Below are positions 1 to 64,000 of a stretch of 64,000 bases of DNA, piece by piece; positions within the stretch are counted from its first letter, which is position 1; each line of letters opens with the position of its first letter. The stretch comes from Guptibacillus hwajinpoensis. GTDB taxonomy: Bacteria > Bacillota > Bacilli > Bacillales > Guptibacillaceae. The position numbers were made by a program, and so were the translations under genes. Under the pieces are notes generated by a model. It did no database searches. It had not been told where the DNA came from and saw nothing but the letters and a program-made list of their open reading frames with translations. Location: positions 934,793 to 998,792 of the forward strand of contig NZ_LELK01000001.1 of the NCBI RefSeq assembly GCF_001039475.1, read 5' to 3'.

Positions 1-2852
1 TCCATTACGCGATTAACTAGCCCCGTTGAAACGTTTGATAGCCTGGATTGAGCACTGGCGATCAGTTTAGCAATCTTCATCGCATGTGGTCCTTCAAACG
101 GTACAATTCCTTCTTCTACATCCCCGAACCCAGCGTTCCCTGCCGTAAATGGTTTGGTCATGACGCCACCTGTTTTATGCCAGTTAACGTTGAACTTTGG
201 GTATGGAACACTAACTGGTCCGACCTTCTTGGATCCCATACTGACATCGATTTTAGGAATCTTTGGTTTTGGGATGGTAATTTTCATTCGACTGAAAGCA
301 CTTTTAATGGAATCAATAATGCCGATCACTGTATCCTTCGCTGATTCAATCGGCCTCGTGATAGCAGATTTGACACTGTTAAATATGCTCGTTGCCGTTG
401 ATTTAATCGATGAGAAAATGGAACTGATTCTACTGCTCATCGAATCAAACGTAGATGTCACACGACTTTCCGCCTCATTAACGACACGAATGATGATTGA
501 TTTAATACCCTTCCAAATACTCGTGATAGTTGATTTCACTGAGTTAAAAATAGCATTTACACTGGATTTTAACGCATTGAAAATTGAAATAGCCGTACTT
601 TTTAAAGCCGTAACGATGGAGGTAACGGTATTTTTTATAGAGTTCCAGACGGTTGAGAAAAAGACTTTGACCCCATTAAAGATCGCTTTAATACCACTAA
701 CAAATAATTGGAACAATGCTTTCACAGCATTCACATAAGCCGTAACGATAGCCACAACAGCTTTTTTTATCGCATTCCAAACCGTTGTAAAAAAGATTTT
801 TAAGGCGTTAAAAATGAATTTAACAGCTGTTACGTAAGCATTGAAGATGGCTTTGATAACAGCAACATAGGTTGTCACAATCATGATCACCGCTGTTTTA
901 ATTGCGGTCCATATCGCAATAAGGGCTGTTTTCAGACCATTAAAGACCATGAGGGTAAAGGCCTTAATTCCGTTCCAAGTATTTAGGATAGCGTTTTTCA
1001 TAAATGCTAATGTGATTTTAATCGCTACTAAAACACCATTCCAAACCATGATTAAGAAGTCTCTTATGGCCGGTAAAGCTACCGCAAGAGCTGCTTTGAT
1101 TTGGGTCCATAAATTAATAAAGAAGTTTCGAAAAGCATCACTCTTATTCCAGAGAAGAACAAAAGCTGCTACAAGAGCGACGATGATTCCGATCACAATG
1201 CCCACTGGACCAGTTAGAAACAACAATGCCGTACGTAAAACATTAAAAAGAGGACCCAGTTTTGATAACCAGCTCCATATTTTTGCGAATATCGGTATTA
1301 AATTTGAAACTGCTCCTACAACGTACCCCAAAACAACAAGAAATGGACCCAGCGCTACTCCGATCATTCCAAAAATGACGGTTAATTTTTGTCCTAAAGG
1401 TGATAAACTACCAAACCAGTTTGAGACACTTTGGATCCCAGCTGTTAACTTGGGTAAGATATCTCTCACAAAACCTAGTAACACTTCCCCGAGTGGCACT
1501 AAAGCTAATTGCAATTGGTTCATGACAGCCTGAAGGTCTGTTCCAAAATTATCGTATAATGCCTCACCAGCCTTATCAGTTGCTCCTTCAGCACCCTCAA
1601 GATCTTGATTCACACTACTAAAAAACGTTTGGAATTCAGGTCCAAGGTCTTCTAATGGCGTACCAAAAGCTGCAATGGCAGCTTGATTACGTTTAGCAGG
1701 ATCTTCAATTGTTGATATAGCAGACGATACGGCCATAAATGCACTTTGTGCATCTTGTCCCCCTGCATTGATATCAGATATCACTTTATCAGCATCTAAT
1801 CCCATTGCATTTAAAGCGTCCTTCGTATCATCAGATCCTTCGCCCATTAGTAAGAATCCTTCTTTTGCCGTATCGGCAAGGACATCCATACTAAAAGCGC
1901 CACTTTCAGCACCGGCAATTAAAGTAGCTGTAAATCCTTCAGCATCGTAGCCTAGAGCTTTAAACTGAGGTGCATATTCATTAAGGGTTTCAAGAAGTTC
2001 ATCAGAATGAGCACCGCTTTTTTGAAAACCAACTGTCATAAGGTCAAATGCCTCATCTGATGAAATGCCGAAGTTTTTCATCAACGTATTGGCTGTTTTT
2101 GTGCTTTCTCCTACATCTGCTTCAAAGGCGTCAGACAGAATAAAGGCTTTCTCTGTCGCTGCCTGTAATTGATCTACAGGAATTTCTTTCATGTTTTTTG
2201 AGACAGTTGTTACGGCAGCTGCTGCTTCATCAATATTCTCACCGAATGCATCAGCCCAAAGCGTTTCAGCAATTTCTGCAAACTCTTCTGCTTCTGATTT
2301 TGTGACGCCGAGCGAAGCTTGAATCTTCCCTTGGGCCTGATCAAAATTGTCAGCAGCTTTCATGGCCACAGCACCTAAACCTGTTAAAGCAGGGGTTACG
2401 GTTGCTGTCATGGCTCCGCCGACATTTTTCAGTTTATCCCCTTGTTCTGATATGGCCTCTGACGTTTGTCGAACAACGTCCGTTTGTTCTTGGAATTGAT
2501 CGGTTGTTTCGGCTAACTCATTTGATAGACGCTGTTCAGCTGTTTGAGCACTTAATAACCTTCGAGAAAGAGCTTCAACTTCCCGAGAATTGTCTCCATA
2601 CATTTCTCTAGCTCGCGTTAATTGTGTAGCAGTTTCTTGTGTTTTTCTTGATGCTAACTGTTGAGCCTGTTGAAGATAGTTCATTTTGGCCTGAAGCTTT
2701 TCCGTTGCACTTCCGTTTAATTTCAGTTGTTCAGCTTGTAGTTGATATTCCTGTCTCAGCTTAGAACTTTCATTTTTCATATCACGCATTGCTGAATTAA
2801 AATCTTTATTAAATACACTAAACTTGATTTTCGTTTCGGGGTTTCTTGCCAT
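1..2852 (-). CDS. Phage tail tape measure protein (TP901 family), C-terminus cut by window edge
   Basis: The frame is open from an ATG at 2852 to the window start (about 950 residues), so the gene is partial. The first ~130 residues are charged and coiled-coil-like. Next comes an alanine- and glutamate-rich TP901-type core (motifs such as FGENIDEAAAA and NAGGQDAQSAF), then several hydrophobic segments, then a long stretch of roughly 11-residue repeats built on F/W-N-x-I/V/L-K. Tape measure proteins set tail length and sit in the tail lumen; the repeats fit that job. It lies directly downstream of the tail assembly chaperone genes, the standard siphophage position. A GGGGGTGG ribosome site precedes the ATG. 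The family is clear; total length is unknown. Confidence 0.93.
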   Translation of the reverse strand, partial: MARNPETKIKFSVFNKDFNSAMRDMKNESSKLRQEYQLQAEQLKLNGSATEKLQAKMNYLQQAQQLASRKTQETATQLTRAREMYGDNSREVEALSRRLLSAQTAEQRLSNELAETTDQFQEQTDVVRQTSEAISEQGDKLKNVGGAMTATVTPALTGLGAVAMKAADNFDQAQGKIQASLGVTKSEAEEFAEIAETLWADAFGENIDEAAAAVTTVSKNMKEIPVDQLQAATEKAFILSDAFEADVGESTKTANTLMKNFGISSDEAFDLMTVGFQKSGAHSDELLETLNEYAPQFKALGYDAEGFTATLIAGAESGAFSMDVLADTAKEGFLLMGEGSDDTKDALNAMGLDADKVISDINAGGQDAQSAFMAVSSAISTIEDPAKRNQAAIAAFGTPLEDLGPEFQTFFSSVNQDLEGAEGATDKAGEALYDNFGTDLQAVMNQLQLALVPLGEVLLGFVRDILPKLTAGIQSVSNWFGSLSPLGQKLTVIFGMIGVALGPFLVVLGYVVGAVSNLIPIFAKIWSWLSKLGPLFNVLRTALLFLTGPVGIVIGIIVALVAAFVLLWNKSDAFRNFFINLWTQIKAALAVALPAIRDFLIMVWNGVLVAIKITLAFMKNAILNTWNGIKAFTLMVFNGLKTALIAIWTAIKTAVIMIVTTYVAVIKAIFNAYVTAVKFIFNALKIFFTTVWNAIKKAVVAIVTAYVNAVKALFQLFVSGIKAIFNGVKVFFSTVWNSIKNTVTSIVTALKSTAISIFNALKSSVNAIFNSVKSTITSIWKGIKSIIIRVVNEAESRVTSTFDSMSSRISSIFSSIKSTATSIFNSVKSAITRPIESAKDTVIGIIDSIKSAFSRMKITIPKPKIPKIDVSMGSKKVGPVSVPYPKFNVNWHKTGGVMTKPFTAGNAGFGDVEEGIVPFEGPHAMKIAKLIASAQSRLSNVSTGLVNRVM

Positions 2853-2867
2853 TCATCCACCCCCTTT

Positions 2868-3517
2868 CTATTGCTTTTTCGGATTATTGGACCAAGTATC
2901 ATAAGCCTGTTTATTTTCGAATATCCGATCGACTTCCACGATTGGAAAATCCCAGAACACTTCAGGATCAATCCCATAGACAAGAACATAAAGCACGTAC
3001 AAATCTTCAACGCATTCAATGTTAAGTTGAGGCGCTTTTACTTTCTCGCCTTTCTCTACTTTTTTGAGGTGCTCGCTTCTAACCCCTTCCTGAACTCATT
3101 CGGGTTTTGATTCAAGTAGACCATGACAAGATCGAGATAATCATTCAGGAGTTTTTCGAGATCCCCATGATAGAGATCAAGAAATTCTTCGAACGTAAGG
3201 TCTAGACTTTTATTGGCTCCCATAATCCCGAGGTAAATTACAGGCAAGTCGCGATCCGCATCGATAAATTCAGCTTGTTCTTCTGAAATATTTTCAGGAT
3301 CAATTTTGCCATCTTTTCCGACTAATCCCTGCATCTGGACCAAGTTTGTAATTAACGAGGTTTTTGTAATCCCAAGACGCATCCCTGTAGCCAATGAACG
3401 ATTCGTTAAAAATGCAGGATATTTCTTGGGATTCACAAACCGTGTTTCAAATTCATTGTTTTCAAGCTCGATTACTTCGACCTCTTTTAGTTCAATCGTA
3501 CTTATTTTTGTTCCCAT
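2868..3517 (-). CDS. Tail assembly chaperone, frameshifted long form (gpGT-like)
   Basis: A -1 shift at AAAAAAG (3059-3065) bypasses the TAG at 3056-3058 and continues for 63 codons to a TAG at 2868-2870, giving about 216 residues. The added part begins VEKGEKVKAPQLNIE, has an aromatic and acidic centre (YVLVYGIDPEVFWDF) and ends WSNNPKKQ. The extension frame has no convincing start of its own and stops 16 bases before the tape measure ATG. In lambda and many Gram-positive siphophages, gpG and gpGT are made in a fixed ratio by exactly this device, and the T part contacts the tail tube protein. The shift is read from sequence; its use is inferred. Confidence 0.75.
3056..3517 (-). CDS. Tail assembly chaperone, short form (gpG-like)
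   Basis: 153 residues from the ATG at 3517 (MGTKIS), chosen because an AGGAGG site lies just upstream; an in-frame ATG ten codons earlier overlaps that site. The protein is acidic, with an ESEEQAEF-like middle and a leucine-rich end (FEEFLDLYHGDLEKLL). It sits between the tail tube gene and the tape measure gene, where siphophages encode gpG-type chaperones that coat the tape measure during tail assembly. It ends in Thr-Ser-Lys-Lys at a slippery AAAAAAG followed at once by TAG, which allows the longer product described separately. No close named homologue is recognised; the call rests on position, size and the frameshift site. Confidence 0.8.
   Translation of the reverse strand: MGTKISTIELKEVEVIELENNEFETRFVNPKKYPAFLTNRSLATGMRLGITKTSLITNLVQMQGLVGKDGKIDPENISEEQAEFIDADRDLPVIYLGIMGANKSLDLTFEEFLDLYHGDLEKLLNDYLDLVMVYLNQNPNEFRKGLEASTSKK
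3059..3065 (-). promoter_or_regulatory. Slippery heptamer for -1 ribosomal frameshift
   Basis: Read on the minus strand the sequence is A AAA AAG, in the correct phase of the upstream frame (TCA AAA AAG TAG). This fits the X XXY YYZ rule and is one of the most efficient bacterial -1 slippery sites. A stop codon lies immediately downstream in the zero frame, and the -1 frame stays open for 63 codons. Confidence 0.78.
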
Positions 3518-3571
3518 CTTAATTTCCTCCTTTTTCTTACCAAACAAAAAAGACCGACAATTTGTCAGCCT

Positions 3572-4159
3572 TTATGGTGAAGGGATTGCCTCCACTAACG
3601 AATAATCAAATGCTATGTGCCAGGTATCCGCAATGGATGGATCTTCAAGTTCTGAAATGTATGCCTCGTAATAGAGGTTAGTTTTGGCATCAGGATAAGC
3701 TGTTACTTCCACTTCCATTTCTGCCACTTCATCAGCGCCATTTTCAATCGCAAATTTAAATCCAGTGGTTGATACCACATTCGGAAAAGAGATTAATTTT
3801 GTGATTTCTTCAAATTCGTCGATAACGTCAGCTGTGAACACAAATCGTTTTCCTTTGGAATTTTGAGAGTATTTGTATACACCAGGCTTTAAATCCTCAT
3901 TCGTAATACCAAATAACTCACGAACAATAGCTACTGGAACATGAGCTGAGATGGTAAGATCATGTTTTTCAGGCTTGGTCTTTTTGGCAACCTCCACACC
4001 TTCACACTTCTTGATTAATTCCTTTAAGGTCGTTTCGCCTTCTACAGAGCCAATACAGGGGAATTTCACCCCATCTTGCTGGGTCCCGTCCTCTGCGAAA
4101 AATTGCGTGCTCGCATTCGTGATTTTTGTTGAATCAAATGATTCGACAACAGTGGCCAT
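3572..4159 (-). CDS. Phage major tail tube protein
   Basis: 195 residues, from an ATG at 4159 behind GAGGAGG. The N-terminus (MATVVESFDSTKITNA) and the beta-rich body with FPNVVSTTGFKFAIENGADEVAEMEVEVTAYPD resemble the phi13/TP901-type major tail protein family, which polymerises as hexameric rings around the tape measure. The gene overlaps the stop of the upstream gp10-like gene and is followed by the chaperone pair and tape measure, the canonical tail order. The C-terminus carries no obvious extra Ig-like domain. Assignment rests on family resemblance and synteny and is fairly secure. Confidence 0.85.
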   Translation of the reverse strand: MATVVESFDSTKITNASTQFFAEDGTQQDGVKFPCIGSVEGETTLKELIKKCEGVEVAKKTKPEKHDLTISAHVPVAIVRELFGITNEDLKPGVYKYSQNSKGKRFVFTADVIDEFEEITKLISFPNVVSTTGFKFAIENGADEVAEMEVEVTAYPDAKTNLYYEAYISELEDPSIADTWHIAFDYSLVEAIPSP

Positions 4160-4563
4160 TAAAATTCCTCCTCGATTAATTGGTCTAATTGGTCATTGAT
4201 TTCTTGCAGAATACGTGGCGTCCCATCATTCATTCCCTCAGTCATGAATTCGTCTGGTGCTCTTCCGATAGACGTTCCTAACCCCTTATCAGGGAAAACC
4301 AGATAGTTGTAAGTCTTTTTTGGTTTTGTTTCAAATCCTAAGTTGAAGGTTGCACTTCGAAGAGACTTCGAATTGCTCGCATGTCTCTTTTTCGCTGGTG
4401 ATTGGGATACTGGGATTCTTAAGAGGATCCTATCCTCAATTGTCTTTATCCCAAAAGAATGCAAGATCCGATTCACTCTCTTTTCAACTTGATCAGGTAT
4501 TCTCTTGAATTTTTTTTGCAGTAGCTTTAGCTCTTCAGCATCAATTTCAAATCGAACACTCAT
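4159..4563 (-). CDS. HK97 gp10-like tail completion protein
   Basis: 134 residues. The N-terminal half (EELKLLQKKFKRIPDQVEKRVNRIL) and the basic centre (IPVSQSPAKKRHASNSKSLR) followed by YNYLVFPDKGLGT are typical of HK97 gp10-family proteins, which join tail to head-side connector. The C-terminus is acidic (INDQLDQLIEEEF). Its start overlaps the end of the next upstream gene by 17 bases and its stop overlaps the tail tube start, showing tight coupling in the late operon. The family call is moderately secure; the exact position in the virion is inferred from synteny. Confidence 0.78.
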   Translation of the reverse strand: MSVRFEIDAEELKLLQKKFKRIPDQVEKRVNRILHSFGIKTIEDRILLRIPVSQSPAKKRHASNSKSLRSATFNLGFETKPKKTYNYLVFPDKGLGTSIGRAPDEFMTEGMNDGTPRILQEINDQLDQLIEEEF

Positions 4564-4939
4564 AACGAATACTCCTTGAAAAAATAAAATTAACTCGATC
4601 TACATATTCATCGGTGTCTAATTTTTGGACACGATCACGTTCTGTTCGTACAAATTTCATAGCGTTGATTTTGGTTATCGAAGAGATAATGTCTAATTGA
4701 TCTGTTTCGAGGGAACGACTATTTTCAGCCAGGTAGGTAATAAAAACATCTTGCCTCATATTCCCCTGGTTTTCCCCTTGCTGCAGATCACCATAAATGA
4801 TTAAAAACAAATTCAATTTTTCAGGACGTTCGCTTTCTGATACATCATCCTGAAAGACAGGAAGATTAAAGGTTTGTACAAGATGGTTATAAATTTGTTC
4901 GTTTTGTTTGCTAATAAGCACTTTAGCTTTTTCATTCAT
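4547..4939 (-). CDS. Tail terminator-like minor structural protein
   Basis: 130 residues with no catalytic motif. It begins MNEKAKVLISKQNEQIYNHLVQ and ends in a basic, aromatic tail (VNFIFSRSIRYECSI). In cos siphophages the slot between the head-closure gene and the tail tube gene normally holds the HK97 gp10-like protein and a tail terminator or connector of about 130 residues; this gene fills the second place. It overlaps the genes on both sides by a few bases, so it is translated as part of the morphogenesis operon. Function is inferred from order and length only. Confidence 0.6.
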   Translation of the reverse strand: MNEKAKVLISKQNEQIYNHLVQTFNLPVFQDDVSESERPEKLNLFLIIYGDLQQGENQGNMRQDVFITYLAENSRSLETDQLDIISSITKINAMKFVRTERDRVQKLDTDEYVDRVNFIFSRSIRYECSI

Positions 4940-5342
4940 CCCTAAATCCTCCTACTTCCTGCAAGTAAAAAAATAAATACCGTCGACTTGTATCAAAGTC
5001 CACGGTAATAACATCATATTCCATTGTCCCTATCCTTATTTTAATATTAGACTTCCGTAAGTTTTTATAGCTTTCAAAAAAGGAAGACGGAATAGTGGAA
5101 GATTCTTGAGCAGATGGTGGCAGTTTGGTTTTCACTTTAAGATCCAGGCGACTACTCATGGTGCCAGCTAGCTGAAAATCTTGATCACGTGCACTCATCA
5201 GCCGAAATGCTAATTTCCCTTTTTGTTGATACGTTTCGCCTATCCTCTTCCCCTCTGATGATCGTTGGACAGATTGAAACCCATAATATAAAAACCCGTC
5301 ATTAAACGTCTCATGAACCGGCCTCTGTATTTGTCGCTTCAT
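4932..5342 (-). CDS. Phage head closure / head-tail adaptor protein
   Basis: 136 residues. The body FRLMSARDQDFQLAGTMSSRLDLKVKTKLPP and the end IRIGTMEYDVITVDFDTSRRYLFFYLQEV match the pattern of small beta-barrel head-tail joining proteins (SPP1 gp16 / HK97 gp9 type), which seal the connector after packaging. It overlaps the upstream connector gene by 32 bases and the downstream gene by 8. The order connector, closure, gp10-like, terminator, tube is conserved in this phage class. Family resemblance is moderate and position is strong. Confidence 0.72.
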   Translation of the reverse strand: MKRQIQRPVHETFNDGFLYYGFQSVQRSSEGKRIGETYQQKGKLAFRLMSARDQDFQLAGTMSSRLDLKVKTKLPPSAQESSTIPSSFFESYKNLRKSNIKIRIGTMEYDVITVDFDTSRRYLFFYLQEVGGFRDE

Positions 5343-5631
5343 ATGCGTTAATTCCCTCTCTTAGAGAAAGCTTGAAGAGCTCTCTTTCAAAGTTAATCTC
5401 AAACAATTCCAAGGAATGATTATAAGCGTAACGTCCATAATCCATTAACAAAGGTTTTGCTTTCAGATCGGTGGTATAGTCAATTTTAGTACCAGCAATA
5501 TCATCAAGATAAGCTATCCCTTCTTTCACCTTATCTAGCAGGGTAGCATCCTCTTCATTCCACGTAATGTGCAGATAACTTTTCAATTGATCTCTTAAAC
5601 CTTCAAGTTGTTCTTCACCCAAGAAAGCCAC
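5311..5631 (-). CDS. Head-tail connector protein (gp6-like)
   Basis: 106 residues, mainly helical: LEGLRDQLKSYLHITWNEEDATLLDKVKEGIAYLDDIAG followed by YGRYAYNHSLELFEINFERELFKL. The phrase LKSYLHITWNEEDATLL and the later YxRYAYN are typical of HK97 gp6 / SPP1 gp15-like adaptors, which form a ring below the portal. It starts three bases after the upstream small gene stops and overlaps the head-closure gene. The assignment as a connector is well supported by family pattern and by order. Confidence 0.82.
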   Translation of the reverse strand: MAFLGEEQLEGLRDQLKSYLHITWNEEDATLLDKVKEGIAYLDDIAGTKIDYTTDLKAKPLLMDYGRYAYNHSLELFEINFERELFKLSLREGINAYEATNTEAGS

Positions 5632-5634
5632 CCC

Positions 5635-5997
5635 CTACTTTTCTGGAGATGGCTTTTCATTTTCTTCTAGCTGTTTTTGCAGATCTAAAATAAGAGCAAT
5701 TCGTTCTTCCTCGTTACTAGCCTCGCTTGGATCTCCATTTAAATTCACTATTAATTCCTCTTGAGGAGCTTTATTCATCTTTTTAATATCCGTTGCAGTT
5801 AAACGTTCGATAGATTCATTGGACTTTTCTTCCACTTCTTCGATGAAGACACGCTTATATTTCGGATGTTCTTTCGATAATTCTGCAATGCGTTTCTGAC
5901 TGGGTTTGTAATCTCCCTTTGGATATTTTTCACCAGGTTTATAGATTGTCCCATGATCATCTATATCTTTAAATCCATTCATTACTTTATAAATCAT
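5635..5997 (-). CDS. Small acidic phage structural-region protein
   Basis: 120 residues. The N-terminal third (MIYKVMNGFKDIDDHGTIYKPGEKYPKGDYKPSQKRIAELS) looks like a small beta fold found in proteins next to capsid genes; the rest is acidic and probably disordered (VEEKSNESIERLTA, ending ENEKPSPEK). It sits between capsid and connector, a slot that often holds a decoration, Rho-N-like or head-fibre protein. I do not recognise a named family, and no enzymatic motif is present. It is translated with the connector gene, which follows after three bases. Confidence 0.55.
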   Translation of the reverse strand: MIYKVMNGFKDIDDHGTIYKPGEKYPKGDYKPSQKRIAELSKEHPKYKRVFIEEVEEKSNESIERLTATDIKKMNKAPQEELIVNLNGDPSEASNEEERIALILDLQKQLEENEKPSPEK

Positions 5998-6023
5998 AAG
6001 TCCTTATGCTCCCTTCAAATTGT

Positions 6024-7151
6024 TTATACTGCTGGTTCTTCCGTTAACTGTAGGTCATAGACTTGAGCAGCATAATTGTCCACTGGCTTACCAGTAGCAA
6101 ATTGCTTAGCGATATACAACGTCGCATCTTCTAATGCCATCGTCTCAGTGTACTTTTTAATCGGTTCCGTTCCACCAATAGCAGCAATGTATTCACCTCT
6201 AACAAAGAAGAGTACTTTGCCTTGTGGAACAAATTGTGATTCTGTGATTTTTGGATTAAATGGCAAACTCGTTACATAGACACCATTCGCATTTTGAATC
6301 GTGGCGTTCGCTTGAATGCCAAAGTTATCAAAGGGATTCACAACCATCACAACTTTTCCGGATACGTTTCGAACTTTATCTTTTCCATTTACTTTACGGA
6401 TCGATAATTTTTCGACGACACCTTTCAATTCTTGAATCGTTGTTTTACCTGGTTCAAACGTTAGAGTGCCGGATGAAGTTTTATCTGAAATGGCCCCAGT
6501 GCTAGCATCCACACTTTTCAGAAGTCCAATAGGTTGATTGATTCCCGTTCCAGCAACATATCCTTTTTCAAGTCCAACGGACATGGCTTCTTTGATCATG
6601 GTACGTACATAACGTTCGATCCATACTGGACCCAGCTTCAACATATCGTTTGCAAGTGGAATAAACGCTGTTAATTTCAACTGACTAATGGTTTCTTTAC
6701 GGAAGGCACCATTTAACTGTCCTTTGATATCCCCAAATAATGGCCCCCAGACAGCAGCTCCTTCAGGATCGGAATAAATAAATTCGGTTACGGCTCCTAG
6801 ATTTTGAATCCCAATTTCTTGTAAGAGAGGATGAACTTCTACTAAATCCTTAAAGACGCGCTCTTGTGTGGTTTTAGGTAAGGTCTCTGTTTCTTTGAAA
6901 CCACCATCTTCGACAACAGCATTGAAAAACTTGAGCTCTTCTGAAGTCAATACATTTTGACCACGAGCTTGCATGACGGCATTATCAGACATTTGGGTAT
7001 TTACTTGATTCAAAATATCACCCTGAACGTCGTTTGCTAGGGCTTCAAGCATATTAGATAGGGCTTCAGATTGTTCTGCCTCTGAGCCATTTATAGCGAC
7101 CTGAGCAAAGGCCTGTTTCTTTTCTTCAAAATTGTTAAATTTAATGGTCAT
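6024..7151 (-). CDS. HK97-fold major capsid protein
   Basis: 375 residues. The N-terminus is a charged helical region (EKKQAFAQVAINGSEAEQSEAL to about residue 70), like the delta domain removed by the prohead protease. Next come the N-arm and P-domain (ELKFFNAVVEDGGF, FKDLVEVHPLLQEIGIQNLG), the A-domain with GTGINQPIGLL, and the closing AVEDATLYIAKQFATGKPVDNYAAQVYDL. These are hallmarks of phage_capsid family proteins. It follows the ClpP-like protease gene after 13 bases. Self-assembly into the icosahedral shell with cleavage of the first ~80-100 residues is expected from the family; the cut site is not determined here. Confidence 0.92.
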   Translation of the reverse strand: MTIKFNNFEEKKQAFAQVAINGSEAEQSEALSNMLEALANDVQGDILNQVNTQMSDNAVMQARGQNVLTSEELKFFNAVVEDGGFKETETLPKTTQERVFKDLVEVHPLLQEIGIQNLGAVTEFIYSDPEGAAVWGPLFGDIKGQLNGAFRKETISQLKLTAFIPLANDMLKLGPVWIERYVRTMIKEAMSVGLEKGYVAGTGINQPIGLLKSVDASTGAISDKTSSGTLTFEPGKTTIQELKGVVEKLSIRKVNGKDKVRNVSGKVVMVVNPFDNFGIQANATIQNANGVYVTSLPFNPKITESQFVPQGKVLFFVRGEYIAAIGGTEPIKKYTETMALEDATLYIAKQFATGKPVDNYAAQVYDLQLTEEPAV

Positions 7152-7164
7152 GTCTTAAGCTCCC

Positions 7165-7932
7165 TTATTTTAAATTTAAAAAAAGCTTACTCATATTCTG
7201 CTTATTAGCAGGAGTAGGCTTTTGTTCTGGTGGTTCATTTTTTTGTTTGTTTTTCTTAGCTGAATACTTTGCAACTAACTTGTCCTTTAGATTTTCGAAC
7301 TCTTCTTCGTCTTCTTCCTCATCACCTAGATCTTCAAGTTCTTGAATTTCTATCTCTTCGCCTACGATGTCAGCAAGTCCAAAAGCAACGGCTTCCTCTG
7401 CGGTAAGAAAGGTTTCTTCATCAAGAAGTTGTTCCAATTCAGACTGCTCACCAACGAAGCGCTTTTTATACGATGCAGCAAGTGAGGCGTCAATTTTCCT
7501 TAAATCTGAAGCTGTCTTATCAAAAACTGCAGCATTACCATATTCAAAGGTGGATGCTCTGTGTATCATCATCATGGTGTTTTCAGGCATGATGACTTTA
7601 TCGCCAGCAACCGCTATTACAGAAGCAGCACTTGCAGCCATACCATCTACATGAACAATAATCTCTGCTTTATGGTTTTTAAGGATATTGCCAATGGCTA
7701 CACCGTCAAATGCAGAACCGCCTGGAGAATTAATGTGGACGTGAATTTTTTCAGCATCAACACTTTGCAACTTTCTTCGAATACTCTGTGCGCTATTGTC
7801 GCTAAAGAAGAAACCACCAATGGGTCCATAAATATAGAGGGAATACTCCTTGTCTTTTTCACCCGCTTCAAAACGAACATCGTTTTTTTTGTTCATCATG
7901 TTCTTAATTTGATCTTTGAATTCTTTTGACAT
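7165..7932 (-). CDS. ClpP-like prohead protease with acidic C-terminal tail
   Basis: 255 residues. The ClpP fold is clear: INSPGGSAFDGVAIGNIL near residues 68-84, the nucleophile region GMAASAASV with Ser101, and the catalytic histidine in MMMIHRAS (His124), then LTAEEAVAFGLADIVGE. The last 65 residues are strongly acidic then basic (EDLGDEEEDEEEF, then a lysine-rich end), suggesting a fused scaffold-like segment, which is common when no separate scaffold gene exists, as here. The gene overlaps the portal stop by one base. The role is capsid maturation by cutting the capsid N-terminus. Confidence 0.9.
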   Translation of the reverse strand: MSKEFKDQIKNMMNKKNDVRFEAGEKDKEYSLYIYGPIGGFFFSDNSAQSIRRKLQSVDAEKIHVHINSPGGSAFDGVAIGNILKNHKAEIIVHVDGMAASAASVIAVAGDKVIMPENTMMMIHRASTFEYGNAAVFDKTASDLRKIDASLAASYKKRFVGEQSELEQLLDEETFLTAEEAVAFGLADIVGEEIEIQELEDLGDEEEDEEEFENLKDKLVAKYSAKKNKQKNEPPEQKPTPANKQNMSKLFLNLK

Positions 7933-9065
7933 TATTTATCACCCCCTTCAAGTTCGTTTGTTTCTTGGTAGTTTTTCGTGATCACGAATTTATCAAGAAT
8001 CGGATCATCCATCTGTTCGAGACCGATCGCATCTCTTAACTCATGACCATTGGCCACCCCGGATGACCTTAATTTATCGACTGAAGTTGCCACATCAAAC
8101 ATATTACTGTAGGAGACGCGCTTAATATCGATTCGCTTACCAGCAAGGTACTCTTTCTTATCGATAAACTTGGCATCTGACTCATCTTTAATTTTCTTAA
8201 GTAATGGATCAATACAAAAGGTCATCATGTTACGAGTCGCTTTTTCCACATCAGCCATTTCACCATGAATTAAAGCGACTGGAATACCTAATGCCTTTGC
8301 TACATGATCTAAAAATCCGTTACTGACTTTATTGATCTCATCTACACTTGCACCAGAAGAAGCTGCCTGTTCGGTATAAGTGAATCCTTTTTGTTGTGGG
8401 ATGATGGCGAATGTTTTTTCTTTTATCGCTTGATACATCCGATCAATGAAACTCTGTAACTTTCGTTGAGTTTCAGGATCCTTCGCACCTGTCGTCTCTA
8501 GATCAACCGTCGAACGAATCTGATTTTTATGTTTCTGGAATTCTACCATTCTTCCAAACAAGGATCCGTAATCCATAAAAAGGCTATCAATCAATTTTGA
8601 TAGATTTTCATTATCGAATTCCAAATAAAGCACATCATTCATCGTGAAGGTTCGTTGAAAGGTAAAGTTTTTGACAGTAACGTTTTTGAACGTATCCTCC
8701 ACTACTCCATACTCAACGCGATCAAAATCATCAGCAATTAACAAATCATCTGTAGCAGATTTGATAATCAAACATTCATTGTCATGGATAAGTTTATAAA
8801 CCACCGTTTGCCAAAAAAAACTTGCTGACATGTTTTTATTTGGTCGAACATTTAACCGGTAGTAGAGTTCATCTTTTATCGTTTCTTTATTCTTCTTCAC
8901 TCGAAATTCAGATTGACTGATGATTCGACCGATCATATTGACGCAGGTTTGAATCGCCAATTGTTTCATTTTAATCCGTTCGGAAGTGCCTTCTAATAAA
9001 TCGACATCATACATCCACTCCAGCTCAGTATTACGTTTGAATATGTCTAATAATCCTATTGTCAC
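7932..9065 (-). CDS. Phage portal protein (HK97 family)
   Basis: 377 residues. The features are the N-terminal GLLDIFKRN, RIKMKQLAIQTCVNMIGRIISQSEFRV, RPNKNMSASFFWQTVVYKLIHDNECLII, and later NKVSNGFLDHVAKALGIPVALIHGEMADVEKA. These are the standard landmarks of the HK97-type portal, the dodecameric ring at one capsid vertex through which DNA is pumped and to which the connector binds. It lies seven bases downstream of the large terminase gene and overlaps the protease start. Length is normal for the family. Confidence 0.93.
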   Translation of the reverse strand: MTIGLLDIFKRNTELEWMYDVDLLEGTSERIKMKQLAIQTCVNMIGRIISQSEFRVKKNKETIKDELYYRLNVRPNKNMSASFFWQTVVYKLIHDNECLIIKSATDDLLIADDFDRVEYGVVEDTFKNVTVKNFTFQRTFTMNDVLYLEFDNENLSKLIDSLFMDYGSLFGRMVEFQKHKNQIRSTVDLETTGAKDPETQRKLQSFIDRMYQAIKEKTFAIIPQQKGFTYTEQAASSGASVDEINKVSNGFLDHVAKALGIPVALIHGEMADVEKATRNMMTFCIDPLLKKIKDESDAKFIDKKEYLAGKRIDIKRVSYSNMFDVATSVDKLRSSGVANGHELRDAIGLEQMDDPILDKFVITKNYQETNELEGGDK

Positions 9066-9072
9066 TCACCTC

Positions 9073-10719
9073 CTAAAATGAAATATCGTCCAGGTAAAAT
9101 TCTTCTTCCTCTACCAGGACATTATCCGCTTGCCATAAGGCGTGGATAAATGCCTGAAATCCATCGGTTTTACGTTTGATTTCATCTTTCTTTAAGTATT
9201 CTTTATTGCCATCCTTTTTGATTTTCACATACACATTATTTGTGTACCATCGCATTAATGGATTGTCGCCAAATATAATCTGCTTATTAGCAAATACCGT
9301 TTCAACTCTTGGTGCAAGTTGTGAATGAATGGCTTTAGGATTCCGTATATAAATTAAAAGAAAGCCTTCTGCTTCAAGTGCAGCTTTCACGAGATCAAGA
9401 CGAAAGGTATCCGCTACAATGGTGCTAACCCCATATTGCTCTCTCATTCTTACGAACCAATTTACGATTTGTTTTATATCAATAACCGGTCCGTCTAAAA
9501 TGGTCAATAAGCCTTCCTCTTCCCAGTCATGGATTGGCGCCTGTAAATTTGCATCCTTTAGAAAACCTCTTCTTACGAATGAATGTGATTTCCAAATATA
9601 ATCTTCACCAACTTTAAATAATAATCCGACTGCAGCAAAGTCCCGAATGGAAGCGAAATCCAAACCTCCGACTGCCTCCCTATGTTTTAAATCAGGAATT
9701 TGTCTATTAGTTGCTTTAATTTCTTCCCAAGTCGCCACAGATGCAGTTAAATCGGTAGCAGGTAAATTCATACGCTTTGTCATAAATCGAATGCGTGCAG
9801 ATGGCTTAGAATTCCCTAAAGAGATGTACTGCGTTCTAACCTTACGAAATAACTCTTTCGCGTACTCACTCATGGGTTCATGGAACATCGGATTTGCTTT
9901 TTGCCAGTTTGAAAAGTCATCCATATCCGATTCACTGTCCAGCGTGGCCATAAAGACAAATAACGGATCCTCTAATGATTCCCCATTCAGAACTCTCGTT
10001 GCCCGTTCTTTCAGATCATCCAAATAACCACCGCGAACAAATCCATCTGTAGTGATAAAGAATTCTCTGGAGTGCTTAACCTTTCCCAGACCGGATGAAA
10101 AGACATCAATGATTGCTGAATCTTCATATTCGTGGACTTCATCATATACGACACAACCGTCACGCAAACTATCTTTTGTTTTAGGGTTAGAAGTGTGGAA
10201 CTTGAGTTTGCTATTGTTCGTTCGACTACTAATTTCGGATTTCGTCGCATAAAACAATGATTCCAACACTTTGTGATTATCTGAGTTTTTAATAGTGCTG
10301 TAAATTTCATTAAAAGAAGTCTTAGCCTGTTCTTCGCTATTCGCTACGATCGATACATTGTAGTTTTCGATTCCATGCAAATCGCTGATAAAGAAATTTG
10401 TAAGGGATGAGATCAATCCGTTCTTACCAGCTCCCCGTGCTTTGTATAAAAAGAACTGTTCGAAAAAAGGAAAGTTTCCTTCTGTGTAATAGAGAAAAAC
10501 GAATGCTGTAATAAACTTTTGAAACGGCATTAATGTAAAATAATTCTTTTCTGTAAAAGCGATATAACGCTTATGAGTTATTTCATCAAAGTAGATATCA
10601 TCACGATTAAGAACATGGTTATTTAAGTAAGAAAATAAAAGGACCACATACTTACTGACTTTTATCTTGCCAGCTTCGTATTGGTCCATATAAAAGGTAA
10701 CATGCTGATTTATTTTCAT
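9073..10719 (-). CDS. Terminase large subunit
   Basis: 548 residues. The N-terminal ATPase has a Walker A-type loop KARGAGKNG near residue 92 and Walker B with catalytic glutamate in CVVYDEVHEYED. The C-terminal RNase H-like nuclease begins at AVGGLDFASIRDFAAVGLLF, where the first metal-binding aspartate lies, with further acidic residues in TIVADTFRLDLVKAAL. The protein packages phage DNA into the prohead and cuts it at cos or pac. It follows the small subunit directly (10,720). The family is the HK97/phi105-like terminase common in Bacillus prophages. The assignment is secure. Confidence 0.94.
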   Translation of the reverse strand: MKINQHVTFYMDQYEAGKIKVSKYVVLLFSYLNNHVLNRDDIYFDEITHKRYIAFTEKNYFTLMPFQKFITAFVFLYYTEGNFPFFEQFFLYKARGAGKNGLISSLTNFFISDLHGIENYNVSIVANSEEQAKTSFNEIYSTIKNSDNHKVLESLFYATKSEISSRTNNSKLKFHTSNPKTKDSLRDGCVVYDEVHEYEDSAIIDVFSSGLGKVKHSREFFITTDGFVRGGYLDDLKERATRVLNGESLEDPLFVFMATLDSESDMDDFSNWQKANPMFHEPMSEYAKELFRKVRTQYISLGNSKPSARIRFMTKRMNLPATDLTASVATWEEIKATNRQIPDLKHREAVGGLDFASIRDFAAVGLLFKVGEDYIWKSHSFVRRGFLKDANLQAPIHDWEEEGLLTILDGPVIDIKQIVNWFVRMREQYGVSTIVADTFRLDLVKAALEAEGFLLIYIRNPKAIHSQLAPRVETVFANKQIIFGDNPLMRWYTNNVYVKIKKDGNKEYLKKDEIKRKTDGFQAFIHALWQADNVLVEEEEFYLDDISF

Positions 10720-11049
10720 TTATATCAAATCATCTGCTGAATACTTCGGATTTCCCTTGTTCTCTTCGTCTATAAAATGAAAGGTTCGTTCTATATTCAT
10801 GATGGATGCATTTACTTTGCTCATTTCATTCAACAGAGGGTGGGACTTCACAAATGTTTGGGTCGCATTCTTTACCATGATCGAAACGCCCTCTTTTTTA
10901 ACTGTGCGTTCCATTCGTCTATAAATTTCAATATGCTTCAAGTACCTACCGACTTTTTCCACTTCAACAGGACTAGTTGTATCAACGCTGGACATCAGAT
11001 AATCCTTTATTTTATCTATACTTACGTCAGTTCTTAAGGCCGCTTTCAA
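10720..11049 (-). CDS. Terminase small subunit (P27 family)
   Basis: 109 residues. The pattern MKAALRTDVSIDKIKDYLM ... VEVEKVGRYLKHIEIYRRMERTVKKEGVSI ... KSHPLLNEMSKVNASI is typical of P27-family small terminases, which recognise the packaging site and recruit the large subunit. The stop abuts the large subunit start. Upstream lies the GC-rich segment proposed as cos. An unusually C/G-rich leader with GGGGGG serves as ribosome site. Family and synteny agree. Confidence 0.85.
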   Translation of the reverse strand: MKAALRTDVSIDKIKDYLMSSVDTTSPVEVEKVGRYLKHIEIYRRMERTVKKEGVSIMVKNATQTFVKSHPLLNEMSKVNASIMNIERTFHFIDEENKGNPKYSADDLI

Positions 11050-11059
11050 TCATGGCCAC

Positions 11060-11162
11060 CCCCCTATCGTGAGATTTTGATAAAAAATTTGGAAAGTCGA
11101 GCCCCCTCCCCGTTTCACGGGTCCCCAAAAACTTCAGAAAATTTTTGACGGGGGGGCTTTTG
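11060..11162. other. Likely cos / packaging site region
   Basis: This gene-free stretch between the small terminase start and the upstream 60-bp-scale ORF is sharply GC-rich in an otherwise AT-rich prophage. It holds C5 and G7 runs and an inverted repeat CCCCGTTTCACGGGTCCCC around 11,107-11,125. In HK97-type siphophages of Bacillus and relatives, cos lies exactly here, between the HNH gene and the small terminase. The cohesive end cannot be placed without virion-end data. Confidence 0.5.
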
Positions 11163-11166
11163 AAAA

Positions 11167-11337
11167 TTATTTTTCTCTAAGCTCAAATGCTTTAACTATC
11201 GTTTTCTTCTCATCTTCTGTAATGTCCTCAAACTCCATGAATCGATCTAAAGCTTCCTTTGTTGTCATCCCTGAGTCTAAGAGTAATTGAAGCTCTGATA
11301 AAGCATCCTTTAACTGTTCTCTTATCATCTCTTCCAT
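11167..11337 (-). CDS. Small acidic phage protein upstream of cos
   Basis: 56 residues from the ATG at 11337 (MEEMIREQLKDALSELQLLL); GTG codons five and four codons upstream are alternatives that would overlap the HNH stop. The protein is helical and acidic (MTTKEALDRFMEFEDITEDEKKTIVKAFEL). It is wedged between the HNH gene and the likely cos site, so it may assist packaging, but I recognise no family. An AGAGGTGG ribosome site is shared with the end of the HNH gene. Confidence 0.55.
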   Translation of the reverse strand: MEEMIREQLKDALSELQLLLDSGMTTKEALDRFMEFEDITEDEKKTIVKAFELREK

Positions 11338-11345
11338 CCTTATAG

Positions 11346-11657
11346 TCACCACCTCTCATCATCAAATACTTTCTTCTTTCGAATGTACTTCTCCAATCGA
11401 CCGTGCTCTTCATTATGACAACGAATGCATATGCATTCACAGTTACTATAAACAAGCGCAAGCTCTGGATGCTGTTTAACTTCCTTTATGTGATGCACGT
11501 TCTCTGCCCTTCCTACTCTACCTGAACGCTTGCAAGTCTGGCATTCATGATTATCTCTAACCAGTACACGTTGTCTAAGTTTTCTCCAAGCTAGACTCTG
11601 GTAGAACTTAACCAGTTTATCTTGGGCTATGAGTTCAATAATTCGTTGTAGTTCCAT
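11346..11657 (-). CDS. HNH endonuclease next to terminase
   Basis: 103 residues. Motifs are WRKLRQRVLVRDNHECQTCKRSG (first Cys pair), AENVHHIKEVKQHPELALVYSN (HH of the beta-beta-alpha-metal motif) and CICIRCHNEEHG (second Cys pair and final His), a complete zinc-stabilised HNH domain. In HK97-like phages an HNH protein beside the terminase genes stimulates cos cleavage and packaging with terminase. The start at 11657 has a GAGAGGTG ribosome site. The inverted repeat at 11,671-11,735 lies directly upstream. This is a packaging gene rather than a free-standing homing enzyme, judged from position. Confidence 0.88.
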   Translation of the reverse strand: MELQRIIELIAQDKLVKFYQSLAWRKLRQRVLVRDNHECQTCKRSGRVGRAENVHHIKEVKQHPELALVYSNCECICIRCHNEEHGRLEKYIRKKKVFDDERW

Positions 11658-11670
11658 CTACATTCACCTC

Positions 11671-11735
11671 TCTACACACAACCAAGGATCACCTTGTATG
11701 AAGAGGTTGGTTTATTAATATTGATTGTGTGTAGA
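11671..11735. repeat. 14-bp inverted repeat upstream of HNH gene
   Basis: TCTACACACAACCA starts at 11671 and its near-perfect complement TGATTGTGTGTAGA ends at 11735, with one mismatch and a spacer of about 37 bases. It occupies the leader of the HNH gene. It could be an operator for the late promoter or an RNA stem; the sequence does not decide between them. Confidence 0.55.
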
Positions 11736-11793
11736 AAAAGAATGAAATTCTTGAAGTGACTCTTTAATAATCTGTTTATGTGTATTTTCACAT

Positions 11794-11817
11794 AAGAAAA
11801 AGCACCACTTGGGTGCT
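11794..11817 (-). terminator. Terminator after the 53-residue phage gene
   Basis: Read on the minus strand: AGCACC, five-base loop, GGTGCT, then TTTTTC. It follows the stop of the small gene at 11,830-11,991 and would separate it from the HNH/packaging genes, implying a late promoter in between. Confidence 0.7.
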
Positions 11818-11829
11818 AAGTTTTAAATC

Positions 11830-11991
11830 TCATCTTCCGAATTCATTTGTAATTCTTCTCTTACAAATTTCTTTGATTGTGTCAAAATCGCCTCCATTAT
11901 CAACACATGTATATACTTCAGCTATAAAACTGTTTTTTTCTTCTATACTCATGTCTTTTAGAAACTCATCTAACGAGTTTTGTATGCTCAT
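11830..11991 (-). CDS. Small phage protein, 53 residues
   Basis: An ATG at 11991 follows a GGGAGG site by a normal spacing and opens a frame of 53 residues: MSIQNSLDEFLKDMSIEEKN at the start, then a cysteine-containing middle (EVYTCVDNGGDFDTI) and basic end (EICKRRITNEFGR). A clear terminator lies immediately downstream, supporting a real, separately ended transcript. I do not recognise the family. It lies between the cargo segment and the packaging genes. Confidence 0.6.
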   Translation of the reverse strand: MSIQNSLDEFLKDMSIEEKNSFIAEVYTCVDNGGDFDTIKEICKRRITNEFGR

Positions 11992-12333
11992 AATCCTCCC
12001 TCCCTTCACTGTTTAATTTCAGCAAAAGGAAGTTGAATCCTGTTTAATCTGTAAAAAAAGGAGTGTCTTCATGAAATAGATATATTGGTGCAATAGGTGA
12101 CTTTATTTTTGTATTAGAAGCGCTTCATACAATTGGTATTGATCTATTACAATTAAGCTTTCTATAACGAATAATCAAATGTGACTACTCTTCTTGCTCG
12201 AGCATTTATACATAACCTTGTTGTATTTCTCTGCTTTTCAAACTAATAACATTTTATCATTTAAATGCATGAATGTTCTGCCAGTAGTCAGCCATTTTTC
12301 TGCCAAGAAAATTATATGCAGACGAAGAAGATT
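11992..12333. other. Gene-free AT-rich stretch in prophage
   Basis: About 340 bases between the 181-residue cargo protein and the 53-residue gene. No frame of useful length with a ribosome site is seen on either strand, and no strong hairpin. It may hold the promoter for the small gene at 11,991. Confidence 0.5.
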
Positions 12334-12879
12334 TTAAGAAAACATATTCTCAAACTTTAATTTTGCTTTTGGATGCAACTTCCTAAACAACACGTTTACC
12401 TGCTGAACGCTAATTCTCCCACCAACTAAATAATTATCTGGATTATTAATGGTTGAAGTTGCATCTGACATTACATTATCATCGCCTCTAATAAAATCCT
12501 TTTGTTTGTTGCCTTTTCCTTCAAAGTATTCAATTTCGTGCTCTCGCATGTTTCTAACTTCTTTTATATAAGGAATTTTTTCATTTATTTCATCTATCAT
12601 TTGCTGATATTCTTCATCATACTTTACGGCAACATTTAACCACTTTTGAACTTTATTTAAAGCAATAACAAAATAGTATTCTCGAACTCTGCTTAACTCT
12701 CGAATGTAATCCATTCTGTTCTTCATTTGAAGATTTACTCCTGGCTGATCGAAAAAATCATCCATTAAACTAACGGATTCATTGCTTAATTTAATTAAAT
12801 CCTCGCCTTCAATTAATACGGCCATCATCCAAGTTTTAGTTTCTTGTATAGACATCCATTTCATTCTGTCTTTATCCAT
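12334..12879 (-). CDS. Unknown helical protein in prophage cargo segment
   Basis: 181 residues from the ATG at 12879, which has GGGAGG at good spacing; ATGs further upstream overlap the ribosome site. The sequence is helical and charged: MDKDRMKWMSIQETKTWMMAVL, a central acidic/aromatic part (IRELSRVREYYFVIALNKVQKWLNV), and a C-terminal part PDNYLVGGRISVQQVNVLFRKLHP. No enzyme motif, membrane segment or known family is recognised. It is separated from the OLD-like gene by a strong terminator, so it has its own promoter, and it lies where temperate phages often keep lysogenic-conversion or phage-exclusion genes. A defence or toxin role would be a guess. Confidence 0.6.
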   Translation of the reverse strand: MDKDRMKWMSIQETKTWMMAVLIEGEDLIKLSNESVSLMDDFFDQPGVNLQMKNRMDYIRELSRVREYYFVIALNKVQKWLNVAVKYDEEYQQMIDEINEKIPYIKEVRNMREHEIEYFEGKGNKQKDFIRGDDNVMSDATSTINNPDNYLVGGRISVQQVNVLFRKLHPKAKLKFENMFS

Positions 12880-13080
12880 TTTCATACCTCCCATAAATAT
12901 CAAGTCAATTATTTCATTCCCTCATAGATTAACTTACCATTATCTTGCATTAATTACCCATATCTTATATTGTGTGTAATTAATTTAACTCCTGAATGTC
13001 CTAGTAGAATGCGGTTAATATTAAAATGCAATTATGAATTATACATTATCTTATTAAGAAGAACTGGCAAAGAATATAAT

Positions 13081-13127
13081 AACTCCTAACAAAAAACTCC
13101 CGATTCAGGGGAGTTTTTGTTAGGAGT
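13081..13127. terminator. Long bidirectional terminator after the OLD-like gene
   Basis: The 20-bp arms (AACTCCTAAC followed by AAAAAACTCC, and their complement) enclose a six-base loop. Runs of A and T within the arms make it work in either direction. It begins at the last base of the OLD-like gene and isolates this gene from the next one, as expected for an autonomous cargo gene. Confidence 0.85.
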
Positions 13128-15014
13128 TCAATATTTACCTATTTGCACACCTCTTGGGTTGCCAACTTTAGCTGTGGAATAATATATGTCTTTAATAGTA
13201 TTAAACCAACTTTCCATTTCACTATAAACTCCATTTTCCTTTAAATCTTCTGCAGTAACCTTTTTTGTTAATTGGCCATTCAATTTAGCTTTGATTGCCA
13301 TATCTCTTTTTTTATCATCTCTGATTTGACTCATAGCAATCCCTTTTAAATGGTTCGGTATATCGAAATTGCCCCACCTTGAACGGTGCTCAGATAAATT
13401 ACAATTAAACTCTTCTTCTATTAAAGCAATTGGGATGTAGTTTTCCATTTCACGTAACTGTGTTATCATTCCTGTGCGTCTACCATCATTCATTGCGTTC
13501 ATATCATCAACTAGTTCTTTATACTTCTCAACATCTCCATCATACAAATGAAATTCCTTTATGTTTGAGTGTTGAAAGTGGTTAAGGTTAATCCAGTCTA
13601 TAAGTCTACTACCCCCCAGATTATAGATACTAATATCAGTCTGCTCTATATCTATTATTTCTTTGAATTCTGGTACACATTGATTTACATTCTTAATAAA
13701 ATTCACATCATTAGGACCTTCCACACAAATTACCATACTTGAATGTATCGTCGGTAAAATCCCTAAAGTATTAACTATTTCACTGATTTTAACTTTTTCA
13801 TCTGTTACTATTTCTGGACAACCTTCTTCATCTTTTGAAACCAATATTAACGACTCTTCATCAACCATCTGTGCTATTTCAGGTGTGTGAGTAGTTATAA
13901 ATACTTGACTATTCTCCTGCTCAGCAATAATCGATAAAGAGTCTATTATCATTTTTTGAAAGTCAGGATGTTGAGAAGTCTCTGGTTCTTCTATAGCATA
14001 AATTATATTTTGATGTTGTCTATCCATTAAGCTCTTTTCAGCCTGTGCCCTAAAGTAACTCAATAGTATTAATCTTCGTACACCGCTCCCTCTTTTATTT
14101 AATGGTATATCGTTATCTGTATCCAAATTAAATTTAAAAACAGTGTCCCAATTTTTAAGATCGGGCAACGTTTTTAATTGGTTTGCAATTTCACCATTAA
14201 ACTCTTTTAATTTCTCAATTGTTTTTTCCCCAACTTCTTCAACTCTTTTTACAACTCTGTCTCTTATAGCGTCTAGATCACTTTGAAGCTCAGATAACAC
14301 CTCTTTAGTAATCGCCTTCATTGGATCTTGTACTTCCTTATCGCTATCTGTATTTGCTCTATCAGATTGAAAAAGGTTGAAAAGCGGCAGATTTTCTTTC
14401 AATTTCAGCCAGTTTTTCATACTCTCATCCTGAATATCTTTAACATTAATAGGTAAAACATCTAAAACTGTATCTTCACTTATTAAATGATTAAATATTG
14501 CTTTTCTTATATCTGCTTTTTTCGTTTTATTAATACCATTATAATCTCTTATTTCATCCTTATATTCTTCCAACGCACTCTTTAATTCTGCAAGGCTATA
14601 AGTAATTAGTGGGTTTTCGAATAAAATAGGATGATATGTATTTAGGTGAACAGTAATATTGCTTGCGCTGATTGTATTACCACTCGCTTTTATTACTTTT
14701 TTTATTTCAAGAAGTCCCTCCTCGTTTAATAGATACTCATCATTTAATGAAGTTGGATTTGAAGCATCTAATATTACCAAATCTTCTTCCTTTACTTCAA
14801 AAAAAGCACTAATTTCAATAACCTTTTCAAACGCATATTTATAACAATCATTAGGTTCAGGTTTTTCATCATTAAAAAATATGTTTAAAGCATCAAGAAT
14901 AGTGCTTTTCCCTACATCATTTCTTCCAATGATTACATTTAAATTTTTATTGAATTTTACTTCTAATTCTTCATACCCACGAAAATTTTTTAATTGTAAT
15001 TTAGTTAATTTCAT
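13128..15014 (-). CDS. OLD-family ATPase-TOPRIM nuclease (phage cargo)
   Basis: 628 residues. The N-terminal SMC/RecF-like ATPase has LKNFRGYEELEVKF, Walker A GRNDVGKST (residues 30-38), signature-like region NKRGSGVRRLILLSYF, Walker B AIEEPETSQHP and the H-loop VFITTHTPE. A C-terminal TOPRIM nuclease follows: VICVEGPNDVNF (metal-binding Glu), then HLYDGDVEKY (the DxD pair). This is the architecture of P2 Old, which blocks infection by other phages, and of GajA; no UvrD-type GajB partner lies beside it, so it looks like a stand-alone class 1 OLD protein. It sits between late-control and packaging genes with its own terminator. Superinfection exclusion is inferred from the family. Confidence 0.85.
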   Translation of the reverse strand: MKLTKLQLKNFRGYEELEVKFNKNLNVIIGRNDVGKSTILDALNIFFNDEKPEPNDCYKYAFEKVIEISAFFEVKEEDLVILDASNPTSLNDEYLLNEEGLLEIKKVIKASGNTISASNITVHLNTYHPILFENPLITYSLAELKSALEEYKDEIRDYNGINKTKKADIRKAIFNHLISEDTVLDVLPINVKDIQDESMKNWLKLKENLPLFNLFQSDRANTDSDKEVQDPMKAITKEVLSELQSDLDAIRDRVVKRVEEVGEKTIEKLKEFNGEIANQLKTLPDLKNWDTVFKFNLDTDNDIPLNKRGSGVRRLILLSYFRAQAEKSLMDRQHQNIIYAIEEPETSQHPDFQKMIIDSLSIIAEQENSQVFITTHTPEIAQMVDEESLILVSKDEEGCPEIVTDEKVKISEIVNTLGILPTIHSSMVICVEGPNDVNFIKNVNQCVPEFKEIIDIEQTDISIYNLGGSRLIDWINLNHFQHSNIKEFHLYDGDVEKYKELVDDMNAMNDGRRTGMITQLREMENYIPIALIEEEFNCNLSEHRSRWGNFDIPNHLKGIAMSQIRDDKKRDMAIKAKLNGQLTKKVTAEDLKENGVYSEMESWFNTIKDIYYSTAKVGNPRGVQIGKY

Positions 15015-15126
15015 TTTTTACCTCCATGATATGATGGATTTCCACTAAATTACAAATTCTACATTCATGAAAAAAGACCTTCATTAATTTTTAAACATCA
15101 ATAATTTTTTATTCAATGTTATCGAT

Positions 15127-15669
15127 TTAAATTTTAAATTTTTTTATTGCTTTATCTATACCATCTTGCTCAATACCAATATACCTTAAGGTAACAGATG
15201 GACTAGTATGATTAAAAATTGTTTGTAGTAATGCAACATCTTTTGTTTGTTTGTAAAAATGGTATCCAAATGTTTTTCTAAGAGTGTGAGTACCTATCTC
15301 ATTTAAATTAATGTATTCTGCTGCCTCTCGTAGAATTTTATAAGCCATGCTTCGCCCAATAGGCTTGTTAATACCTTCTCTACTCTTGAAAAGAAACTCA
15401 TGATCTTCTCTACCATCCACATATTCTTTTAATTCCCTATTTAGAGCAGGAGTCATATCCAATCTTTTTTGCTTCCCAGTTTTCTTTTCTCTCATACTAA
15501 AATAGGGTCTTTTTGCATCGCTAACACGAAGAGGTAAAATATCGGAAATGCGAAGCCCACTATTGATACCGAGAATGAACATCATATAATCTCTTTCATT
15601 TTTCTCTTTTAGAAAAAGTTTTATTGCTCTAATCAGTTCAGGATCCCGAATTGGTTGCACGAAGTTCAT
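15127..15669 (-). CDS. Short tyrosine recombinase of the phage late-control region
   Basis: 180 residues, only a catalytic domain. The residues visible are Arg in NSGLRISDILPL, Lys in EKKTGKQKRLDM, HTLRKTFG (His-x-x-Arg), the His in TIFNHTSPSV and Tyr in TLRYIGIEQ. All active-site positions are present, but the N-terminal arm- and core-binding domains are missing. Such short Xer-like proteins are common next to ArpU genes in Bacillus and Listeria phages; their job is unclear, since this prophage has a full integrase at its right end. It overlaps the ArpU stop by four bases, so the two are translationally coupled. Confidence 0.85.
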   Translation of the reverse strand: MNFVQPIRDPELIRAIKLFLKEKNERDYMMFILGINSGLRISDILPLRVSDAKRPYFSMREKKTGKQKRLDMTPALNRELKEYVDGREDHEFLFKSREGINKPIGRSMAYKILREAAEYINLNEIGTHTLRKTFGYHFYKQTKDVALLQTIFNHTSPSVTLRYIGIEQDGIDKAIKKFKI

Positions 15670-16121
15670 CCGGCGAACACCTTCTCTTTAGTCACTTCAA
15701 TACGTAAGATGAAAGCTAATTTATAAAAGGCCCTTGCCTTTACTCTGTAGTACTTTCTCTCACTCATGCCTAGATCATTATAAACTTCATAATCAAATAC
15801 ATCCTCTTCATTCATATAGCGCTGAATAATGATCGACCTTTCTTGATAAGAGAGGCGATTGACAGCTTTTCTAATTTTACTAAGATACTTCCTACGAACA
15901 GTTGCCTGATCTATATTTTTAATTGCTGCATTTTCAGTAGATGAACGAAATTCATTTGAATGAGATGGAGGTACGATAGAAAAGGTTTGGGTTACTTTAG
16001 GCAAATGGTCATCTGGTTCCATAAGTAGATATATGGTGTATTTTTCAAGAGCTCCTTCAACAGCAGCTTTGGTTTGCTCACGATCAATTTCTGGTAGATT
16101 AAAATCAATTTGTTTTGCCAT
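15666..16121 (-). CDS. ArpU-family phage late regulator
   Basis: 151 residues from the ATG at 16121 (MAKQIDFNLPEIDREQT), chosen because GGAGG lies seven bases upstream; an upstream ATG would place its codons in a terminator. The C-terminal part (RKYLSKIRKAVNRLSYQERSIIIQRYMNEEDVFDYEVYNDLGMSERKYYRVKARAFYKLA) is a sigma-70 region 4-like helix-turn-helix, as in ArpU/RinA-type proteins that switch on late phage genes. It lies just before the late block. A strong terminator lies only ~22 bases upstream of the gene, suggesting that its expression depends on read-through or antitermination. Confidence 0.82.
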   Translation of the reverse strand: MAKQIDFNLPEIDREQTKAAVEGALEKYTIYLLMEPDDHLPKVTQTFSIVPPSHSNEFRSSTENAAIKNIDQATVRRKYLSKIRKAVNRLSYQERSIIIQRYMNEEDVFDYEVYNDLGMSERKYYRVKARAFYKLAFILRIEVTKEKVFAG

Positions 16122-16142
16122 ATGGCACCTCCGTTGATTTAT

Positions 16143-16195
16143 ATAAAAAAGGAACACCAATCAAACAGAAAACACTTCTGTTTAGTTGGTGCCCC
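16143..16195 (-). terminator. Terminator in the leader of the ArpU-like gene
   Basis: On the minus strand a 20-base stem (GGCACCAACTAAACAGAA paired with TTCTGTTTGATTGGTG, one mismatch) is followed by TTTTTT at 16145-16150. The ribosome site of the ArpU-like gene starts about 15 bases later. It would stop early transcription just before the late regulator unless antitermination occurs. Confidence 0.85.
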
Positions 16196-16353
16196 TGCGT
16201 TATGGCTCAGGACTTATTTAATTCTGTCACAATTCTTGATTTTCACGTAATGTCTTTGCATCCTTACATAATGATAGTCGATGTATTTACCGTTTACCTG
16301 GTGTTTATATAGAAAATGATGATAGTGGTAAAGAACGAAATGAAAAGCGCTTT

Positions 16354-16473
16354 TCATTCTCCCTCCCACTCATGAGCATCCATAATAAAAGAACATTTGT
16401 TGCATTTCTTTTGAGGAATAATATTAGGTAAAACCTCAGAAACTTCGCAATCAGGACAGTAGTATTCAATCAC
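16354..16473 (-). CDS. Tiny zinc-ribbon phage protein, 39 residues
   Basis: A GTG at 16473 preceded by AAAGGAGC opens a 39-residue frame. It has two CxxC knuckles, YYCPDCEV and KCNKCSFI, 15 residues apart, which is a complete zinc ribbon; the C-terminus is acidic (DAHEWEGE). Small zinc ribbons of this size are frequent in phage early operons and may bind host transcription or replication proteins. The start lies 17 bases after the XtrA-like stop. Function unknown. Confidence 0.65.
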   Translation of the reverse strand: MIEYYCPDCEVSEVLPNIIPQKKCNKCSFIMDAHEWEGE

Positions 16474-16489
16474 TGCTATAGCTCCTTTC

Positions 16490-16678
16490 TCAAACTTTCT
16501 CAGACATTTGGAATTCGAACCGATCTACCTTTCCTTGATATGTGAAAATCGTTGTTTTTCCATGTGATGGCAATTGTTTTGAAATTAAGTTACCATCTTT
16601 AACGATATAACAATGATCTTCTTCAAGAACCTTTGTTAGATTCTCAATATCACTAAGTTGTTTATGGTTTCTTTCCAT
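16490..16678 (-). CDS. XtrA/YqaO-family phage protein
   Basis: 62 residues. The C-terminal half, LPSHGKTTIFTYQGKVDRFEF, closely follows the pattern of YqaO of the B. subtilis skin element and XtrA of PBSX (G-x-T-x-I-x-T-x-Q-G-K-x-x-R). The N-terminus (MERNHKQLSDIENLTKVLEEDHCYIVKDG) is acidic and helical. In skin and PBSX these genes lie between replication genes and the late regulator, just as here. Their biochemical function is not known. Confidence 0.75.
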   Translation of the reverse strand: MERNHKQLSDIENLTKVLEEDHCYIVKDGNLISKQLPSHGKTTIFTYQGKVDRFEFQMSEKV

Positions 16679-16696
16679 CCTAAGCGCCCCTTTTGT

Positions 16697-16752
16697 GGTA
16701 AAATAAGATGTAAGGGAACTTTTACCGCCTGGACGCTCAGGTGGTTTTTTTT
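16697..16752 (+). ncRNA. Possible tiny plus-strand RNA opposite the early operon
   Basis: On the plus strand an extended -10 (TGGTAAAAT) is followed about 30 bases later by a perfect terminator: ACCGCCTG, four-base loop, CAGGTGGT, then eight Ts (16,745-16,752). The hairpin has no T-run on the coding strand of the early operon, so it is oriented for a plus-strand transcript of about 45 bases. The gap between the neighbouring genes (16,679-16,768) is fully used by it. No good -35 is visible. Existence is inferred. Confidence 0.35.
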
Positions 16753-16768
16753 ATGAAGATTTTCAAAG

Positions 16769-16933
16769 TCACTTTGTATTCTGTTCTTCTCTCTTTCTTG
16801 AATTTCCTCTTTCCCATTTCCAATTTACCTTTGGTCGATCTTCAGGATCATATTTACTTGGAAGATTGCGATAGTACTCTAGTTCACTATCTGATAAATA
16901 GTAAGTTATAACTTCACCATGAGCTGAACTCAT
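16769..16933 (-). CDS. Small unknown phage protein, 54 residues
   Basis: ATG at 16933 behind AAAGGTGG. The frame gives 54 residues: MSSAHGEVITYYLSDSELEYYRNL, then PSKYDPEDRPKVNWKWERG and a basic, glutamine-rich end. Tyrosine- and tryptophan-rich short proteins of this kind are frequent between phage replication and late-control genes. I recognise no family. It sits in line with its neighbours and has a proper ribosome site, so it is probably real. Confidence 0.5.
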   Translation of the reverse strand: MSSAHGEVITYYLSDSELEYYRNLPSKYDPEDRPKVNWKWERGNSRKREEQNTK

Positions 16934-16977
16934 CAAAACACCACCTTTAACAATAATTAAACATAGAAATTATTAAT

Positions 16978-17114
16978 CTATTTTTCATTGGCCCATAAGT
17001 TCTCAAGTGTTGTTAGTGTTTGCTTCAGCAACCAATTAGAATTATGGCCTCTTTTCTTAAGCTTGATTACTAAAATTTTTTTCGTTTTGTCACTGCATTC
17101 CTCAGTTGACTCAT
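16978..17114 (-). pseudogene. Small phage gene with frame break at A7, or frameshift-expressed
   Basis: The ATG at 17114 overlaps the upstream stop (TAATG) and has AGGAGG at good spacing, so it is a genuine start, but its frame stops after 14 codons right after seven As (17,076-17,082). One frame back the reading continues through ILVIKLKKRGHNSNWLLKQTL to LENLWANEK and a TAG at 16978, about 45 residues in all. Either a one-base change has broken the gene, or ribosomes slip -1 on A AAA AAA, which is in correct phase. No family is recognised. Confidence 0.5.
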
Positions 17115-17281
17115 TAACTTGCCTCCTGTTTAAAATGCTTTTTATAGAACCGTTTCTTCCACGCTTCAAATTCTTGTTTAGAGTGACTTGCAGAGTCACA
17201 TTTCTTACAAGGATTAACCTCAGTACCAGCAAAGCTTTTTTTATAAGTGACCCCTCGATTGAAACAATAGGAACATAACAT
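17114..17281 (-). CDS. Small zinc-ribbon phage protein, 55 residues
   Basis: ATG at 17281 with GGGGG upstream. The 55 residues contain CSYC at positions 3-6 and CKKC at 25-28, a plausible zinc ribbon, followed by a basic, aromatic C-terminus (FEAWKKRFYKKHFKQ) that could bind nucleic acid. It begins 15 bases after the DnaC-like gene stops and overlaps the next start as TAATG, showing coupled translation. No named family. It is better supported than the overlapping 84-codon frame on the same strand, which lacks a ribosome site. Confidence 0.65.
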   Translation of the reverse strand: MLCSYCFNRGVTYKKSFAGTEVNPCKKCDSASHSKQEFEAWKKRFYKKHFKQEAS

Positions 17282-17295
17282 TCAAAATACCCCCT

Positions 17296-18108
17296 TCAAA
17301 ATGATTTTCTTCGATAGTCATTACCAGTCATTTTAAGTACTGTCGTTCCATCCATCATGCGTGAAAAGTTCCGTTCATTAACCTTTTTAGAAAGGTCATC
17401 ACTAGATAAATTGGTGGTAAATATCGTATGTTTACCTGCTCGACTATCCATGACTTCAAATAACTTGGTTTGAGTCCAGTTGTCATTTTTACTCTTTGCG
17501 TTCGTGTATTCTGTACCAATATCATCTAGCACTAGTAAATCTACCTTTTCAACAGCTTCTAATAGCTCTGCTTCTGAAAATTCACTGTGACTGTTGTATG
17601 TGTCTTTAATTTTTGTAAGAAGCTTTGGAACCGAGAGAAAAAGTCCTGAATAGCCCTTATCTAATAACGCTCGAACAGCTGCATATGATAAGTGACTTTT
17701 CCCCGTTCCATATGATCCTGCAAGAAGAAGGTTTTCAGGATTGGAACTTTTGAATTCCTTAACAAATTCTTCTACGGTTTCCTTTGCATCTAAAAGCTGT
17801 TTGTTAGTAGGTTCATAGTTTTCAAAAGTAGCTCTCTGTAAACTACGGTTCACTAAAGAGTTTTGATTGAAAATTGCTTTTGTTTTCCGTTCAAGCATAG
17901 CTGACTGGACTTTTCTGCTTTCTTCGGCCAATCGCTTTTCTTCACACCTGCACCCTTTGAAAGCTCTGAAAAGCTTTCCTGCTTCAGGTCCAAGTGCAAC
18001 CGTTCCTTCCACTTCGTTAACTATCTCTCCACAACCTGAACATTTAATTTGGCGAAGCACCTTCATCGGGGCAATTTTTGTTTTTAACAAAGATGATGTT
18101 TCCTTCAT
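17296..18108 (-). CDS. DnaC-type helicase loader ATPase (phage)
   Basis: 270 residues from the ATG at 18108 (MKETSSLLKTK) behind GGAGGGAG. A Cys-rich N-terminal zinc-binding part (IKCSGCGEIVN ... FKGCRCEEKRL) precedes an AAA+ domain with Walker A AGSYGTGKSHLSYAA, Walker B VDLLVLDDIGTEY, sensor 1 TIFTTNLSS and the arginine-finger/sensor 2 region NERNFSRMMDGTTVL. This is the layout of DnaC/DnaI-like loaders that place the replicative helicase at the phage origin. The start overlaps the initiator gene's 3' region by a few bases upstream, and the pair forms the replication module. Confidence 0.88.
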   Translation of the reverse strand: MKETSSLLKTKIAPMKVLRQIKCSGCGEIVNEVEGTVALGPEAGKLFRAFKGCRCEEKRLAEESRKVQSAMLERKTKAIFNQNSLVNRSLQRATFENYEPTNKQLLDAKETVEEFVKEFKSSNPENLLLAGSYGTGKSHLSYAAVRALLDKGYSGLFLSVPKLLTKIKDTYNSHSEFSEAELLEAVEKVDLLVLDDIGTEYTNAKSKNDNWTQTKLFEVMDSRAGKHTIFTTNLSSDDLSKKVNERNFSRMMDGTTVLKMTGNDYRRKSF

Positions 18109-18122
18109 GATTCTCCCTCCAA

Positions 18123-18944
18123 TCAAAATCCATAATCATATCTTTGCTCATCTTGCTGTTCTGGCTTTCGAAACGGGCGAACATTACTCGCTTTTTCAGA
18201 TTGTTGCAATCGATAATGATGGGCAAGGATAACCTTCTTGCAATAAGCGAACGAATTGATCTCATCACCATGATAGGCAGCTGTAAAATCCCTAAACGCT
18301 TGGTCAATTCCCTGTACCGCCTCTTCGATCGAAACACCCGCCTTTAATACCGCTTGAACGTGTTGGTAATCGGAGACCTTGGGAGGCATGCCCGGTTTCC
18401 CTCGTACTACCATGTAATAATCTAGCAAGTAATCAGCATTGGACTGTGATTCAGTTTTATGAGGTTTATTATCAACTACAACAACATTACTAATATCTTT
18501 ATTAGATTGGACACTTTTGTCCATTCCAGAGTGGTCATTTCTGTCCTCTCTCTTATTGAGAGGAGACACTTTTGTCCTTTCTCTTTTTTCAGAATGGACA
18601 TTTTTGTCCACCCTCTTTTTCTTTTGAATATATCCTCTTTTTGAGTTTTTAACGGTTAAAATTAACCCATATGGAGCGCGAGTCACTTTTATATATTCAT
18701 GTTTCTCCAGGACATCTAACCAGCGACGAATCGTCTTATCACTAACTCCAAACACAATTGAAAGTTCTCCAAGCTTCAAGGGTTTATTTCCTAACACAAC
18801 ACCCCACACAGTCCCTTCTCTTTCAATTTCATCTGTGGTTGAACTTACAGCCCAAAGAAAGAGCCACAAACCTGATCCTATGTTTTGATAATGTGTTGGG
18901 TCCAATATGCCAGAATAAGTAGAAAACGGATAACTCTCGGACAT
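18123..18944 (-). CDS. Phage replication initiator (DnaD/winged-helix type)
   Basis: 273 residues from the ATG at 18944 (MSESYPFSTYSGIL), preceded by AAGGAGGAG. The N-terminal winged-helix part (GNKPLKLGELSIVFGVSDKTIRRWLDVLEKHEYIKV) should bind DNA. A basic low-complexity linker (residues ~110-160) is encoded by the iteron-like repeats and therefore shows repeated DKxVxS-like peptides. The C-terminal ~100 residues (PPKVSDYQHVQAVLKAGVSIEEAVQGIDQAF ... INSFAYCKKVI) recall the DnaD/DnaB-type helicase-interaction domain. It precedes the loader gene. Phage initiators often carry their own origin inside the gene, as proposed here. Confidence 0.82.
   Translation of the reverse strand: MSESYPFSTYSGILDPTHYQNIGSGLWLFLWAVSSTTDEIEREGTVWGVVLGNKPLKLGELSIVFGVSDKTIRRWLDVLEKHEYIKVTRAPYGLILTVKNSKRGYIQKKKRVDKNVHSEKRERTKVSPLNKREDRNDHSGMDKSVQSNKDISNVVVVDNKPHKTESQSNADYLLDYYMVVRGKPGMPPKVSDYQHVQAVLKAGVSIEEAVQGIDQAFRDFTAAYHGDEINSFAYCKKVILAHHYRLQQSEKASNVRPFRKPEQQDEQRYDYGF
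18508..18610. repeat. Iteron-like dyads: probable phage replication origin
   Basis: Four related 16-base dyads lie within the initiator gene: TGGACACTTTTGTCCA (18508), TGGTCATTTCTGTCCT (18532), a GAGACACTTTTGTCCT copy (18563) and TGGACATTTTTGTCCA (18595). Two are near-perfect palindromes. Spacing is 24, 31 and 32 bases, the last two close to three helix turns. This matches origins embedded in phage initiator genes. Confidence 0.6.
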
Positions 18945-18971
18945 CTTTCTCCTCCTTACATACACTGACGA

Positions 18972-19181
18972 TTATCTAGTTGGGGGTACTGCCTTGATAT
19001 AACACAAAGCATTCATACCTTTAATTCGCTCAAAGGTAAGTTCAGGATAGTTTTTCTTAATGTACTTCGTTACATAGGACTTAAAATATAGCTTTTGAGT
19101 TTGCTTGTTTTGGATGTGTTTAATAACTGATAAATAGTGTAGGGGTATAGGAATGGCAATCTCTGTTTTTTCAGACTTCAC
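18972..19181 (-). CDS. Small basic phage protein, 69 residues
   Basis: A GTG at 19181 has GGGAGG seven bases upstream, so it is preferred to the upstream ATG of the longer frame. The product begins KSEKTEIAIPIPLHYL and continues SVIKHIQNKQTQKLYFKSYV, with a basic helical C-terminal part. It precedes the initiator gene in the early operon. I do not recognise a family. A plus-strand promoter-like and terminator-like pair lies just upstream (19,210-19,292). Confidence 0.55.
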   Translation of the reverse strand: MKSEKTEIAIPIPLHYLSVIKHIQNKQTQKLYFKSYVTKYIKKNYPELTFERIKGMNALCYIKAVPPTR

Positions 19182-19244
19182 ATATATGCCTCCCAGAGTG
19201 TATTTGATTTTGATAGGGTCTTGGAGTAAAATTAAAATAAGATG

Positions 19245-19292
19245 ATTAATCACAAGACCCTGAATGATCGCGTTGCAGCGCGGTCATTTTTT
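19245..19292 (+). ncRNA. Possible tiny plus-strand RNA in early region
   Basis: A consensus-like promoter TTGATA (19,210-19,215), 17-base spacer, TAAAAT (19,233-19,238) points along the plus strand. A terminator follows at once: TGATCGCG, six-base loop, CGCGGTCA, six Ts ending at 19292. A transcript of about 45 bases would fill the gap between two minus-strand genes. The repeat GGGTCTTG/CAAGACCC flanks the -10 and may be an operator. The -10 region shares AAAATAAGATG with the other candidate at 16.7 kb. Confidence 0.4.
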
Positions 19293-19481
19293 GTTTACAG
19301 ATAATCCTTGCTCTTCTATTCGATAAATAAGTAAAATACAATCATCCGCTTCAGTAGCAGAAAACTTTATATCTACTACTTCAAGATCAGGGTTTTCTTG
19401 TAGCCAGCAATTCGCATCTATTTCATTACAGAATGTTTTAAGCTGTATACATCCTGACAATTCAGCTTGTCCAAACATCAT
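19284..19481 (-). CDS. Cse60-like small protein
   Basis: 65 residues from the ATG at 19481 behind GGAAGGTG. The pattern IQLKTFCNEIDANCWLQENPDLEVVDIKFSATEADDCILLIY resembles the Cse60 family (a small sigma-E-linked sporulation protein of B. subtilis with many phage relatives): a short hydrophobic strand, a helix beginning with acidic residues, then I-K/D-I-K-F and a final hydrophobic strand. In phages its role is unknown. The resemblance is by pattern, so the family call is tentative. Confidence 0.55.
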   Translation of the reverse strand: MMFGQAELSGCIQLKTFCNEIDANCWLQENPDLEVVDIKFSATEADDCILLIYRIEEQGLSVNKK

Positions 19482-19572
19482 TTCAACACCTTCCAAATAT
19501 TATTGTTTACAATAAATTCAATTAGTGGTATTTTATTGATAATTAATTACGTCAAAGATTGACAGTGAGCTT

Positions 19573-19911
19573 TTAGGTTGCTGTATTTTTTTGTTTCAAT
19601 GGATTGTTATTGTCCTGAAATATTCGCTTTTGCTCTTTTATCCAAAAAGCTAGGGTAAAATAAGTATCCGCCTTGATCTTTCTGCGTTCCTGGTAAAACT
19701 GCCAGCCTCGAAAATTTAATGCTCTTTTTAGATACTCCAATTCCATCCCATCAAACTTTATGACTCCATTAGAGCTTTCTTTCATTTTGTTGTATGCAAT
19801 GTCAAACTGTTTCAGAGCCCACCCCTTTAACTTATCTCTATACGCACACATGGCTTCAACTGCCATGTTTCTCTCTACTGGCAAAAATCTAAAACTAGCT
19901 TTAGTCTCCAT
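19573..19911 (-). CDS. Unknown early phage protein, 112 residues
   Basis: ATG at 19911 behind AAGGAGG, overlapping the upstream stop as TAATG. The sequence is helical, rich in aromatic and basic residues (MCAYRDKLKGWALKQFDIAYNKM, LEYLKRALNFRGWQFYQERRKIKAD). It resembles no enzyme I recognise; proteins of this size and position in Bacillus phages are annotated only as hypothetical. The amphipathic helices might bind DNA or a host protein. It is part of the early operon between the XRE protein and the initiator. Confidence 0.6.
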   Translation of the reverse strand: METKASFRFLPVERNMAVEAMCAYRDKLKGWALKQFDIAYNKMKESSNGVIKFDGMELEYLKRALNFRGWQFYQERRKIKADTYFTLAFWIKEQKRIFQDNNNPLKQKNTAT

Positions 19912-20063
19912 TATTTAGCCTCCTTAATTCGATGATTTAGCTCTTTTTTATAACTAAGCAATCGGTTATATCTGTATGGATTTTGATAACGCGTTGGATG
20001 AATTGCTGTATATTCAGCTACTTTTTTTGTGTAATAAAAAATGCGTTCAGAAACTGCCTTCAA
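19911..20063 (-). CDS. Small basic phage protein, 50 residues
   Basis: A TTG at 20063, eight bases after a GGGGGG ribosome site, opens a 50-residue frame rich in tyrosine and basic residues: KAVSERIFYYTKKVAEYTAIH, then PTRYQNPYRYNRLLSYKKEL. The stop overlaps the next start as TAATG, which argues strongly that it is translated. No family is recognised. Confidence 0.55.
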   Translation of the reverse strand: MKAVSERIFYYTKKVAEYTAIHPTRYQNPYRYNRLLSYKKELNHRIKEAK

Positions 20064-20085
20064 TCAGTACGCCCCCCTAATTCTT

Positions 20086-20607
20086 CTAACCTTTCATATA
20101 ACCGCGAGAAATGAGTTTCTTTCTATGAGTTAGCCACATTTCAGCCCATGAAATAGAATATTCTTTACAAATAACAGCAATATAATGATTCAATGCAATG
20201 ATGGCATCCATCGCTTGAATGACTGATTCCTTCACATCATTAAATTGAAATGGCTCTACTTTTCTAGGATGATTTACTAGATTTGTTTTATTAATCGCAA
20301 TGAGAGCTTCTTGCAACTCTTCCTGAGCCTTACATTTAACACTGGATCGATGAAGATCAATATCATCACCATCAAGCCTTCCGCTTCCCCAGCCTGTATA
20401 TTCTGCTGCAGCAGTCATTCCCACAAATGGGTTGTTATGACTTTCAGCAAAATATTTCACCATATCAGGTTGAACACGGTATTCTCCGTTTTCTTGTTTA
20501 GAAACAGCTTCACGAGATGTATGCAAATCCATTGACAATGCCAATTGCGTCATACCGGTTTCTTTCCTTGCAGATCGCACTTCAGAAGCTGATCTACCAT
20601 TTAGCAT
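20086..20607 (-). CDS. XRE-type DNA-binding early phage protein
   Basis: 173 residues from the ATG at 20607 (MLNGRSASEVRSARKET), which follows AGAAAGGTGG. Residues ~8-55 form a helix-turn-helix of the Cro/CI type (MTQLALSMDLHTSREAVSKQENGEYRV). The rest (FVGMTAAAEYTGWGSGRLDGDDIDL, then helices ending WAEMWLTHRKKLISRGYMKG) is not a known domain to me. Its place, third in the lytic operon after Cro and the DUF771 protein, fits a second regulator or antirepressor. DNA binding is clear; target unknown. Confidence 0.72.
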   Translation of the reverse strand: MLNGRSASEVRSARKETGMTQLALSMDLHTSREAVSKQENGEYRVQPDMVKYFAESHNNPFVGMTAAAEYTGWGSGRLDGDDIDLHRSSVKCKAQEELQEALIAINKTNLVNHPRKVEPFQFNDVKESVIQAMDAIIALNHYIAVICKEYSISWAEMWLTHRKKLISRGYMKG

Positions 20608-20671
20608 TAAAATTGACCACCTTTCTACCAATTTTTTTGTTGATAATGGGTAAAATAAACTTAGAAACTAA

Positions 20672-20941
20672 TTAACGAGTGTTTTGTTCACTCAACCATG
20701 TGAGCAAGAAATCTTTTGTATCTCCAGCTGGGAAGTACCACTTCTGCCCTACCTTGTATTTCTTAAAGCGTGAGTCAAAAAAGAACTTCTCCTGGATCGA
20801 TCCCCAGGACATACATGTTCGCTTTTGAAGCTCTTTCGCATCCCAGAAAACTCGCTCAGCATCAATTTGCTTAATCTTTTCTTCCACTTTTTGAAGGTAA
20901 AGCTGTTTTGCTTCTTGATCATCGATTTGTATGTTTAGCAA
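20672..20941 (-). CDS. DUF771-family phage protein
   Basis: 89 residues from a TTG at 20941 after AGGGGTG. The motif block VFWDAKELQKRTCMSWGSIQEKFFFDSRFKKYKVGQKWYFPAGDTKDFLLTW is characteristic of DUF771 proteins, a winged-helix-like, excisionase-sized family found directly after Cro in many Bacillus and Listeria prophages. It may act as a DNA-bending or excision factor, but this is not established. Context supports early lytic expression from the Cro promoter. Confidence 0.78.
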   Translation of the reverse strand: MLNIQIDDQEAKQLYLQKVEEKIKQIDAERVFWDAKELQKRTCMSWGSIQEKFFFDSRFKKYKVGQKWYFPAGDTKDFLLTWLSEQNTR

Positions 20942-20962
20942 TTTTGAACACCCCTTAGTTCA

Positions 20963-21184
20963 TTAACCACACATATTGTGCGGTTCTATATTAAAAAAAA
21001 GAGACTCAATTGATACATCATAAAAATTTGAAAGCTTAATTTTAATTTCATCTCTAGGTGTCCGCTTTCCCTGCTCATACATAGCAAGCGCACTTACACT
21101 TATGGAAAGTTCATCAGCTACTTCTTCTCTTGTTAGATCACCACGTAAATTAATTAGCTTCTTTCCAATAATTTCTTTATTCAT
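20963..21184 (-). CDS. Cro-like repressor
   Basis: 73 residues from the ATG at 21184 (MNKEIIGKKLINLRGDL) behind AAAGGTGG; the longer upstream frame runs through the operator region and is rejected. It is a lone XRE helix-turn-helix (LTREEVADELSISVSALAMYEQGKRTPRDEIKIKL). It is divergent from the CI-like gene across the operators, has a consensus promoter (21,225-21,253) and leads the lytic operon. Its own 3' end contains an operator-like CACACATATTGTGCG. Confidence 0.85.
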   Translation of the reverse strand: MNKEIIGKKLINLRGDLTREEVADELSISVSALAMYEQGKRTPRDEIKIKLSNFYDVSIESLFFNIEPHNMCG

Positions 21185-21200
21185 AAATACACCACCTTTC

Positions 21201-21296
21201 AACACATATTGTGTTTCTATTACTAGATTAAACCACACTTAAAGTGTTGTCAACACTTTTTGTGAAGTTAACTATCCAAATAACACGTTTCGTGTT
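21201..21296. promoter_or_regulatory. CI/Cro operator array
   Basis: Four copies of AACAC-N5-GTGTT lie between the divergent repressor genes: AACACATATTGTGTT (21201), CACACTTAAAGTGTT (21234), AACACTTTTTGTGAA (21252) and AACACGTTTCGTGTT (21282). The middle two cover the Cro promoter. A fifth, weaker copy lies in the 3' end of the Cro gene at 20,968-20,982. Confidence 0.85.
21225..21253 (-). promoter_or_regulatory. Lytic (Cro) promoter
   Basis: On the minus strand TTGACA (perfect -35), 17-base spacer, TAATCT. Two operators overlap the -35 and the spacer, so repressor binding should exclude RNA polymerase. Confidence 0.85.
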
Positions 21297-21319
21297 ATTA
21301 TTTCAAGTAGGTGATGGAT

Positions 21320-21766
21320 ATGGCCACTTTTGGCATTAGATTAAAAGAATTAAGAAAATCTAAGCGAATAACACAAAAGGAACTTTCTAGAATTCTCAAA
21401 TTGAGTGAAAGTGCAGTTAGTATGTATGAAAGAGATGAAAGAGAACCTTCTTTTGAAACACTTAAAGCTTTAAGTGAACTATTTGAGGTTTCTAGAGCTT
21501 ATCTACTTGGTGATACAGACGATCCACAGCATTCAAGTAACAATAGTGATAAAAATTATGATTCTCTGTCAGAAATCAATAAAATACTTACTGACCTTGG
21601 TGTAACAGATTTTTTCATGCACAATATTGAAGACTGGAAGGACTTAAATCCAGAACAAGTTGATGAACTTCGAAGAGACTTTGAATCATTTCTTGAGTAC
21701 AAAGCATTTGAAGCAAAGAAAATGAAAAAAGAAGCAAAGAAGGATTCTACTAAAGATGATAATTAA
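21320..21766 (+). CDS. CI-like phage repressor
   Basis: 148 residues from the ATG at 21320 (MATFGIRLKELRKSKRI), with AGGTGATGG upstream; an in-frame GTG at 21311 is an alternative. The N-terminal XRE domain (ITQKELSRILKLSESAVSMYERDEREPSFETLKALSELF) binds DNA. The linker is Ser/Asn/Asp-rich, and the C-terminus is acidic then lysine-rich, without a LexA-type Ser-Lys self-cleavage domain. The metallopeptidase encoded next is therefore the likely inactivator, as with ImmR/ImmA of ICEBs1. It controls lysogeny through the AACAC-N5-GTGTT operators. Confidence 0.88.
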   Translation: MATFGIRLKELRKSKRITQKELSRILKLSESAVSMYERDEREPSFETLKALSELFEVSRAYLLGDTDDPQHSSNNSDKNYDSLSEINKILTDLGVTDFFMHNIEDWKDLNPEQVDELRRDFESFLEYKAFEAKKMKKEAKKDSTKDDN

Positions 21767-21866
21767 AGATAAATTATACATATAACTCGTTATTAGACGT
21801 TCGTATGTATAATTTATTTTTAATCTTAAGGCGAACATACATTCGTTTAATTATAGGAGTGAGAAA

Positions 21867-22367
21867 ATGTCTCTATCGTATACATCCTCCCCACTTGAGT
21901 CATGGGTTTCGAACTGGTATCTAAAAATGAACATTTACAAACCCTCTGACATAAGTATCCATAAAATTTGTAAGACTTATAGGATTTTCTATTCTCAGAA
22001 ACCTTTACCTTCTTACTCGAAACAGAATGGAAACTTTAAAATCATTTCAGTTGATAGCCGATTATCCATAGAAAAACAGCGTGAAGTTGCATTCCATGAG
22101 CTATGTCATATCCTTCGCCATGCAGGAATGCAAGGCATGATGCCTGAAGCTTTTAGAGAGCTTCAAGAACGAGATGCCAGACATTTTACAAAATACGCTT
22201 CTATTCCATATCACATGATCTCAGATATTGATCTCGACAATCCTAATGTTATTGAGCAAATGTCTTCTACATTTAAGGTTTCACAAGAACTGTGTGTAGA
22301 CCGATTATTACAAGTAAAAAAGAAAACGTTTCAATCAAGGAGGACTTTCCATGGCTACATATCGTAA
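21867..22367 (+). CDS. ImmA/IrrE-family metallopeptidase
   Basis: 166 residues. The zinc-peptidase signature HELCH (in REVAFHELCHILRHAG) is intact, followed by the family's FTKYASIPYHMI and FKVSQELCVDRLLQV. ImmA of ICEBs1 cuts its partner repressor after DNA damage, releasing excision genes. The gene lies 100 bases after the CI-like gene on the same strand and overlaps the integrase start by 17 bases, so repressor, protease and integrase form one lysogeny cassette. Confidence 0.88.
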   Translation: MSLSYTSSPLESWVSNWYLKMNIYKPSDISIHKICKTYRIFYSQKPLPSYSKQNGNFKIISVDSRLSIEKQREVAFHELCHILRHAGMQGMMPEAFRELQERDARHFTKYASIPYHMISDIDLDNPNVIEQMSSTFKVSQELCVDRLLQVKKKTFQSRRTFHGYIS

Positions 22368-23493
22368 ACGAGGAGAAAAATGGGAGTATAGAATTTCATA
22401 CAAAGACCTCTTTACACAAAAACACAAATTAAAATCCAAGGGGGGCTTCAAAACAAAACGAGAAGCTCAACATGCTGCTTCCCAAGAAAAAGCAAAACTT
22501 AATTCTGGGTTTGAAGTGGACAACTCCTCTCTTCTTCTAGAACATTACCTTAACGATTGGCTGATCAACTATAAATCCGGTGTAGTGCGAAAAAACACTT
22601 ATGAAATCCATGAAAGAAATATCAATAAGCACATACTTCCTTATTTTAAAAAAATCAATTTAGTAGACTTAAAGCCTATTATGTATCAAAAATTCTTAAA
22701 CAGTCTTACTGACCACGGATATAGTAAGCGTACGATTGAAATTATCCATACCACAATGGCAAATGCTATGAAGAAAGCTGTAACGCTCGGTAAGATTGAG
22801 AGAAGTCCTTGCGAAGGAGTTGATATTAAAGGGAAGGAAAAAGAGAGCTCAGAATTAAAATATATGGATTCTGAAGATATCCATGATTTTTTACAGGAAG
22901 CTTATAAGTATGGCTATGAGTATTGGATCTTCTTCAAAATACTCATAGAGACTGGAATGCGAAAAGGTGAAGCTGCTGCTCTGCAATGGACGGATCTAGA
23001 CTTAAAGGAAGGCACGATCACCATTAATAAGACACTCGATTTCAAAGCGCGTTCGAAAGAAGAATTGTTTGGAGACACTAAAACCTTTAAATCACAAAGA
23101 ACGATTACAATCAGCAAGAGTTTAATCAATGATCTCCACTTTCATAAGAAACAACAAAATCAAAATAAATTAGCACTTAATGAAATTTATCACCACGATT
23201 TGAACCTGGTCCTCTGTCGTAATAACGGGAACATTATGCCGAAGTCTAGTTTGTTTAATGCATTTAACCGGATACTAAAAAGAACGAACAAACCGAAGTT
23301 GCCTATCCACTCTCTCCGCCATACACATGCTGTATTACTTTTAGAAGCTGGTGCAGATATGAAGTATGTCCAGACTCGTTTGGGCCATGGAAGTATGGAA
23401 ATTACATCAAACGTTTATGCACACGTTAGTAAAAAAATCGAGACAGATACACTGGAGAAATACGAGGAATACATGAAGAATATCTTGAAATGA
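22351..23493 (+). CDS. Phage tyrosine integrase
   Basis: 380 residues; ATG at 22351 behind AAGGAGG. The N-terminal AP2-like arm-binding domain (YRKRGEKWEYRISYKDLFTQKHKLKSKGGFKTKREAQHAA) is followed by the core-binding domain (VVRKNTYEIHERNINKHILPYF) and the catalytic domain. Catalytic residues visible are Arg in TGMRKGEAAAL, Lys in TKTFKSQRTITI, HSLRHTH (His-x-x-Arg), LGHGSMEI (His) and Tyr in SNVYAHV. It is of the Tn916/phi-LC3 class. It ends 140 bases from the glnA stop, next to repeats that look like its arm sites, marking the right end of the prophage. Confidence 0.93.
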   Translation: MATYRKRGEKWEYRISYKDLFTQKHKLKSKGGFKTKREAQHAASQEKAKLNSGFEVDNSSLLLEHYLNDWLINYKSGVVRKNTYEIHERNINKHILPYFKKINLVDLKPIMYQKFLNSLTDHGYSKRTIEIIHTTMANAMKKAVTLGKIERSPCEGVDIKGKEKESSELKYMDSEDIHDFLQEAYKYGYEYWIFFKILIETGMRKGEAAALQWTDLDLKEGTITINKTLDFKARSKEELFGDTKTFKSQRTITISKSLINDLHFHKKQQNQNKLALNEIYHHDLNLVLCRNNGNIMPKSSLFNAFNRILKRTNKPKLPIHSLRHTHAVLLLEAGADMKYVQTRLGHGSMEITSNVYAHVSKKIETDTLEKYEEYMKNILK

Positions 23494-23592
23494 TTTTGGC
23501 CAATCTTTTGGTCAAAATCTTTTTTTTGAACTTTTTTTGGTCATTTTTTGGTCAAAACAACCACTTACAAGAAAATGTGATTTTGACCAAAA
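23494..23592. repeat. Candidate integrase arm sites at prophage right end
   Basis: TTTTGGTCAAAA occurs at 23506 and 23546, its complement TTTTGACCAAAA at 23581, and partial copies TTTTGGCC at 23494 and TTTTGGTCA at 23535. Short repeated sites just downstream of an AP2-type integrase gene are typical arm-binding sites next to the attachment core. The core itself cannot be fixed because the other prophage end is outside the window. Confidence 0.5.
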
Positions 23593-23596
23593 TAAG

Positions 23597-23632
23597 AAAA
23601 ACCCCTTAATACTAGTCGTATCAAGGGGTTTG
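23597..23632. terminator. Terminator of glnA (bidirectional)
   Basis: AACCCCTT and AAGGGGTT enclose an inner ATAC/GTAT pair and short loop; Ts follow on the minus strand (GGGGTTTTTCTT). It lies just after the glnA stop and may also stop transcripts leaving the integrase gene. Confidence 0.85.
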
Positions 23633-23636
23633 GCTC

Positions 23637-24974
23637 TTAGTAAGTCGTCATATACTGTTCGCGTTCCCAAGGGTGTACTTGCGTACGGAACATATCCCAC
23701 TCAATTTCTTTCGCTTCGATAAAGTGCTCTGATGCGTGCTCGCCGAGAGCAGTCATCATAACTTCATCTTTTTTAAGCAATTGAAGTGCATCGTATAGTG
23801 TTGCAGGAAGATCTGTGATGCCTTCTGCTACGCGCTCGTCTTTGTCCATCACGTAGATGTTACGCTCAGTTGGCTCTGGTGGCGTCATGTTGTTCTTGAT
23901 ACCATCAAGTCCAGCTGCTAGTAGAACGGCCATTGCAAGGTATGGATTTGCAGATGGATCTACACTACGTACTTCAATACGAGTACTGATTCCGCGAGAT
24001 GCTGGTACACGGATAAGCGGGCTACGGTTACGAAGAGACCACGCAACGTAGCAAGGTGCTTCGTATCCAGGAACAAGACGCTTGTAAGAGTTAACTGTAG
24101 GGTTTGTTACTGCAGTGAACGCTTCAGCGTGCTTCATTGTTCCTGCGATAAATTGACGCGCTGTTTCGCTTAGTCCAAGTTCGTCTTTAGGATCGTAGAA
24201 TGCATTCTCTCCATCCTTGAATAGAGACATGTTCGCATGCATTCCTGAGCCGTTAACACCGAAGAGTGGCTTTGGCATGAACGTTGCGTGAAGTCCGTGC
24301 TTTCGTGCGATTGTTTTAACCGCTAATTTAAACGTTTGGATGTTATCACACGTTGTGATCGCATCAGCGTATTTAAAGTCAATTTCGTGCTGTCCTGGTG
24401 CTACTTCGTGGTGAGAAGCTTCGATTTCAAAGCCCATGTCTTCAAGCTCAAGAACGATATCACGACGGCAGTTTTCACCTAGATCTGTAGGAGCAAGGTC
24501 AAAGTATCCGCCTTTATCGTTAAGCTCAAGCGTTGGCTCACCGTTCTCATCCATCTTGAAAAGGAAAAATTCCGGCTCTGGTCCGATGTTGAAGTCAGAG
24601 AATCCGAGCTCTTCCATTTCTTTAAGAACGCGTTTTAGCACTGAACGAGGATCCCCATCGAAAGGAGTGCCATCAGGGCTGTAAATGTCACAGATAAGAC
24701 GAGCTACTCTGCCTTTTTCAGATGACCATGGGAAAACGACCCATGAATCAAGATCCGGATAAAGATACATATCAGATTCCTCGATGCGAACGAAACCTTC
24801 GATAGAAGAACCGTCAAACATCATTTTATTATCAAGAGCTTTTTCAAGCTGATCAACTGGAATTTCAACGTTCTTAATAATCCCTAGTAGGTCAGTAAAC
24901 TGCAAGCGGATAAACTTAACGTTTTCCTCTTGCGCCATCTTTTTGATATCGTCTGTTGTGAATTTGTTAGCCAT
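23637..24974 (-). CDS. glnA: Glutamine synthetase, type I-alpha
   Basis: 445 residues, the usual Gram-positive length (no 25-residue adenylylation insertion). Landmarks are [10 protein letters not shown] (Asp-50-type loop), [11 protein letters not shown] with metal-binding Glu, [64 protein letters not shown] and the Glu flap. It makes glutamine from glutamate, ammonia and ATP, and in Bacillus the feedback-inhibited enzyme also controls GlnR and TnrA. It has its own promoter with a GlnR-like box; ynbB upstream ends in a terminator. glnR, normally just upstream, is missing. RBS AAGGAGG. Confidence 0.97.
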
Positions 24975-25146
24975 GTAAAATGAATCCTCCTTAAGAAATA
25001 TAAAGATTTAGTGAATCCGTTGGACAAACAGCACGAGTTTAACGTAAAGATCGACTCGCCGTACGTAGGCAATAGATGCAAATGCCAAAATTCAGAATTA
25101 ATTGAGCATTCGCAATTGCCACTTCCTTCTTCACTTACTTATCAAT

Positions 25147-25186
25147 ATACTATAGCTTTCACATCATCGTGTTAAAGTACGTTAGA
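25147..25186 (-). promoter_or_regulatory. glnA promoter with GlnR/TnrA-like box
   Basis: On the minus strand a -35 TTAACA (25,170-25,175), 17-base spacer and TAGTAT (25,147-25,152). A near-match to TGTNA-N7-TNACA, with one mismatch (TGTTA-N7-TTAGA on the plus strand, 25,170-25,186), overlaps the -35. Two TCACATCAT copies lie 33 bases apart around it (25159, 25192). Confidence 0.55.
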
Positions 25187-25206
25187 TAATCTCACATCAT
25201 TTTTAA

Positions 25207-25240
25207 GCAAAAAAGAACAGAGATCGACTTGATCTCTGTC
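25207..25240 (-). terminator. Terminator of the ynbB-like gene
   Basis: On the minus strand ACAGAGATC, five-base loop, GATCTCTGT, then TCTTTTTT. It ends the upstream gene and makes glnA a separate unit. Confidence 0.85.
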
Positions 25241-25251
25241 CACATTCCCCA

Positions 25252-26517
25252 TTATACGGTGATTAAACCTTTTATTAACAAATCATCCACTGCGCGCAAA
25301 ACACTGATCTTTACATGTTCAAATGTAAGTCCACCTTGAACGTATGCGACATACGGTGGTCTTAGCGGACCATCTGCCGATAATTCAAGGCTTGCTCCTT
25401 GAATAAACGTACCCGCTGCCATGATCACATCATCTTCATAGCCTGGCATGTAAGCAGGTTCAGGTCGTACATGTGCATTAACTGGTGATGCAGATTGAAT
25501 CGCCTGACAAAATGCAACCATGCGTTCGCGATCGTTGAACTGCACAGATTGGATAAGGTCTGTTCGTTTACTATTCCAGTGCGGCGTTGTATCAAATCCG
25601 GCAGCTTCTAAAAGCGCAGAGCTGTAAACAGCTCCTTTCACAGCCTGTCCTACTGTATGAGGCGCAAGAAAGATCCCTTGATACATTTCTTGTAAGGAAT
25701 AAAGTGAAGCTCCGACTTCTCTACCAATTCCAGGTGACGTTAACCGGTAACCACAAAGTTCAATTAAGTCCTCTCTCCCAACGAGATACCCACCTGTTTT
25801 AACAATGCCAGCTCCGGGGTTCTTGATGAGAGAGCCTGCGATTAAATCGGCTCCAACGTGACAAGGTTCAAGCTCTTCAACAAATTCACCGTAACAGTTA
25901 TCTACAAACACAATTACGTCTTCTTTAATCGATTTAACGAACTCGATCATTTCACGAATATCATCAATTGTGAAAGAAGGACGATTGGCATATCCCTTTG
26001 ATCGCTGAATTCCAATTACTTTTGTTTGGTCAGTTATAGCTGCTTGAACCGCATCATAATCAACCGCTCCGTCAGACAATGGAATATCCTGATAACCAAT
26101 GTTGAAATCTTTCAACGAGCCATTACCGGCCCCTCGTTTTCCGACGATTTCTTCCAGCGTGTCATAAGGCGCTCCCGTTATATAGAGGAGCTCGTCTCCT
26201 GGTCGCAATACGCCGAACAGCGCTGTAGCAATCGCATGGGTACCAGAAACAATTTGCGGTCTTACAAGGCCCGCTTCCCCACCAAATACATCCGCATATA
26301 GTTTCTCAAGCGTATCTCTTCCGTCATCGTCATAGCCGTAGCCTGTTGATGGCGTAAAGTGATAATCGCTTATCCTATTTTGATGGAATGCTTGTAAAAC
26401 GCGGTATTGATTCGCTTCGACCCGTTCGTCAATTTCTCGAAGAACAGGTTGAATTTTATCTTCTGCATTACGTGATAAGTTCTTTAGTTCATCTTGATGT
26501 GTAAAATGTTTAAACAT
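25252..26517 (-). CDS. ynbB: PLP-dependent Cys/Met-metabolism-like protein (YnbB family)
   Basis: 421 residues. The family, once called aluminium resistance protein, is a fold-type I PLP enzyme. Visible parts are the N-terminal VLQAFHQNRISDYHFTPSTGYGYDDDGRDTLE, the cofactor site region VSGTHAIATALFGVLRPGD, FVDNCYGEFVEELEP (Asp for the PLP nitrogen) and SLIKNPGAGIVKTGGYLVG with the likely Schiff-base Lys. A lyase acting on sulfur amino acids is likely, but the true substrate is not established. It follows hflX after 12 bases, the order found in B. subtilis (ynbA-ynbB), and is expected to be co-transcribed. Confidence 0.88.
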   Translation of the reverse strand: MFKHFTHQDELKNLSRNAEDKIQPVLREIDERVEANQYRVLQAFHQNRISDYHFTPSTGYGYDDDGRDTLEKLYADVFGGEAGLVRPQIVSGTHAIATALFGVLRPGDELLYITGAPYDTLEEIVGKRGAGNGSLKDFNIGYQDIPLSDGAVDYDAVQAAITDQTKVIGIQRSKGYANRPSFTIDDIREMIEFVKSIKEDVIVFVDNCYGEFVEELEPCHVGADLIAGSLIKNPGAGIVKTGGYLVGREDLIELCGYRLTSPGIGREVGASLYSLQEMYQGIFLAPHTVGQAVKGAVYSSALLEAAGFDTTPHWNSKRTDLIQSVQFNDRERMVAFCQAIQSASPVNAHVRPEPAYMPGYEDDVIMAAGTFIQGASLELSADGPLRPPYVAYVQGGLTFEHVKISVLRAVDDLLIKGLITV

Positions 26518-26529
26518 GTTTGTCTACTC

Positions 26530-27792
26530 CTAGTCGTTGTTCCAGTCTTTCACGATTCGTTCGTAAAGATGTGCTGGTGCATAACCTTTGCATCTGTAAT
26601 GGTCCTTCTCTTCGTCCCATTTCCGTTCTAAAAGCACGGTGTTACTTTGCAAATAAGCAAGTTTATCGCCTTGATCCGCTTGAATTGAGATAGAGAAATA
26701 CTCCATTTGCTTCAAAACTTCTTTTTGAAGGCGGTCATTTAGACTCTTCAAGTCAGATTCTTTTATAGCCGAAATATGAATTTGCTCGTTCACACTGCTC
26801 TGTACAGCTGGATCTGCTTTGTCCATTTTATTAAATACGGTTAGCACTGGAATGTGTGATGCTTTTAAATCCTTCAACAACTTAAGCACGATTTCTTCGT
26901 GTCGTGCTCGGTCAGGATGAGCAGCATCGATCACATGTAGAATAAGATCTGCTTCCGTTGCTTCTTCAAGCGTTGATTTAAAAGACGCAACAAGTGTTGT
27001 AGGAAGGTCTTGGATGAAACCAACTGTATCAGTTAAGAGAACATTGAAACCATTTGGAAGCTTCAACTGCCTTGTCATTGGATCAAGTGTCGCAAACAAC
27101 TTGTCCTCTTCATAGGAATCTGAATTCGTTAACCGATTAAAAATCGTCGATTTACCCGCATTCGTATACCCTACTAAAGCAACCTGTAGCGTTTCATTCC
27201 GTTTCCTTCTTGCACGATATTGTTCTCGGTGCTTAACGGTATGATCAAGCTGTTTCTTTAAGTCTGTTATTCGATTACGAATATAGCGTCGATCCGTTTC
27301 AAGCTTCGTTTCCCCTGGTCCTCTTGTTCCAATACCGCCTCCAAGCCTTGATAAAGATGTTCCTTGTCCGGCAAGGCGTGGAAGCATGTATTGAAGCTGT
27401 GCGAGCTCAACCTGTAGCATACCTTCTCTAGATCTCGCTCGCTGAGCGAAAATATCAAGAATAAGCTGAGTCCGATCAATGACTCTAGCATCAAGTTCTT
27501 CCGAGAGGTTCCGAAGTTGACTTGGAGAAAGCTCGCTATTAAAGATTACGATACTTGCTTCCTTTTCTTCTATGAGCTCGGCAAGTTCTTCAACTTTCCC
27601 TTTTCCTATAAATGTAGCAGAATGAATGCGTTCACGTTTTTGTGTGAGAGTCCCTTCAACAACTCCACCCGCTGTTTTGGTTAAAGCAGCCAGCTCATCC
27701 ATCGAATAAGCAAACTGCTCATCAGTATATTTTTGAAGCTGACATCCTATTAATATTGCTGGTTCAGCTATTTCAATTCGTTCTTTATTCAA
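26530..27792 (-). CDS. hflX: Ribosome-associated GTPase HflX
   Basis: 420 residues. An N-terminal HflX domain (ELAALTKTAGGVVEGTLTQKRERIHSATFIGKGKVEEL) and coiled linker (QLAGQGTSLSRLGGGIGTRGPGETKLETDRR) precede the GTPase with G1 GYTNAGKST, G3 DTVGFIQDLP and G4 NKMD. HflX splits stalled or hibernating 70S ribosomes. It is ynbA of B. subtilis, and it lies between spoVK and ynbB as in that genome. The start at 27792 gives a family-like N-terminus. Confidence 0.94.
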   Translation of the reverse strand: MNKERIEIAEPAILIGCQLQKYTDEQFAYSMDELAALTKTAGGVVEGTLTQKRERIHSATFIGKGKVEELAELIEEKEASIVIFNSELSPSQLRNLSEELDARVIDRTQLILDIFAQRARSREGMLQVELAQLQYMLPRLAGQGTSLSRLGGGIGTRGPGETKLETDRRYIRNRITDLKKQLDHTVKHREQYRARRKRNETLQVALVGYTNAGKSTIFNRLTNSDSYEEDKLFATLDPMTRQLKLPNGFNVLLTDTVGFIQDLPTTLVASFKSTLEEATEADLILHVIDAAHPDRARHEEIVLKLLKDLKASHIPVLTVFNKMDKADPAVQSSVNEQIHISAIKESDLKSLNDRLQKEVLKQMEYFSISIQADQGDKLAYLQSNTVLLERKWDEEKDHYRCKGYAPAHLYERIVKDWNND

Positions 27793-27847
27793 AGGTTCAT
27801 TCCCTGCCTTTATCTATCAGTCTGTTCCCATCATACCAGAACCACAT

Positions 27848-28774
27848 TTAATCTTCTACATGGATGTCTTCTGGTAATAAGAGCTCCAATGAAGACCGGT
27901 CGATTACTTTAGCCTGGAGTAGTCTCACTGCCTGTTTCCTAATGGCTTTCTCTATAATATTACGTACGAATCTTCCATTACTAAAAGCAGCTGTTTCACG
28001 TTCCCGCTTTTTCATAAAAGTTTGTTTCAATTTCCACTCAGTTTCTTTTGAAAAGCGATATTGACGCTCTGCTGCCATCTTTCTAGCAATCAGTAACAGC
28101 TGCTCATTTGAGTAGTCAGGAAAATCAATAACGAGCGGAAAGCGTGACGGTAAGCCCGGGTTTAATGATAGGAAATGCTCCATTTCCTCAGAGTAGCCTG
28201 CAAGAATAAGAATAAAATCCTTATGATAGTCTTCCATTGCCTTGACTAACGTATCAATAGCTTCTTTCCCGAAGTCCTTCTCCCCGCCACGTGCTAGGGA
28301 GTATGCTTCATCAATAAAAAGAATACCTCCTCTTGCCTTCTTAACGAGATCCCTCGTTTTTTGAGCCGTGTGACCGATATATTCTCCGACTAGATCTGCA
28401 CGTTCTGCTTCAATGAGGTGTCCTTTCGAAAGGACATTCATCTCAAGAAATAGTGTACCAAGAAGGCGGGCAACTGTTGTTTTGCCTGTGCCAGGATTAC
28501 CCTTGAACATCATATGGAGCGCTTGCGTATTCTGCTTTAAACCATTCTCTTCCCTGCACTTGTTCACATACAGCCAGGCGTAGACTTCTTTTAGTAAGTA
28601 TTTCATTTCTTTAAGACCGATAAGCTGCTCCATCTCCTGTTGAATTCGTTCAAGAGGCATATGCTTTTTAGCTGCTTCACTAAGCGCCTCCTCAGCCACT
28701 TCCCGTTCGCCTTCATTCTGACGAAGAACGATATTAATTTGACTACTCTTCCGCTGTGTAATCGAATGCTGCAA
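27848..28774 (-). CDS. spoVK: Stage V sporulation protein K, AAA ATPase
   Basis: 308 residues from a TTG at 28774 that follows GAGGTG; the open frame goes on upstream but without a ribosome site, and QHSITQRKSSQINIVL aligns with the B. subtilis N-terminus. The CbxX/CfqX-type AAA domain has Walker A FKGNPGTGKTTVARLLG, the pore-like GHLIEAERADLVGEYIG, Walker B ILFIDEAYSLARGGEKDFG, and arginine finger region GLPSRFPLVIDFPD. It is needed late in spore maturation. A TATACTAT about 20 bases upstream of the ribosome site resembles a sigma-E -10, but no clear -35 is seen. Confidence 0.95.
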   Translation of the reverse strand: MQHSITQRKSSQINIVLRQNEGEREVAEEALSEAAKKHMPLERIQQEMEQLIGLKEMKYLLKEVYAWLYVNKCREENGLKQNTQALHMMFKGNPGTGKTTVARLLGTLFLEMNVLSKGHLIEAERADLVGEYIGHTAQKTRDLVKKARGGILFIDEAYSLARGGEKDFGKEAIDTLVKAMEDYHKDFILILAGYSEEMEHFLSLNPGLPSRFPLVIDFPDYSNEQLLLIARKMAAERQYRFSKETEWKLKQTFMKKRERETAAFSNGRFVRNIIEKAIRKQAVRLLQAKVIDRSSLELLLPEDIHVED

Positions 28775-28844
28775 GATGCTCACCTCGCTTTGATCTGACA
28801 CGATAGTATACGCACCTGCCCAGAAATCGTGACAAAAGCCCAAA

Positions 28845-28870
28845 AGAAAAACACCCTAGACAGAGTGTTT
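28845..28870 (-). terminator. Terminator after the YdjO-like gene pair
   Basis: On the minus strand AACACTC, six-base loop, GGGTGTT, then TTTCTTTT; it overlaps the stop region of the gene at 28,869. Confidence 0.7.
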
Positions 28871-29219
28871 AATTAAATCGTGATACGTATGATTCCGGTA
28901 TCGTTACTTTTTGTTTCCCTTTCGGATGCTGATACGATCGATAAAAGGTAAGCTCTTCGCCATGCTCTACTACATCTATTTCAAGCACATACCCATTAGA
29001 TCGTTCAAGCATTTTCATGAATACATCGCCGGCTTTAAGCGTATATAAAACAAAATCGCTTTTTAAATGGGGGATTTCGTTCTTCTGTACTTCAGGTAAC
29101 GTTTTGAATACTTCACAGAATCTTTCTAGCGGAACAATATGCTTGCCTTTACCTGCCGCTTTCGTGATACTAACGACTTGGTCAGCTTTATGAATGATTT
29201 TCTCCATAATTTTACTCAT
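28869..29219 (-). CDS. Unknown protein paired with YdjO-like gene
   Basis: 116 residues from the ATG at 29219 (MSKIMEKIIHKADQVVS), which has GAGGAATATT upstream; an earlier in-frame ATG would overlap the previous gene. The sequence is mixed alpha/beta: ITKAAGKGKHIVPLERFCEVFKTLPEVQKNEIPHLKSDFVLYTLKAGDVFMKML, then a strand-rich end with HPKGKQKVTIPESY. No membrane segment or enzyme motif. The family is not recognised. It begins 13 bases after the YdjO-like stop and ends at a terminator, so the two likely form one transcript. Confidence 0.6.
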   Translation of the reverse strand: MSKIMEKIIHKADQVVSITKAAGKGKHIVPLERFCEVFKTLPEVQKNEIPHLKSDFVLYTLKAGDVFMKMLERSNGYVLEIDVVEHGEELTFYRSYQHPKGKQKVTIPESYVSRFN

Positions 29220-29232
29220 AATATTCCTCGCT

Positions 29233-29418
29233 TTACTTAATTTCTGGGAGGTTTCGCACTTCACTCATCATTTCTGCTCCACATAACGGACAAGCTGGCG
29301 TATCAGAAAACGAGTAATCTGCCCTCATCCAGCCCGCACAATCTCCTCCTGAACATGACCATACATCTGTATCTACTTCTGGAATCGGTTCTTGCTGCTG
29401 TTTTGAAAAAAAGGCCAT
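29233..29418 (-). CDS. YdjO-like zinc-ribbon protein (cold-inducible family)
   Basis: 61 residues. SKQQQEPIPEVDTDVWSC followed by CAGWMRADYSFSDTPACPLCG matches the B. subtilis YdjO pattern: W-x-C-x4-5-C-x-G-W-M-R and a closing C-P-x-C knuckle. YdjO is described as cold-inducible; its biochemical role is not known. An AAAAGGAGCG ribosome site lies upstream. The gene is divergent from the Xer-like gene on the plus strand. Confidence 0.82.
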   Translation of the reverse strand: MAFFSKQQQEPIPEVDTDVWSCSGGDCAGWMRADYSFSDTPACPLCGAEMMSEVRNLPEIK

Positions 29419-29540
29419 AACAAACGCTCCTTTTCTATTTGGTACCTACAGTATTCCCATAAATCCCAAAATCATGTAACTGCATCGAAATAATTCTATC
29501 GTGATTTTTGTTATAATAGAAGAAAACAGAAGGGGGCAGC

Positions 29541-30524
29541 ATGATGGAGCTCTTTGAAGAAACACTTCCTGAATTTCTTGAACAATACCTTCAATCGCTT
29601 GAACGCAAAGGCAGAAAAGAATCTACCTTAAGGCGTTACCGCTATGACCTTGTTGACTTTACCTTCTGGCTAAGGACGTTTAACCGCGATGTCGATTTCG
29701 AGAATTTTCGTCAGTTGACATCAAAAAGGCTTCAAGAATACATTCGATACTTACATCTAGAACGACATTATTCCGAACGAACACTTAAACGGATCATGAC
29801 TGTCCTAAACCAAGTATATCGTTATTATATGTCGTTAAATCGTACAAAGAACAATCCAATGAAAGAAGTTGTCCTTCCAACAAATGATGTAGCCGGGTAC
29901 ATGGATAGTGATTTCCTTCATGATGAAGAATGTGAAAAATTATTAGAAACAATCATCTCTCTCGAAGATCTAACAGAAAACCAGTTGAGGGCTCGATCGT
30001 TTTTAATTGACCGCAATTTAATTATTGCTCGTCTTTTTCTTTCATATGGCCTCACTCTACAGGAGCTTTGTGGTCTTTCTATGAAAGACGTCTCTTTTGA
30101 ACAGAATGAACTTTTAGTTACGTCCGCCTATGGAAAACGTACTGTGCACCTTGACGTTGAACATAAAAAGATCCTTTTTTCTTATTATCAAACGATCCCT
30201 ACTCCTGTTAGACCAAGATTAAAGAGTGATGACCCTTTGTTCGTATCCTTTGATTTCCAGCGCCAAACATATAGATGGAGCTATGAAGTTGATCGCCCGA
30301 AACGATTGACAGAAATTGCTGTACAAAAAATGATTCGACAGGAAGTCCAGCGTGCCGGACTACGAAAAGGTGTTTCTGCACAGCATATGAGGCGTACTTG
30401 TGTTATTCGAGCTATCGAAAACGACTTGTCGATCGATCAGCTCCGTACACAATTCGGAATGAAATCAGATTTAACGCTAAAACGCTATTTTGATTATATG
30501 GAAAAGCAGCCAATGACATCTTAA
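29541..30524 (+). CDS. Degenerate Xer-type tyrosine recombinase homologue
   Basis: 327 residues; ATG at 29541 (a second ATG follows) behind AGAAGGGGG. The N-terminal SAM-like domain (FLEQYLQSLERKGRKESTLRRYRYDLVDF) and catalytic fold are complete in length, but motifs are changed. GLRxxEL is GLTLQEL, so the first Arg is lost; H-x-x-R survives (QHMRR); LGH is FGM, so the second His is lost; the Tyr remains (KRYFDYM). It may therefore bind DNA without recombining, or act weakly. It lies alone on the plus strand in a core region between ydjO-like and hfq genes, with TATAAT at about 29,511 as -10. Confidence 0.85.
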   Translation: MMELFEETLPEFLEQYLQSLERKGRKESTLRRYRYDLVDFTFWLRTFNRDVDFENFRQLTSKRLQEYIRYLHLERHYSERTLKRIMTVLNQVYRYYMSLNRTKNNPMKEVVLPTNDVAGYMDSDFLHDEECEKLLETIISLEDLTENQLRARSFLIDRNLIIARLFLSYGLTLQELCGLSMKDVSFEQNELLVTSAYGKRTVHLDVEHKKILFSYYQTIPTPVRPRLKSDDPLFVSFDFQRQTYRWSYEVDRPKRLTEIAVQKMIRQEVQRAGLRKGVSAQHMRRTCVIRAIENDLSIDQLRTQFGMKSDLTLKRYFDYMEKQPMTS

Positions 30525-30533
30525 AATAGGTAC

Positions 30534-30580
30534 AAAAAAGTCCCTCATCCTGCAGAAATCAGAACGAGGGACCTATTTTT
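30534..30580. terminator. Bidirectional terminator between Xer-like gene and hfq
   Basis: GTCCCTC and GAGGGAC form the stem with a loop of about 20 bases that pairs partly (TGCAGAAATCAG); T-runs or A-runs flank both sides. It serves both converging genes. Confidence 0.8.
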
Positions 30581-30812
30581 ACTTGTCAGACTCAAAATTT
30601 ATTTCAACTGATCGCTGTGGAGCGAAAGTAGAAATGGCGTGTTTGTAAATCAATTGTTGTTTTCCATCGGACTCAAGGATAATTGTGAAATTATCAAATC
30701 CCTTGATCGTCCCTTTAAGCTGGAATCCATTAAGCAGATAAACCGTCACAAATACATTGTCTTTTCTCAATTGATTTAAAAATTGATCCTGGATGTTAAT
30801 TTGCTGCTTCAT
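30579..30812 (-). CDS. hfq: RNA chaperone Hfq
   Basis: 77 residues, the Gram-positive length. The Sm1 motif ([28 protein letters not shown]) and Sm2 motif ([14 protein letters not shown], with the family YKHAIST) are complete. Hfq forms hexameric rings that bind small RNAs and A-rich tracts. It follows miaA, as in most Bacillaceae. A GAGGAGG ribosome site lies just upstream. The C-terminus is short and acidic. Confidence 0.97.
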
Positions 30813-30858
30813 TGTCAGTCCTCCTCTTTTTCTCTAAAGGCATTCAATTATTACATTT

Positions 30859-31809
30859 CTAGCTTTCTGCTAACTTTCCTGCAACAACTTGCAAGATTGT
30901 TTGGATTTTTTCTTCACGATCATTCGTCATATCAAACCAATCCATCTCCATTTGATGGCGGAACCAGGTTAGCTGACGTTTCGCGTACCTTCTTGAGTTC
31001 TGCTTCAATTCATTCACGGCGTCTTCATATGAAACACGACCATCAATGAATCGGTAGATTTCCTTATAGCCAATAGCTTGGACTGACTGACAATCTCGAA
31101 CACCCTCAGCGTGTAAAGCTCTCGCTTCCTCAAGTAATCCAGCCTCCATCATAAGATCGACTCTTCTATTGATACGATCATAAAGCAAATCTCGATCCAT
31201 CGTAAGGCCAACATTCACGAGATGATAAGGAGAATGTTCTGGAAGCGCGTCTTTCGATGCCGATACAGGCTCGCCAGTTACATGATAGACTTCAAGGGCT
31301 CTTATAACTCTTCTTACATTATTCGGATGAACGTTCTCATAGCTTACAGGATCGATTTCTTTTAGTCTCGAATGGAATGCTACAGCACCTTCTTCTTCAG
31401 CAAATCGCTCTAGTTTCGCACGATACGCAGGATCTTCCTTCGCTTCAGAAAAGGCATATTGATGCGTGACGGATTTAACATAAAGACCTGTTCCACCCGC
31501 TATAATCGCAACTTTCCCCCGACTATTAATATCAGCTACGAGGTCTGTAGCAAGATCCTGAAATTCAGCGGCTGAAAAACTTTCGGTCGGATCTTTAATA
31601 TCGATTAAATGATGAGGAATTCCTTCCATCTCTTCAGTTGTCACTTTTGCCGTTCCGATGTCCATGCCTCGGTAAATTTGCATTGAGTCTCCACTAATGA
31701 CTTCACCGTCAAGTGCTTTAGCAAGCTCAATACTTGTCTTCGTTTTCCCAACAGCTGTTGGACCGAGAACGGTAACTAGTTTTTGTTTCTTTTTGTCCAT
31801 TTGATTCAC
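30859..31809 (-). CDS. miaA: tRNA dimethylallyltransferase MiaA
   Basis: 316 residues from a GTG at 31809. Motifs are the Walker A-like GPTAVGKTKTSIELA, SGDSMQIYRGMDIGTAK (catalytic Asp), PHHLIDIKDP, IAGGTGLYVKSV and the C-terminal RRYAKRQLTWFRHQ. It adds the dimethylallyl group to A37 of tRNAs reading UNN codons; MiaB, also encoded here (38.1 kb), then methylthiolates that base. It lies 28 bases after mutL and before hfq, the conserved mutS-mutL-miaA-hfq order. Confidence 0.96.
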   Translation of the reverse strand: MNQMDKKKQKLVTVLGPTAVGKTKTSIELAKALDGEVISGDSMQIYRGMDIGTAKVTTEEMEGIPHHLIDIKDPTESFSAAEFQDLATDLVADINSRGKVAIIAGGTGLYVKSVTHQYAFSEAKEDPAYRAKLERFAEEEGAVAFHSRLKEIDPVSYENVHPNNVRRVIRALEVYHVTGEPVSASKDALPEHSPYHLVNVGLTMDRDLLYDRINRRVDLMMEAGLLEEARALHAEGVRDCQSVQAIGYKEIYRFIDGRVSYEDAVNELKQNSRRYAKRQLTWFRHQMEMDWFDMTNDREEKIQTILQVVAGKLAES

Positions 31810-31836
31810 GTACTTTCCTTCAATGTTTTCAGCTCG

Positions 31837-33699
31837 TTACATAACCCTCTTAAACATTTTCTCCATCTCATATGTGGAATAGTGAATAATAATTGGCCTG
31901 CCGTGAGGACATGTATACGGATCAATCGATTGCCGTAACGTCTCAAGCAGAGTGAATACTTCATCATCCCGCAAATGCCGATTGGCTTTAATGGATTTCT
32001 TACAGGACATCATGATAGCCGCTTCTTCGCGAAGCTTCTTCACATCAATCGCACGATTATCAACGACCTCTTGAATTAGCTCCTCAATCGTATTCTGTTC
32101 GGCTCCTTTCGGAAACCAGACCGGATGAGCGCTAACCATATAGCTGTTCCGACCAAACGATTCAAGAAACACGCCAACTTTAGCAAGATCTTCTATCCTA
32201 CTATCAATAATGGCCGATTCTGACGTATTATACTCAAGCGTAAACGGAACGAGCAATTCTTGAACCACAGGATCAATTTCACCGACTTTTTCTCGGTAGA
32301 ATTCATACTTAATTCGCTCCTGTGCCGCATGTTGATCGATGATATATAGTCCATTCTCATTTTGAGCAAGAATGTAAGTGCCATGCATCTGACCAATTGG
32401 GTAAAGGGGCGGAATTCGAGTATCGCTATCATTCGTTTCTTTCACATAATCCATTGCCATCTCAAGCTCATCGCGTGTATCAGGCTCAGACTGATTCGTC
32501 TCATAGTCGTCTGACTTCAATTCTTCCTTCACGCTAAACGGTTTTTTAAAATCCCTTATGAAGGGTGCCGGTTCAAAGTCGTCCGTTTTAATTTCAGGAT
32601 CCTTGACTGGCGGCTCTTCTTCTCTACTCTTAGGTCGATCATGCTGAAAGCGAAAAGCAGGCTGTTCGCTTTCGGGTTCCTTTTTCTTCGGTGCTGTTTG
32701 TTCAGGTATAAGTTCAATCTGCTTAAAGATTCCTTTAATAGCATTTTCGATCGCAAGTGCAAGATCTTGCTCTTTACTAATGCGCGCTTCTAATTTGGAA
32801 GGATGTACGTTCACATCAATCAACGTTGGGTTCATCTTAATATGAAGAACAACAATCGGATACCGTCCAATCGGAAGTAGCGTATGATAGCCCTGCTGAA
32901 TTCCTTTTGATATCGTGAAATTCTTAATATAGCGACCGTTAATCACTAGCGAAATATACTGCCGGGACGCTCGAGTTAATTCCGGTTTGGCCGCATAGCC
33001 CGTTACTGTAAAATCAATCGTTTCTGCATACAGCGGTAGCATTTTTCTAGCTGTGTTATACCCGTAAATTGCCGCAATGACTTGCAACAGATCACCGTTT
33101 CCAGTTGTCGTAAGCAATTTCTTACCGTTGTGAAAGAAACGAAAGGCGATGTCAGGGTGCGCCATCGCTTGACGGTTAATAACATCTGCAACATTGGCAA
33201 GTTCTGTGTGAACGGTTTTCATATGTTTTAAACGAGCTGGTGTATTATAAAACAGCCCCGTAATTGTCATTTCCGTCCCTTTTCGGCTGTCAGTCGCTTT
33301 AAATTCAGCTACTTTCCCAGCTTCTATTCGTACATAAGTTCCGGCAGCTTCACCAGTAGACGTTTTTAATTCAAGATGAGAAACAGCTGCGATACTCGGT
33401 AGGGCCTCACCACGGAATCCTAGCGTTTCAATTTGAAATAGATCCCGTTCATTTTTTATTTTACTCGTAGCATGACGGAAGAAAGCGAGCTTACAATCTT
33501 CCTCATCCATCCCACTACCATTATCTACGATGCGGATTTTGGAAAGACCGCCTTCTTCTATTTCAATTGAAATTTCACTGCTCTCTGCATCAATGGCATT
33601 CTCAACCAGTTCTTTTACGACAGAAGCCGGTCTTTCGACTACTTCACCAGCAGCGATCTTATTTGAAAGCTGATCATCAAGCTGCACGATCTTTCCCAT
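31837..33699 (-). CDS. mutL: DNA mismatch repair protein MutL
   Basis: 620 residues from the ATG at 33699 ([20 protein letters not shown]); a GTG three codons upstream overlaps the AAAGGTGAGG site. The GHKL ATPase is complete ([32 protein letters not shown]). The C-terminal endonuclease has [12 protein letters not shown] (the DQHAx2Ex4E metal motif), SCKKSIKA and CPHGRP. So this is the nicking type of MutL found in bacteria without MutH. A poorly conserved acidic linker spans residues ~330-420. It starts 20 bases after mutS. Confidence 0.96.
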
Positions 33700-33718
33700 T
33701 ATCCTCACCTTTCTTTCT

Positions 33719-36328
33719 TTATGACTTTAACTGCTTTTTCAGCTCATACAACGTATTAATCGCGTCCATTGGGGTCATCTCCATAATATCAACGGACTTT
33801 AAACGATCTAGAATCGCTTTTTCAGCCGGCGTTCTTGCTGGCTTACGTTTCGCTTCTTCATTAAAGAAAGCAAGCTGCGCTTCTTCTTCCTCGACAGTAA
33901 CTTTCTCTTTCGTGACCGTATTTGATTCTACTTCAGGTTTTGTAACGGTATCTGACTCTGATTCAAATTCTTTTAGTATCGCTTCAGCACGTTTGATCAG
34001 AGGTTCAGGTAAATTCGCAAGCTGTGCTACATGAATTCCATAGCTTTTATCAGCTGATCCATCGTGTACTCGGTGTAAGAAAACAACTCGTCCTTCTTCT
34101 TCAACTGCCTTCACGTGAACGTTCTTCACGCGATCAAGGTCCTCTTCAAGTGTTGTTAGCTCATGATAATGAGTTGAGAAAAGCGTTTTGGCTCTAACTT
34201 CACTGTGTACGTACTCAATAATTGATTGCGCGAGTGCCATACCATCATAAGTAGACGTTCCTCTTCCGATTTCATCTAGAAGAATTAAGCTATCTTGGGT
34301 AGCACGCGTAATTGCATAGTTCGCTTCTAACATTTCAACCATGAACGTACTTTGGCCTGCCGCCAGATCATCTGCAGCACCAATACGTGTAAATATCTGA
34401 TCAAACACAGGTAAAACGGCAGATTCGGCTGGCACAAAGCAACCAATTTGACCAAGAATGGAAATCAGCGCAAGCTGCCTCATGTACGTACTTTTACCGC
34501 TCATGTTAGGACCTGTGATTAGTAAAATTTCTCGATCACGGTCCATCATCACATCATTCGCTACATATTCTCGCCCTTTGAGCATTTTCTCAACAACTGG
34601 ATGACGTCCACCTTCAACAGCTACTTTCCGTTCTTTTGAGAAAATTGGCTTTGTAAATCGATTCTCTTCACTTACGACGGCAAATGATTGAAGCACATCA
34701 AGCTCGCTAATTTTCCTAGCTAATTGCTGGAGTTGTGGAATAAACGCTTTAACCTCTTCACGAACGTTGGCAAATAAACTATATTCAAGATCCACAATTT
34801 TCTCTTCTGCTTCTAGAATCAAGGTCTCCTTTTCCTTAAGCTCTGGCGTTATAAACCGCTCGGCATTCGAAAGGGTTTGTTTACGCTCATATCTGCCTTC
34901 AGGAAGATTAGGAAGGTTCGATCGTGTGACTTCTATATAATAACCAAATACTTTGTTGTATCCGATTTTAAGCGACTTAATGCCAGTCCGCTCCCTCTCT
35001 TGCATTTGAAGGGCTGCGATCCAATCTTTACCATTACGACTCGCATCACGATACGTATCAAGATCCGCATGATAGCCATCTCGAATCATTTGCCCTTCTT
35101 TCACAGAAAGTGGCGGGTTATCTTCAATCGCATCTTGCAATAGTTTCACAAGTTCTTCACACGGAAGAATTTCTTCTCCGAGTTCTTTTGCATATGGATT
35201 ATCGAGCGATGAGACAGCTTGTTTAATTTCAGGGATTTTCTCTAGCGACTTTCTTAATTGCACAAGATCGCGTGCATTTAAATTGCCAAACGCAACCTTA
35301 CCAGCTAGACGCTCTAAATCATAAACACCTTGAAGCTGTTCTCTGATTGTTTCCCGTTCGAAAAATTGTTTCATCAGCGTTTCAACGAGCTCCTGGCGCT
35401 TTTCTATTTCACGTTGCTTTAATAGAGGTCGTTCAACCCATTGCTTTAAAAGCCTTCCACCCATTGCGGTAACAGAACTATCTAGAAACCAGACAAGAGA
35501 GCCTGTCCGCTTTTTATCACGAATGGTCTCAACAAGTTCAAGATTTCGTTTTGAATTTACATCTAGCTTCATATATTGAGAAATATGATAATGACGAAGA
35601 GGCTGCAAGTGATCCATCGAGCGCTTCTGTGTTCGAATTAAATACTGTAGAAGACGACCAAACACATGCAATAGCTTTGGTTGGTCAATGTGGTCACTAA
35701 GCGGTGTTAATGTTTCAGGAATCCTAGTGTCATCCTCAATCGAAATCGTAACAGTCATCCGTTCTTGAATGGCATTCGACAGCTCCACACTCTCGCTATT
35801 TACAACAACTTCTCGTGGTGCAAGGTTCGAAAGCTCTCCAATCACTTCATGATGATCCCCAGCTAGTATCGTCGCCATCGATTCACCCGTTGTTAAATCG
35901 TTCGCGGCAAGTGCAAACGTATCATCTTCAAATTCAGAAATCGCAACAATGTAATTGTTCTCTTTCTCTTTAATTAAGTGATCCGACATCACCGTCCCAG
36001 GTGTAATAAGCTGAACAACTTCTCTTCTCACAACCCCTTTTGCCTGCTTTGGATCCTCCGTTTGCTCACAAATTGCTATCTTATAACCTTTTGTCACTAG
36101 TTGAGATATATAATTATCAGCAGCATGATAAGGCACGCCACACATCGGAATGCGTCCCTGCTCTCCACCATCTCTGCTCGTTAACGTAATTTCCAATTCC
36201 TTCGATGCACGTGTCGCATCATCAAAAAACATTTCATAAAAATCGCCTAAACGAAAAAATAAAAAGGCATCCTGATACTCTGCCTTAATTCTAAGATATT
36301 GCTCCATCATAGGTGTATATCGCGCCAT
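33719..36328 (-). CDS. mutS: DNA mismatch recognition protein MutS
   Basis: 869 residues. The mismatch-reading motif [11 protein letters not shown] lies near residue 27; the connector, core and clamp domains follow; the ABC ATPase has Walker [17 protein letters not shown], the signature region [14 protein letters not shown], Walker [16 protein letters not shown] and [11 protein letters not shown]. An acidic linker with repeated [16 protein letters not shown]-like units precedes the C-terminal tetramer/beta-clamp helix ([16 protein letters not shown]). It forms an operon with mutL. Upstream, between it and cotE, are three and a half copies of a structured repeat. Confidence 0.97.
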
Positions 36329-36379
36329 GATTCTTCTCCACCAATCTTATTTCTATTCAAATAACAGTATAGCATATCA

Positions 36380-36788
36380 GAAAAGCGGAGTGGGCCTGTT
36401 AAAATCCGTAGGATGTTGGAGCCCTTTCAGATGAGACGCTTTTTGTCTCAACTGAAAGGGTGAAACAGCCGGAGGATTTGGCCCACGTAGCTGGATCTTG
36501 TGAAAAGCGGAGACGAGCGTCTAGAAACGAAGATATTGGAACTCTTGAACGGGAACACGTTTCTTGTGTTCCCGTTCAGGAGTGAAATATCGTAGTTTCT
36601 GCGAGTCGTAGCTGGATCATGTAAAGCGGAAGTGGGCGGTTAGACTCGATAGGCACTGGAACCTTTCAAAATGAACACGGTCTTTGTGTTCAGGTTGAAA
36701 GGTGAAGTGACCGAGAGTCTGCCCACTGCAGCTGGATCATGTAAAGCGGAAGTGGGCGGTTAGACTCGGCAGGCACTGGAACCCCCTT
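36380..36788. repeat. Tandem structured repeats (about 120 bp, 3.4 copies)
   Basis: Units start near 36380, 36502, 36622 and 36742 (the last cut after ~47 bases). Each begins AAGCGGA, has a closing stem (for example GTGGGC with GCCCAC), the phrase CTGGAA or TTGGA, a long apical hairpin, TGAA, and ends GCTGGATC. The stem sequences differ between units but pairing is kept, so structure rather than sequence is conserved. The region fills the gap between the cotE terminator and the mutS start. Confidence 0.85.
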
Positions 36789-36802
36789 CTCCACCCCTAA
36801 AC

Positions 36803-36843
36803 CAAAATAAAAACCAGGAAGAAGGTTTGCTTCTCCCTGGCAT
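36803..36843 (-). terminator. Terminator of cotE
   Basis: On the minus strand CCAGGGAGAAG, five-base loop, CTTCTTCCTGG, then TTTTTATTTT. It lies three bases after the cotE stop. Confidence 0.9.
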
Positions 36844-36845
36844 AG

Positions 36846-37394
36846 CTATTCTTCAAGATCACCAATTAAAAAGTTCGGATCTAAATCTTCAAACTCTTCA
36901 TCATCAACTTCATAATCCCAATCATCATCGTCTTCACAACCATCAGGATTTACGTAAACACACATTTTTGTTTCGCCAATGACTTCAACGAGAAACTCTC
37001 TCTCAGCCTGAACAATGATTTTTTGACCACTTGGAGCTATGGTAGCTTCAAGTGCATTCGGCTCTTGGATTGCTTTCGCCACTACTTCTTCAGCCACAGA
37101 GTCTTTGTCTTTATAGCGAAGAGGAATTTCTTCACGGTATTTTACATTTTCTGTTTTGACTTCTGTTTTCGTATTATGGCTGTAAGAATACCAGATATTA
37201 ATGTCATAAGAGCCTTCAACGACTACGGTGTCACCGTGCTTCTTTGACTTAAATTCATTGTTAATAATCCAACAACCAAGAATACTTGATGGTTTATTGG
37301 ACGGTGAAACGGTGTGTGTATCCTGTGTAAATTTACGCCCTTTGCCGCAAACTGCTTTGGCGAATATCTCTCTGTAATTATATTCCTCTGACAT
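36846..37394 (-). CDS. cotE: Spore coat morphogenetic protein CotE
   Basis: 182 residues, matching B. subtilis CotE (181). The conserved blocks are [65 protein letters not shown], and [25 protein letters not shown]. The C-terminus is very acidic ([19 protein letters not shown]). CotE assembles the outer coat around the forespore. It lies upstream of mutS and downstream of ricA, the conserved order. RBS GAGGAGG. Expression from mother-cell sigma factors is expected from the family but no clear box was fixed. Confidence 0.96.
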
Positions 37395-37629
37395 CGATCA
37401 TACCTCCTCTTCCAATCTTCATTCTCATCCTATGCAAGACAAACGACTAGTGTGCCTCTTTTTTTATCCCACCCTTAAGTGGCAGTAATTCTTCCATGTT
37501 CATATGGAAGTTTCACTCTATCAAGGCTGTTCCACTATCAGTCTATGTCTTTAATGTCCAATGCTTTACAACCTTTTGATATTTTTCTTAAAAAAGTACG
37601 GTATATGAAATTTATTATTTAGAACAAAT

Positions 37630-37662
37630 AAAAAAAGCCGGGATTATTGTCCCGACTTTCAC
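37630..37662 (-). terminator. Terminator of the miaB-ricA unit
   Basis: On the minus strand AGTCGGGAC, short loop, ATCCCGGCT, then seven Ts; it starts two bases after the ricA stop. Confidence 0.88.
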
Positions 37663-37663
37663 C

Positions 37664-38080
37664 TTACTTACATCCAGGTCCGCTTTGAGTTGATCCGGTT
37701 GTTCCTTCTAGAACATTCCCACCAGTTGCCTCGATGATTTCATCTGTAACAGTATTTGAAATTGTGTTCGCAACAAGCTGAAGCAAATCATTCACATCAG
37801 ACTGTGAACGTTTGAATTCTTGAACAACAGGAATTTCATCAAGCTGCTGCATGAGCTTATCAATACGCTCATCTTTTTCTTTCAACGCTTCATGTTTTGA
37901 ATAGTGTTGAAGATTAACTGCTTCTTTTTGTTCAAGCTTAATGCGCGCGATTAAACTTTGCACTTTTTTATTTTCGTTGATTTTTGCTTCTGCACGTTTG
38001 AAGAAATCAACTTCTTCTGTTTCTGAAACTAATTTAGCAAGATCTTTTGCTTTTGCGATTACTTCCATTCTTGACATCAT
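37664..38080 (-). CDS. ricA: RicA (YmcA), RNA maturation / biofilm regulator
   Basis: 138 residues, B. subtilis 143. The pattern AKDLAKLVSETEEVDFFKRAEAKINENKKVQSLI ... AVNLQHYSKHEALKEKDERID ... PVVQEFKRSQSDVNDLLQLVANTISN is that of YmcA. The protein forms a complex with RicT (YaaT) and RicF (YlbF) that carries Fe-S clusters and acts with RNase Y in mRNA maturation; loss affects biofilm, competence and sporulation. The rny gene is in this same window. The stop of miaB overlaps its start by one base. The C-terminal tail GPGCK keeps a cysteine. Confidence 0.93.
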   Translation of the reverse strand: MMSRMEVIAKAKDLAKLVSETEEVDFFKRAEAKINENKKVQSLIARIKLEQKEAVNLQHYSKHEALKEKDERIDKLMQQLDEIPVVQEFKRSQSDVNDLLQLVANTISNTVTDEIIEATGGNVLEGTTGSTQSGPGCK

Positions 38081-39612
38081 TATGCATTCACCTCAGCCGT
38101 TTTTTCGATATATTCTCCATCAAGAGACCACGTTTTTGCTTTTGTAATTCTCACTTGTACCAATTGACCAATGAGAGATTTAGGACCTCTAAAGTTCACT
38201 ACTTTATTTTTTCTCGTATAACCAGAAAGGACGTCAGCATTCTTCTTGCTTTCACCTTCTACGAGCACTTCAACAATCTCACCTTCAAAGACTGCATTGT
38301 TCTTCGCTGCCATCTCATTTACAAGAGCATTCAATCGTTGAAGTCGCTCTTTCTTCACATCCATTGGAACGTTGTCCTGCATCTTAGCTGCTGGTGTTCC
38401 ATCACGCTGTGAATAAATAAATGTATAGGCACTATCATATTCTACTTCTTTAACAAGCTCAATTGTTTCCTCGAATTGTTCATCCGTTTCGTTAGGAAAA
38501 CCGACGATGATGTCCGTTGTAAATGTTGCATGTGGCATTACTTTCTTTATCTTACCAACAAGCTCTAGATACGTTTCTCGTGTATAGCGACGGTTCATTA
38601 ATTTCAGAACCTCATTACTTCCGCTTTGAACCGGGAGATGAATGTGGTCAACTAAATTCCCACCCTGACCTAGTACTTCTACTAGTCGATCATCAAAGTC
38701 TCGCGGATGACTCGTTGTAAATCGAACTCTAGGAATATCGATTTTATGAATCTCATTCATTAAGTCTCCTAGACCATAGTCAATGTCTTCTAAATCTTTC
38801 CCATAAGCGTTTACATTCTGTCCGAGAAGCGTAACTTCTTTATACCCTTTTGCCGCAAGGTGACGGACTTCCTGAATGATATCTTCCGGGCGACGACTTC
38901 GTTCTTTACCTCTTGTATATGGGACGATACAGTACGTACAGAACTTATCACAACCGTACATAATATTAACCCAGGCTTTTATTTCACCTTTTCTCGTTCT
39001 CGGAAGGTTCTCAATGATGTCGCCTTCTTTTGACCAAACTTCCATCACCATTTCTTTACCGAATACAGCTTGCTCCATTAATTCTGGTAAACGGTGAATA
39101 TTATGTGTACCAAAAATCAGATCCACGAATTGGTGTTTCTGCATTATGCGATTGACCACAGACTCTTCCTGAGACATACATCCACACACACCAATAATGA
39201 GGTCAGGGTTTTCCATTTTCAATGGCTTTAAGTGCCCTAGTTCACCAAATACTTTATTCTCAGCATTTTCACGAATCGCACACGTATTTAAAAGAACCAC
39301 ATCAGCTTCTTCGACCGCTGTTGTTGCTTCAAAACCCATCTCTTCAAAAATGCCGGCCATGACTTCAGTATCGTGCTCATTCATTTGACAGCCGTATGTA
39401 CGAATCAAGAACTTCTTATCTTTCCCGAGATTTTTAATGTTCTCTGGAATTTCAAAATCGTAATGAACATTAACATTTTCTTTTCCGCGGCGCTTTGCAT
39501 CCTTTAAATTAGGTGCTTGGTACGTTGTCTGAAAATATTTCGCAAAGTCTTCTGTCGTTTTCTCTGTCTTCTTCACATTTATTTGTGAATCTAGTCTTTG
39601 CTTTTCGTTCAT
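38080..39612 (-). CDS. miaB: tRNA methylthiotransferase MiaB
   Basis: 510 residues from the ATG at 39612 ([15 protein letters not shown]), with AAAGGAG upstream; B. subtilis MiaB has 509. The N-terminal UPF0004 domain has its three cluster cysteines ([32 protein letters not shown]). The radical-SAM CxxxCxxC is in [16 protein letters not shown], and a C-terminal TRAM domain begins near [13 protein letters not shown]. It converts i6A37 to ms2i6A37 after MiaA. It overlaps ricA downstream. A good promoter lies about 170 bases upstream. Confidence 0.96.
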
Positions 39613-39780
39613 GTCGTTCGACTCCTTTCCAATTAAAAGGATGACCATGCTATGAAAAAGAGCACTGTGCTCCTAAACTTAGAAAACTAGGCTTATGAAA
39701 GGAAGATACCAAAAAGCCTCTGTTTTATTCGTTATCCTTTAACGTCAAATAAAAAATGTGTAACTAGTGGACATTCCTTT

Positions 39781-39809
39781 ATTATAAGGGTTTCAGAGTA
39801 TTTAAGCAA
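39781..39809 (-). promoter_or_regulatory. Promoter upstream of miaB-ricA
   Basis: On the minus strand TTGCTT, 17-base spacer, TATAAT (perfect -10). It faces miaB, about 170 bases away; the long leader has no obvious riboswitch fold. Confidence 0.6.
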
Positions 39810-39852
39810 TGAGACCTCACAACATCTAAACGACTTTTAACTCCCTAACATA

Positions 39853-39882
39853 CAAAAAAGAGGGGGATCGCTCCCCCTCGCT
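39853..39882. terminator. Terminator after kbl
   Basis: On the minus strand GAGGGGGAG, short loop, CTCCCCCTC-type stem, then TTTTTTG; it ends the tdh-kbl unit. Confidence 0.9.
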
Positions 39883-39887
39883 GTTCC

Positions 39888-41063
39888 TTACAATATACCA
39901 AGCTCTTTAGCAGACTTTTCAAAAGCATTAAGTGCTTCTTGGAGGTCTTCTTTTGAATGCTGTGCGGTTACGATTGTGCGAACGCGGCCTTTTCCTTTTG
40001 CTACAGTTGGGAAAGCGATCCCCTGAGCAAACACACCATTTTCAAATAGCTTATCAGAGAACTTATGTGTTAAGGCTTCATCACCAATAATCACTGGAGT
40101 TACGGGCGTTTCGCTAATGCCCGTATCAAAACCTAAATCTTCAAGCCCTGCTTTAAAGAATTTCGTATTGTCCCAGAGCTTTTCAATTAATTCTGGTTCT
40201 TCTAGAAGGACATCGATCGCTGCAGAGCACGCTGCTGTTACGGCAGGTGGGTGCGATGTACTAAATAGGAACGGACGACCTTTATGGATAAGGTAATCGC
40301 GAAGCGTCTTTGTGCTTGCAATATACCCACCAAGAACGCCAATGGCTTTACTTAGTGTACCCACTTGAATGTGCACGCGACCGTTTAGTCCGAAATGATC
40401 GACTGTTCCGCGTCCATTTGCTCCAAGTACGCCACTCGCATGAGCATCATCGACCATTACAAGGGCATTGTATTTCTCACAAAGCTCCACAATTTCAGTA
40501 AGAGGAGCGATATTTCCGTCCATTGAGAAAACGCCATCCGTTACGACTAAACGAGTGCGATAATCTTGTGTTTCTTTAAGAGCTTTTTCTAGATCTTCCA
40601 TATCTGTGTGCTTATAAATGCGACGCCCGGCCTTCGTTAGACGGATGCCATCGATTATGGATGCATGATTCAGCTCATCTGAAATGACAACATCTTCTTT
40701 TGTTAGAATTGCAGAAAGAACGGCCTGGTTTGTCGCAAACCCAGATTGTAGTACAAGTGCAGCTTCTGTGTGCTTGAATTCTGCAAGCTTTTCTTCAAAC
40801 TGTTCATGCATAGATAGCGTACCAGCAATTGTACGAACAGAACCTGTTCCTGCACCGTACTTTTCAACCGCTTCAATCGCGGCTTGCTTCATTTTAGGGT
40901 GATCCGTTAGTCCAAGATAATTATTGGAAGATAGCTGGATGACATTTTTCCCTTTGATTGTTACCCGTGACCCTTGAGCGGATTCTAATGGAATAAGGTT
41001 ACGAAAAACACCTTCCTCTTGCATTTGATCTAACTCTTCTTGAAGATATTCAAAACCTTTCAT
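39888..41063 (-). CDS. kbl: 2-amino-3-ketobutyrate CoA ligase (glycine C-acetyltransferase)
   Basis: 391 residues. This alpha-oxoamine synthase-family PLP enzyme shows [74 protein letters not shown] (Asp to PLP) and [15 protein letters not shown] (Schiff-base Lys). It splits 2-amino-3-oxobutanoate with CoA into glycine and acetyl-CoA. tdh lies 42 bases upstream and makes its unstable substrate, so the two form the threonine degradation operon. RBS GGAGG. A biotin-synthesis KAPA synthase is the closest alternative but the tdh neighbour decides. Confidence 0.95.
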
Positions 41064-41105
41064 TGGTTGACCTCCTCTTCATTATGTAACAGCTCTTTAC
41101 GAGCA

Positions 41106-42146
41106 TTATGGATGCAATACTACCTTACCACATTTCCCCTTAATCATTAATTCGAAGCCTTTTTCAAAGTCTTCTAGAGGAAAGTGATGTGTAATCATTG
41201 GCTCAACGTCTACCTGACCTGATTGTAAAAGCCCAGAAACCTGACGCCATGTTTCAAACATTTTTCTTCCGGTAATCCCTTGCACGGTAATGCCTTTAAA
41301 AACAATATCGTTCGTTACATCAATTTCAACCGGACGAACAGGAAGACTTAGAATAGACACTCTTCCACCATTTGTTACCATCTTAAATCCTTGATTCATC
41401 GCAATCGGGTGACCTGACATTTCACATACAACGTCTACGCCATGACCGTTTGTGAGTTCATGAACAACATCAAGAGGGTTTTCATTTCGTGAATTAACAA
41501 CTGTGGTAGCGCCCATTTCTTTCGCAAGATCCAGCCTATAATCATTCAAATCAAGTGCGATTACTTGTGAAGCGCCCGCTGCTTTTGCAACACCAACAGC
41601 CATAATACCAATTGGTCCACAACCTATAATCGCTACCGTTTTCCCTGCAACATCTCCTGCTAGAACCGTATGAACCGCGTTCCCCATTGGTTCCTGAACA
41701 GATGCCACATCAAAAGATAACGATTCAGGATTCTTCCAAATGTTTTGGGACGGCAATGCGACATACTCAGCAAAGCAGCCGTCTGTATCAACGCCAATAA
41801 TCTTGGTGTTCTCACAGATGTGGAATTTACCTGTTAAACATTGCGGACACTGATTACATACAATGTGCGTTTCCGCTGACACGTGATCGCCGATTTCAAG
41901 ATTTGTTACATTCTTTCCTTTTTCTACAACTACCCCTGCGAATTCATGTCCAAATACGTACGGAGGATTCACACGACTTTGAGACCATTCATCCCACGTA
42001 TAAATATGTACATCTGTACCGCAAATCGATGTTGCTTTAACTTGAATTAATACTTCATTATCATTAATTTTTGGAATATCCACCGTTTGAAGTCGGGCAC
42101 CTTTTTCACGCTCATGCTTCACAACCGCTTTCATCTTTCCTTCCAC
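41106..42146 (-). CDS. tdh: L-threonine 3-dehydrogenase
   Basis: 346 residues if a GTG at 42146 is used (six bases after GAGGTG, matching the B. subtilis N-terminus length); ATG at 42134 is the alternative. This zinc MDR enzyme has the catalytic zinc site SICGTDVHIYTWDEW and GHEFAG, structural zinc cysteines (CNQCPQCLTGKFHIC), and the NAD fold IIGCGPIGIMAVGVAKAAG. It oxidises threonine with NAD to 2-amino-3-oxobutanoate, which Kbl uses. A promoter overlapped by a perfect 10-bp inverted repeat lies 40-75 bases upstream. Confidence 0.95.
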   Translation of the reverse strand: MEGKMKAVVKHEREKGARLQTVDIPKINDNEVLIQVKATSICGTDVHIYTWDEWSQSRVNPPYVFGHEFAGVVVEKGKNVTNLEIGDHVSAETHIVCNQCPQCLTGKFHICENTKIIGVDTDGCFAEYVALPSQNIWKNPESLSFDVASVQEPMGNAVHTVLAGDVAGKTVAIIGCGPIGIMAVGVAKAAGASQVIALDLNDYRLDLAKEMGATTVVNSRNENPLDVVHELTNGHGVDVVCEMSGHPIAMNQGFKMVTNGGRVSILSLPVRPVEIDVTNDIVFKGITVQGITGRKMFETWRQVSGLLQSGQVDVEPMITHHFPLEDFEKGFELMIKGKCGKVVLHP

Positions 42147-42185
42147 AGCGTACACCTCACTTATTCAAAACGTTCATTAATCACT

Positions 42186-42252
42186 GTTAACACAATCATT
42201 CTATCACTTTTTGTGTTAACCGTAAAGTTGATATGTCCTCTATATGCGGACA
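42186..42252 (-). promoter_or_regulatory. tdh promoter with operator-like dyads
   Basis: On the minus strand TTTACG, 17-base spacer, TAGAAT. The perfect inverted repeat GTTAACACAA-N15-TTGTGTTAAC (42,186-42,220) covers the -10 and spacer. A second dyad TGTCC-N9-GGACA lies just upstream (42,234-42,252). The pair suggests repression of threonine catabolism by an unidentified regulator. Confidence 0.6.
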
Positions 42253-42296
42253 CTTATAGTTTTATAAATGGAAAATGGACAAAAATTCAATCGACC

Positions 42297-42332
42297 AAAA
42301 AAAGACCCTCCTGTGAAGGAAGGGTCTTGATT
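42297..42332 (-). terminator. Terminator after korB
   Basis: On the minus strand AAGACCCTTCC, short loop, GGAGGGTCTT, then TTTTTGG; six bases after the korB stop. Confidence 0.88.
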
Positions 42333-42337
42333 AGGAT

Positions 42338-43204
42338 TTACATAAACTCTGTCATTAATTCTTTGAATTTTTCTTCTGGTAGTGTCAAATTTTGTTTAGA
42401 TAGAGCTTCTCCGCTATATCCTTTTACCGATTCCTGATATGAAGGTCGTGTCGGATTATGATAAATTAAGCCCTTCACAAGTCCGTCATGCTCCATTAAC
42501 GTTTGCATGGCCATCATACGGTTCGTAGGATCATACCCTTCGATATCGCTTAAACTAACTAGATTCTGTTTAAACCAATCATATGTGTTCACCTTATTAA
42601 ATGTGACACAAGGGCTGAAAACATTAATTAACGAGAAGCCTTTATGCTCGATGCCTTGCTCAATAATCGCAACAAGATCCTTAAGATCTGTTGAGAAGCT
42701 CTGCGCCAAAAAGCCACATCCACTTGAAAGCGCAAGCTCCATTATTGATAAAGATGATTCGATTGAGCCAGAAGGTGTGCTCTTTGTTTTAAATCCTTCT
42801 GCACTCGTTGGAGAAGTTTGCCCTTTTGTAAGTCCATAAATTTGGTTATCCATTACAATGTAGGTTACGTCAATATTTCGTCTCATCGCATGAATCGTGT
42901 GTCCCATGCCGATTGCAAAACCGTCCCCATCTCCTCCAGAAGCGATAACAGTTAAGTCACGGTTAGCCATTTTCACACCTTGCGCAATTGGAAGGGAGCG
43001 ACCATGAATCCCATGAAATCCATACGCATTGATATAGCCGCTGATCCGTCCAGAACATCCGATTCCTGAAACAACTGCAAGATCATCTGGCTCTAGTCCA
43101 ACATTTGCAGCCGCGCGCTGAATAGCAGCTTGCACCGAGAAATCACCACAGCCTGGGCACCAGTTAGGTTTTACCTGATTTCGAAAATCTTTAAATGTGG
43201 CCAT
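42338..43204 (-). CDS. korB: 2-oxoacid:ferredoxin oxidoreductase, beta subunit
   Basis: 288 residues. TPP-binding motif GGDGDGFAIGMGHTIHAMRRNIDVTYIVMDNQIYGLTKGQTSPTS, and four cluster cysteines in NWCPGCGD, GIGCSGR and SPCVTF for one [4Fe-4S]. With the alpha subunit it oxidatively decarboxylates a 2-oxoacid (2-oxoglutarate is the usual assignment in Bacillus) and reduces ferredoxin. The start overlaps the alpha gene by 14 bases, giving coupled translation. Substrate cannot be told from sequence alone. Confidence 0.93.
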   Translation of the reverse strand: MATFKDFRNQVKPNWCPGCGDFSVQAAIQRAAANVGLEPDDLAVVSGIGCSGRISGYINAYGFHGIHGRSLPIAQGVKMANRDLTVIASGGDGDGFAIGMGHTIHAMRRNIDVTYIVMDNQIYGLTKGQTSPTSAEGFKTKSTPSGSIESSLSIMELALSSGCGFLAQSFSTDLKDLVAIIEQGIEHKGFSLINVFSPCVTFNKVNTYDWFKQNLVSLSDIEGYDPTNRMMAMQTLMEHDGLVKGLIYHNPTRPSYQESVKGYSGEALSKQNLTLPEEKFKELMTEFM

Positions 43205-44942
43205 TTACTAACATCTCCTTGCATTGTTGATGGATATCACCTGGCAAGAATGGATTACCGTCATATTTAAGAAGACTTTCAATCTTATCGCCGTGACCTG
43301 CATTCATTTTTACAAGACTAGCAAGTTGTCCTGTTGCATTATGTTCTACAACGACTACTTTCTTCGCACGATTAAGCATCGGTAACAACTCATCAGCTGG
43401 AAATGGATGAACCAATCGAATTTGTGCATGGTTTACTTTAAAGCCATCTTCTTCAAGCCTTGGGATCGCTTCTTCGATACTTCCTCTTGTTGAATTAAAT
43501 CCAATCAACAGCACATCTGACTCTTCATGTTGCTCTCTCTTGTAAATTGGGAACGGAAACGATAAATTGCTAATTTTCCTCAACCGCTTCTCCATTTGGT
43601 CTTTACGATTCTGTGGAACTTCAGAAGGTTTTCCTGTCTCATCGTGTTCAACTCCAGTTACATGAAAGATCCCATTCTTTGTACCTGGAATAACGCGGTT
43701 CGATACGCCATCATCCGTTACTTCAAACCGTTTGAAATAGGATTTGTCTTCTCGTTCAGGAAGCTCTTGATCATTCAGCTTCCCTCTTCTAATGTTTATT
43801 TTATGATAGTCAAGTGGTTCAACCGTTTGCTTACCGAGTGAAAGCTGTAGATCCGAAAGCAAGATAACAGGACATTGATATTCTTCTGCAAGATTGAAAG
43901 CTTCAATCGCATCATAGAACGCTTCTTCAACTGTGCTAGGAGCTATTACAATTTTAGGAATCTCCCCATGAGTTCCGTAAATCATGGCAAGTAAATCAGA
44001 CTGCTCCTGCTTCGTTGGAAGACCTGTACTCGGTCCACCCCGCTGTGTATCTACAATTACGAGCGGTGTTTCAGTAATGCCGGATAATCCGATTGCCTCC
44101 ATCATCAAAGAAAGTCCTGGACCTGCTGAAGCCGTTAGTGTTCTAACTCCCGCATAATTCGACCCAATCGCCATAGTTGCAGCAGCAATCTCATCCTCAG
44201 TCTGTATAACAGTACCACCAAACTCTGGGAGCTTCTTGATCAGGTACTCCATAATTTCTGAAGCAGGTGTAATGGGATAAGCTGCCATCAACCTTGCACC
44301 ACCCGCTAAGGCTCCTAGTGCTATCGCATCATTTCCAATCATGAACATACGATTCTTTCCATCGGCTTTTTTAAGAGATAGCGTTTGAACACCTTTTCCC
44401 GCAGATTGGATAAAAGCGTCCGCTCCACGCTGAATCGCCTCCATATTGTTCGTAACAACTTTTTCCCCTTTTCGACCAAATATCTCTTCTACCACAGCCT
44501 GATAAGTAGCAGTGTCGACTCCTAAAGCTGCACTTGTTGCACCAATAGCAACCATGTTTTTCATAAGTGATGTGCCAAGTTCCGTTGCGATCTCCGAAAA
44601 AGGAATGCTAACAAGCTCTGCCTTACAACCTTCTGGTTTAACAGGCTTGAACTTAGCGTCACCAATAATAATGCCTCCGCTATGCAGTTCATGAGCATTC
44701 ACATCAATTGTCTCCTGATCAAACGCGATCAGCATGTCAAGATCATCAGAAACAGAGCGTACTTCTTTCGTACTCACACGTATCTTATTATTCGTATGCC
44801 CGCCTTTAATACGGGACGAAAAATGCCTGTAACCATATAGATAGTATCCCAAACGATTTAACGCAATCGCGAATATTTCACCTGTACTCTCAATTCCCTC
44901 ACCCTGCTGTCCACCAACTTTCCATGAAAGTTGTTCGATCAT
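43191..44942 (-). CDS. korA: 2-oxoacid:ferredoxin oxidoreductase, alpha subunit (gamma-alpha fusion)
   Basis: 583 residues. The N-terminal gamma domain (VGGQQGEGIESTGEIFAIALNRLGYYLYGYRHFSSRIKGGHTNNKIRVS) is fused to the alpha TPP-fold domain, which shows GNDAIALGALAGGARLMAAYPITPASEIMEYL, DEIAAATMAIGSNYAGVRTLTASAGPGLSLMMEAIGLSG and TQRGGPSTGLPTKQEQ, a block highly conserved in these enzymes. A C-terminal domain II follows (LLIGFNSTRGSIEEAI). It forms an alpha/beta enzyme with korB. The operon lies between tdh and the dipeptidase gene. Confidence 0.94.
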   Translation of the reverse strand: MIEQLSWKVGGQQGEGIESTGEIFAIALNRLGYYLYGYRHFSSRIKGGHTNNKIRVSTKEVRSVSDDLDMLIAFDQETIDVNAHELHSGGIIIGDAKFKPVKPEGCKAELVSIPFSEIATELGTSLMKNMVAIGATSAALGVDTATYQAVVEEIFGRKGEKVVTNNMEAIQRGADAFIQSAGKGVQTLSLKKADGKNRMFMIGNDAIALGALAGGARLMAAYPITPASEIMEYLIKKLPEFGGTVIQTEDEIAAATMAIGSNYAGVRTLTASAGPGLSLMMEAIGLSGITETPLVIVDTQRGGPSTGLPTKQEQSDLLAMIYGTHGEIPKIVIAPSTVEEAFYDAIEAFNLAEEYQCPVILLSDLQLSLGKQTVEPLDYHKINIRRGKLNDQELPEREDKSYFKRFEVTDDGVSNRVIPGTKNGIFHVTGVEHDETGKPSEVPQNRKDQMEKRLRKISNLSFPFPIYKREQHEESDVLLIGFNSTRGSIEEAIPRLEEDGFKVNHAQIRLVHPFPADELLPMLNRAKKVVVVEHNATGQLASLVKMNAGHGDKIESLLKYDGNPFLPGDIHQQCKEMLVNGHI

Positions 44943-45054
44943 ATCGCCCCACCCTTTCTAATCTAGTACCTGAAACCGCTTGCTTATATTACTAGTTCGA
45001 AATAGGATTATGATTCCCTGCTCATTCATTCGACAAAACCTAAATTCTTACTTA

Positions 45055-45975
45055 TCAGGGCATTCGTGTAATGAGGTTTTTCCCTAAAAATCCATCGACT
45101 TGTTCTTTACTATAATACCGATTCAGCTCTTCAATGAGACGTGAATAATCCTCATAGCACTCTAGTCCTGCTGGCACCTCTTTAATTCCATCAAAATCGG
45201 ATCCCAGTCCGATATTTGATGTTCCACCAAGACTACATATATGCTCAATATGATGAATAATATCTGATACGCTTGCATTTCTATCATTTCGTAGAAATTT
45301 AGGCACAAACGTAACACCTATAAAAGAATCTTTTTCAATTAATGCTGTCAGCTGCTGATTATCTAGATTTCGTGGATGTGTGCAAATCGCTTTTGCATTT
45401 GAGTGAGAAGCAATAACATAGCGTCCCTGATCGATCACATCCCAAAATGCTCGAACAGATAAGTGTGACACATCTGTCCAGATTCGATGCTGATTATGTA
45501 AATCCACAATGCTTCTACCAAAGTCAGAAAGACCTGCTCCCCTGGACTCAAGAATGCCATCAGCTGTTGCATTGCCATAATTCCATGTAAGGCCGACTGA
45601 TCGAACACCAAGACGTAAGAGTGTTTTTAATCTTCCCGCTTCTTTTCCAATCGCATCGCAACCTTCTAGTGTTAGCATGGCACCTATCTTTCCATCGGGA
45701 ATATTCTCAGCATCTTCTTTCGAATAAACTGGTACAACATCGTCATAAGGTTTGATCACTTTTTCATGGAAAATATCGACCATCTCTAACGCACAGTCAA
45801 ATTTAGCTCCATCCGGTACGCTCTCAGGTACATAGATCGCAAACAGTTGAAGTTTAGCCCCCGCTTTTCTCATTTGATTAAGGTTCGTGTGAAGACCATC
45901 CCCGTTCTCAAATGAAAGAGAAGGGTCCAACCACATTTTACAAAGTACATCGCAGTGCGCGTCATGTATATTCAT
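45055..45975 (-). CDS. Membrane-dipeptidase family zinc peptidase
   Basis: 306 residues from the ATG at 45975 (MNIHDAHCDVLCKMW), which follows GGAGG; the frame's earlier start lacks a ribosome site. Family PF01244 (renal dipeptidase): metal ligands in DAHCD, the bridging Glu in MLTLEGCDAIG, His in WTDVSHLSVRAFWDV and SHSNAKAICTHPRN, and the Asp in NIGLGSDFDGIKEV. No signal peptide, so it acts in the cytoplasm on dipeptides, possibly including D-residues. It stands alone between korA and spoVS. Confidence 0.9.
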   Translation of the reverse strand: MNIHDAHCDVLCKMWLDPSLSFENGDGLHTNLNQMRKAGAKLQLFAIYVPESVPDGAKFDCALEMVDIFHEKVIKPYDDVVPVYSKEDAENIPDGKIGAMLTLEGCDAIGKEAGRLKTLLRLGVRSVGLTWNYGNATADGILESRGAGLSDFGRSIVDLHNQHRIWTDVSHLSVRAFWDVIDQGRYVIASHSNAKAICTHPRNLDNQQLTALIEKDSFIGVTFVPKFLRNDRNASVSDIIHHIEHICSLGGTSNIGLGSDFDGIKEVPAGLECYEDYSRLIEELNRYYSKEQVDGFLGKNLITRMP

Positions 45976-46037
45976 CGTGAGCCTCCTATGTTTGTCCAAT
46001 TCGTGTATAGCACATACCTATTAATCATATCAAAGTA

Positions 46038-46074
46038 TAAAAAACCTGTTTGTAAAAACAAACAGGTTTTCTTG
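46038..46074 (-). terminator. Terminator of spoVS
   Basis: AAAACCTGTTTGT and its complement around a four-base loop, followed on the minus strand by TTTTTTATAC; it starts 10 bases after the spoVS stop. Confidence 0.92.
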
Positions 46075-46084
46075 ACGGAACTAT

Positions 46085-46345
46085 TTAGCGAGGCTCTACA
46101 ATTAGCTTAATTGCGGTACGCTCTTCACCATCGATCAAAATATCGGTGAAAGCAGGGATACAAATGAGGTCAACGCCACTGGGTGCTACAAACCCTCTTG
46201 CGATGGCTACTGCTTTCACTGCCTGGTTCAATGCACCTGCTCCAATCGCTTGAATTTCAGCATTACCGCGTTCCCGAAGGACGCCAGCTAGTGCACCAGC
46301 TACAGAATTAGGATTGGATTTTGCTGAAACTTTTAATATATCCAT
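46085..46345 (-). CDS. spoVS: Stage V sporulation protein S
   Basis: 86 residues, exactly the family length, with the near-invariant MDILKVSAKSNPNSVAGALAGVLRERG, AEIQAIGAGALNQAVKAVAIARG and IPAFTDILIDGEERTAIKLIVEPR. It is an Alba-like protein that influences early and late sporulation and septation. It follows ymdB, as in B. subtilis. RBS GGAGGGG. Confidence 0.97.
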   Translation of the reverse strand: MDILKVSAKSNPNSVAGALAGVLRERGNAEIQAIGAGALNQAVKAVAIARGFVAPSGVDLICIPAFTDILIDGEERTAIKLIVEPR

Positions 46346-46453
46346 TTTTATAGCCCCTCCTTAATTTGATCATCCATTACCACTCTAGACTATATTCCTT
46401 GTAAGAAGCTTGTATTCCTGCTGTCTCCGTCAAAATTTCAAAACATTCAAAAC

Positions 46454-47248
46454 CTAATCATAGAATGGACGATCCTCATTGATCGCTATTCTTTCAATCT
46501 TAGTAGCCTTACCAGTTTTTGGATCTAATGTTAAAATGACCCCACTAAGTTGTTCCCGACCTTTTGTCACTTCAAACCTTACAGGCATCGTTGTCAGAAA
46601 TTTCTTAATAACTGCTTCGCGTTCCATTCCGAGAATACCATCATACGGGCCAGTCATGCCTACATCTGTTAAATAGCCTGTGCCCCCAGGTAAAATTCGT
46701 TCATCCGCTGTTTGAACATGAGTGTGTGTTCCTACAACCGCCGTTACTCTACCATCAAGGTACCACCCCATTGCCTGCTTCTCACTTGTTGTTTCAGCAT
46801 GGAAATCAACGAAGATAACCGGCGTCCGTTCTCTCATCTCTTCAATAAGCTCATCTGCCTTGGTGAAAGGATCATCAATTGCTGGAAGAAACGTTCTTCC
46901 TTGAAGGTTGATTACACCAACTTCGACTCCGTTTATATTCACAATCGTTGACCCATTCCCAGGAGTACCTGGAGGAAAATTCGCTGGTCTAACGAGCTTA
47001 GGAGCGCGATCGATAAATTCAAAGATTTCACGATTATCCCAAGTGTGATTTCCCATCGTAATCACTTGAGCACCAGCTTCTAGGAAGCCTCGATAAATTT
47101 TCTCAGTAATGCCACGCCCACTTGCCGCGTTCTCACCATTTACAATTGTAAATGTAGGCTTGTACTTTCTTTTTAAACGAGGTAGGTAAGTCGAAATCAT
47201 ATTACGTCCTGGGGAGCCTACAACATCTCCAATAAATAGTATTTTCAT
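46454..47248 (-). CDS. ymdB: YmdB phosphodiesterase (2',3'-cNMP)
   Basis: 264 residues, same as B. subtilis YmdB. The calcineurin-like metallophosphatase motifs are all present: FIGDVVGSPGR, NGENAASGRG, MGNHTWDN, FVDFHAETTSEKQAMGWYLDGRV and GTHTHVQTADERILPGGTGYLTDVG. YmdB hydrolyses 2',3'-cyclic nucleotides and shifts cells between motility and biofilm. Between it and rny lies a dispersed Bacillaceae repeat (47,370-47,504). Confidence 0.96.
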   Translation of the reverse strand: MKILFIGDVVGSPGRNMISTYLPRLKRKYKPTFTIVNGENAASGRGITEKIYRGFLEAGAQVITMGNHTWDNREIFEFIDRAPKLVRPANFPPGTPGNGSTIVNINGVEVGVINLQGRTFLPAIDDPFTKADELIEEMRERTPVIFVDFHAETTSEKQAMGWYLDGRVTAVVGTHTHVQTADERILPGGTGYLTDVGMTGPYDGILGMEREAVIKKFLTTMPVRFEVTKGREQLSGVILTLDPKTGKATKIERIAINEDRPFYD

Positions 47249-47369
47249 AATGATACTCCAATCTCTTATTTCGTTCTTTCAGTTTATCAAAAGAAAGCAT
47301 TGATATTAAGTAATAGATAAAGTTAAATTGCTGTTTTGGTAAACATTTGCTTTTGCTATAAGAGTAGTG

Positions 47370-47504
47370 GTTGATTTCCACTCCAGGATGCTCGCTTTCC
47401 GCGAGGCGGGCGGTGAGCCTCCTCGGAGCGCTTTAGGCGCCTCTGTGGGGTCTCACCTGTCCCGCTCATCCCGCAGGAGTCGAACACCTTCCGCTCCAAT
47501 CAAC
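47370..47504. repeat. Dispersed Bacillaceae GC-rich repeat element
   Basis: About 135 bases bounded by GTTGATT and AATCAAC. Inside are GGATGCTCGCTTTCCGCG, GCGGGCGGTGAGCCTCCTCG, GTGGGGTCTCACCTGTCCCGC and CCCGCAGGAGTCGAACACC, with several internal pairings (GGTGAG with CTCACC, GCGGGC with GTCCCGC). I recognise this as a repeat widespread between genes of Bacillaceae. It is much more GC-rich than its surroundings and carries no ORF. Confidence 0.8.
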
Positions 47505-47536
47505 TTTGAAGTGTGTCTCTTTTATATAAAAGCCAA

Positions 47537-47575
47537 TTAAATAAAGCGATGCACGCGGCATCGCTTTATTTTGCA
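47537..47575 (-). terminator. Terminator of rny
   Basis: AATAAAGCGATGC and its complement around a short loop, overlapping the rny stop codon; on the minus strand it is followed by TTTATTTAATT. Confidence 0.85.
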
Positions 47576-49131
47576 TACTCAACTGCCCTTGTTTCACGAA
47601 TTACCGTGACTTTAATGTGCCCAGGGTAGTCCAGTTCATTTTCAATTTTCTTTGTAATCTCACGTGCAAGACGGTAGGATGAAACGTCATCTACAAGGTC
47701 AGGCTTAACCATAATTCTGATTTCACGACCTGCTTGTATAGCAAATGACTTCTCAACGCCTTCAAACGACTCTGAAATCTCTTCCAGCTTCTCTAGACGG
47801 CGAATATACGTCTCAAGCGTCTCACGGCGTGCTCCCGGACGTGCAGCTGACAATGCATCGGCTGCTGCCACAAGAGTTGAAATAACAGATGTAGCTTCTG
47901 TATCACCATGGTGAGATGCGATTGCATTAATCACAACAGGGTGCTCTTTGTACTTCGTTGCTAGCTCTACTCCAATTTCAACGTGGCTTCCTTCCACTTC
48001 ATGGTCAATTGCTTTACCAAGATCATGTAGGAGACCCGCACGTCTAGCAAGCTGTACGTCTTCCCCAAGCTCTGCTGCCATTAATCCTGTTAAATAGGCA
48101 ACTTCCATGGAATGCTTCAGTACATTCTGTCCATAACTTGTACGGAATTTCAATCGTCCCAGAATCTTAATGAGATCCGGGTGGAGTCCGTGAACTCCAA
48201 TTTCAAATGTGGATTGCTCTCCAACTTCGCGGATGTATTCGTCTACTTCCCTGCGTGATTTCTCAACCATTTCTTCAATTCGAGCAGGGTGTATTCTTCC
48301 ATCTTGAACGAGTTTATCCAGGGCGTTACGAGCGATTTCTCTTCGTATCGGATCAAAACCGGACAGAATAACTGCCTCAGGTGTATCGTCGATAATTAAG
48401 TCAATCCCCGTCAGCGTTTCAAGAGTTCGAATGTTTCGACCTTCACGGCCAATAATTCGACCTTTCATCTCATCATTTGGCAGGTTAACAACGGAAACCG
48501 TCGTTTCTGCAACATGATCCGCAGCACAGCGCTGAATCGCAAGCGACAATACTTCTCTCGCTTTCTTATCAGCTTCTTCTTTCGCATGATTTTCACGCTC
48601 TTTCACCATCTGCGCTAATTCAAGCTCATGCTCGCTTTCACGGAAGATGATTTGCTTCGCTTCTTCCCTTGTAAGACCGGAAATCCGCTGAAGTTCTTGT
48701 TGCTGTTCTTGTAGCAACTCCTCCACTTTGCCTTCCATCTCTTCAATTTGTCGTTGTTTTTTGGTGAGAGAGTCCTCTCTTCTTTCGAGGGAATCCTCTT
48801 TTTTGTCAAGAGTCTCACTTTTGCGATCAAGGACCTCTTCTTTTTGTACCAAACGATTCTCTTGTTTTTGTAACTCATTTCTGCGTTCACGAATTTCACG
48901 CTCAGCTTCAACACGAAGATTATGATTCTCGTCCTTCGCTTCAAGCATAGCTTCCTTTTTCAAAGCTTCCGCGTCGTTTTTACCTTCTTTGATAATCCGT
49001 TGCGCTTCCATTTCTGCACTGGAGATTTTCGCTTCAGCAATCGTTTTGCGAACAAGAAATCCAACAACTGCTCCGACTACTGCAGAGACCAGCATAGTGG
49101 AGATGATGATCACTATATCCATCGAACTCAC
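47566..49131 (-). CDS. rny: Ribonuclease Y
   Basis: 521 residues (B. subtilis 520). An N-terminal transmembrane helix ([22 protein letters not shown]), a long coiled coil (residues ~30-195, heavily charged), a KH domain ([43 protein letters not shown]) and an HD domain ([26 protein letters not shown]). RNase Y starts bulk mRNA decay at the membrane and works with the Ric complex, whose RicA is encoded 9 kb away. It has its own consensus promoter, and pbpX, which separates recA and rny in B. subtilis, is absent. Confidence 0.97.
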
Positions 49132-49265
49132 CTCCTCCTGCTATCAACTTGTTGGTTTACTGTCATGTTAGTTCTTTGTACCATTTGCAAGATTTCAATC
49201 CAGCACATGTCACTTGTTAAGAGTAAAGTATAATCTTACTAGAAAATTATAATTATACAATTAAT

Positions 49266-49294
49266 ATTGTATCTTTCAGCGTAAAGGTTGTCAA
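49266..49294 (-). promoter_or_regulatory. rny promoter
   Basis: On the minus strand TTGACA (perfect), 17-base spacer, TACAAT. It lies about 135 bases before the rny start, with no other gene between. The rest of the 49,132-49,470 gap holds an AT-rich leader and nothing else that I can identify. Confidence 0.85.
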
Positions 49295-49470
49295 GAGAGC
49301 ACATAGAGTCAAAATTGCTTCAGATTGCTCATTATTGCTCTTTTTTTCGCACCTAAGTTATCGATTATTCATTACTAATAACTGACATCTTACTGCCTGA
49401 TCATGGAAATGATAGGATTGGTTTACTTGATTACGAACGTGTTTTGCATAATAAAATCTATGTAATGAGA

Positions 49471-49497
49471 GAAAAAGCCGGTCTAAATGACCGACTA
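49471..49497 (-). terminator. Terminator of recA
   Basis: On the minus strand GTCGGTC, four-base loop, GACCGGC, then TTTTTC; 13 bases after the recA stop. Confidence 0.88.
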
Positions 49498-49509
49498 TCT
49501 CTGCATATC

Positions 49510-51520
49510 TTACTTATCTTCAGGAAGAAGCGTATCGTTGCCTGATGCAGTTTCTTCCACTTGCTTATCTGCGTCAAGATTATGATGAGCACGTACGCGT
49601 GATTCAATTTCAGCTTCAATAGCCGGGTTTTCTTTCAAGAATTGTTTCGCATTTTCACGACCCTGTCCAAGACGTTCGCCTTCAAATGAGAACCATGAAC
49701 CGCTCTTTTGAACGATCTCAAGATTTGAACCAATATCAAGAATTTCACCCTGCTTCGAAATACCTTCACCGTACATTATATCAACTTCAGCTTGCTTAAA
49801 TGGTGGAGCAACCTTGTTCTTTACAACTTTAATACGAGTCTTGTTACCAACCATATCGTTACCTTGTTTAAGAGTTTCAGCACGACGCACTTCTAATCTA
49901 ACAGAGGAATAGAATTTAAGTGCACGTCCTCCTGGAGTTGTTTCTGGCGTAATCTATAGATTTTCCATTTCTATAGTGTGGACTATCTCTTCATCTCAAT
50001 AAATTGAGAGCCTTGCACTTCCAGCAGCAGCCTATCTTCTGCCGTACCCTACTAAGTTAACTCGATTTAGAGTTCTTTTCGGTAGTCTCTACACCTTCCT
50101 ATTTAAAGGCTTGGCACGGTATTACCCATACAATGGAGGGCTTCACCGTTAGCAGCATATTAATGCCACACCCTTAGGCAATAAGGTTCACAAGGTTTTT
50201 TAACTTGCTATCACTAGCAAGGGAAACCCATAGTAAACTCCTTAATTTTTTCTTTAACAATATCCAAATTTCCTAACTCAATTTCATTAATAGCTAAATA
50301 ATAATAACCTTGTGAGTTTAAAAATGCCGTTTTTCTTTTATCACGATCTATCACTATTGGGAGAGAGTGAGACCATGATCCATTTACATCTAAGCAATAC
50401 TTTCTACCTAAATAAAAATCAATTGACCATTTGTCAATTCTTTTTTGTTTGTGATAAGCAAGGTCTAACTCAATTAAAATCATCTCAACTTGTTGCTCAA
50501 TTAACGTGTCATAATTTTTCTTTCTCACGCTAACATCAAGTTCTTTTCTTCGTTTAGCAACACAAGCGTCAGAAACACCATATTTTTCGGCAATCTCTAC
50601 ATGAGATAGATAAGGATTTTTCAATTCCTCTAGAACTTCATCGGTTTTAGGCAAATAGATTTTCCAATGCCTTTCCCTTTGTAACCCTAAAAGATTAATA
50701 ATTTCCCCAACTCTTCTGTAATCAATGTTAATCGCTGTGGCAATTTCAGTAAGTTTAAGTTGATAATGTTCCTTTATAAAGTTTACTTGCCATTGTTCAA
50801 TATTTTTAAATGTTCTATCCCCAATTTTAACCGGCATTTTTTTCTCCATTTCACTATTATTTGAGATGGAAATTTGTATCTAAAGAGAAAAAACTAAGCA
50901 ACTAATCGTTGATTTCCGAACATAACCCCAACCTTTTCACGAATCTGGTTAATAAAGACCGCGGTTGTTTTGGACTTGTTAATTGCACCTGAAAGCTTAC
51001 GAAGCGCTTGGGACATTAGACGCGCCTGCAAACCAACGTGAGCATCTCCCATTTCACCTTCGATTTCTGCCTTTGGTACTAGGGCAGCTACGGAGTCAAC
51101 AACGACCATATCAACTGCACCGCTTCGTACAAGTGCTTCGGCAATTTCTAGGGCTTGTTCTCCTGTATCTGGTTGGGAAAGTAGTAGCTCATCGATATTA
51201 ACACCGAGTTTTTCTGCATAAACTGGATCAAGTGCATGTTCAGCATCTATAAATGCGGCTTGGCCGCCGTTTCGTTGTACTTCTGCGATAGCGTGAAGAG
51301 CAACAGTTGTTTTACCTGAAGATTCCGGACCGTATACTTCGATAACGCGTCCTCTTGGATATCCTCCTACACCGAGAGCAATATCGAGTGCTAGCGATCC
51401 AGTGGAAACAGTCGAGACCCTTTGCTCAGCTTGTTCGCCAAGTTTCATAATGGAACCTTTTCCGAATTGCTTTTCTATTTGTCTTAATGCCATATCTAAG
51501 GCAGCTTTGCGATCACTCAC
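49510..51520 (-). CDS. recA: RecA recombinase, interrupted by a group I intron
   Basis: Two exons: 51,520-50,912 (203 codons) and 49,947-49,510 (145 codons plus stop). Joined they give 348 residues, the length of B. subtilis RecA, with [18 protein letters not shown] continuous across the junction, in the L2 loop region just after the [12 protein letters not shown] block. Start is GTG at 51520 behind GAGGAGG ([20 protein letters not shown]). Walker A is GPESSGKTT, Walker [11 protein letters not shown]. Unspliced, the first exon would read four codons into the intron and stop (QRLVA), so splicing is essential for activity. It has a LexA box and strong promoter. It mediates strand exchange and the SOS response. 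Confidence 0.95.
49948..50911 (-). mobile_element. Group I intron in recA (964 bases)
   Basis: The 5' exon ends in T (GGAAAT) and the intron ends in G (GATTACG), as group I splicing requires. An internal guide GUUUUU, 17 bases into the intron, pairs with GGAAAU to form P1 with the U.G pair. The 3' core shows nested stems ACGGT/ACCGT and GCCC/GGGT (P4-P6 like), then P7 as AGAGACTA ... GATAGTCC. A CTATAG hairpin sits just before the 3' end. An endonuclease ORF occupies 50,214-50,837. Bacterial recA group I introns are known in B. anthracis and some phages. Confidence 0.92.
50214..50837 (-). CDS. Intron-encoded homing endonuclease, Vsr/EDxHD-like
   Basis: 207 residues from the ATG at 50837, six bases after GGAG; an ATG four codons upstream overlaps that site. 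Two helix-turn-helix-like units fill the N-terminal half ([24 protein letters not shown] and [24 protein letters not shown]). The C-terminal half has the Vsr-type nuclease pattern: Glu before [19 protein letters not shown], then SH, then [22 protein letters not shown] and a final Glu. This is the EDxHD arrangement of I-Bth0305I, which is also from a recA intron. No stop or frame break is seen, so the intron may still be mobile. Confidence 0.82.
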   Translation of the reverse strand: MPVKIGDRTFKNIEQWQVNFIKEHYQLKLTEIATAINIDYRRVGEIINLLGLQRERHWKIYLPKTDEVLEELKNPYLSHVEIAEKYGVSDACVAKRRKELDVSVRKKNYDTLIEQQVEMILIELDLAYHKQKRIDKWSIDFYLGRKYCLDVNGSWSHSLPIVIDRDKRKTAFLNSQGYYYLAINEIELGNLDIVKEKIKEFTMGFPC

Positions 51521-51553
51521 GAATAAATTCCTCCTCGTTATTAAACTATCACT

Positions 51554-51604
51554 ATCATATCTCTTTTTTATCGATTTGCCAATAGAAAACCGAACATTTA
51601 TTCG
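51554..51604 (-). promoter_or_regulatory. recA promoter and LexA (SOS) box
   Basis: On the minus strand TTGGCA, 17-base spacer, TATGAT (51,554-51,582). Just upstream lies CGAATAAATGTTCG (51,591-51,604), one mismatch from the Gram-positive LexA consensus CGAAC-N4-GTTCG. SOS control is expected. Confidence 0.85.
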
Positions 51605-51678
51605 TCTTTTTATCGTTGATCTCCTCTTGACTTTTCGATTCTCTTTCGTCTTAAAGCGAATATAATTCTCATGAAGAA

Positions 51679-51709
51679 CGATCAGCTCCAAGTATAGAGC
51701 TGATCGCTT
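51679..51709 (-). terminator. Weak terminator or hairpin after the DEAD-box gene
   Basis: On the minus strand CGATCAGCTC, eight-base loop, GAGCTGATCG, then TTCTTC; the T-run is poor, so some read-through into recA is possible. Confidence 0.6.
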
Positions 51710-51714
51710 CATTT

Positions 51715-53283
51715 TTACACTCTGCTTTTTTGGGGTTTGGCCGGTTCTAAATGGATCGATTTACCATCAATTCCACCTGCACGAAGCGCTTCATATACGA
51801 ATGGAGCTACATCTTCGTGAACTTCAAAGAATGAGAACTTCTCAAAGATATCAATTCGTCCAACAGAATCACTATCTACTCCAGCCATCACTGAGAGCTC
51901 GCTAAGGAGCTTCTTAGGATGTAGGTCAATGTTACGTCCTACATTTAGGAAGAAACGAACCATGCCATTCTGTCCACCTGTTTCACCGAAGTTATATTCG
52001 GAAGGCGTGGTATTTTGTTTTTCCTGAATCGCATTTTCAAGCAACGCTTGCACAAGCGAATGGGCATCATATTTAGCAAGAAGAAGCTCAGACGTTTCTC
52101 GAGCTGATGAGTCCTGCTTTTGATTTACCAATTGCTTTTCAACTGATTTAACAATGTTTTCAAGATCTACTGATTCATCCTGAAGTGGTTCAGCAGAAAG
52201 ATTCAATTTAATCTTGGATTCAATCGACTGAAGAAAACGCATGTCTTTCGGTGTTACTAGAGTTAATGCAATACCTTTGTTTCCTGCGCGACCTGTACGA
52301 CCTATACGGTGAACATAACGCTCAGGATCTTCAGGGATATCATAGTTTATCACGTGACTGACGTGAGCAACGTCAATTCCTCTTGCAGCTATATCAGTCG
52401 CAACAAGGAAATTAATTTGGGAACGTCTAAAGAGATTCATCACTTTTGAACGCTGCTGTTGCGTAAGGTCTCCATGAAGTTCTTCACCACGGTAGCCACG
52501 TTTCTTTAGCGATTCCGTTAGCTGAGAGGCGCCCTTTTTCGTTTTCGTAAAGATGATTCCTAAACGAATTTCCTCATTCTCAATCACACGACAAAGTGTA
52601 TCAAACTTATCACTTTCAAACGTTCGATAATACACTTGCTCCACAGTATCTGCAGTTACATCACCTTTTGAAACAGAAATCGTAAGAGGATTTTTTAAGT
52701 ACTTTCCTGAAAGCTTACGAATTGGGGCTGGAATTGTTGCAGAAAAAAGCAATGATTGGCGCTGAACAGGTAACTGCTTGAAAATTAGTTCTATATCATC
52801 AATAAAGCCCATGTCGAGCATTTCATCCGCCTCATCAAGAACAGCGGTATGCACATTATCTGTTCGTAGCGTCTTGCGCTTTAAATGATCAAGCATACGT
52901 CCCGGTGTCCCCACTACGATGTGAACACCTTTCTTCAATGCACGAATCTGATGATAAATCGGTTCTCCACCATATACAGCAAGAACATTAAGACCCTTAT
53001 GCTTTGAAAGCTTCTGAAGTTCAATCGCAACCTGCATTGCAAGTTCTCGTGTTGGGGTAAGAATGATCGCTTCAGGGCCGCCAACTTTCTTCACTTTTTC
53101 AATAATAGGGATCCCAAAGGCAGCCGTTTTTCCTGTTCCGGTCTGCGCCTGACCAATGATATCTCTTCCTTCTAGTATTGGTTCAAGTGCTTTTTCCTGG
53201 ATAGGAGTCGGTTCCTTAAAACCAAGTTCAAGCACAGCTTTTCTTACTTCGTTTGATAAAGCAAAGTCTTCAAAATTCTTCAT
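51715..53283 (-). CDS. DEAD-box RNA helicase with DbpA-type C-terminal domain
   Basis: 522 residues from the ATG at 53283 ([17 protein letters not shown]); a GTG at 53298 is possible. All motifs are present: [23 protein letters not shown], Ia [48 protein letters not shown]. The C-terminal ~80 residues ([48 protein letters not shown]) match the DbpA RNA-binding domain that recognises structured RNA, as in YxiN/DeaD. It overlaps the cinA stop region and precedes recA, where B. subtilis has no helicase. It likely acts in ribosome assembly or cold adaptation; help to intron folding is an idea, not shown. Confidence 0.92.
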
Positions 53284-53294
53284 ACCTACGTAAT

Positions 53295-54524
53295 TCACCT
53301 TTCTAAATTCAATAGTGTATTCAATCCATGTTTCGCAGTTCGTTTACGGATAGCATCTCTGTTTCCGGCAAGATGAAGCGAAATGACTTTCTCGCCTAGA
53401 GGTGAAACTACTCCAACAAACACTGTACCAGGTTCCTTTCCTTCGCTAGGATCTGGCCCTGCTACTCCAGTGAAACTGATGCCGACATCGGTGTTATATC
53501 TCGCTCTAACGCTTCTTGCAAGTTCAATCGCACACTCTTCGCTTACGGCACCGTATGCTTCGAGCGTTTCGTTTGATACGCCGATCTCTCGCTTTACTTC
53601 GTTAGAGTAACACACCACCCCACCGTAAAAAAGAGAAGAGGCTCCAGGAAGATCCGTTATTTGTTGACTAAACAGTCCGCCGGTAAGGCTCTCTGCAGAT
53701 GAAATTGTCCAATTGCGTTTTTCAAGAGTAGCAAATGTTTCTTTTGCAAGAGAAGTTTGGTCGTACCCATATAAAAACTTCCCAACACGCTTTTTGATTT
53801 TCTCTTCCGTTTCATCAATAAGCTTCTCAGCTTCTGCTTTCGAGTCTGATTTTGCTGTCAGGCGAAGCGTTACTTCCCAGTCGCCTGCTAGCGGAGCAAT
53901 GGTAGGATTCGTTTGTTGATCAATTAAGTCTTCAAGATCCGCCTCAAGCCTGGATTCACCAATGCCAAAGAAACGAAGCACGCGAGAGACAATCGTGTCA
54001 CCCTGCTTCATCTGGCTAAGTAAGTATGGCTCAGCATAGTTGGTGAACATTGGGTAAAGTTCTTTCGGAGGCCCTGGAAACAGCATATACGTTCGATTGT
54101 TCTCTGTTAAAGCCATCCCAGGAGCCATGCCATTGTCATTTCGCAATACCTCTGCACCTTCTAAGACTAGCGCCTGTTTACGGTTGTTCTCTGACATAGG
54201 AGCCCCTGTTTTCGTATAATACGCTTGAATGGTCTCCATCGCTTCTTCGTTGTAGACAAGCTTTTTATTAAGCGTTTCAGCAATGGTTTCCTTTGTAAGG
54301 TCATCTTTCGTTGGGCCAAGCCCGCCAGTGAAAATTAACAAGTCTGCACGTGACTCTGCTATTTCGATCACTTGTTTCAAGCGATCACTATTGTCTCCTA
54401 CTGCGGTGTGATAAAAAACATTTATGCCAAGATCAGCCAGTCGGGTAGAAATAAATTGTGCATTTGTGTTAGCGATTTGTCCGAGCAATAACTCTGAACC
54501 GATTCCGATAATTTCTGCATTCAT
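53295..54524 (-). CDS. cinA: CinA, competence/damage-inducible protein
   Basis: 409 residues. The N-terminal MoCF-like domain has [21 protein letters not shown] and [19 protein letters not shown]. The C-terminal amidase-like domain has [37 protein letters not shown] and [16 protein letters not shown]. In some bacteria CinA has nicotinamide mononucleotide deamidase and ADP-ribose pyrophosphatase activities. In Bacillus it is under ComK with recA; here a TATAAT -10 lies ~75 bases upstream, and the order pgsA-cinA-recA is kept apart from the inserted helicase gene. Confidence 0.94.
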
Positions 54525-54696
54525 ACGTACTCATCCCTTCCTTTAGAAACCTGATTAGAAACCAGATTTATTAGCTTGATCATCATTCTTCTACTTCCAT
54601 TATACATTGGAATGGCTATTCCGTATAAGAAAGCGCCTCATGTCCGTTTAAATATAGTACGAATGAAACGGACGATTAGTGATGACTTCAAAGGTT

Positions 54697-54726
54697 TCAA
54701 AAAGGAACAGAATAATCTGTTCCTTA
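54697..54726 (-). terminator. Terminator of pgsA
   Basis: On the minus strand AAGGAACAG, six-base loop, CTGTTCCTT, then TTTG; six bases after the pgsA stop. Confidence 0.85.
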
Positions 54727-54731
54727 GGTGT

Positions 54732-55310
54732 TTAGCGTGATTTTAGGAGTACTTCCCGATTTTTATAGAAATAATCCCATCCTGAGTATACGGTAATAAT
54801 AAGTGCTGCCCATAATGAGATTGTTGCAAATGGAAAACCTACTGCTTCAAATGGCACGTTCTCAATTAAAAGGGCAATAATAGCAACGATTTGAATCCAT
54901 GTTTTCAACTTACCAAGATTGCTTGCTGCAAGCACTTCTCCTTCAGAAGATGCAACAAGTCTAAGACCAGTTACAGCAAATTCACGGCTTAAAATCAGAA
55001 CAACTAACCAGGCAGGTGCTGCCCCAAGTTCCACAAGCGATACAAAAGCTGACGTTACTAGAAGCTTGTCTGCAAGTGGATCAAGGAATTTACCGAGATT
55101 GGTGACAAGATTATGTTTCCTTGCTATGTACCCATCAATCCAATCCGTCACAGAAGCGAAAATAAAAATGGCTGTAGCGATCAACTGAGAATTCAATAAA
55201 ACGGTACCAGCAATTTCCGTTTCTCCTAAAGGGAGTGGAGCTAATAAAAAAATGAGAAATACGGGTATCAGAAAAATGCGAGATACTGTAATTTTATTAG
55301 GCAAATTCAC
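54732..55310 (-). CDS. pgsA: CDP-diacylglycerol-glycerol-3-phosphate 3-phosphatidyltransferase
   Basis: 192 residues. The CDP-alcohol phosphotransferase motif is complete: DWIDGYIARKHNLVTNLGKFLDPLADK (D-x2-D-G-x2-A-R-x8-G-x3-D-x3-D). Four or five membrane helices are visible (for example VFLIFLLAPL, LIATAIFIFASV, WIQIVAIIALLI, ISLWAALIITVY). It makes phosphatidylglycerol phosphate, the first step to phosphatidylglycerol, and is essential. The start follows GGAGG. It lies between rodZ and cinA, the Bacillus order. Confidence 0.96.
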   Translation of the reverse strand: MNLPNKITVSRIFLIPVFLIFLLAPLPLGETEIAGTVLLNSQLIATAIFIFASVTDWIDGYIARKHNLVTNLGKFLDPLADKLLVTSAFVSLVELGAAPAWLVVLILSREFAVTGLRLVASSEGEVLAASNLGKLKTWIQIVAIIALLIENVPFEAVGFPFATISLWAALIITVYSGWDYFYKNREVLLKSR

Positions 55311-55444
55311 GTATGTTCCTCCTAAATGTCATTTAACCTGTAAGGGTAGCTGAACGTATTGGATAAGCAACCCCTTAAATCGTATTCTATTCTATCATTG
55401 TTTCTTTCATGCAGAAAGGAAAACTTCTCCATTGATTAGTCGAA

Positions 55445-55477
55445 AGAAAAAGGGTCATCTAACGAAGATGACCCTAC
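55445..55477 (-). terminator. Terminator of rodZ
   Basis: On the minus strand AGGGTCATCT, five-base loop, AGATGACCCT, then TTTTTC; follows the rodZ stop by five bases. Confidence 0.88.
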
Positions 55478-55481
55478 TACC

Positions 55482-56417
55482 TTACTCTGATTTTTTAAAA
55501 TTCAATGTAACATTCTGAACAACAGGTTCAGTTGGAATGTCAATCTTTTCTCCATTTACAAACACTGAAACGTTCGGTGAGCTCCCTAGTCGTAATGACG
55601 CTGAAGATTCACTCGTTAAGTCATGTGTGACCTTTTCACCTTTTTTAAGACTCTTGTACACATATCTCTTGTCACTAGCACCTGTTAAAGCAACCCAGCT
55701 ACCGCCTTTAGCTTCTAACTTCACCTCATACTTATCTGTGTTCGATAATTCATAAGTTGAGCTTGAAGAATTGCCGTCCACTTTCTTAATAGCCATTTCA
55801 GGTTCTGGTTCCTCTTCAGGTTCCTCCTCAGGCTTTTCTTCAGAATTTTCCTCTTCATCTGAAGATTGGTCTTTAGCTTCTTCCTTAGGCTGATCAGCTG
55901 GTTCTTCAGGCTTTTCTGAATTTGACACTTCATCAGATGAAGGCGCGTTACTACTATTTTCATCGCTTGATACCTGTTCTTCTACTTGATTTGTCGTAGC
56001 AGTCTGGTTTGTTTTCTCGTCACCATTTTGCACGACAAACCAAATGATAGCTGCAACACCGACAAGTACGAGCACGACAAGAACTGATGGAAAGACGGAT
56101 GACCACTTCGAAGCTGTTTTGCTTGGTGATGTCGGCCGCCTCATTTTTCTTGGAGGCAAGTTCTCTGGCACATCTGTACTGGCTTTAGGAATTTCAGAAG
56201 CATATTCTTCTAGTAATTCTTCTCCGCCGAGGCCAACTGCTTCCGCATAGTTTTTAATAAATGCACGCGTATAAAAATTACCTGGAAGCAGTTCGTAATT
56301 TCCTTCTTCTATTGCATGAAGATAGCGTTTTTGAATCTTAGTAATGGATTGAACTTCCTCGATTGATAATCCCTTATCATTTCGAGCCTCTTTCAATCGT
56401 TGACCTAGCTCTGTCAA
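55482..56417 (-). CDS. rodZ: RodZ (YmfM), cell-shape protein
   Basis: 311 residues. N-terminal HTH (MTELGQRLKEARNDKGLSIEEVQSITKIQKRYLHAIEEGNYELLPGNFYTRAFIKNYAEAVGLG), a basic juxtamembrane part, one membrane helix (WSSVFPSVLVVLVLVGVAAIIWFVV, ~residues 104-128), then a long low-complexity acidic region (residues ~140-215, rich in E, S, P) and a C-terminal DUF4115 beta domain. RodZ links MreB to the wall machinery. The acidic extracellular linker is longer than in B. subtilis (288 residues in all), perhaps a salt or alkaline adaptation. Confidence 0.93.
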   Translation of the reverse strand: MTELGQRLKEARNDKGLSIEEVQSITKIQKRYLHAIEEGNYELLPGNFYTRAFIKNYAEAVGLGGEELLEEYASEIPKASTDVPENLPPRKMRRPTSPSKTASKWSSVFPSVLVVLVLVGVAAIIWFVVQNGDEKTNQTATTNQVEEQVSSDENSSNAPSSDEVSNSEKPEEPADQPKEEAKDQSSDEEENSEEKPEEEPEEEPEPEMAIKKVDGNSSSSTYELSNTDKYEVKLEAKGGSWVALTGASDKRYVYKSLKKGEKVTHDLTSESSASLRLGSSPNVSVFVNGEKIDIPTEPVVQNVTLNFKKSE

Positions 56418-56434
56418 TGAAAAACACCTACCAA

Positions 56435-57217
56435 TTAGTTAAAGTCTAAGCTCGAAAACCCAGAATTCTGATTTTCAATCACTTGATATGTAATTTCTTG
56501 TTCCGGATCGTCTCGCAATTCAATTATATAATCAAAATCGTTCATCGTATACTCTGTTTCTTGAACAAATATATCAGGATGTTCAACAACTTTCGTCGCA
56601 GGCAGCCTCATAATATCCCGAAGTACTTGCCAGTGCTTCTCAGACGCTCTTCTTGCTGAAACAATTCCGTCGATAAGAAAGATGTGATCACTATTCAATT
56701 CATCGTCCGCAATCTGGGTTCGTACGGTTTGTTTTAACATTGTTGAAGATAAGAAAACCCACCTCTTATTCGCACATACGCTTGAAGCGACAATTGATTC
56801 TGTCTTTCCTACCCGTGGCATCCCGCGAATCCCAACCAACTTATGACCGTCCTGTTTAAATATTTCTGCGAGGAAGTCAACAAGAAGACCGAGTTCATCG
56901 CGAATGAAACGAAATGTTTTTTTATCATCTGCATCCCGCTGTATGTATCTACCATGACGCACAGCTAGACGGTCTCTCAACTTAGGTTCTCTCATTTTCG
57001 TAACCGTAATATTATCCATTGTGTTAAGAATAGATTCCAGTCGCTCAATTTGCTCAACATCATCGACAAGAAGCAAAAGTCCACGTCTCATATCATCAAC
57101 ACCATTGATTGTAATAATATTAATACCTAGCATTCCTAAAAGAGATGCAACGTCTCCAAGAAGACCAGGTCTGTTCTTATGAATCTCGTATTCAAGGTAC
57201 CATTCCTTTTTGTCCAT
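56435..57217 (-). CDS. ymfK: YmfK, DUF3388 protein with ACT-like domain
   Basis: 260 residues. The N-terminal ~75 residues (EWYLEYEIHKNRPGLLGDVASLLGMLGINIITINGVDDMRRGLLLLV) resemble an ACT regulatory domain. The rest (VGIRGMPRVGKTESIVASSVCANKRWVFLSSTMLKQT, then IFLIDGIVSARRASEKHW) contains a P-loop-like GxPRVGKTES, which suggests a nucleotide-binding part. Its function is unknown; the gene is constant between ymfJ and rodZ in Bacillaceae. It starts 18 bases before rodZ on the transcript. Confidence 0.9.
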   Translation of the reverse strand: MDKKEWYLEYEIHKNRPGLLGDVASLLGMLGINIITINGVDDMRRGLLLLVDDVEQIERLESILNTMDNITVTKMREPKLRDRLAVRHGRYIQRDADDKKTFRFIRDELGLLVDFLAEIFKQDGHKLVGIRGMPRVGKTESIVASSVCANKRWVFLSSTMLKQTVRTQIADDELNSDHIFLIDGIVSARRASEKHWQVLRDIMRLPATKVVEHPDIFVQETEYTMNDFDYIIELRDDPEQEITYQVIENQNSGFSSLDFN

Positions 57218-57382
57218 ATGCCAACTCCCTCAGCCACAAATTTCCTATGTTTCTTTAATCATAAATGATTTTCAATTAGTATAAAAGAGATGAATACGGA
57301 TTTTGTGTACTTTTCTTTGAGTTTTGTCCAAATCCATACAAAAAGAAGGATGTTCTCACACCCTTCTCCTTCATTGCTTAAT

Positions 57383-57634
57383 TTATTTTTCGTTTTGGAC
57401 AAGCTTAACCATCATGTTAGCGATAGCGTGCTGTTCTTCTTCACTCGCTACATGCCATAAGTCAGCAAGAATTTGTTCTTGTTCGTTCTTTGCTTTAACG
57501 CCATCAGCAAGGTATCCGCCAATTTGAAAAGCAACATCTGAGACAACTTCTTGAGAAAGCCCTTGCTGCTGCCCCTGATCTAAACGATCGTGCAAAAATT
57601 CTTTCCACGTATCAAAATTATCTAGTACAGACAT
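57383..57634 (-). CDS. ymfJ: YmfJ, DUF3243 protein
   Basis: 83 residues: MSVLDNFDTWKEFLHDRLDQGQQQGLSQEVVSDVAFQIGGYLADGVKAKNEQEQILADLWHVASEEEQHAIANMMVKLVQN. This is the DUF3243 pattern, a small helical protein conserved in Bacillaceae between ymfK and ymfI. The function is unknown. RBS GGAGGG upstream. A modest hairpin with Ts (57,340-57,370) follows it, so it may be separated from ymfK. Confidence 0.92.
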   Translation of the reverse strand: MSVLDNFDTWKEFLHDRLDQGQQQGLSQEVVSDVAFQIGGYLADGVKAKNEQEQILADLWHVASEEEQHAIANMMVKLVQNEK

Positions 57635-57701
57635 CTATGTCCCTCCTTTATCAATTCATCACCTATATGTTGCGTCGAAAAGGAGGACTTTATGCATTGA
57701 T

Positions 57702-58412
57702 TTACTGCCATGCACCGTCAACTGTAATGATTTGTCCAGTTATGTACGCCGCTTGATCTGAATCAAGAAATGAAATGAGTGAAGCGACTTCATGCGGTTT
57801 ACCAGGTCTTCCTAATGGGATTTCGTCAAGCAAAGCTCTTTCATCCTCCTCCATAAGCGAGGCATTCATTGCTGTTGAGATGTAGCCTGGAGCGACTGCA
57901 TTAACACGAATGCCACTTGGTCCTAGCTCCTTCGCAAGCCCTTTAACAAACGCGTTTAATCCACCTTTAACAGAAGAATACACAACTTCACATGAAGCGC
58001 CAGATATGCCAAAAACAGAAGAAACAACGATAATCGAACCGCTCTTTTTCTGCACCATGTTCTTCGTATAGTGTCTTGCAAGCTTTATAGAGGAAGTGAG
58101 GTGAAGATGAATCATTTCATCGATTTCTTGATCAGTCATATCTGTTAATAACCCGTTAAAACTGTTTCCTGCGTTTAGAATGAGCGTATCGACTTCTGGC
58201 ACTTCATTGATCAAAGCCTCTATCCCATTCGAACAAGATAAATCAGCTTTAACTGGTATGATGGATGCTTCAGGATTCTTATGTTTAAGAGCTGTAATAC
58301 TTTTCATATTGGAGTGATAATGTGCAAAGATCTTATGGTCTTTACTGAGAAACTGCTCTGCGACAGCCTTTCCAATTCCTCCACTTGCTCCTGTTATTAG
58401 AATGTTTTTCAC
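57702..58412 (-). CDS. ymfI: YmfI, short-chain dehydrogenase/reductase
   Basis: 236 residues from a GTG at 58412 after AGGAG. It is a classical SDR: cofactor loop ITGASGGIGKAVAEQF, NAG in LILNAGNSF, catalytic Ser in IVVSSVFGISG, Tyr-x3-Lys in VVYSSVKGG (here Y-S-S-V-K) and the C-terminal IRVNAVAPGYIST. This resembles FabG-type 3-oxoacyl reductases, but the substrate is unknown. It lies between ymfH and ymfJ as in B. subtilis, with a cloverleaf-like repeat element inserted just upstream. Confidence 0.92.
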   Translation of the reverse strand: MKNILITGASGGIGKAVAEQFLSKDHKIFAHYHSNMKSITALKHKNPEASIIPVKADLSCSNGIEALINEVPEVDTLILNAGNSFNGLLTDMTDQEIDEMIHLHLTSSIKLARHYTKNMVQKKSGSIIVVSSVFGISGASCEVVYSSVKGGLNAFVKGLAKELGPSGIRVNAVAPGYISTAMNASLMEEDERALLDEIPLGRPGKPHEVASLISFLDSDQAAYITGQIITVDGAWQ

Positions 58413-58437
58413 GCATTAATCTCCTTTCTAAAAAGAA

Positions 58438-58632
58438 GGCTATGTTAATGACCAATGTTGATTTTTGGCTCATTTACGCCCTGTGGTGCCCATTCGCTTC
58501 GAGCAAATTCATTTACTCAGGCGAATGGGCACCACAGGGCGACCTTTCAGGAGAGCTGAAAGGCGAGTGAAACTGAGGTTTCACTCGAATGAGCCAAAAA
58601 TCGAGAAATCAACAATATGAGCTAACATAGCC
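58438..58632. repeat. Cloverleaf-like inverted-repeat element (195 bp), MITE-like
   Basis: Outer ends GGCTATGTTA and TAACATAGCC, then GTTGATT/AATCAAC and TTTTTGGCTCATT/AATGAGCCAAAAA close a large stem. Inside are three perfect hairpins: a 20-bp arm pair beginning GCCCTGTGGTGCC (58,478-58,497 with 58,521-58,540), CCTTTCAG/CTGAAAGG (58,543-58,563) and CGAGTGAAAC/GTTTCACTCG (58,564-58,587). No ORF is present. It lies between ymfH and ymfI. Confidence 0.85.
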
Positions 58633-58636
58633 AAAA

Positions 58637-58664
58637 AGAAAAAAGCACCCGATAGGGTGCTTTT
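58637..58664 (-). terminator. Terminator of ymfH
   Basis: On the minus strand AAAAGCACCC, GATA-type loop, GGGTGCTTTT followed by TTTC; overlaps the ymfH stop. Confidence 0.88.
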
Positions 58665-59949
58665 ACGCCTTCGGAACCACCTGGCACACCGTGAAGCATT
58701 CTTCAGCGAAGTGTTCCTTCACAGCTTTTTCAACATCTTTAGCTGTTAAAGCCTCAAGAACAGGTACTACTTCAAACAAATCCATTTGATTGAACCGGTA
58801 ACGCGTAAATTGATTTGCAATAAATTCTGGTGAATTTAACGCTCTCAAGAAGCTTCCGATTTTCTTTTTACGAATTCGCTCAAGCTGCTCTTCGTCTACA
58901 GCTCTATTTTTGAACGATTGAATCATACTGTACAACCGATCAGCGAGCTCATCTGGTGAGCTTGTGTTGCTTCCAAGGATCGAGAAACCAAACTTCTCTT
59001 CTTCTGTAAAATCGTATGAAAAGCTCTGATCAATTAAGCCTTCGTTATATAATGTTTCATAATTCTCTGAGCTCTGACCAAACATTAAGTCAAGTGCGAG
59101 ATTAATGGATAACTCATGCTTAAGTAGTTCTTCACCTTGACGGCCTGGATTCGGCTCTTTAAATCCAACAAGACATTTAGCCACTTGAACAGACATTGGT
59201 AGAACCCTTTTCTTCTCGGCAACCTTTTTAGGTTCTTCATCAAAGAAACGCTCAATTGGGGGCTGATCTTTATACGATTTTGCAGCCTGATTTTTCTCAA
59301 CAAATGACATAATTTCATTTGGTTCTACAGCTCCAACAACAAAGAGCACCATGTTCGAAGGATGGTAGAACGTTTCATAACACGTATATAAAGATTCTTT
59401 TGTAATTTTAGCGATGGATTCTACTGTACCCGCAATATCAATCTTAACTGGGTGATGATGGAACATGTTTTCAATCACACCAAAATACGCACGCCAATCT
59501 GAATTATCATTATACATCTCAATTTCCTGGCCGATAATTCCTTTTTCTTTCTCGACACTTTTGTCACTAAAATATGGGTCCTGTACAAAGTTTACAAGCG
59601 TCTCAAGGTTTTGCATCACATTCTGTGTTGTAGAAAACAAATATGCCGTTCGAGTAAAAGACGTAAAGGCATTGGATGAAGCACCCTGCTTACTGAAATC
59701 TTGGAATACGTCACGGTCTTCTTTTTCAAACAGCTTGTGCTCAAGGAAATGAGCAATGCCATCTGGAACTTGAACGTTCTCGGAACCATTCAACGGTACG
59801 AAATGGTTATCAACCGAACCGTATTTCGTTGTGAACGTTGCGTATGTTTTGTTAAACCCTTTCTTTGGAAGAACATAAACATCAAGTCCATTGTCCATCG
59901 TTTGATGATAAAGTGTTTCTTGTAGTTGATTAAATGGGATAGTTTTCAT
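58663..59949 (-). CDS. ymfH: YmfH, M16-family zinc peptidase
   Basis: 428 residues. The inverted zinc motif H-x-x-E-H is intact (GIAHFLEHKLFEKE), with the distal Glu region in KEKGIIGQEIEMYND. A second M16 fold, without metal, forms the C-terminal half (KRVLPMSVQVAKCLVGFKEPNPG). In B. subtilis ymfF and ymfH act as a pair near competence and peptide processing genes. The gene starts three bases after the partner at 59,952. Expected as a heterodimeric presequence-protease-like enzyme in the cytoplasm. Confidence 0.94.
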   Translation of the reverse strand: MKTIPFNQLQETLYHQTMDNGLDVYVLPKKGFNKTYATFTTKYGSVDNHFVPLNGSENVQVPDGIAHFLEHKLFEKEDRDVFQDFSKQGASSNAFTSFTRTAYLFSTTQNVMQNLETLVNFVQDPYFSDKSVEKEKGIIGQEIEMYNDNSDWRAYFGVIENMFHHHPVKIDIAGTVESIAKITKESLYTCYETFYHPSNMVLFVVGAVEPNEIMSFVEKNQAAKSYKDQPPIERFFDEEPKKVAEKKRVLPMSVQVAKCLVGFKEPNPGRQGEELLKHELSINLALDLMFGQSSENYETLYNEGLIDQSFSYDFTEEEKFGFSILGSNTSSPDELADRLYSMIQSFKNRAVDEEQLERIRKKKIGSFLRALNSPEFIANQFTRYRFNQMDLFEVVPVLEALTAKDVEKAVKEHFAEECFTVCQVVPKA

Positions 59950-59951
59950 GA

Positions 59952-61229
59952 TTAAGCTTCCTCCCCTTTTAAGAAGTATACGGTATCAAGCTTAACCTTA
60001 TCAGCAACAGCTAGAATATCTTCTTTCGTCACAGCTTCAACGCCGTCGAGCCACTCTTCGATACTCCGAAGCTTTCTTGATACAACACCATGGTATAGAA
60101 GTTCTACCATACCCTTCGCATCATCGACTGTTTCAAGTAACTGATTACGAATCATGGTTTTGGTTTGCTTCATTTCTTCTTCATTGAAGTCACCATTCCT
60201 CATTGCAGTGAGCTGTTCTTTAATTATCTCTACAGTTTTGGAATAGTTCTTAAATTCAATTCCTGACATCACGATAATTAAACCTTTATGGCTTTCATAA
60301 CGTGAAGCTGCATAATAAGCAAGGCTCTCTTTCTCACGAACATTTCGGAATAGCTTAGAATGAGAGAAGCCACCGAACATGCCGTTGAAAACTTGAAGAG
60401 CATAATATTCATCATCAGCATATCCAACACCGGTGCGAAAGCCCATGTGAAGCTTACCTTGCTTGATTTCCTGAGATTCTTGTACTTCCTTCTCTTCAAC
60501 ATCAAGCGATGCCTTCACAGTTGTCTCAGACTCTCTACTGCTTCGTTCGTCAAATGGAAATAATTCTTTAACGATGTTTTCGACTTCAATGCCTTCTAAA
60601 TTACCTACAAAATATAGATCAACTTCATCTTCTGCACAAACCTTTTTGTAGTAATCATAAAGCGATTGTGATGTAATCTGATCCACCTGGTCACTCTCTC
60701 CAAAAACATGTAAGCCAAACGGCTCATCAGGAAACATTTCCTGAGTTAGCCTCATATTAGAATATCTCATTTTATCATCATAGATCGATTCAATTCGCTG
60801 CTTCATTGTTCGCTTTTCTTTTTCTACAATCGAAGAATCAAATCCAGAGTTCCCCGTCTTAGGATTCATGACAACATCCGCAAGTAACGTTAGAGCTTTC
60901 TTAAAAAGCGGATCATCTTCCGATAAGAACTTCTCATTAGCAAAATCCATTCGGAACGTCATAATATGAAAATCACCTTTTTTAGCAAGATCCACACCAA
61001 GCGTTGCTCCATACAATTTCTCAAGTTCTGTTCTCACGGCTTTAGAAGATCCATACTGTGCCGTTCCACTCTGAAGAACATAAGGTAAAAGTGCTCGCTC
61101 AGTAACCGTATCTTTCGTTAATTTAGCTTTAAACTGCATTACTACTGTTGTTGTCTTATATTTATCCGTCTGTATCCTATGTAGCGTCAAACCGCCGCAA
61201 GAGGTTTTCTCATGAGGGATAATAGCCAT
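59952..61229 (-). CDS. YmfF-like M16 peptidase partner lacking the zinc motif
   Basis: 425 residues from the ATG at 61229 (MAIIPHEKTSCGGLTLH), behind GGAGTGAGG. It has the M16 fold but where H-x-x-E-H should be it reads LPYVLQSGTAQYGSSKAVRTEL, so zinc binding is lost. The C-terminal half keeps the substrate-binding R/Y block (GYADDEYYALQVFNGMFGGFSHSKLFRNVREKESLAYYAAS). Paired with the active YmfH it forms the usual active/inactive M16 heterodimer. In B. subtilis this position is ymfF/ymfG. The first gene of the ymfF-H pair. Confidence 0.9.
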   Translation of the reverse strand: MAIIPHEKTSCGGLTLHRIQTDKYKTTTVVMQFKAKLTKDTVTERALLPYVLQSGTAQYGSSKAVRTELEKLYGATLGVDLAKKGDFHIMTFRMDFANEKFLSEDDPLFKKALTLLADVVMNPKTGNSGFDSSIVEKEKRTMKQRIESIYDDKMRYSNMRLTQEMFPDEPFGLHVFGESDQVDQITSQSLYDYYKKVCAEDEVDLYFVGNLEGIEVENIVKELFPFDERSSRESETTVKASLDVEEKEVQESQEIKQGKLHMGFRTGVGYADDEYYALQVFNGMFGGFSHSKLFRNVREKESLAYYAASRYESHKGLIIVMSGIEFKNYSKTVEIIKEQLTAMRNGDFNEEEMKQTKTMIRNQLLETVDDAKGMVELLYHGVVSRKLRSIEEWLDGVEAVTKEDILAVADKVKLDTVYFLKGEEA

Positions 61230-61332
61230 TGACCTCACTCCTTTTTAATATCCATTAACTACCAATAGAGGAAAGCGTAACTTATCCCCTTTATACCATA
61301 GTATGTGTAATAGTGTAAGCAATTACCCCTAA

Positions 61333-61359
61333 AGAAAAAACCCCCCGTTTTCACGGAGA
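61333..61359 (-). terminator. Terminator of the nup operon
   Basis: On the minus strand CTCCGT, GAAA loop, ACGGGG, then GGTTTTTTC; ten bases after the nupQ stop. Confidence 0.8.
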
Positions 61360-61368
61360 GCTACATTT

Positions 61369-62331
61369 CTATCGTTTTCCTTTTTCATACGGTTGCCCAA
61401 TTGCCTTAGGTGCATCCGCTCGTCCGACAAGTCCTGCAAGCGCAAGAATTGTTAAAACGTAAGGTGATATGAGGAGATAGACTTCTGGAATTTCTTTCAG
61501 TCCAGGAATCTGTTGACCAGTAATACTCAGAGACTGAGCAAGACCAAAGAACAAGGCTGCACCCATCGCACCTAGTGGATGCCACTTCCCGAAAATCATC
61601 GCAGCTAATGCCATGAATCCTTGACCAGAAATCGTTGCATGACTAAAGTTACCTGCAATCGACGTGGCATAGACCGCTCCACCCAGTCCAGCAAAACCAC
61701 CGCTCAGCATAACTGCTACATAGCGCATTTTGGTAACGTTGATCCCCATCGTGTCTGCTGCCATTGGATGCTCACCTACTGAACGGAGACGAAGACCAAA
61801 TGGCGTTTTGAAAAGAATCCACCATACGACAAAAGCAAGAGCAATTGCGATATACGACGTATAGTAAGCACTCGAGAAAAACAACGGACCGATAAATGGA
61901 ATATCACTTAGGAAAGGCACGTCTGTTTTGTAAATACGCTCTTGAATAATTGGTGTTTGACCTGCGTCAAAAATTTTCTTCACAAGGAAAATCGCAAGAC
62001 CAGCTGCAAGGAAGTTCAGTGCTACACCACTTACAACTTGGTCCGCTTTGAACGAAATACTTGCAACAGCGTGCAGGAGTGAAAATAGCATACCTATAAT
62101 AATAGCCACGATGAGAGAAAACCAAGGTGAAGCTGCCCCCATCCCCCACTGCTCACCGAGAATTGTAAATAACGCACCAGTGAAGGCTCCCATGAGCATA
62201 AGACCTTCAAGTCCGATATTAACCACGCCTGACCGTTCACTGAATACTCCACCAAGAGCAGTGAAAATCAGGGGAGCTGCTGAGAAAATAGCAGCAGGAA
62301 TGACGAGCTGAAGAATCTGCATGAAATCCAT
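61369..62331 (-). CDS. nupQ: Nucleoside ABC transporter permease NupQ
   Basis: 320 residues, B. subtilis YufQ/NupQ 319. About eight membrane helices; the family block RSGVVNIGLEGLMLMGAFTGAL, LLHAVASISFKADQVVSGVALNFLAAGLAIFLV and FGLRLRSVGEHPMAADTMGINVTKMRYVAVMLSGGFAGLGGAVYA is the BPD_transp_2 permease of BmpA-type nucleoside uptake systems. It overlaps the NupP stop by one base. With NupP and NupO it makes the transporter for guanosine and related nucleosides in B. subtilis; specificity here is inferred. Confidence 0.93.
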   Translation of the reverse strand: MDFMQILQLVIPAAIFSAAPLIFTALGGVFSERSGVVNIGLEGLMLMGAFTGALFTILGEQWGMGAASPWFSLIVAIIIGMLFSLLHAVASISFKADQVVSGVALNFLAAGLAIFLVKKIFDAGQTPIIQERIYKTDVPFLSDIPFIGPLFFSSAYYTSYIAIALAFVVWWILFKTPFGLRLRSVGEHPMAADTMGINVTKMRYVAVMLSGGFAGLGGAVYATSIAGNFSHATISGQGFMALAAMIFGKWHPLGAMGAALFFGLAQSLSITGQQIPGLKEIPEVYLLISPYVLTILALAGLVGRADAPKAIGQPYEKGKR

Positions 62332-63389
62332 TAAATTTTCCCCCTTTTGTTCACTCTGTTGCTGATCCAGTGAATCAAGTAACTTGATGCGACAAAGAAA
62401 ATAATCATAGCTATTACGATTTCAACTAGCTGTGTAGGTACTTGTGCTACGGACTGCATATTGAGGGCTCCAATTTTTAATCCACCGAATAAGGCTGATG
62501 CTAGGACAACACCAAACGCACTGTTTGCTCCTAGAAGAGCTACGGCAATCCCATCAAAACCGACGCCAGTGAAATCTGCCATAACAGTCATATACCCATA
62601 TGTTCCAAGGCCTTCCATTGCCCCAGCTGCACCAGCAAATGCACCCGAGATGACCATAGACAGAATAATGTTTCGTTGAACGTTAATGCCGGCATACTCG
62701 GATGCATATTTATTAAACCCTACTGAGCGAAGTTCATATCCCGTCGTTGTTTTCCAAAGCAAGAACCACATAATAATTGCTCCAATAATTGCGACAACGA
62801 ATCCGTAATGAAGACGAGAAAAATCTGTAACCGTTTGTAGAAATGAAGATTGAAGAGATGCTGATTGATTAATCTGGTCGGTACGTTCTCCTGGTGCTAG
62901 CAAATACGTACGAATAATAGCATTTACAACGTGTAATGCAACATAGTTCATCATAATCGTCGTAATAACTTCATGTACATGGTACTTTGCTTTTAAGAAA
63001 CCTGGAACAAATGCCCACATCGCCCCTGCCACTCCAGCTGCAAGAATTGCTAATGGAATGTGAACTAGTGGACTTAAGCCTTCGAATTGTAGACCGACAT
63101 AAACTGATGCGAGCCAGCCGACAAGCAACTGTCCTTCTACACCGATATTAAAAAGCCCTGTACGAAATGCAAATGCTACCGCAAGACCTGAAAGAATAAG
63201 CGGTGTCATTTGACGAACTGTTTCACCAAGGACATATGAGTTAGAGAAAATACCGTTAAATAACGCTGCATAAGCAACGATTGGATTGTATCCACTCACA
63301 AGCATGATCATACCACCAACAAGTAACCCAAGCGCTACTGATAGCACTGGTACAGTGATAGCAGACCACTTTCCTTTTAATAACTTCAT
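62331..63389 (-). CDS. nupP: Nucleoside ABC transporter permease NupP
   Basis: 352 residues. Membrane helices and the motif RTGLFNIGVEGQLLVGWLASVYVGL, KAKYHVHEVITTIMMNYVALHVVNAIIR (typical of BmpA-type permeases), GYELRSVGFNKYASEYAGINVQRNIILSMVISGAFAGAAGAM and the closing helices. It is the first permease of a heterodimer with NupQ. The start overlaps the ATPase stop by four bases. Consistent with the nupNOPQ operon; nupN, the lipoprotein, should lie beyond the window. Confidence 0.93.
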   Translation of the reverse strand: MKLLKGKWSAITVPVLSVALGLLVGGMIMLVSGYNPIVAYAALFNGIFSNSYVLGETVRQMTPLILSGLAVAFAFRTGLFNIGVEGQLLVGWLASVYVGLQFEGLSPLVHIPLAILAAGVAGAMWAFVPGFLKAKYHVHEVITTIMMNYVALHVVNAIIRTYLLAPGERTDQINQSASLQSSFLQTVTDFSRLHYGFVVAIIGAIIMWFLLWKTTTGYELRSVGFNKYASEYAGINVQRNIILSMVISGAFAGAAGAMEGLGTYGYMTVMADFTGVGFDGIAVALLGANSAFGVVLASALFGGLKIGALNMQSVAQVPTQLVEIVIAMIIFFVASSYLIHWISNRVNKRGKI

Positions 63390-64000
63390 GAAGTCTCACC
63401 AGCCTTTTTGCGGTTTGCGCCTGCCATTAAGAGGCCAAGCTCCTGCTCTGTTGTTTCTTCAGGCTTAACGATGGCAACGATTTTCCCTTCGTATATAACA
63501 GCAATACGGTCACTCACGTTCATAATTTCTTCGAGTTCAAAAGAGATTAAGAGGACAGCTTTCCCTTTATCTCTCTCCTCCACCAACTTTGAGTGGATGA
63601 ATTCAATTGCTCCAACATCAAGCCCACGTGTAGGCTGTGCTGCAATTAGGAGATTTGGACTACGATCAATTTCACGTGCAATAATTGCTTTTTGCTGATT
63701 TCCTCCGGATAAAGCTCGTGCTGGTGTTGATTCGCTTGGTGTTCTGACGTCATATTCTTTAATTAAAGACTTTGCTTTTTCCATAATCGTAGGGATACTT
63801 AAGATTCCATTCCTCGAAAAAGGTCTTTTATAATAGGTCTGAAGGACCATATTTTCACCAATAGAAAAATCCAATACAAGGCCATGCTTATGGCGATCCT
63901 GCGGAATATGTCCAATACCGCCCTCTGTTACGCGACGCGGTTTCCAATTCGTAACATCTTTTCCATTAAGCATGACGCTGCCGGATTTTGATTTTCGTAG
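63386..64000 (-). CDS. nupO: Nucleoside ABC transporter ATPase NupO, C-terminal part (cut by window edge)
   Basis: The open frame continues past position 64,000, so only the last ~204 residues are seen. This is the second of two ATPase modules: the partial Walker-A region is outside, but WKPRRVTEGGIGHIPQDRHKHGLVLDFSIGENMVLQ, the signature ALSGGNQQKAIIAREI, Walker B NLLIAAQPTRGLDVGAIEFIHSKLV and the D/H-loops (VLLISFELEEIMNVSDRIAVI) are present. Sugar/nucleoside-type ABC ATPases (e.g. RbsA) share this two-module layout. It is in the nup operon with nupP. Confidence 0.9.
   Translation of the reverse strand, partial: LRKSKSGSVMLNGKDVTNWKPRRVTEGGIGHIPQDRHKHGLVLDFSIGENMVLQTYYKRPFSRNGILSIPTIMEKAKSLIKEYDVRTPSESTPARALSGGNQQKAIIAREIDRSPNLLIAAQPTRGLDVGAIEFIHSKLVEERDKGKAVLLISFELEEIMNVSDRIAVIYEGKIVAIVKPEETTEQELGLLMAGANRKKAGETS

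Follow-up and report, generated by a model that had tools for sequence, protein, structure and literature searches.

A probable mobile group I intron with a putative EDxHD homing endonuclease interrupts a chromosomal recA gene of the Bacillales

Group I introns have been described in recA and nrdE of Bacillus species, and an excerpt of PMC3984707 attributes the B. anthracis case to Ko et al. 2002. A homing endonuclease of the EDxHD type is exemplified by I-Bth0305I, for which an excerpt of PMC3943268 gives a target of close to 60 bp. An excerpt of PMC11879112 covers the His-Asp pair of Vsr together with the equivalent in I-Bth0305I. In Geobacillus kaustophilus, recA harbors an active group II intron (Chee and Takami 2005; excerpts of PMC3522654 and PMC4424553). 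The preprint PMC13405050 deals with LAGLIDADG enzymes. A direct search, which covered part of the literature, returned no paper on recA introns or on introns of Pseudalkalibacillus, and no survey of recA introns was among the matches listed. I-Bth0305I comes from a recA intron of phage 0305phi8-36, and the primary paper on it is reportedly that of Taylor et al. from 2011.

The window analyzed here is a stretch of 64,000 nucleotides (64 kb) whose minus strand carries a recA gene (51520-49510) interrupted by 964 bases. Joining the flanking exons yields a RecA of 348 residues that reads VMFGN-PETTPGG across the junction. The elements of the gene are:

50912..51520, minus strand: recA exon 1, RecA residues 1-203, ending in VMFGN (TIGR02012 match, E 7e-113)
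49510..49947, minus strand: recA exon 2, RecA residues 204-348, starting with PETTPGG (TIGR02012 match, E 5.5e-54)
49948..50911, minus strand: group I intron of 964 nt (Rfam RF00028 match, same-site homologues, empty sites)
50894..50896, minus strand: TAG stop in the exon 1 frame, FGN-QRLVA-stop (exon-frame translation)
51591..51604, minus strand: LexA-box-like site CGAATAAATGTTCG upstream of recA (9 of 10 consensus positions)

The exon products match positions 1-202 (exon 1) and 202-320 (exon 2) of the TIGR02012 RecA model. Exon joining and these matches bear out the split, the exact FGN-PETTPGG junction and the protein length proposed in the first-pass annotation, which had also predicted a truncated RecA from unspliced RNA and a dependence of the cell on splicing. 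The sequence agrees with both predictions. The exon 1 frame meets its stop after five intron codons, here as in 10 of the 11 introns of this type (after eight codons in G417), and no second RecA was found in the genome of the window (4.26 Mb, 14 contigs), where a third RecA-family match stayed below the cut-off. Since recA is single in this genome, full-length RecA depends on splicing. The insertion falls into codons which we take to be those of the DNA-binding loop L2. The LexA-box-like site, scored against a LexA-box consensus, lies 71-84 bases upstream of the recA start, and four sites as good exist in the 64 kb, itself included. By eye, recA and its neighboring genes look like those of Pseudalkalibacillus hwajinpoensis (L006), whose recA is interrupted at the same position by a shorter insert.

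Four genomes with an insert near residue 203 (G432, G658, G685 and G744) had been listed with long open frames, and an intein was considered for them. The exon frame stops close to the junction in all four, after five codons in G685 and G744 and after four in G432 and G658, so that we do not claim an intein.

A covariance-model search, as suggested in the first-pass annotation, gave a divided result: Rfam Intron_gpI (RF00028) matched the insert at 50245-49961 over the full model (E 5.2e-7), but the score of 35.4 bits lies under the curated cut-off of 50. No Rfam match above the curated cut-offs occurred anywhere in the window. The introns of G006 and G011 scored 30 bits, and in a scan of six loci from other genera, which left out L004 and L005, five gave 28-45 bits and one (L071, G578) no match at E 0.01. 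For structural comparison the cores of 11 introns were aligned (window, G417, G578, G593, G685, G743, G744, G006, G011, L004 and L005; mean column identity 83%); L006 was omitted because it resembles G006. The structure tested was one that we named ourselves, comprising P2, a hairpin before P3, P3, P4-P6a, P7, P8 and P9. The positions below rest on the alignment and the pairing test, except where another basis is given:

49981..50154, minus strand: core P3-P8
50154-50151/50043-50040, minus strand: P3, the least sure helix
50148-50144/50121-50117, minus strand: P4
50087-50083/49985-49981, minus strand: P7
50009-49994, minus strand: P8
50204..50221, minus strand: P2 hairpin, bearing the stop codon of the endonuclease ORF
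49954..49976, minus strand: P9 hairpin
49948, minus strand: terminal G of the intron (G in 11 of 11 introns)

Across the 11 cores 97.8% of the 556 helix cells were paired, a value that dropped to 28-45% when the partners were slid. Two-sided changes were found in 12 of the 51 pairs, amounting to 37 cells compared with a shuffled mean of 12.3, and none of 500 shuffles reached this number. P4, P5, P6, P7 and P9 were invariant (P6a apart), so that covariation is no test of these helices. P3 has four pairs with one wobble change and one broken cell, and RNAalifold favors other long-range helices in this region. The covarying helices, the RF00028 match below cut-off, the terminal G, the P1 pairing present in all 11 introns and, in part, P10 together support the assignment to group I made at first pass.

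A decayed ribozyme would leave the insert in the RNA and recA as a pseudogene, with a cell that is RecA-minus or makes RecA in two pieces. An Rfam score below the cut-off would be in line with such decay, and splicing is here a prediction from the sequence. In contrast, two-sided changes have preserved the helices in introns of different genera, and both recA exons stay open in 11 of 11 intron-bearing loci. A two-piece RecA is at odds with exon 2 of the window, in which no start is listed near the junction and the first lies at residue 20 of 145. We consider decay very unlikely and in the following treat the insert as a ribozyme that would remove itself from the RNA.

The pairings at the splice sites place the endonuclease ORF inside the ribozyme. 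The segments involved are:

50912..50917, minus strand: P1, 5' exon strand GGAAAU, codons GGA AAU (GGAAAT in 11 of 11 intron-bearing recA genes)
50222..50227, minus strand: P1, guide strand GUUUCC within the intron, forming a U.G pair at the splice site (six of six pairs in 11 of 11)
50228..50233, minus strand: P10 guide strand CUAUGG, opposite the 3' exon CCAGA at 49947-49943 (pairing count)
50886..50898, minus strand: P1-extension stem, 5' strand CUUAGUUUUUUCU, which includes GUUUUU (duplex of -14.5 kcal/mol)
50241..50253, minus strand: P1-extension stem, 3' strand AGAAAAAAUUAAG, within the last codons of the ORF (duplex energy)

The guide GUUUCC overlaps the codons M-G-F-P-C-stop at the end of the ORF, which also form part of P2. 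As the guide falls into these last codons, the P1 loop encloses the endonuclease gene. Folding from the exon end to P2 gave a P1 pair probability of 0.98-0.99 across 684 bases in the window; among the other ten introns it was 0.84-0.99 in eight, 0.63-0.65 in G578 and 0.12 in G685. In the G417 intron of 307 nt nearly all of the 5' part is missing, yet GGGUUUCCC, common to all 11 introns, is kept. In the same intron (L065) an ORF remnant, FTLGFPC-stop, is read in one frame with recA (QFTLGFPC-stop), which looks like a deletion of the ORF starting directly behind the first intron codon. The P10 guide strand reads CUCUGG in five of the 11 introns. Five to six P10 pairs are formed in five introns, three plus one in another five including the window (three, a gap, one) and two plus one in G743; the pairing is weak in the window and in G743.

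The energy of the P1-extension stem was reached by 9 (window), 10 (G578), 0 (G593), 0 (L004) and 56 (L005) of 500 simple shuffles. The ORF-less introns of G006 and G011 have a longer stem at this position (7 and 5 of 500 shuffles as good), G685, G743 and G744 a short hairpin (0, 4 and 9 of 200 shuffles), and G417 has none.

At first pass P1 had been assigned differently, as GGAAAU paired with GUUUUU at 50894-50889, which would put the ORF outside P1. On paper these strands form six of six pairs in the window when wobbles are included. However, the computed pair probability is 0.0, GUUUUU yields no P10 and it overlaps the strand of the extension stem. Nor is the element conserved: in the first 60 nt of the other ten introns the only six-of-six stretch is GUUUCC itself, in four ORF-less ones. 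In the window the first 60 nt hold yet another such partner, AUUUCC. This assignment is highly improbable, and P1 is taken to be formed by GUUUCC at the end of the ORF.

The ORF in the intron has an intact frame, as initially stated:

50214..50837, minus strand: EDxHD homing-endonuclease ORF of 207 aa, ATG at 50837 (intact frame)

An upstream ATG at 50849 would give 211 aa (50849-50214); AATGGAGAAAAAA precedes the ATG at 50837. The product matched the catalytic domain of I-Bth0305I (3r3p_A) with E 5.6e-16 by sequence and with E 2.8e-20 when a three-member profile was used. The same entry was the top fold match of the predicted structure (E 8.8e-5, TM-score 0.74 target-normalized; model mean pLDDT 77.6), in agreement with the EDxHD-type kinship recognized at first pass; a single-sequence structure model was poor in the nuclease half. 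Weak helix-turn-helix matches lie in the N-terminal half, the nuclease in the C-terminal half. Pfam gave sub-threshold matches only (DUF559 and others, including helix-turn-helix families), NCBIfam a sub-threshold match to Vsr and PHROGs weak matches to regulator, HNH and homing endonuclease families. E114, D140, H157 and D166, presumably the columns of the EDxHD motif, are invariant in the three intact copies (window, G578 and G593); in 3r3p E114 and D166 are conserved, and Ala stands in place of D140 and H157. Among the intact copies pN is about 0.2 compared with a pS of 0.73-0.77, which places the putative enzyme under purifying selection. Three of the 11 introns have an intact ORF, two a frameshifted one (L004 and L005) and six almost none; judged from these frames, intact, frameshifted and lost ORFs would be the stages expected of a homing cycle.

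Taken together, we are highly confident that the insert is a mobile group I intron in the L2 codons of recA, with its ORF in the P1 loop, that would remove itself from the RNA and home by means of the EDxHD enzyme. In the pre-mRNA, the guide UGG-GUUUCC, located behind the body of the endonuclease gene, would pair with the end of exon 1 (P1) and with CCAGA at the start of exon 2 (P10). The guide would be carried across the gene by a stem that joins the borders of the ORF, which places the gene in the P1 loop. Two transesterifications started by guanosine would then release the intron and produce a full-length RecA mRNA, while ribosomes on unspliced RNA would halt after five intron codons. The enzyme, translated separately, may cut intronless recA alleles, and repair of the break would copy the intron in. 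What the sequences themselves demonstrate is the anatomy of the locus, the exact empty sites, the lone recA, constraint acting on ribozyme and enzyme, and a patchy occurrence at one site; splicing, cleavage and homing are what we infer.

Comparison of the flanking sites in intronless relatives, suggested at first pass, supported the junction. In the genus of the window (14 genomes including its own) recA is split at residue 203 in three (G000, G006 and G011) and whole in 11. All 11 whole genes read FGN directly into PETTPGG and lack the insert; the junction bases in L010-L013 are identical to those of the window (TTCGGAAAT-CCAGAAACAACTCC), and the others show silent differences. Occupied and empty alleles thus exist at one exact recA site. 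Every one of the 11 recA genes with the intron has GGAAAT at this site, as do 12 of 45 intronless ones (Fisher 9e-6, ignoring kinship). Among the intronless genes it occurs in five of 11 within the genus and in seven of 34 elsewhere, the latter being those with a readable motif among 39 regions picked down the RecA score list with new families favored (five unreadable). The bias fits either the need for P1 or the target of the enzyme.

Intron core DNA was detected in nine of 397 genomes of the order (own genome included) with one match each, all at the same recA site; no match outside these recA loci appeared in this search. When the enzyme was searched across the class (398 genomes), the copy in the window was the sole match. 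A scan of genome contigs returned L004 and L005 (67 and 71% identity) and a weak match in L006, whose intron has no ORF.

This patchy occupation of one site could have arisen by vertical inheritance from a common ancestor with many losses instead of spread by homing. The intron tree is poorly resolved, with three of eight inner branches well supported, and the silent sites of recA and of the endonuclease are both near saturation between genera, so that silent divergence cannot date a transfer; to this extent descent with losses is accommodated. In a recA tree containing five of the 11 intronless genus members, however, an intronless partner was recovered for each of the window, G006 and G011 (supports 98/93, 97/93 and 80/77). 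Between the window and G744, which belongs to another family, the ribozyme core is 91.1% identical whereas recA third positions agree at 40-43%, which suggests transfer, although constraint on the ribozyme could contribute to this apparent difference. Moreover, purifying selection on the enzyme would have no evident cause without homing. Purely vertical descent is therefore unlikely in our view, and spread by homing is the reading we retain. An argument for recent transfer from silent sites (agreement of third positions at identical residues between the window and G578: 55.7% for the enzyme, 42.5% for recA exon 1) was dropped because of the saturation of both genes.

Carriage by a phage or plasmid was also considered, and no vector was found for intron or enzyme. 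Relatives of the enzyme were absent from phages and plasmids (tblastn, E 1e-3) and from viral contigs (single protein and alignment queries). The exact core DNA pattern had no match in viral contigs and the intron none in plasmids. A 92-residue stretch of 3r3p gave weak matches in 26 phage records (E 4e-5 to 1e-2, all below 60% identity); some of these are annotated as homing endonucleases, and phage 0305phi8-36 is absent among them. Matches of the ribozyme core in phages were partial only, the best covering 47% of the query at 75.7% identity in the ribonucleotide-reductase gene of Staphylococcus phage Machias.

Other group I introns were noticed in the genus. The genome of the window contains a second one outside the window (L025, C14:95448-95810; 82.3 bits), by eye in a ribonucleotide-reductase gene, with no ORF of at least 80 aa listed inside. 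A sister species has a group I intron at the end of what is, by eye, a flagellin gene (L027, G006:C4:60133-60451), and similar matches of 319-326 nt were seen in six other genomes of the genus.

A RecA search of the 397 genomes of the order (396 matched) was used to collect further interrupted genes, a gene being counted as in pieces when it gave at least two matches and the best of them scored poorly. This applied to 22 genomes, of which 21 were read and every one held an insert; in the remaining one (G573) recA lies on two contigs. Because genomes with one match of partial cover escape the criterion, the counts are lower bounds: at least 21 of the 397 genomes have an interrupted recA. The inserts occupy several sites; some are group I introns, some group I-like and some group II introns. 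The intron type of the window accounts for nine of the 21. Group I-like inserts lie one codon upstream of its site in G432 and G658, and inserts at VYG-PESSGK (Walker A) were found in G481, G735 and also G658. Eight genomes (G260, G504, G571, G580, G614, G635, G638 and G732) have group II introns in recA, called by RF00029 or RF02004 above cut-off, with reverse-transcriptase-like ORFs seen by eye. Two inserts in one recA occur in G504, G571, G614, G638 and G658. The group I-like inserts gave no match at E 0.01 in the first scan; with the insert alone, G481 reached 19.5 bits and G432 23.6 bits.

The group II introns (L067, L069, L070, L072, L074, L075, L076 and L079) sit at three sites or more, one of them DAEH-SLDP, and the recA genes L069, L070, L074 and L076 have two inserts each. 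By eye, the group I-like inserts at FG-N or VYG-PESSGK (L066, L068, L077 and L080) have a common 3' end and a GGT codon before them; L077 has one at each site. Seven genomes had two recA matches with a full-length best one, and the three examined proved to be second copies or a fragment. In L063 (G562) and L064 (G703) a second recA copy stands beside an intact one, the G703 copy with two stops.

The control gene rny, searched in 219 genomes, was matched in 218, with one match in 216. In the other two (G418 and G433; L132-L135) two abutting or overlapping matches were seen, the pattern expected of a frameshift or a sequencing error. In the same 219 genomes recA inserts number 11, or 12 with G573 (Fisher 9e-4 and 4e-4, for one control gene and with kinship ignored). 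In this order, recA has repeatedly been taken by unrelated introns, which is a more interesting result than the single intron.

A further-reaching idea is that recA of the Bacillales is a preferred landing gene for unrelated introns and that the overlap of ORF end and guide makes the present intron a switch; this is possible, though we tend to doubt it. If true, translation of the enzyme to its end would open P1 and the extension stem, and splicing would remove the enzyme gene from the mRNA. Enzyme and RecA would then be mutually exclusive outputs of one SOS-controlled transcript, and the break set by the enzyme in recA would raise the supply of the repair protein needed for homing. Independent of this idea, bearers of the intron allele must splice RNA for full RecA. 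Close species of the genus naturally carry recA with an enzyme-bearing intron, with an enzyme-less intron or with no intron, so that cost, homing and loss are measurable, and the ORF-in-P1 layout provides a direct test of interference between translation and splicing. In annotations, moreover, a split recA may be wrongly recorded as a broken gene.

The kind of element is already known, and the present one is a further instance and not a new class, as the first-pass annotation had concluded from the intron class, the kinship to I-Bth0305I and the recA introns already cited. It adds a well-formed case with natural alleles and a corrected anatomy, with the ORF inside the P1 loop and the guide within the end of the ORF. 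The recA intron of Bacillus anthracis, as far as the excerpt goes (Ko, Choi and Park 2002; PMC3984707), likewise belongs to group I and interrupts a chromosomal recA in the Bacillales. I-Bth0305I (PDB 3r3p) has a similar C-terminal nuclease domain, with 37-38% identity over about 90 residues, and differs in that the enzyme of the window is encoded in a bacterial chromosome. The introns in flagellin and ribonucleotide-reductase genes, one of each seen in the genus, are group I introns in protein genes like that of the window, but they occupy other genes and score 78-84 bits, above the RF00028 cut-off. The recA intron of Geobacillus kaustophilus, according to the excerpts cited above, belongs to another ribozyme class, group II, as do those at other recA sites in eight of the genomes searched here.
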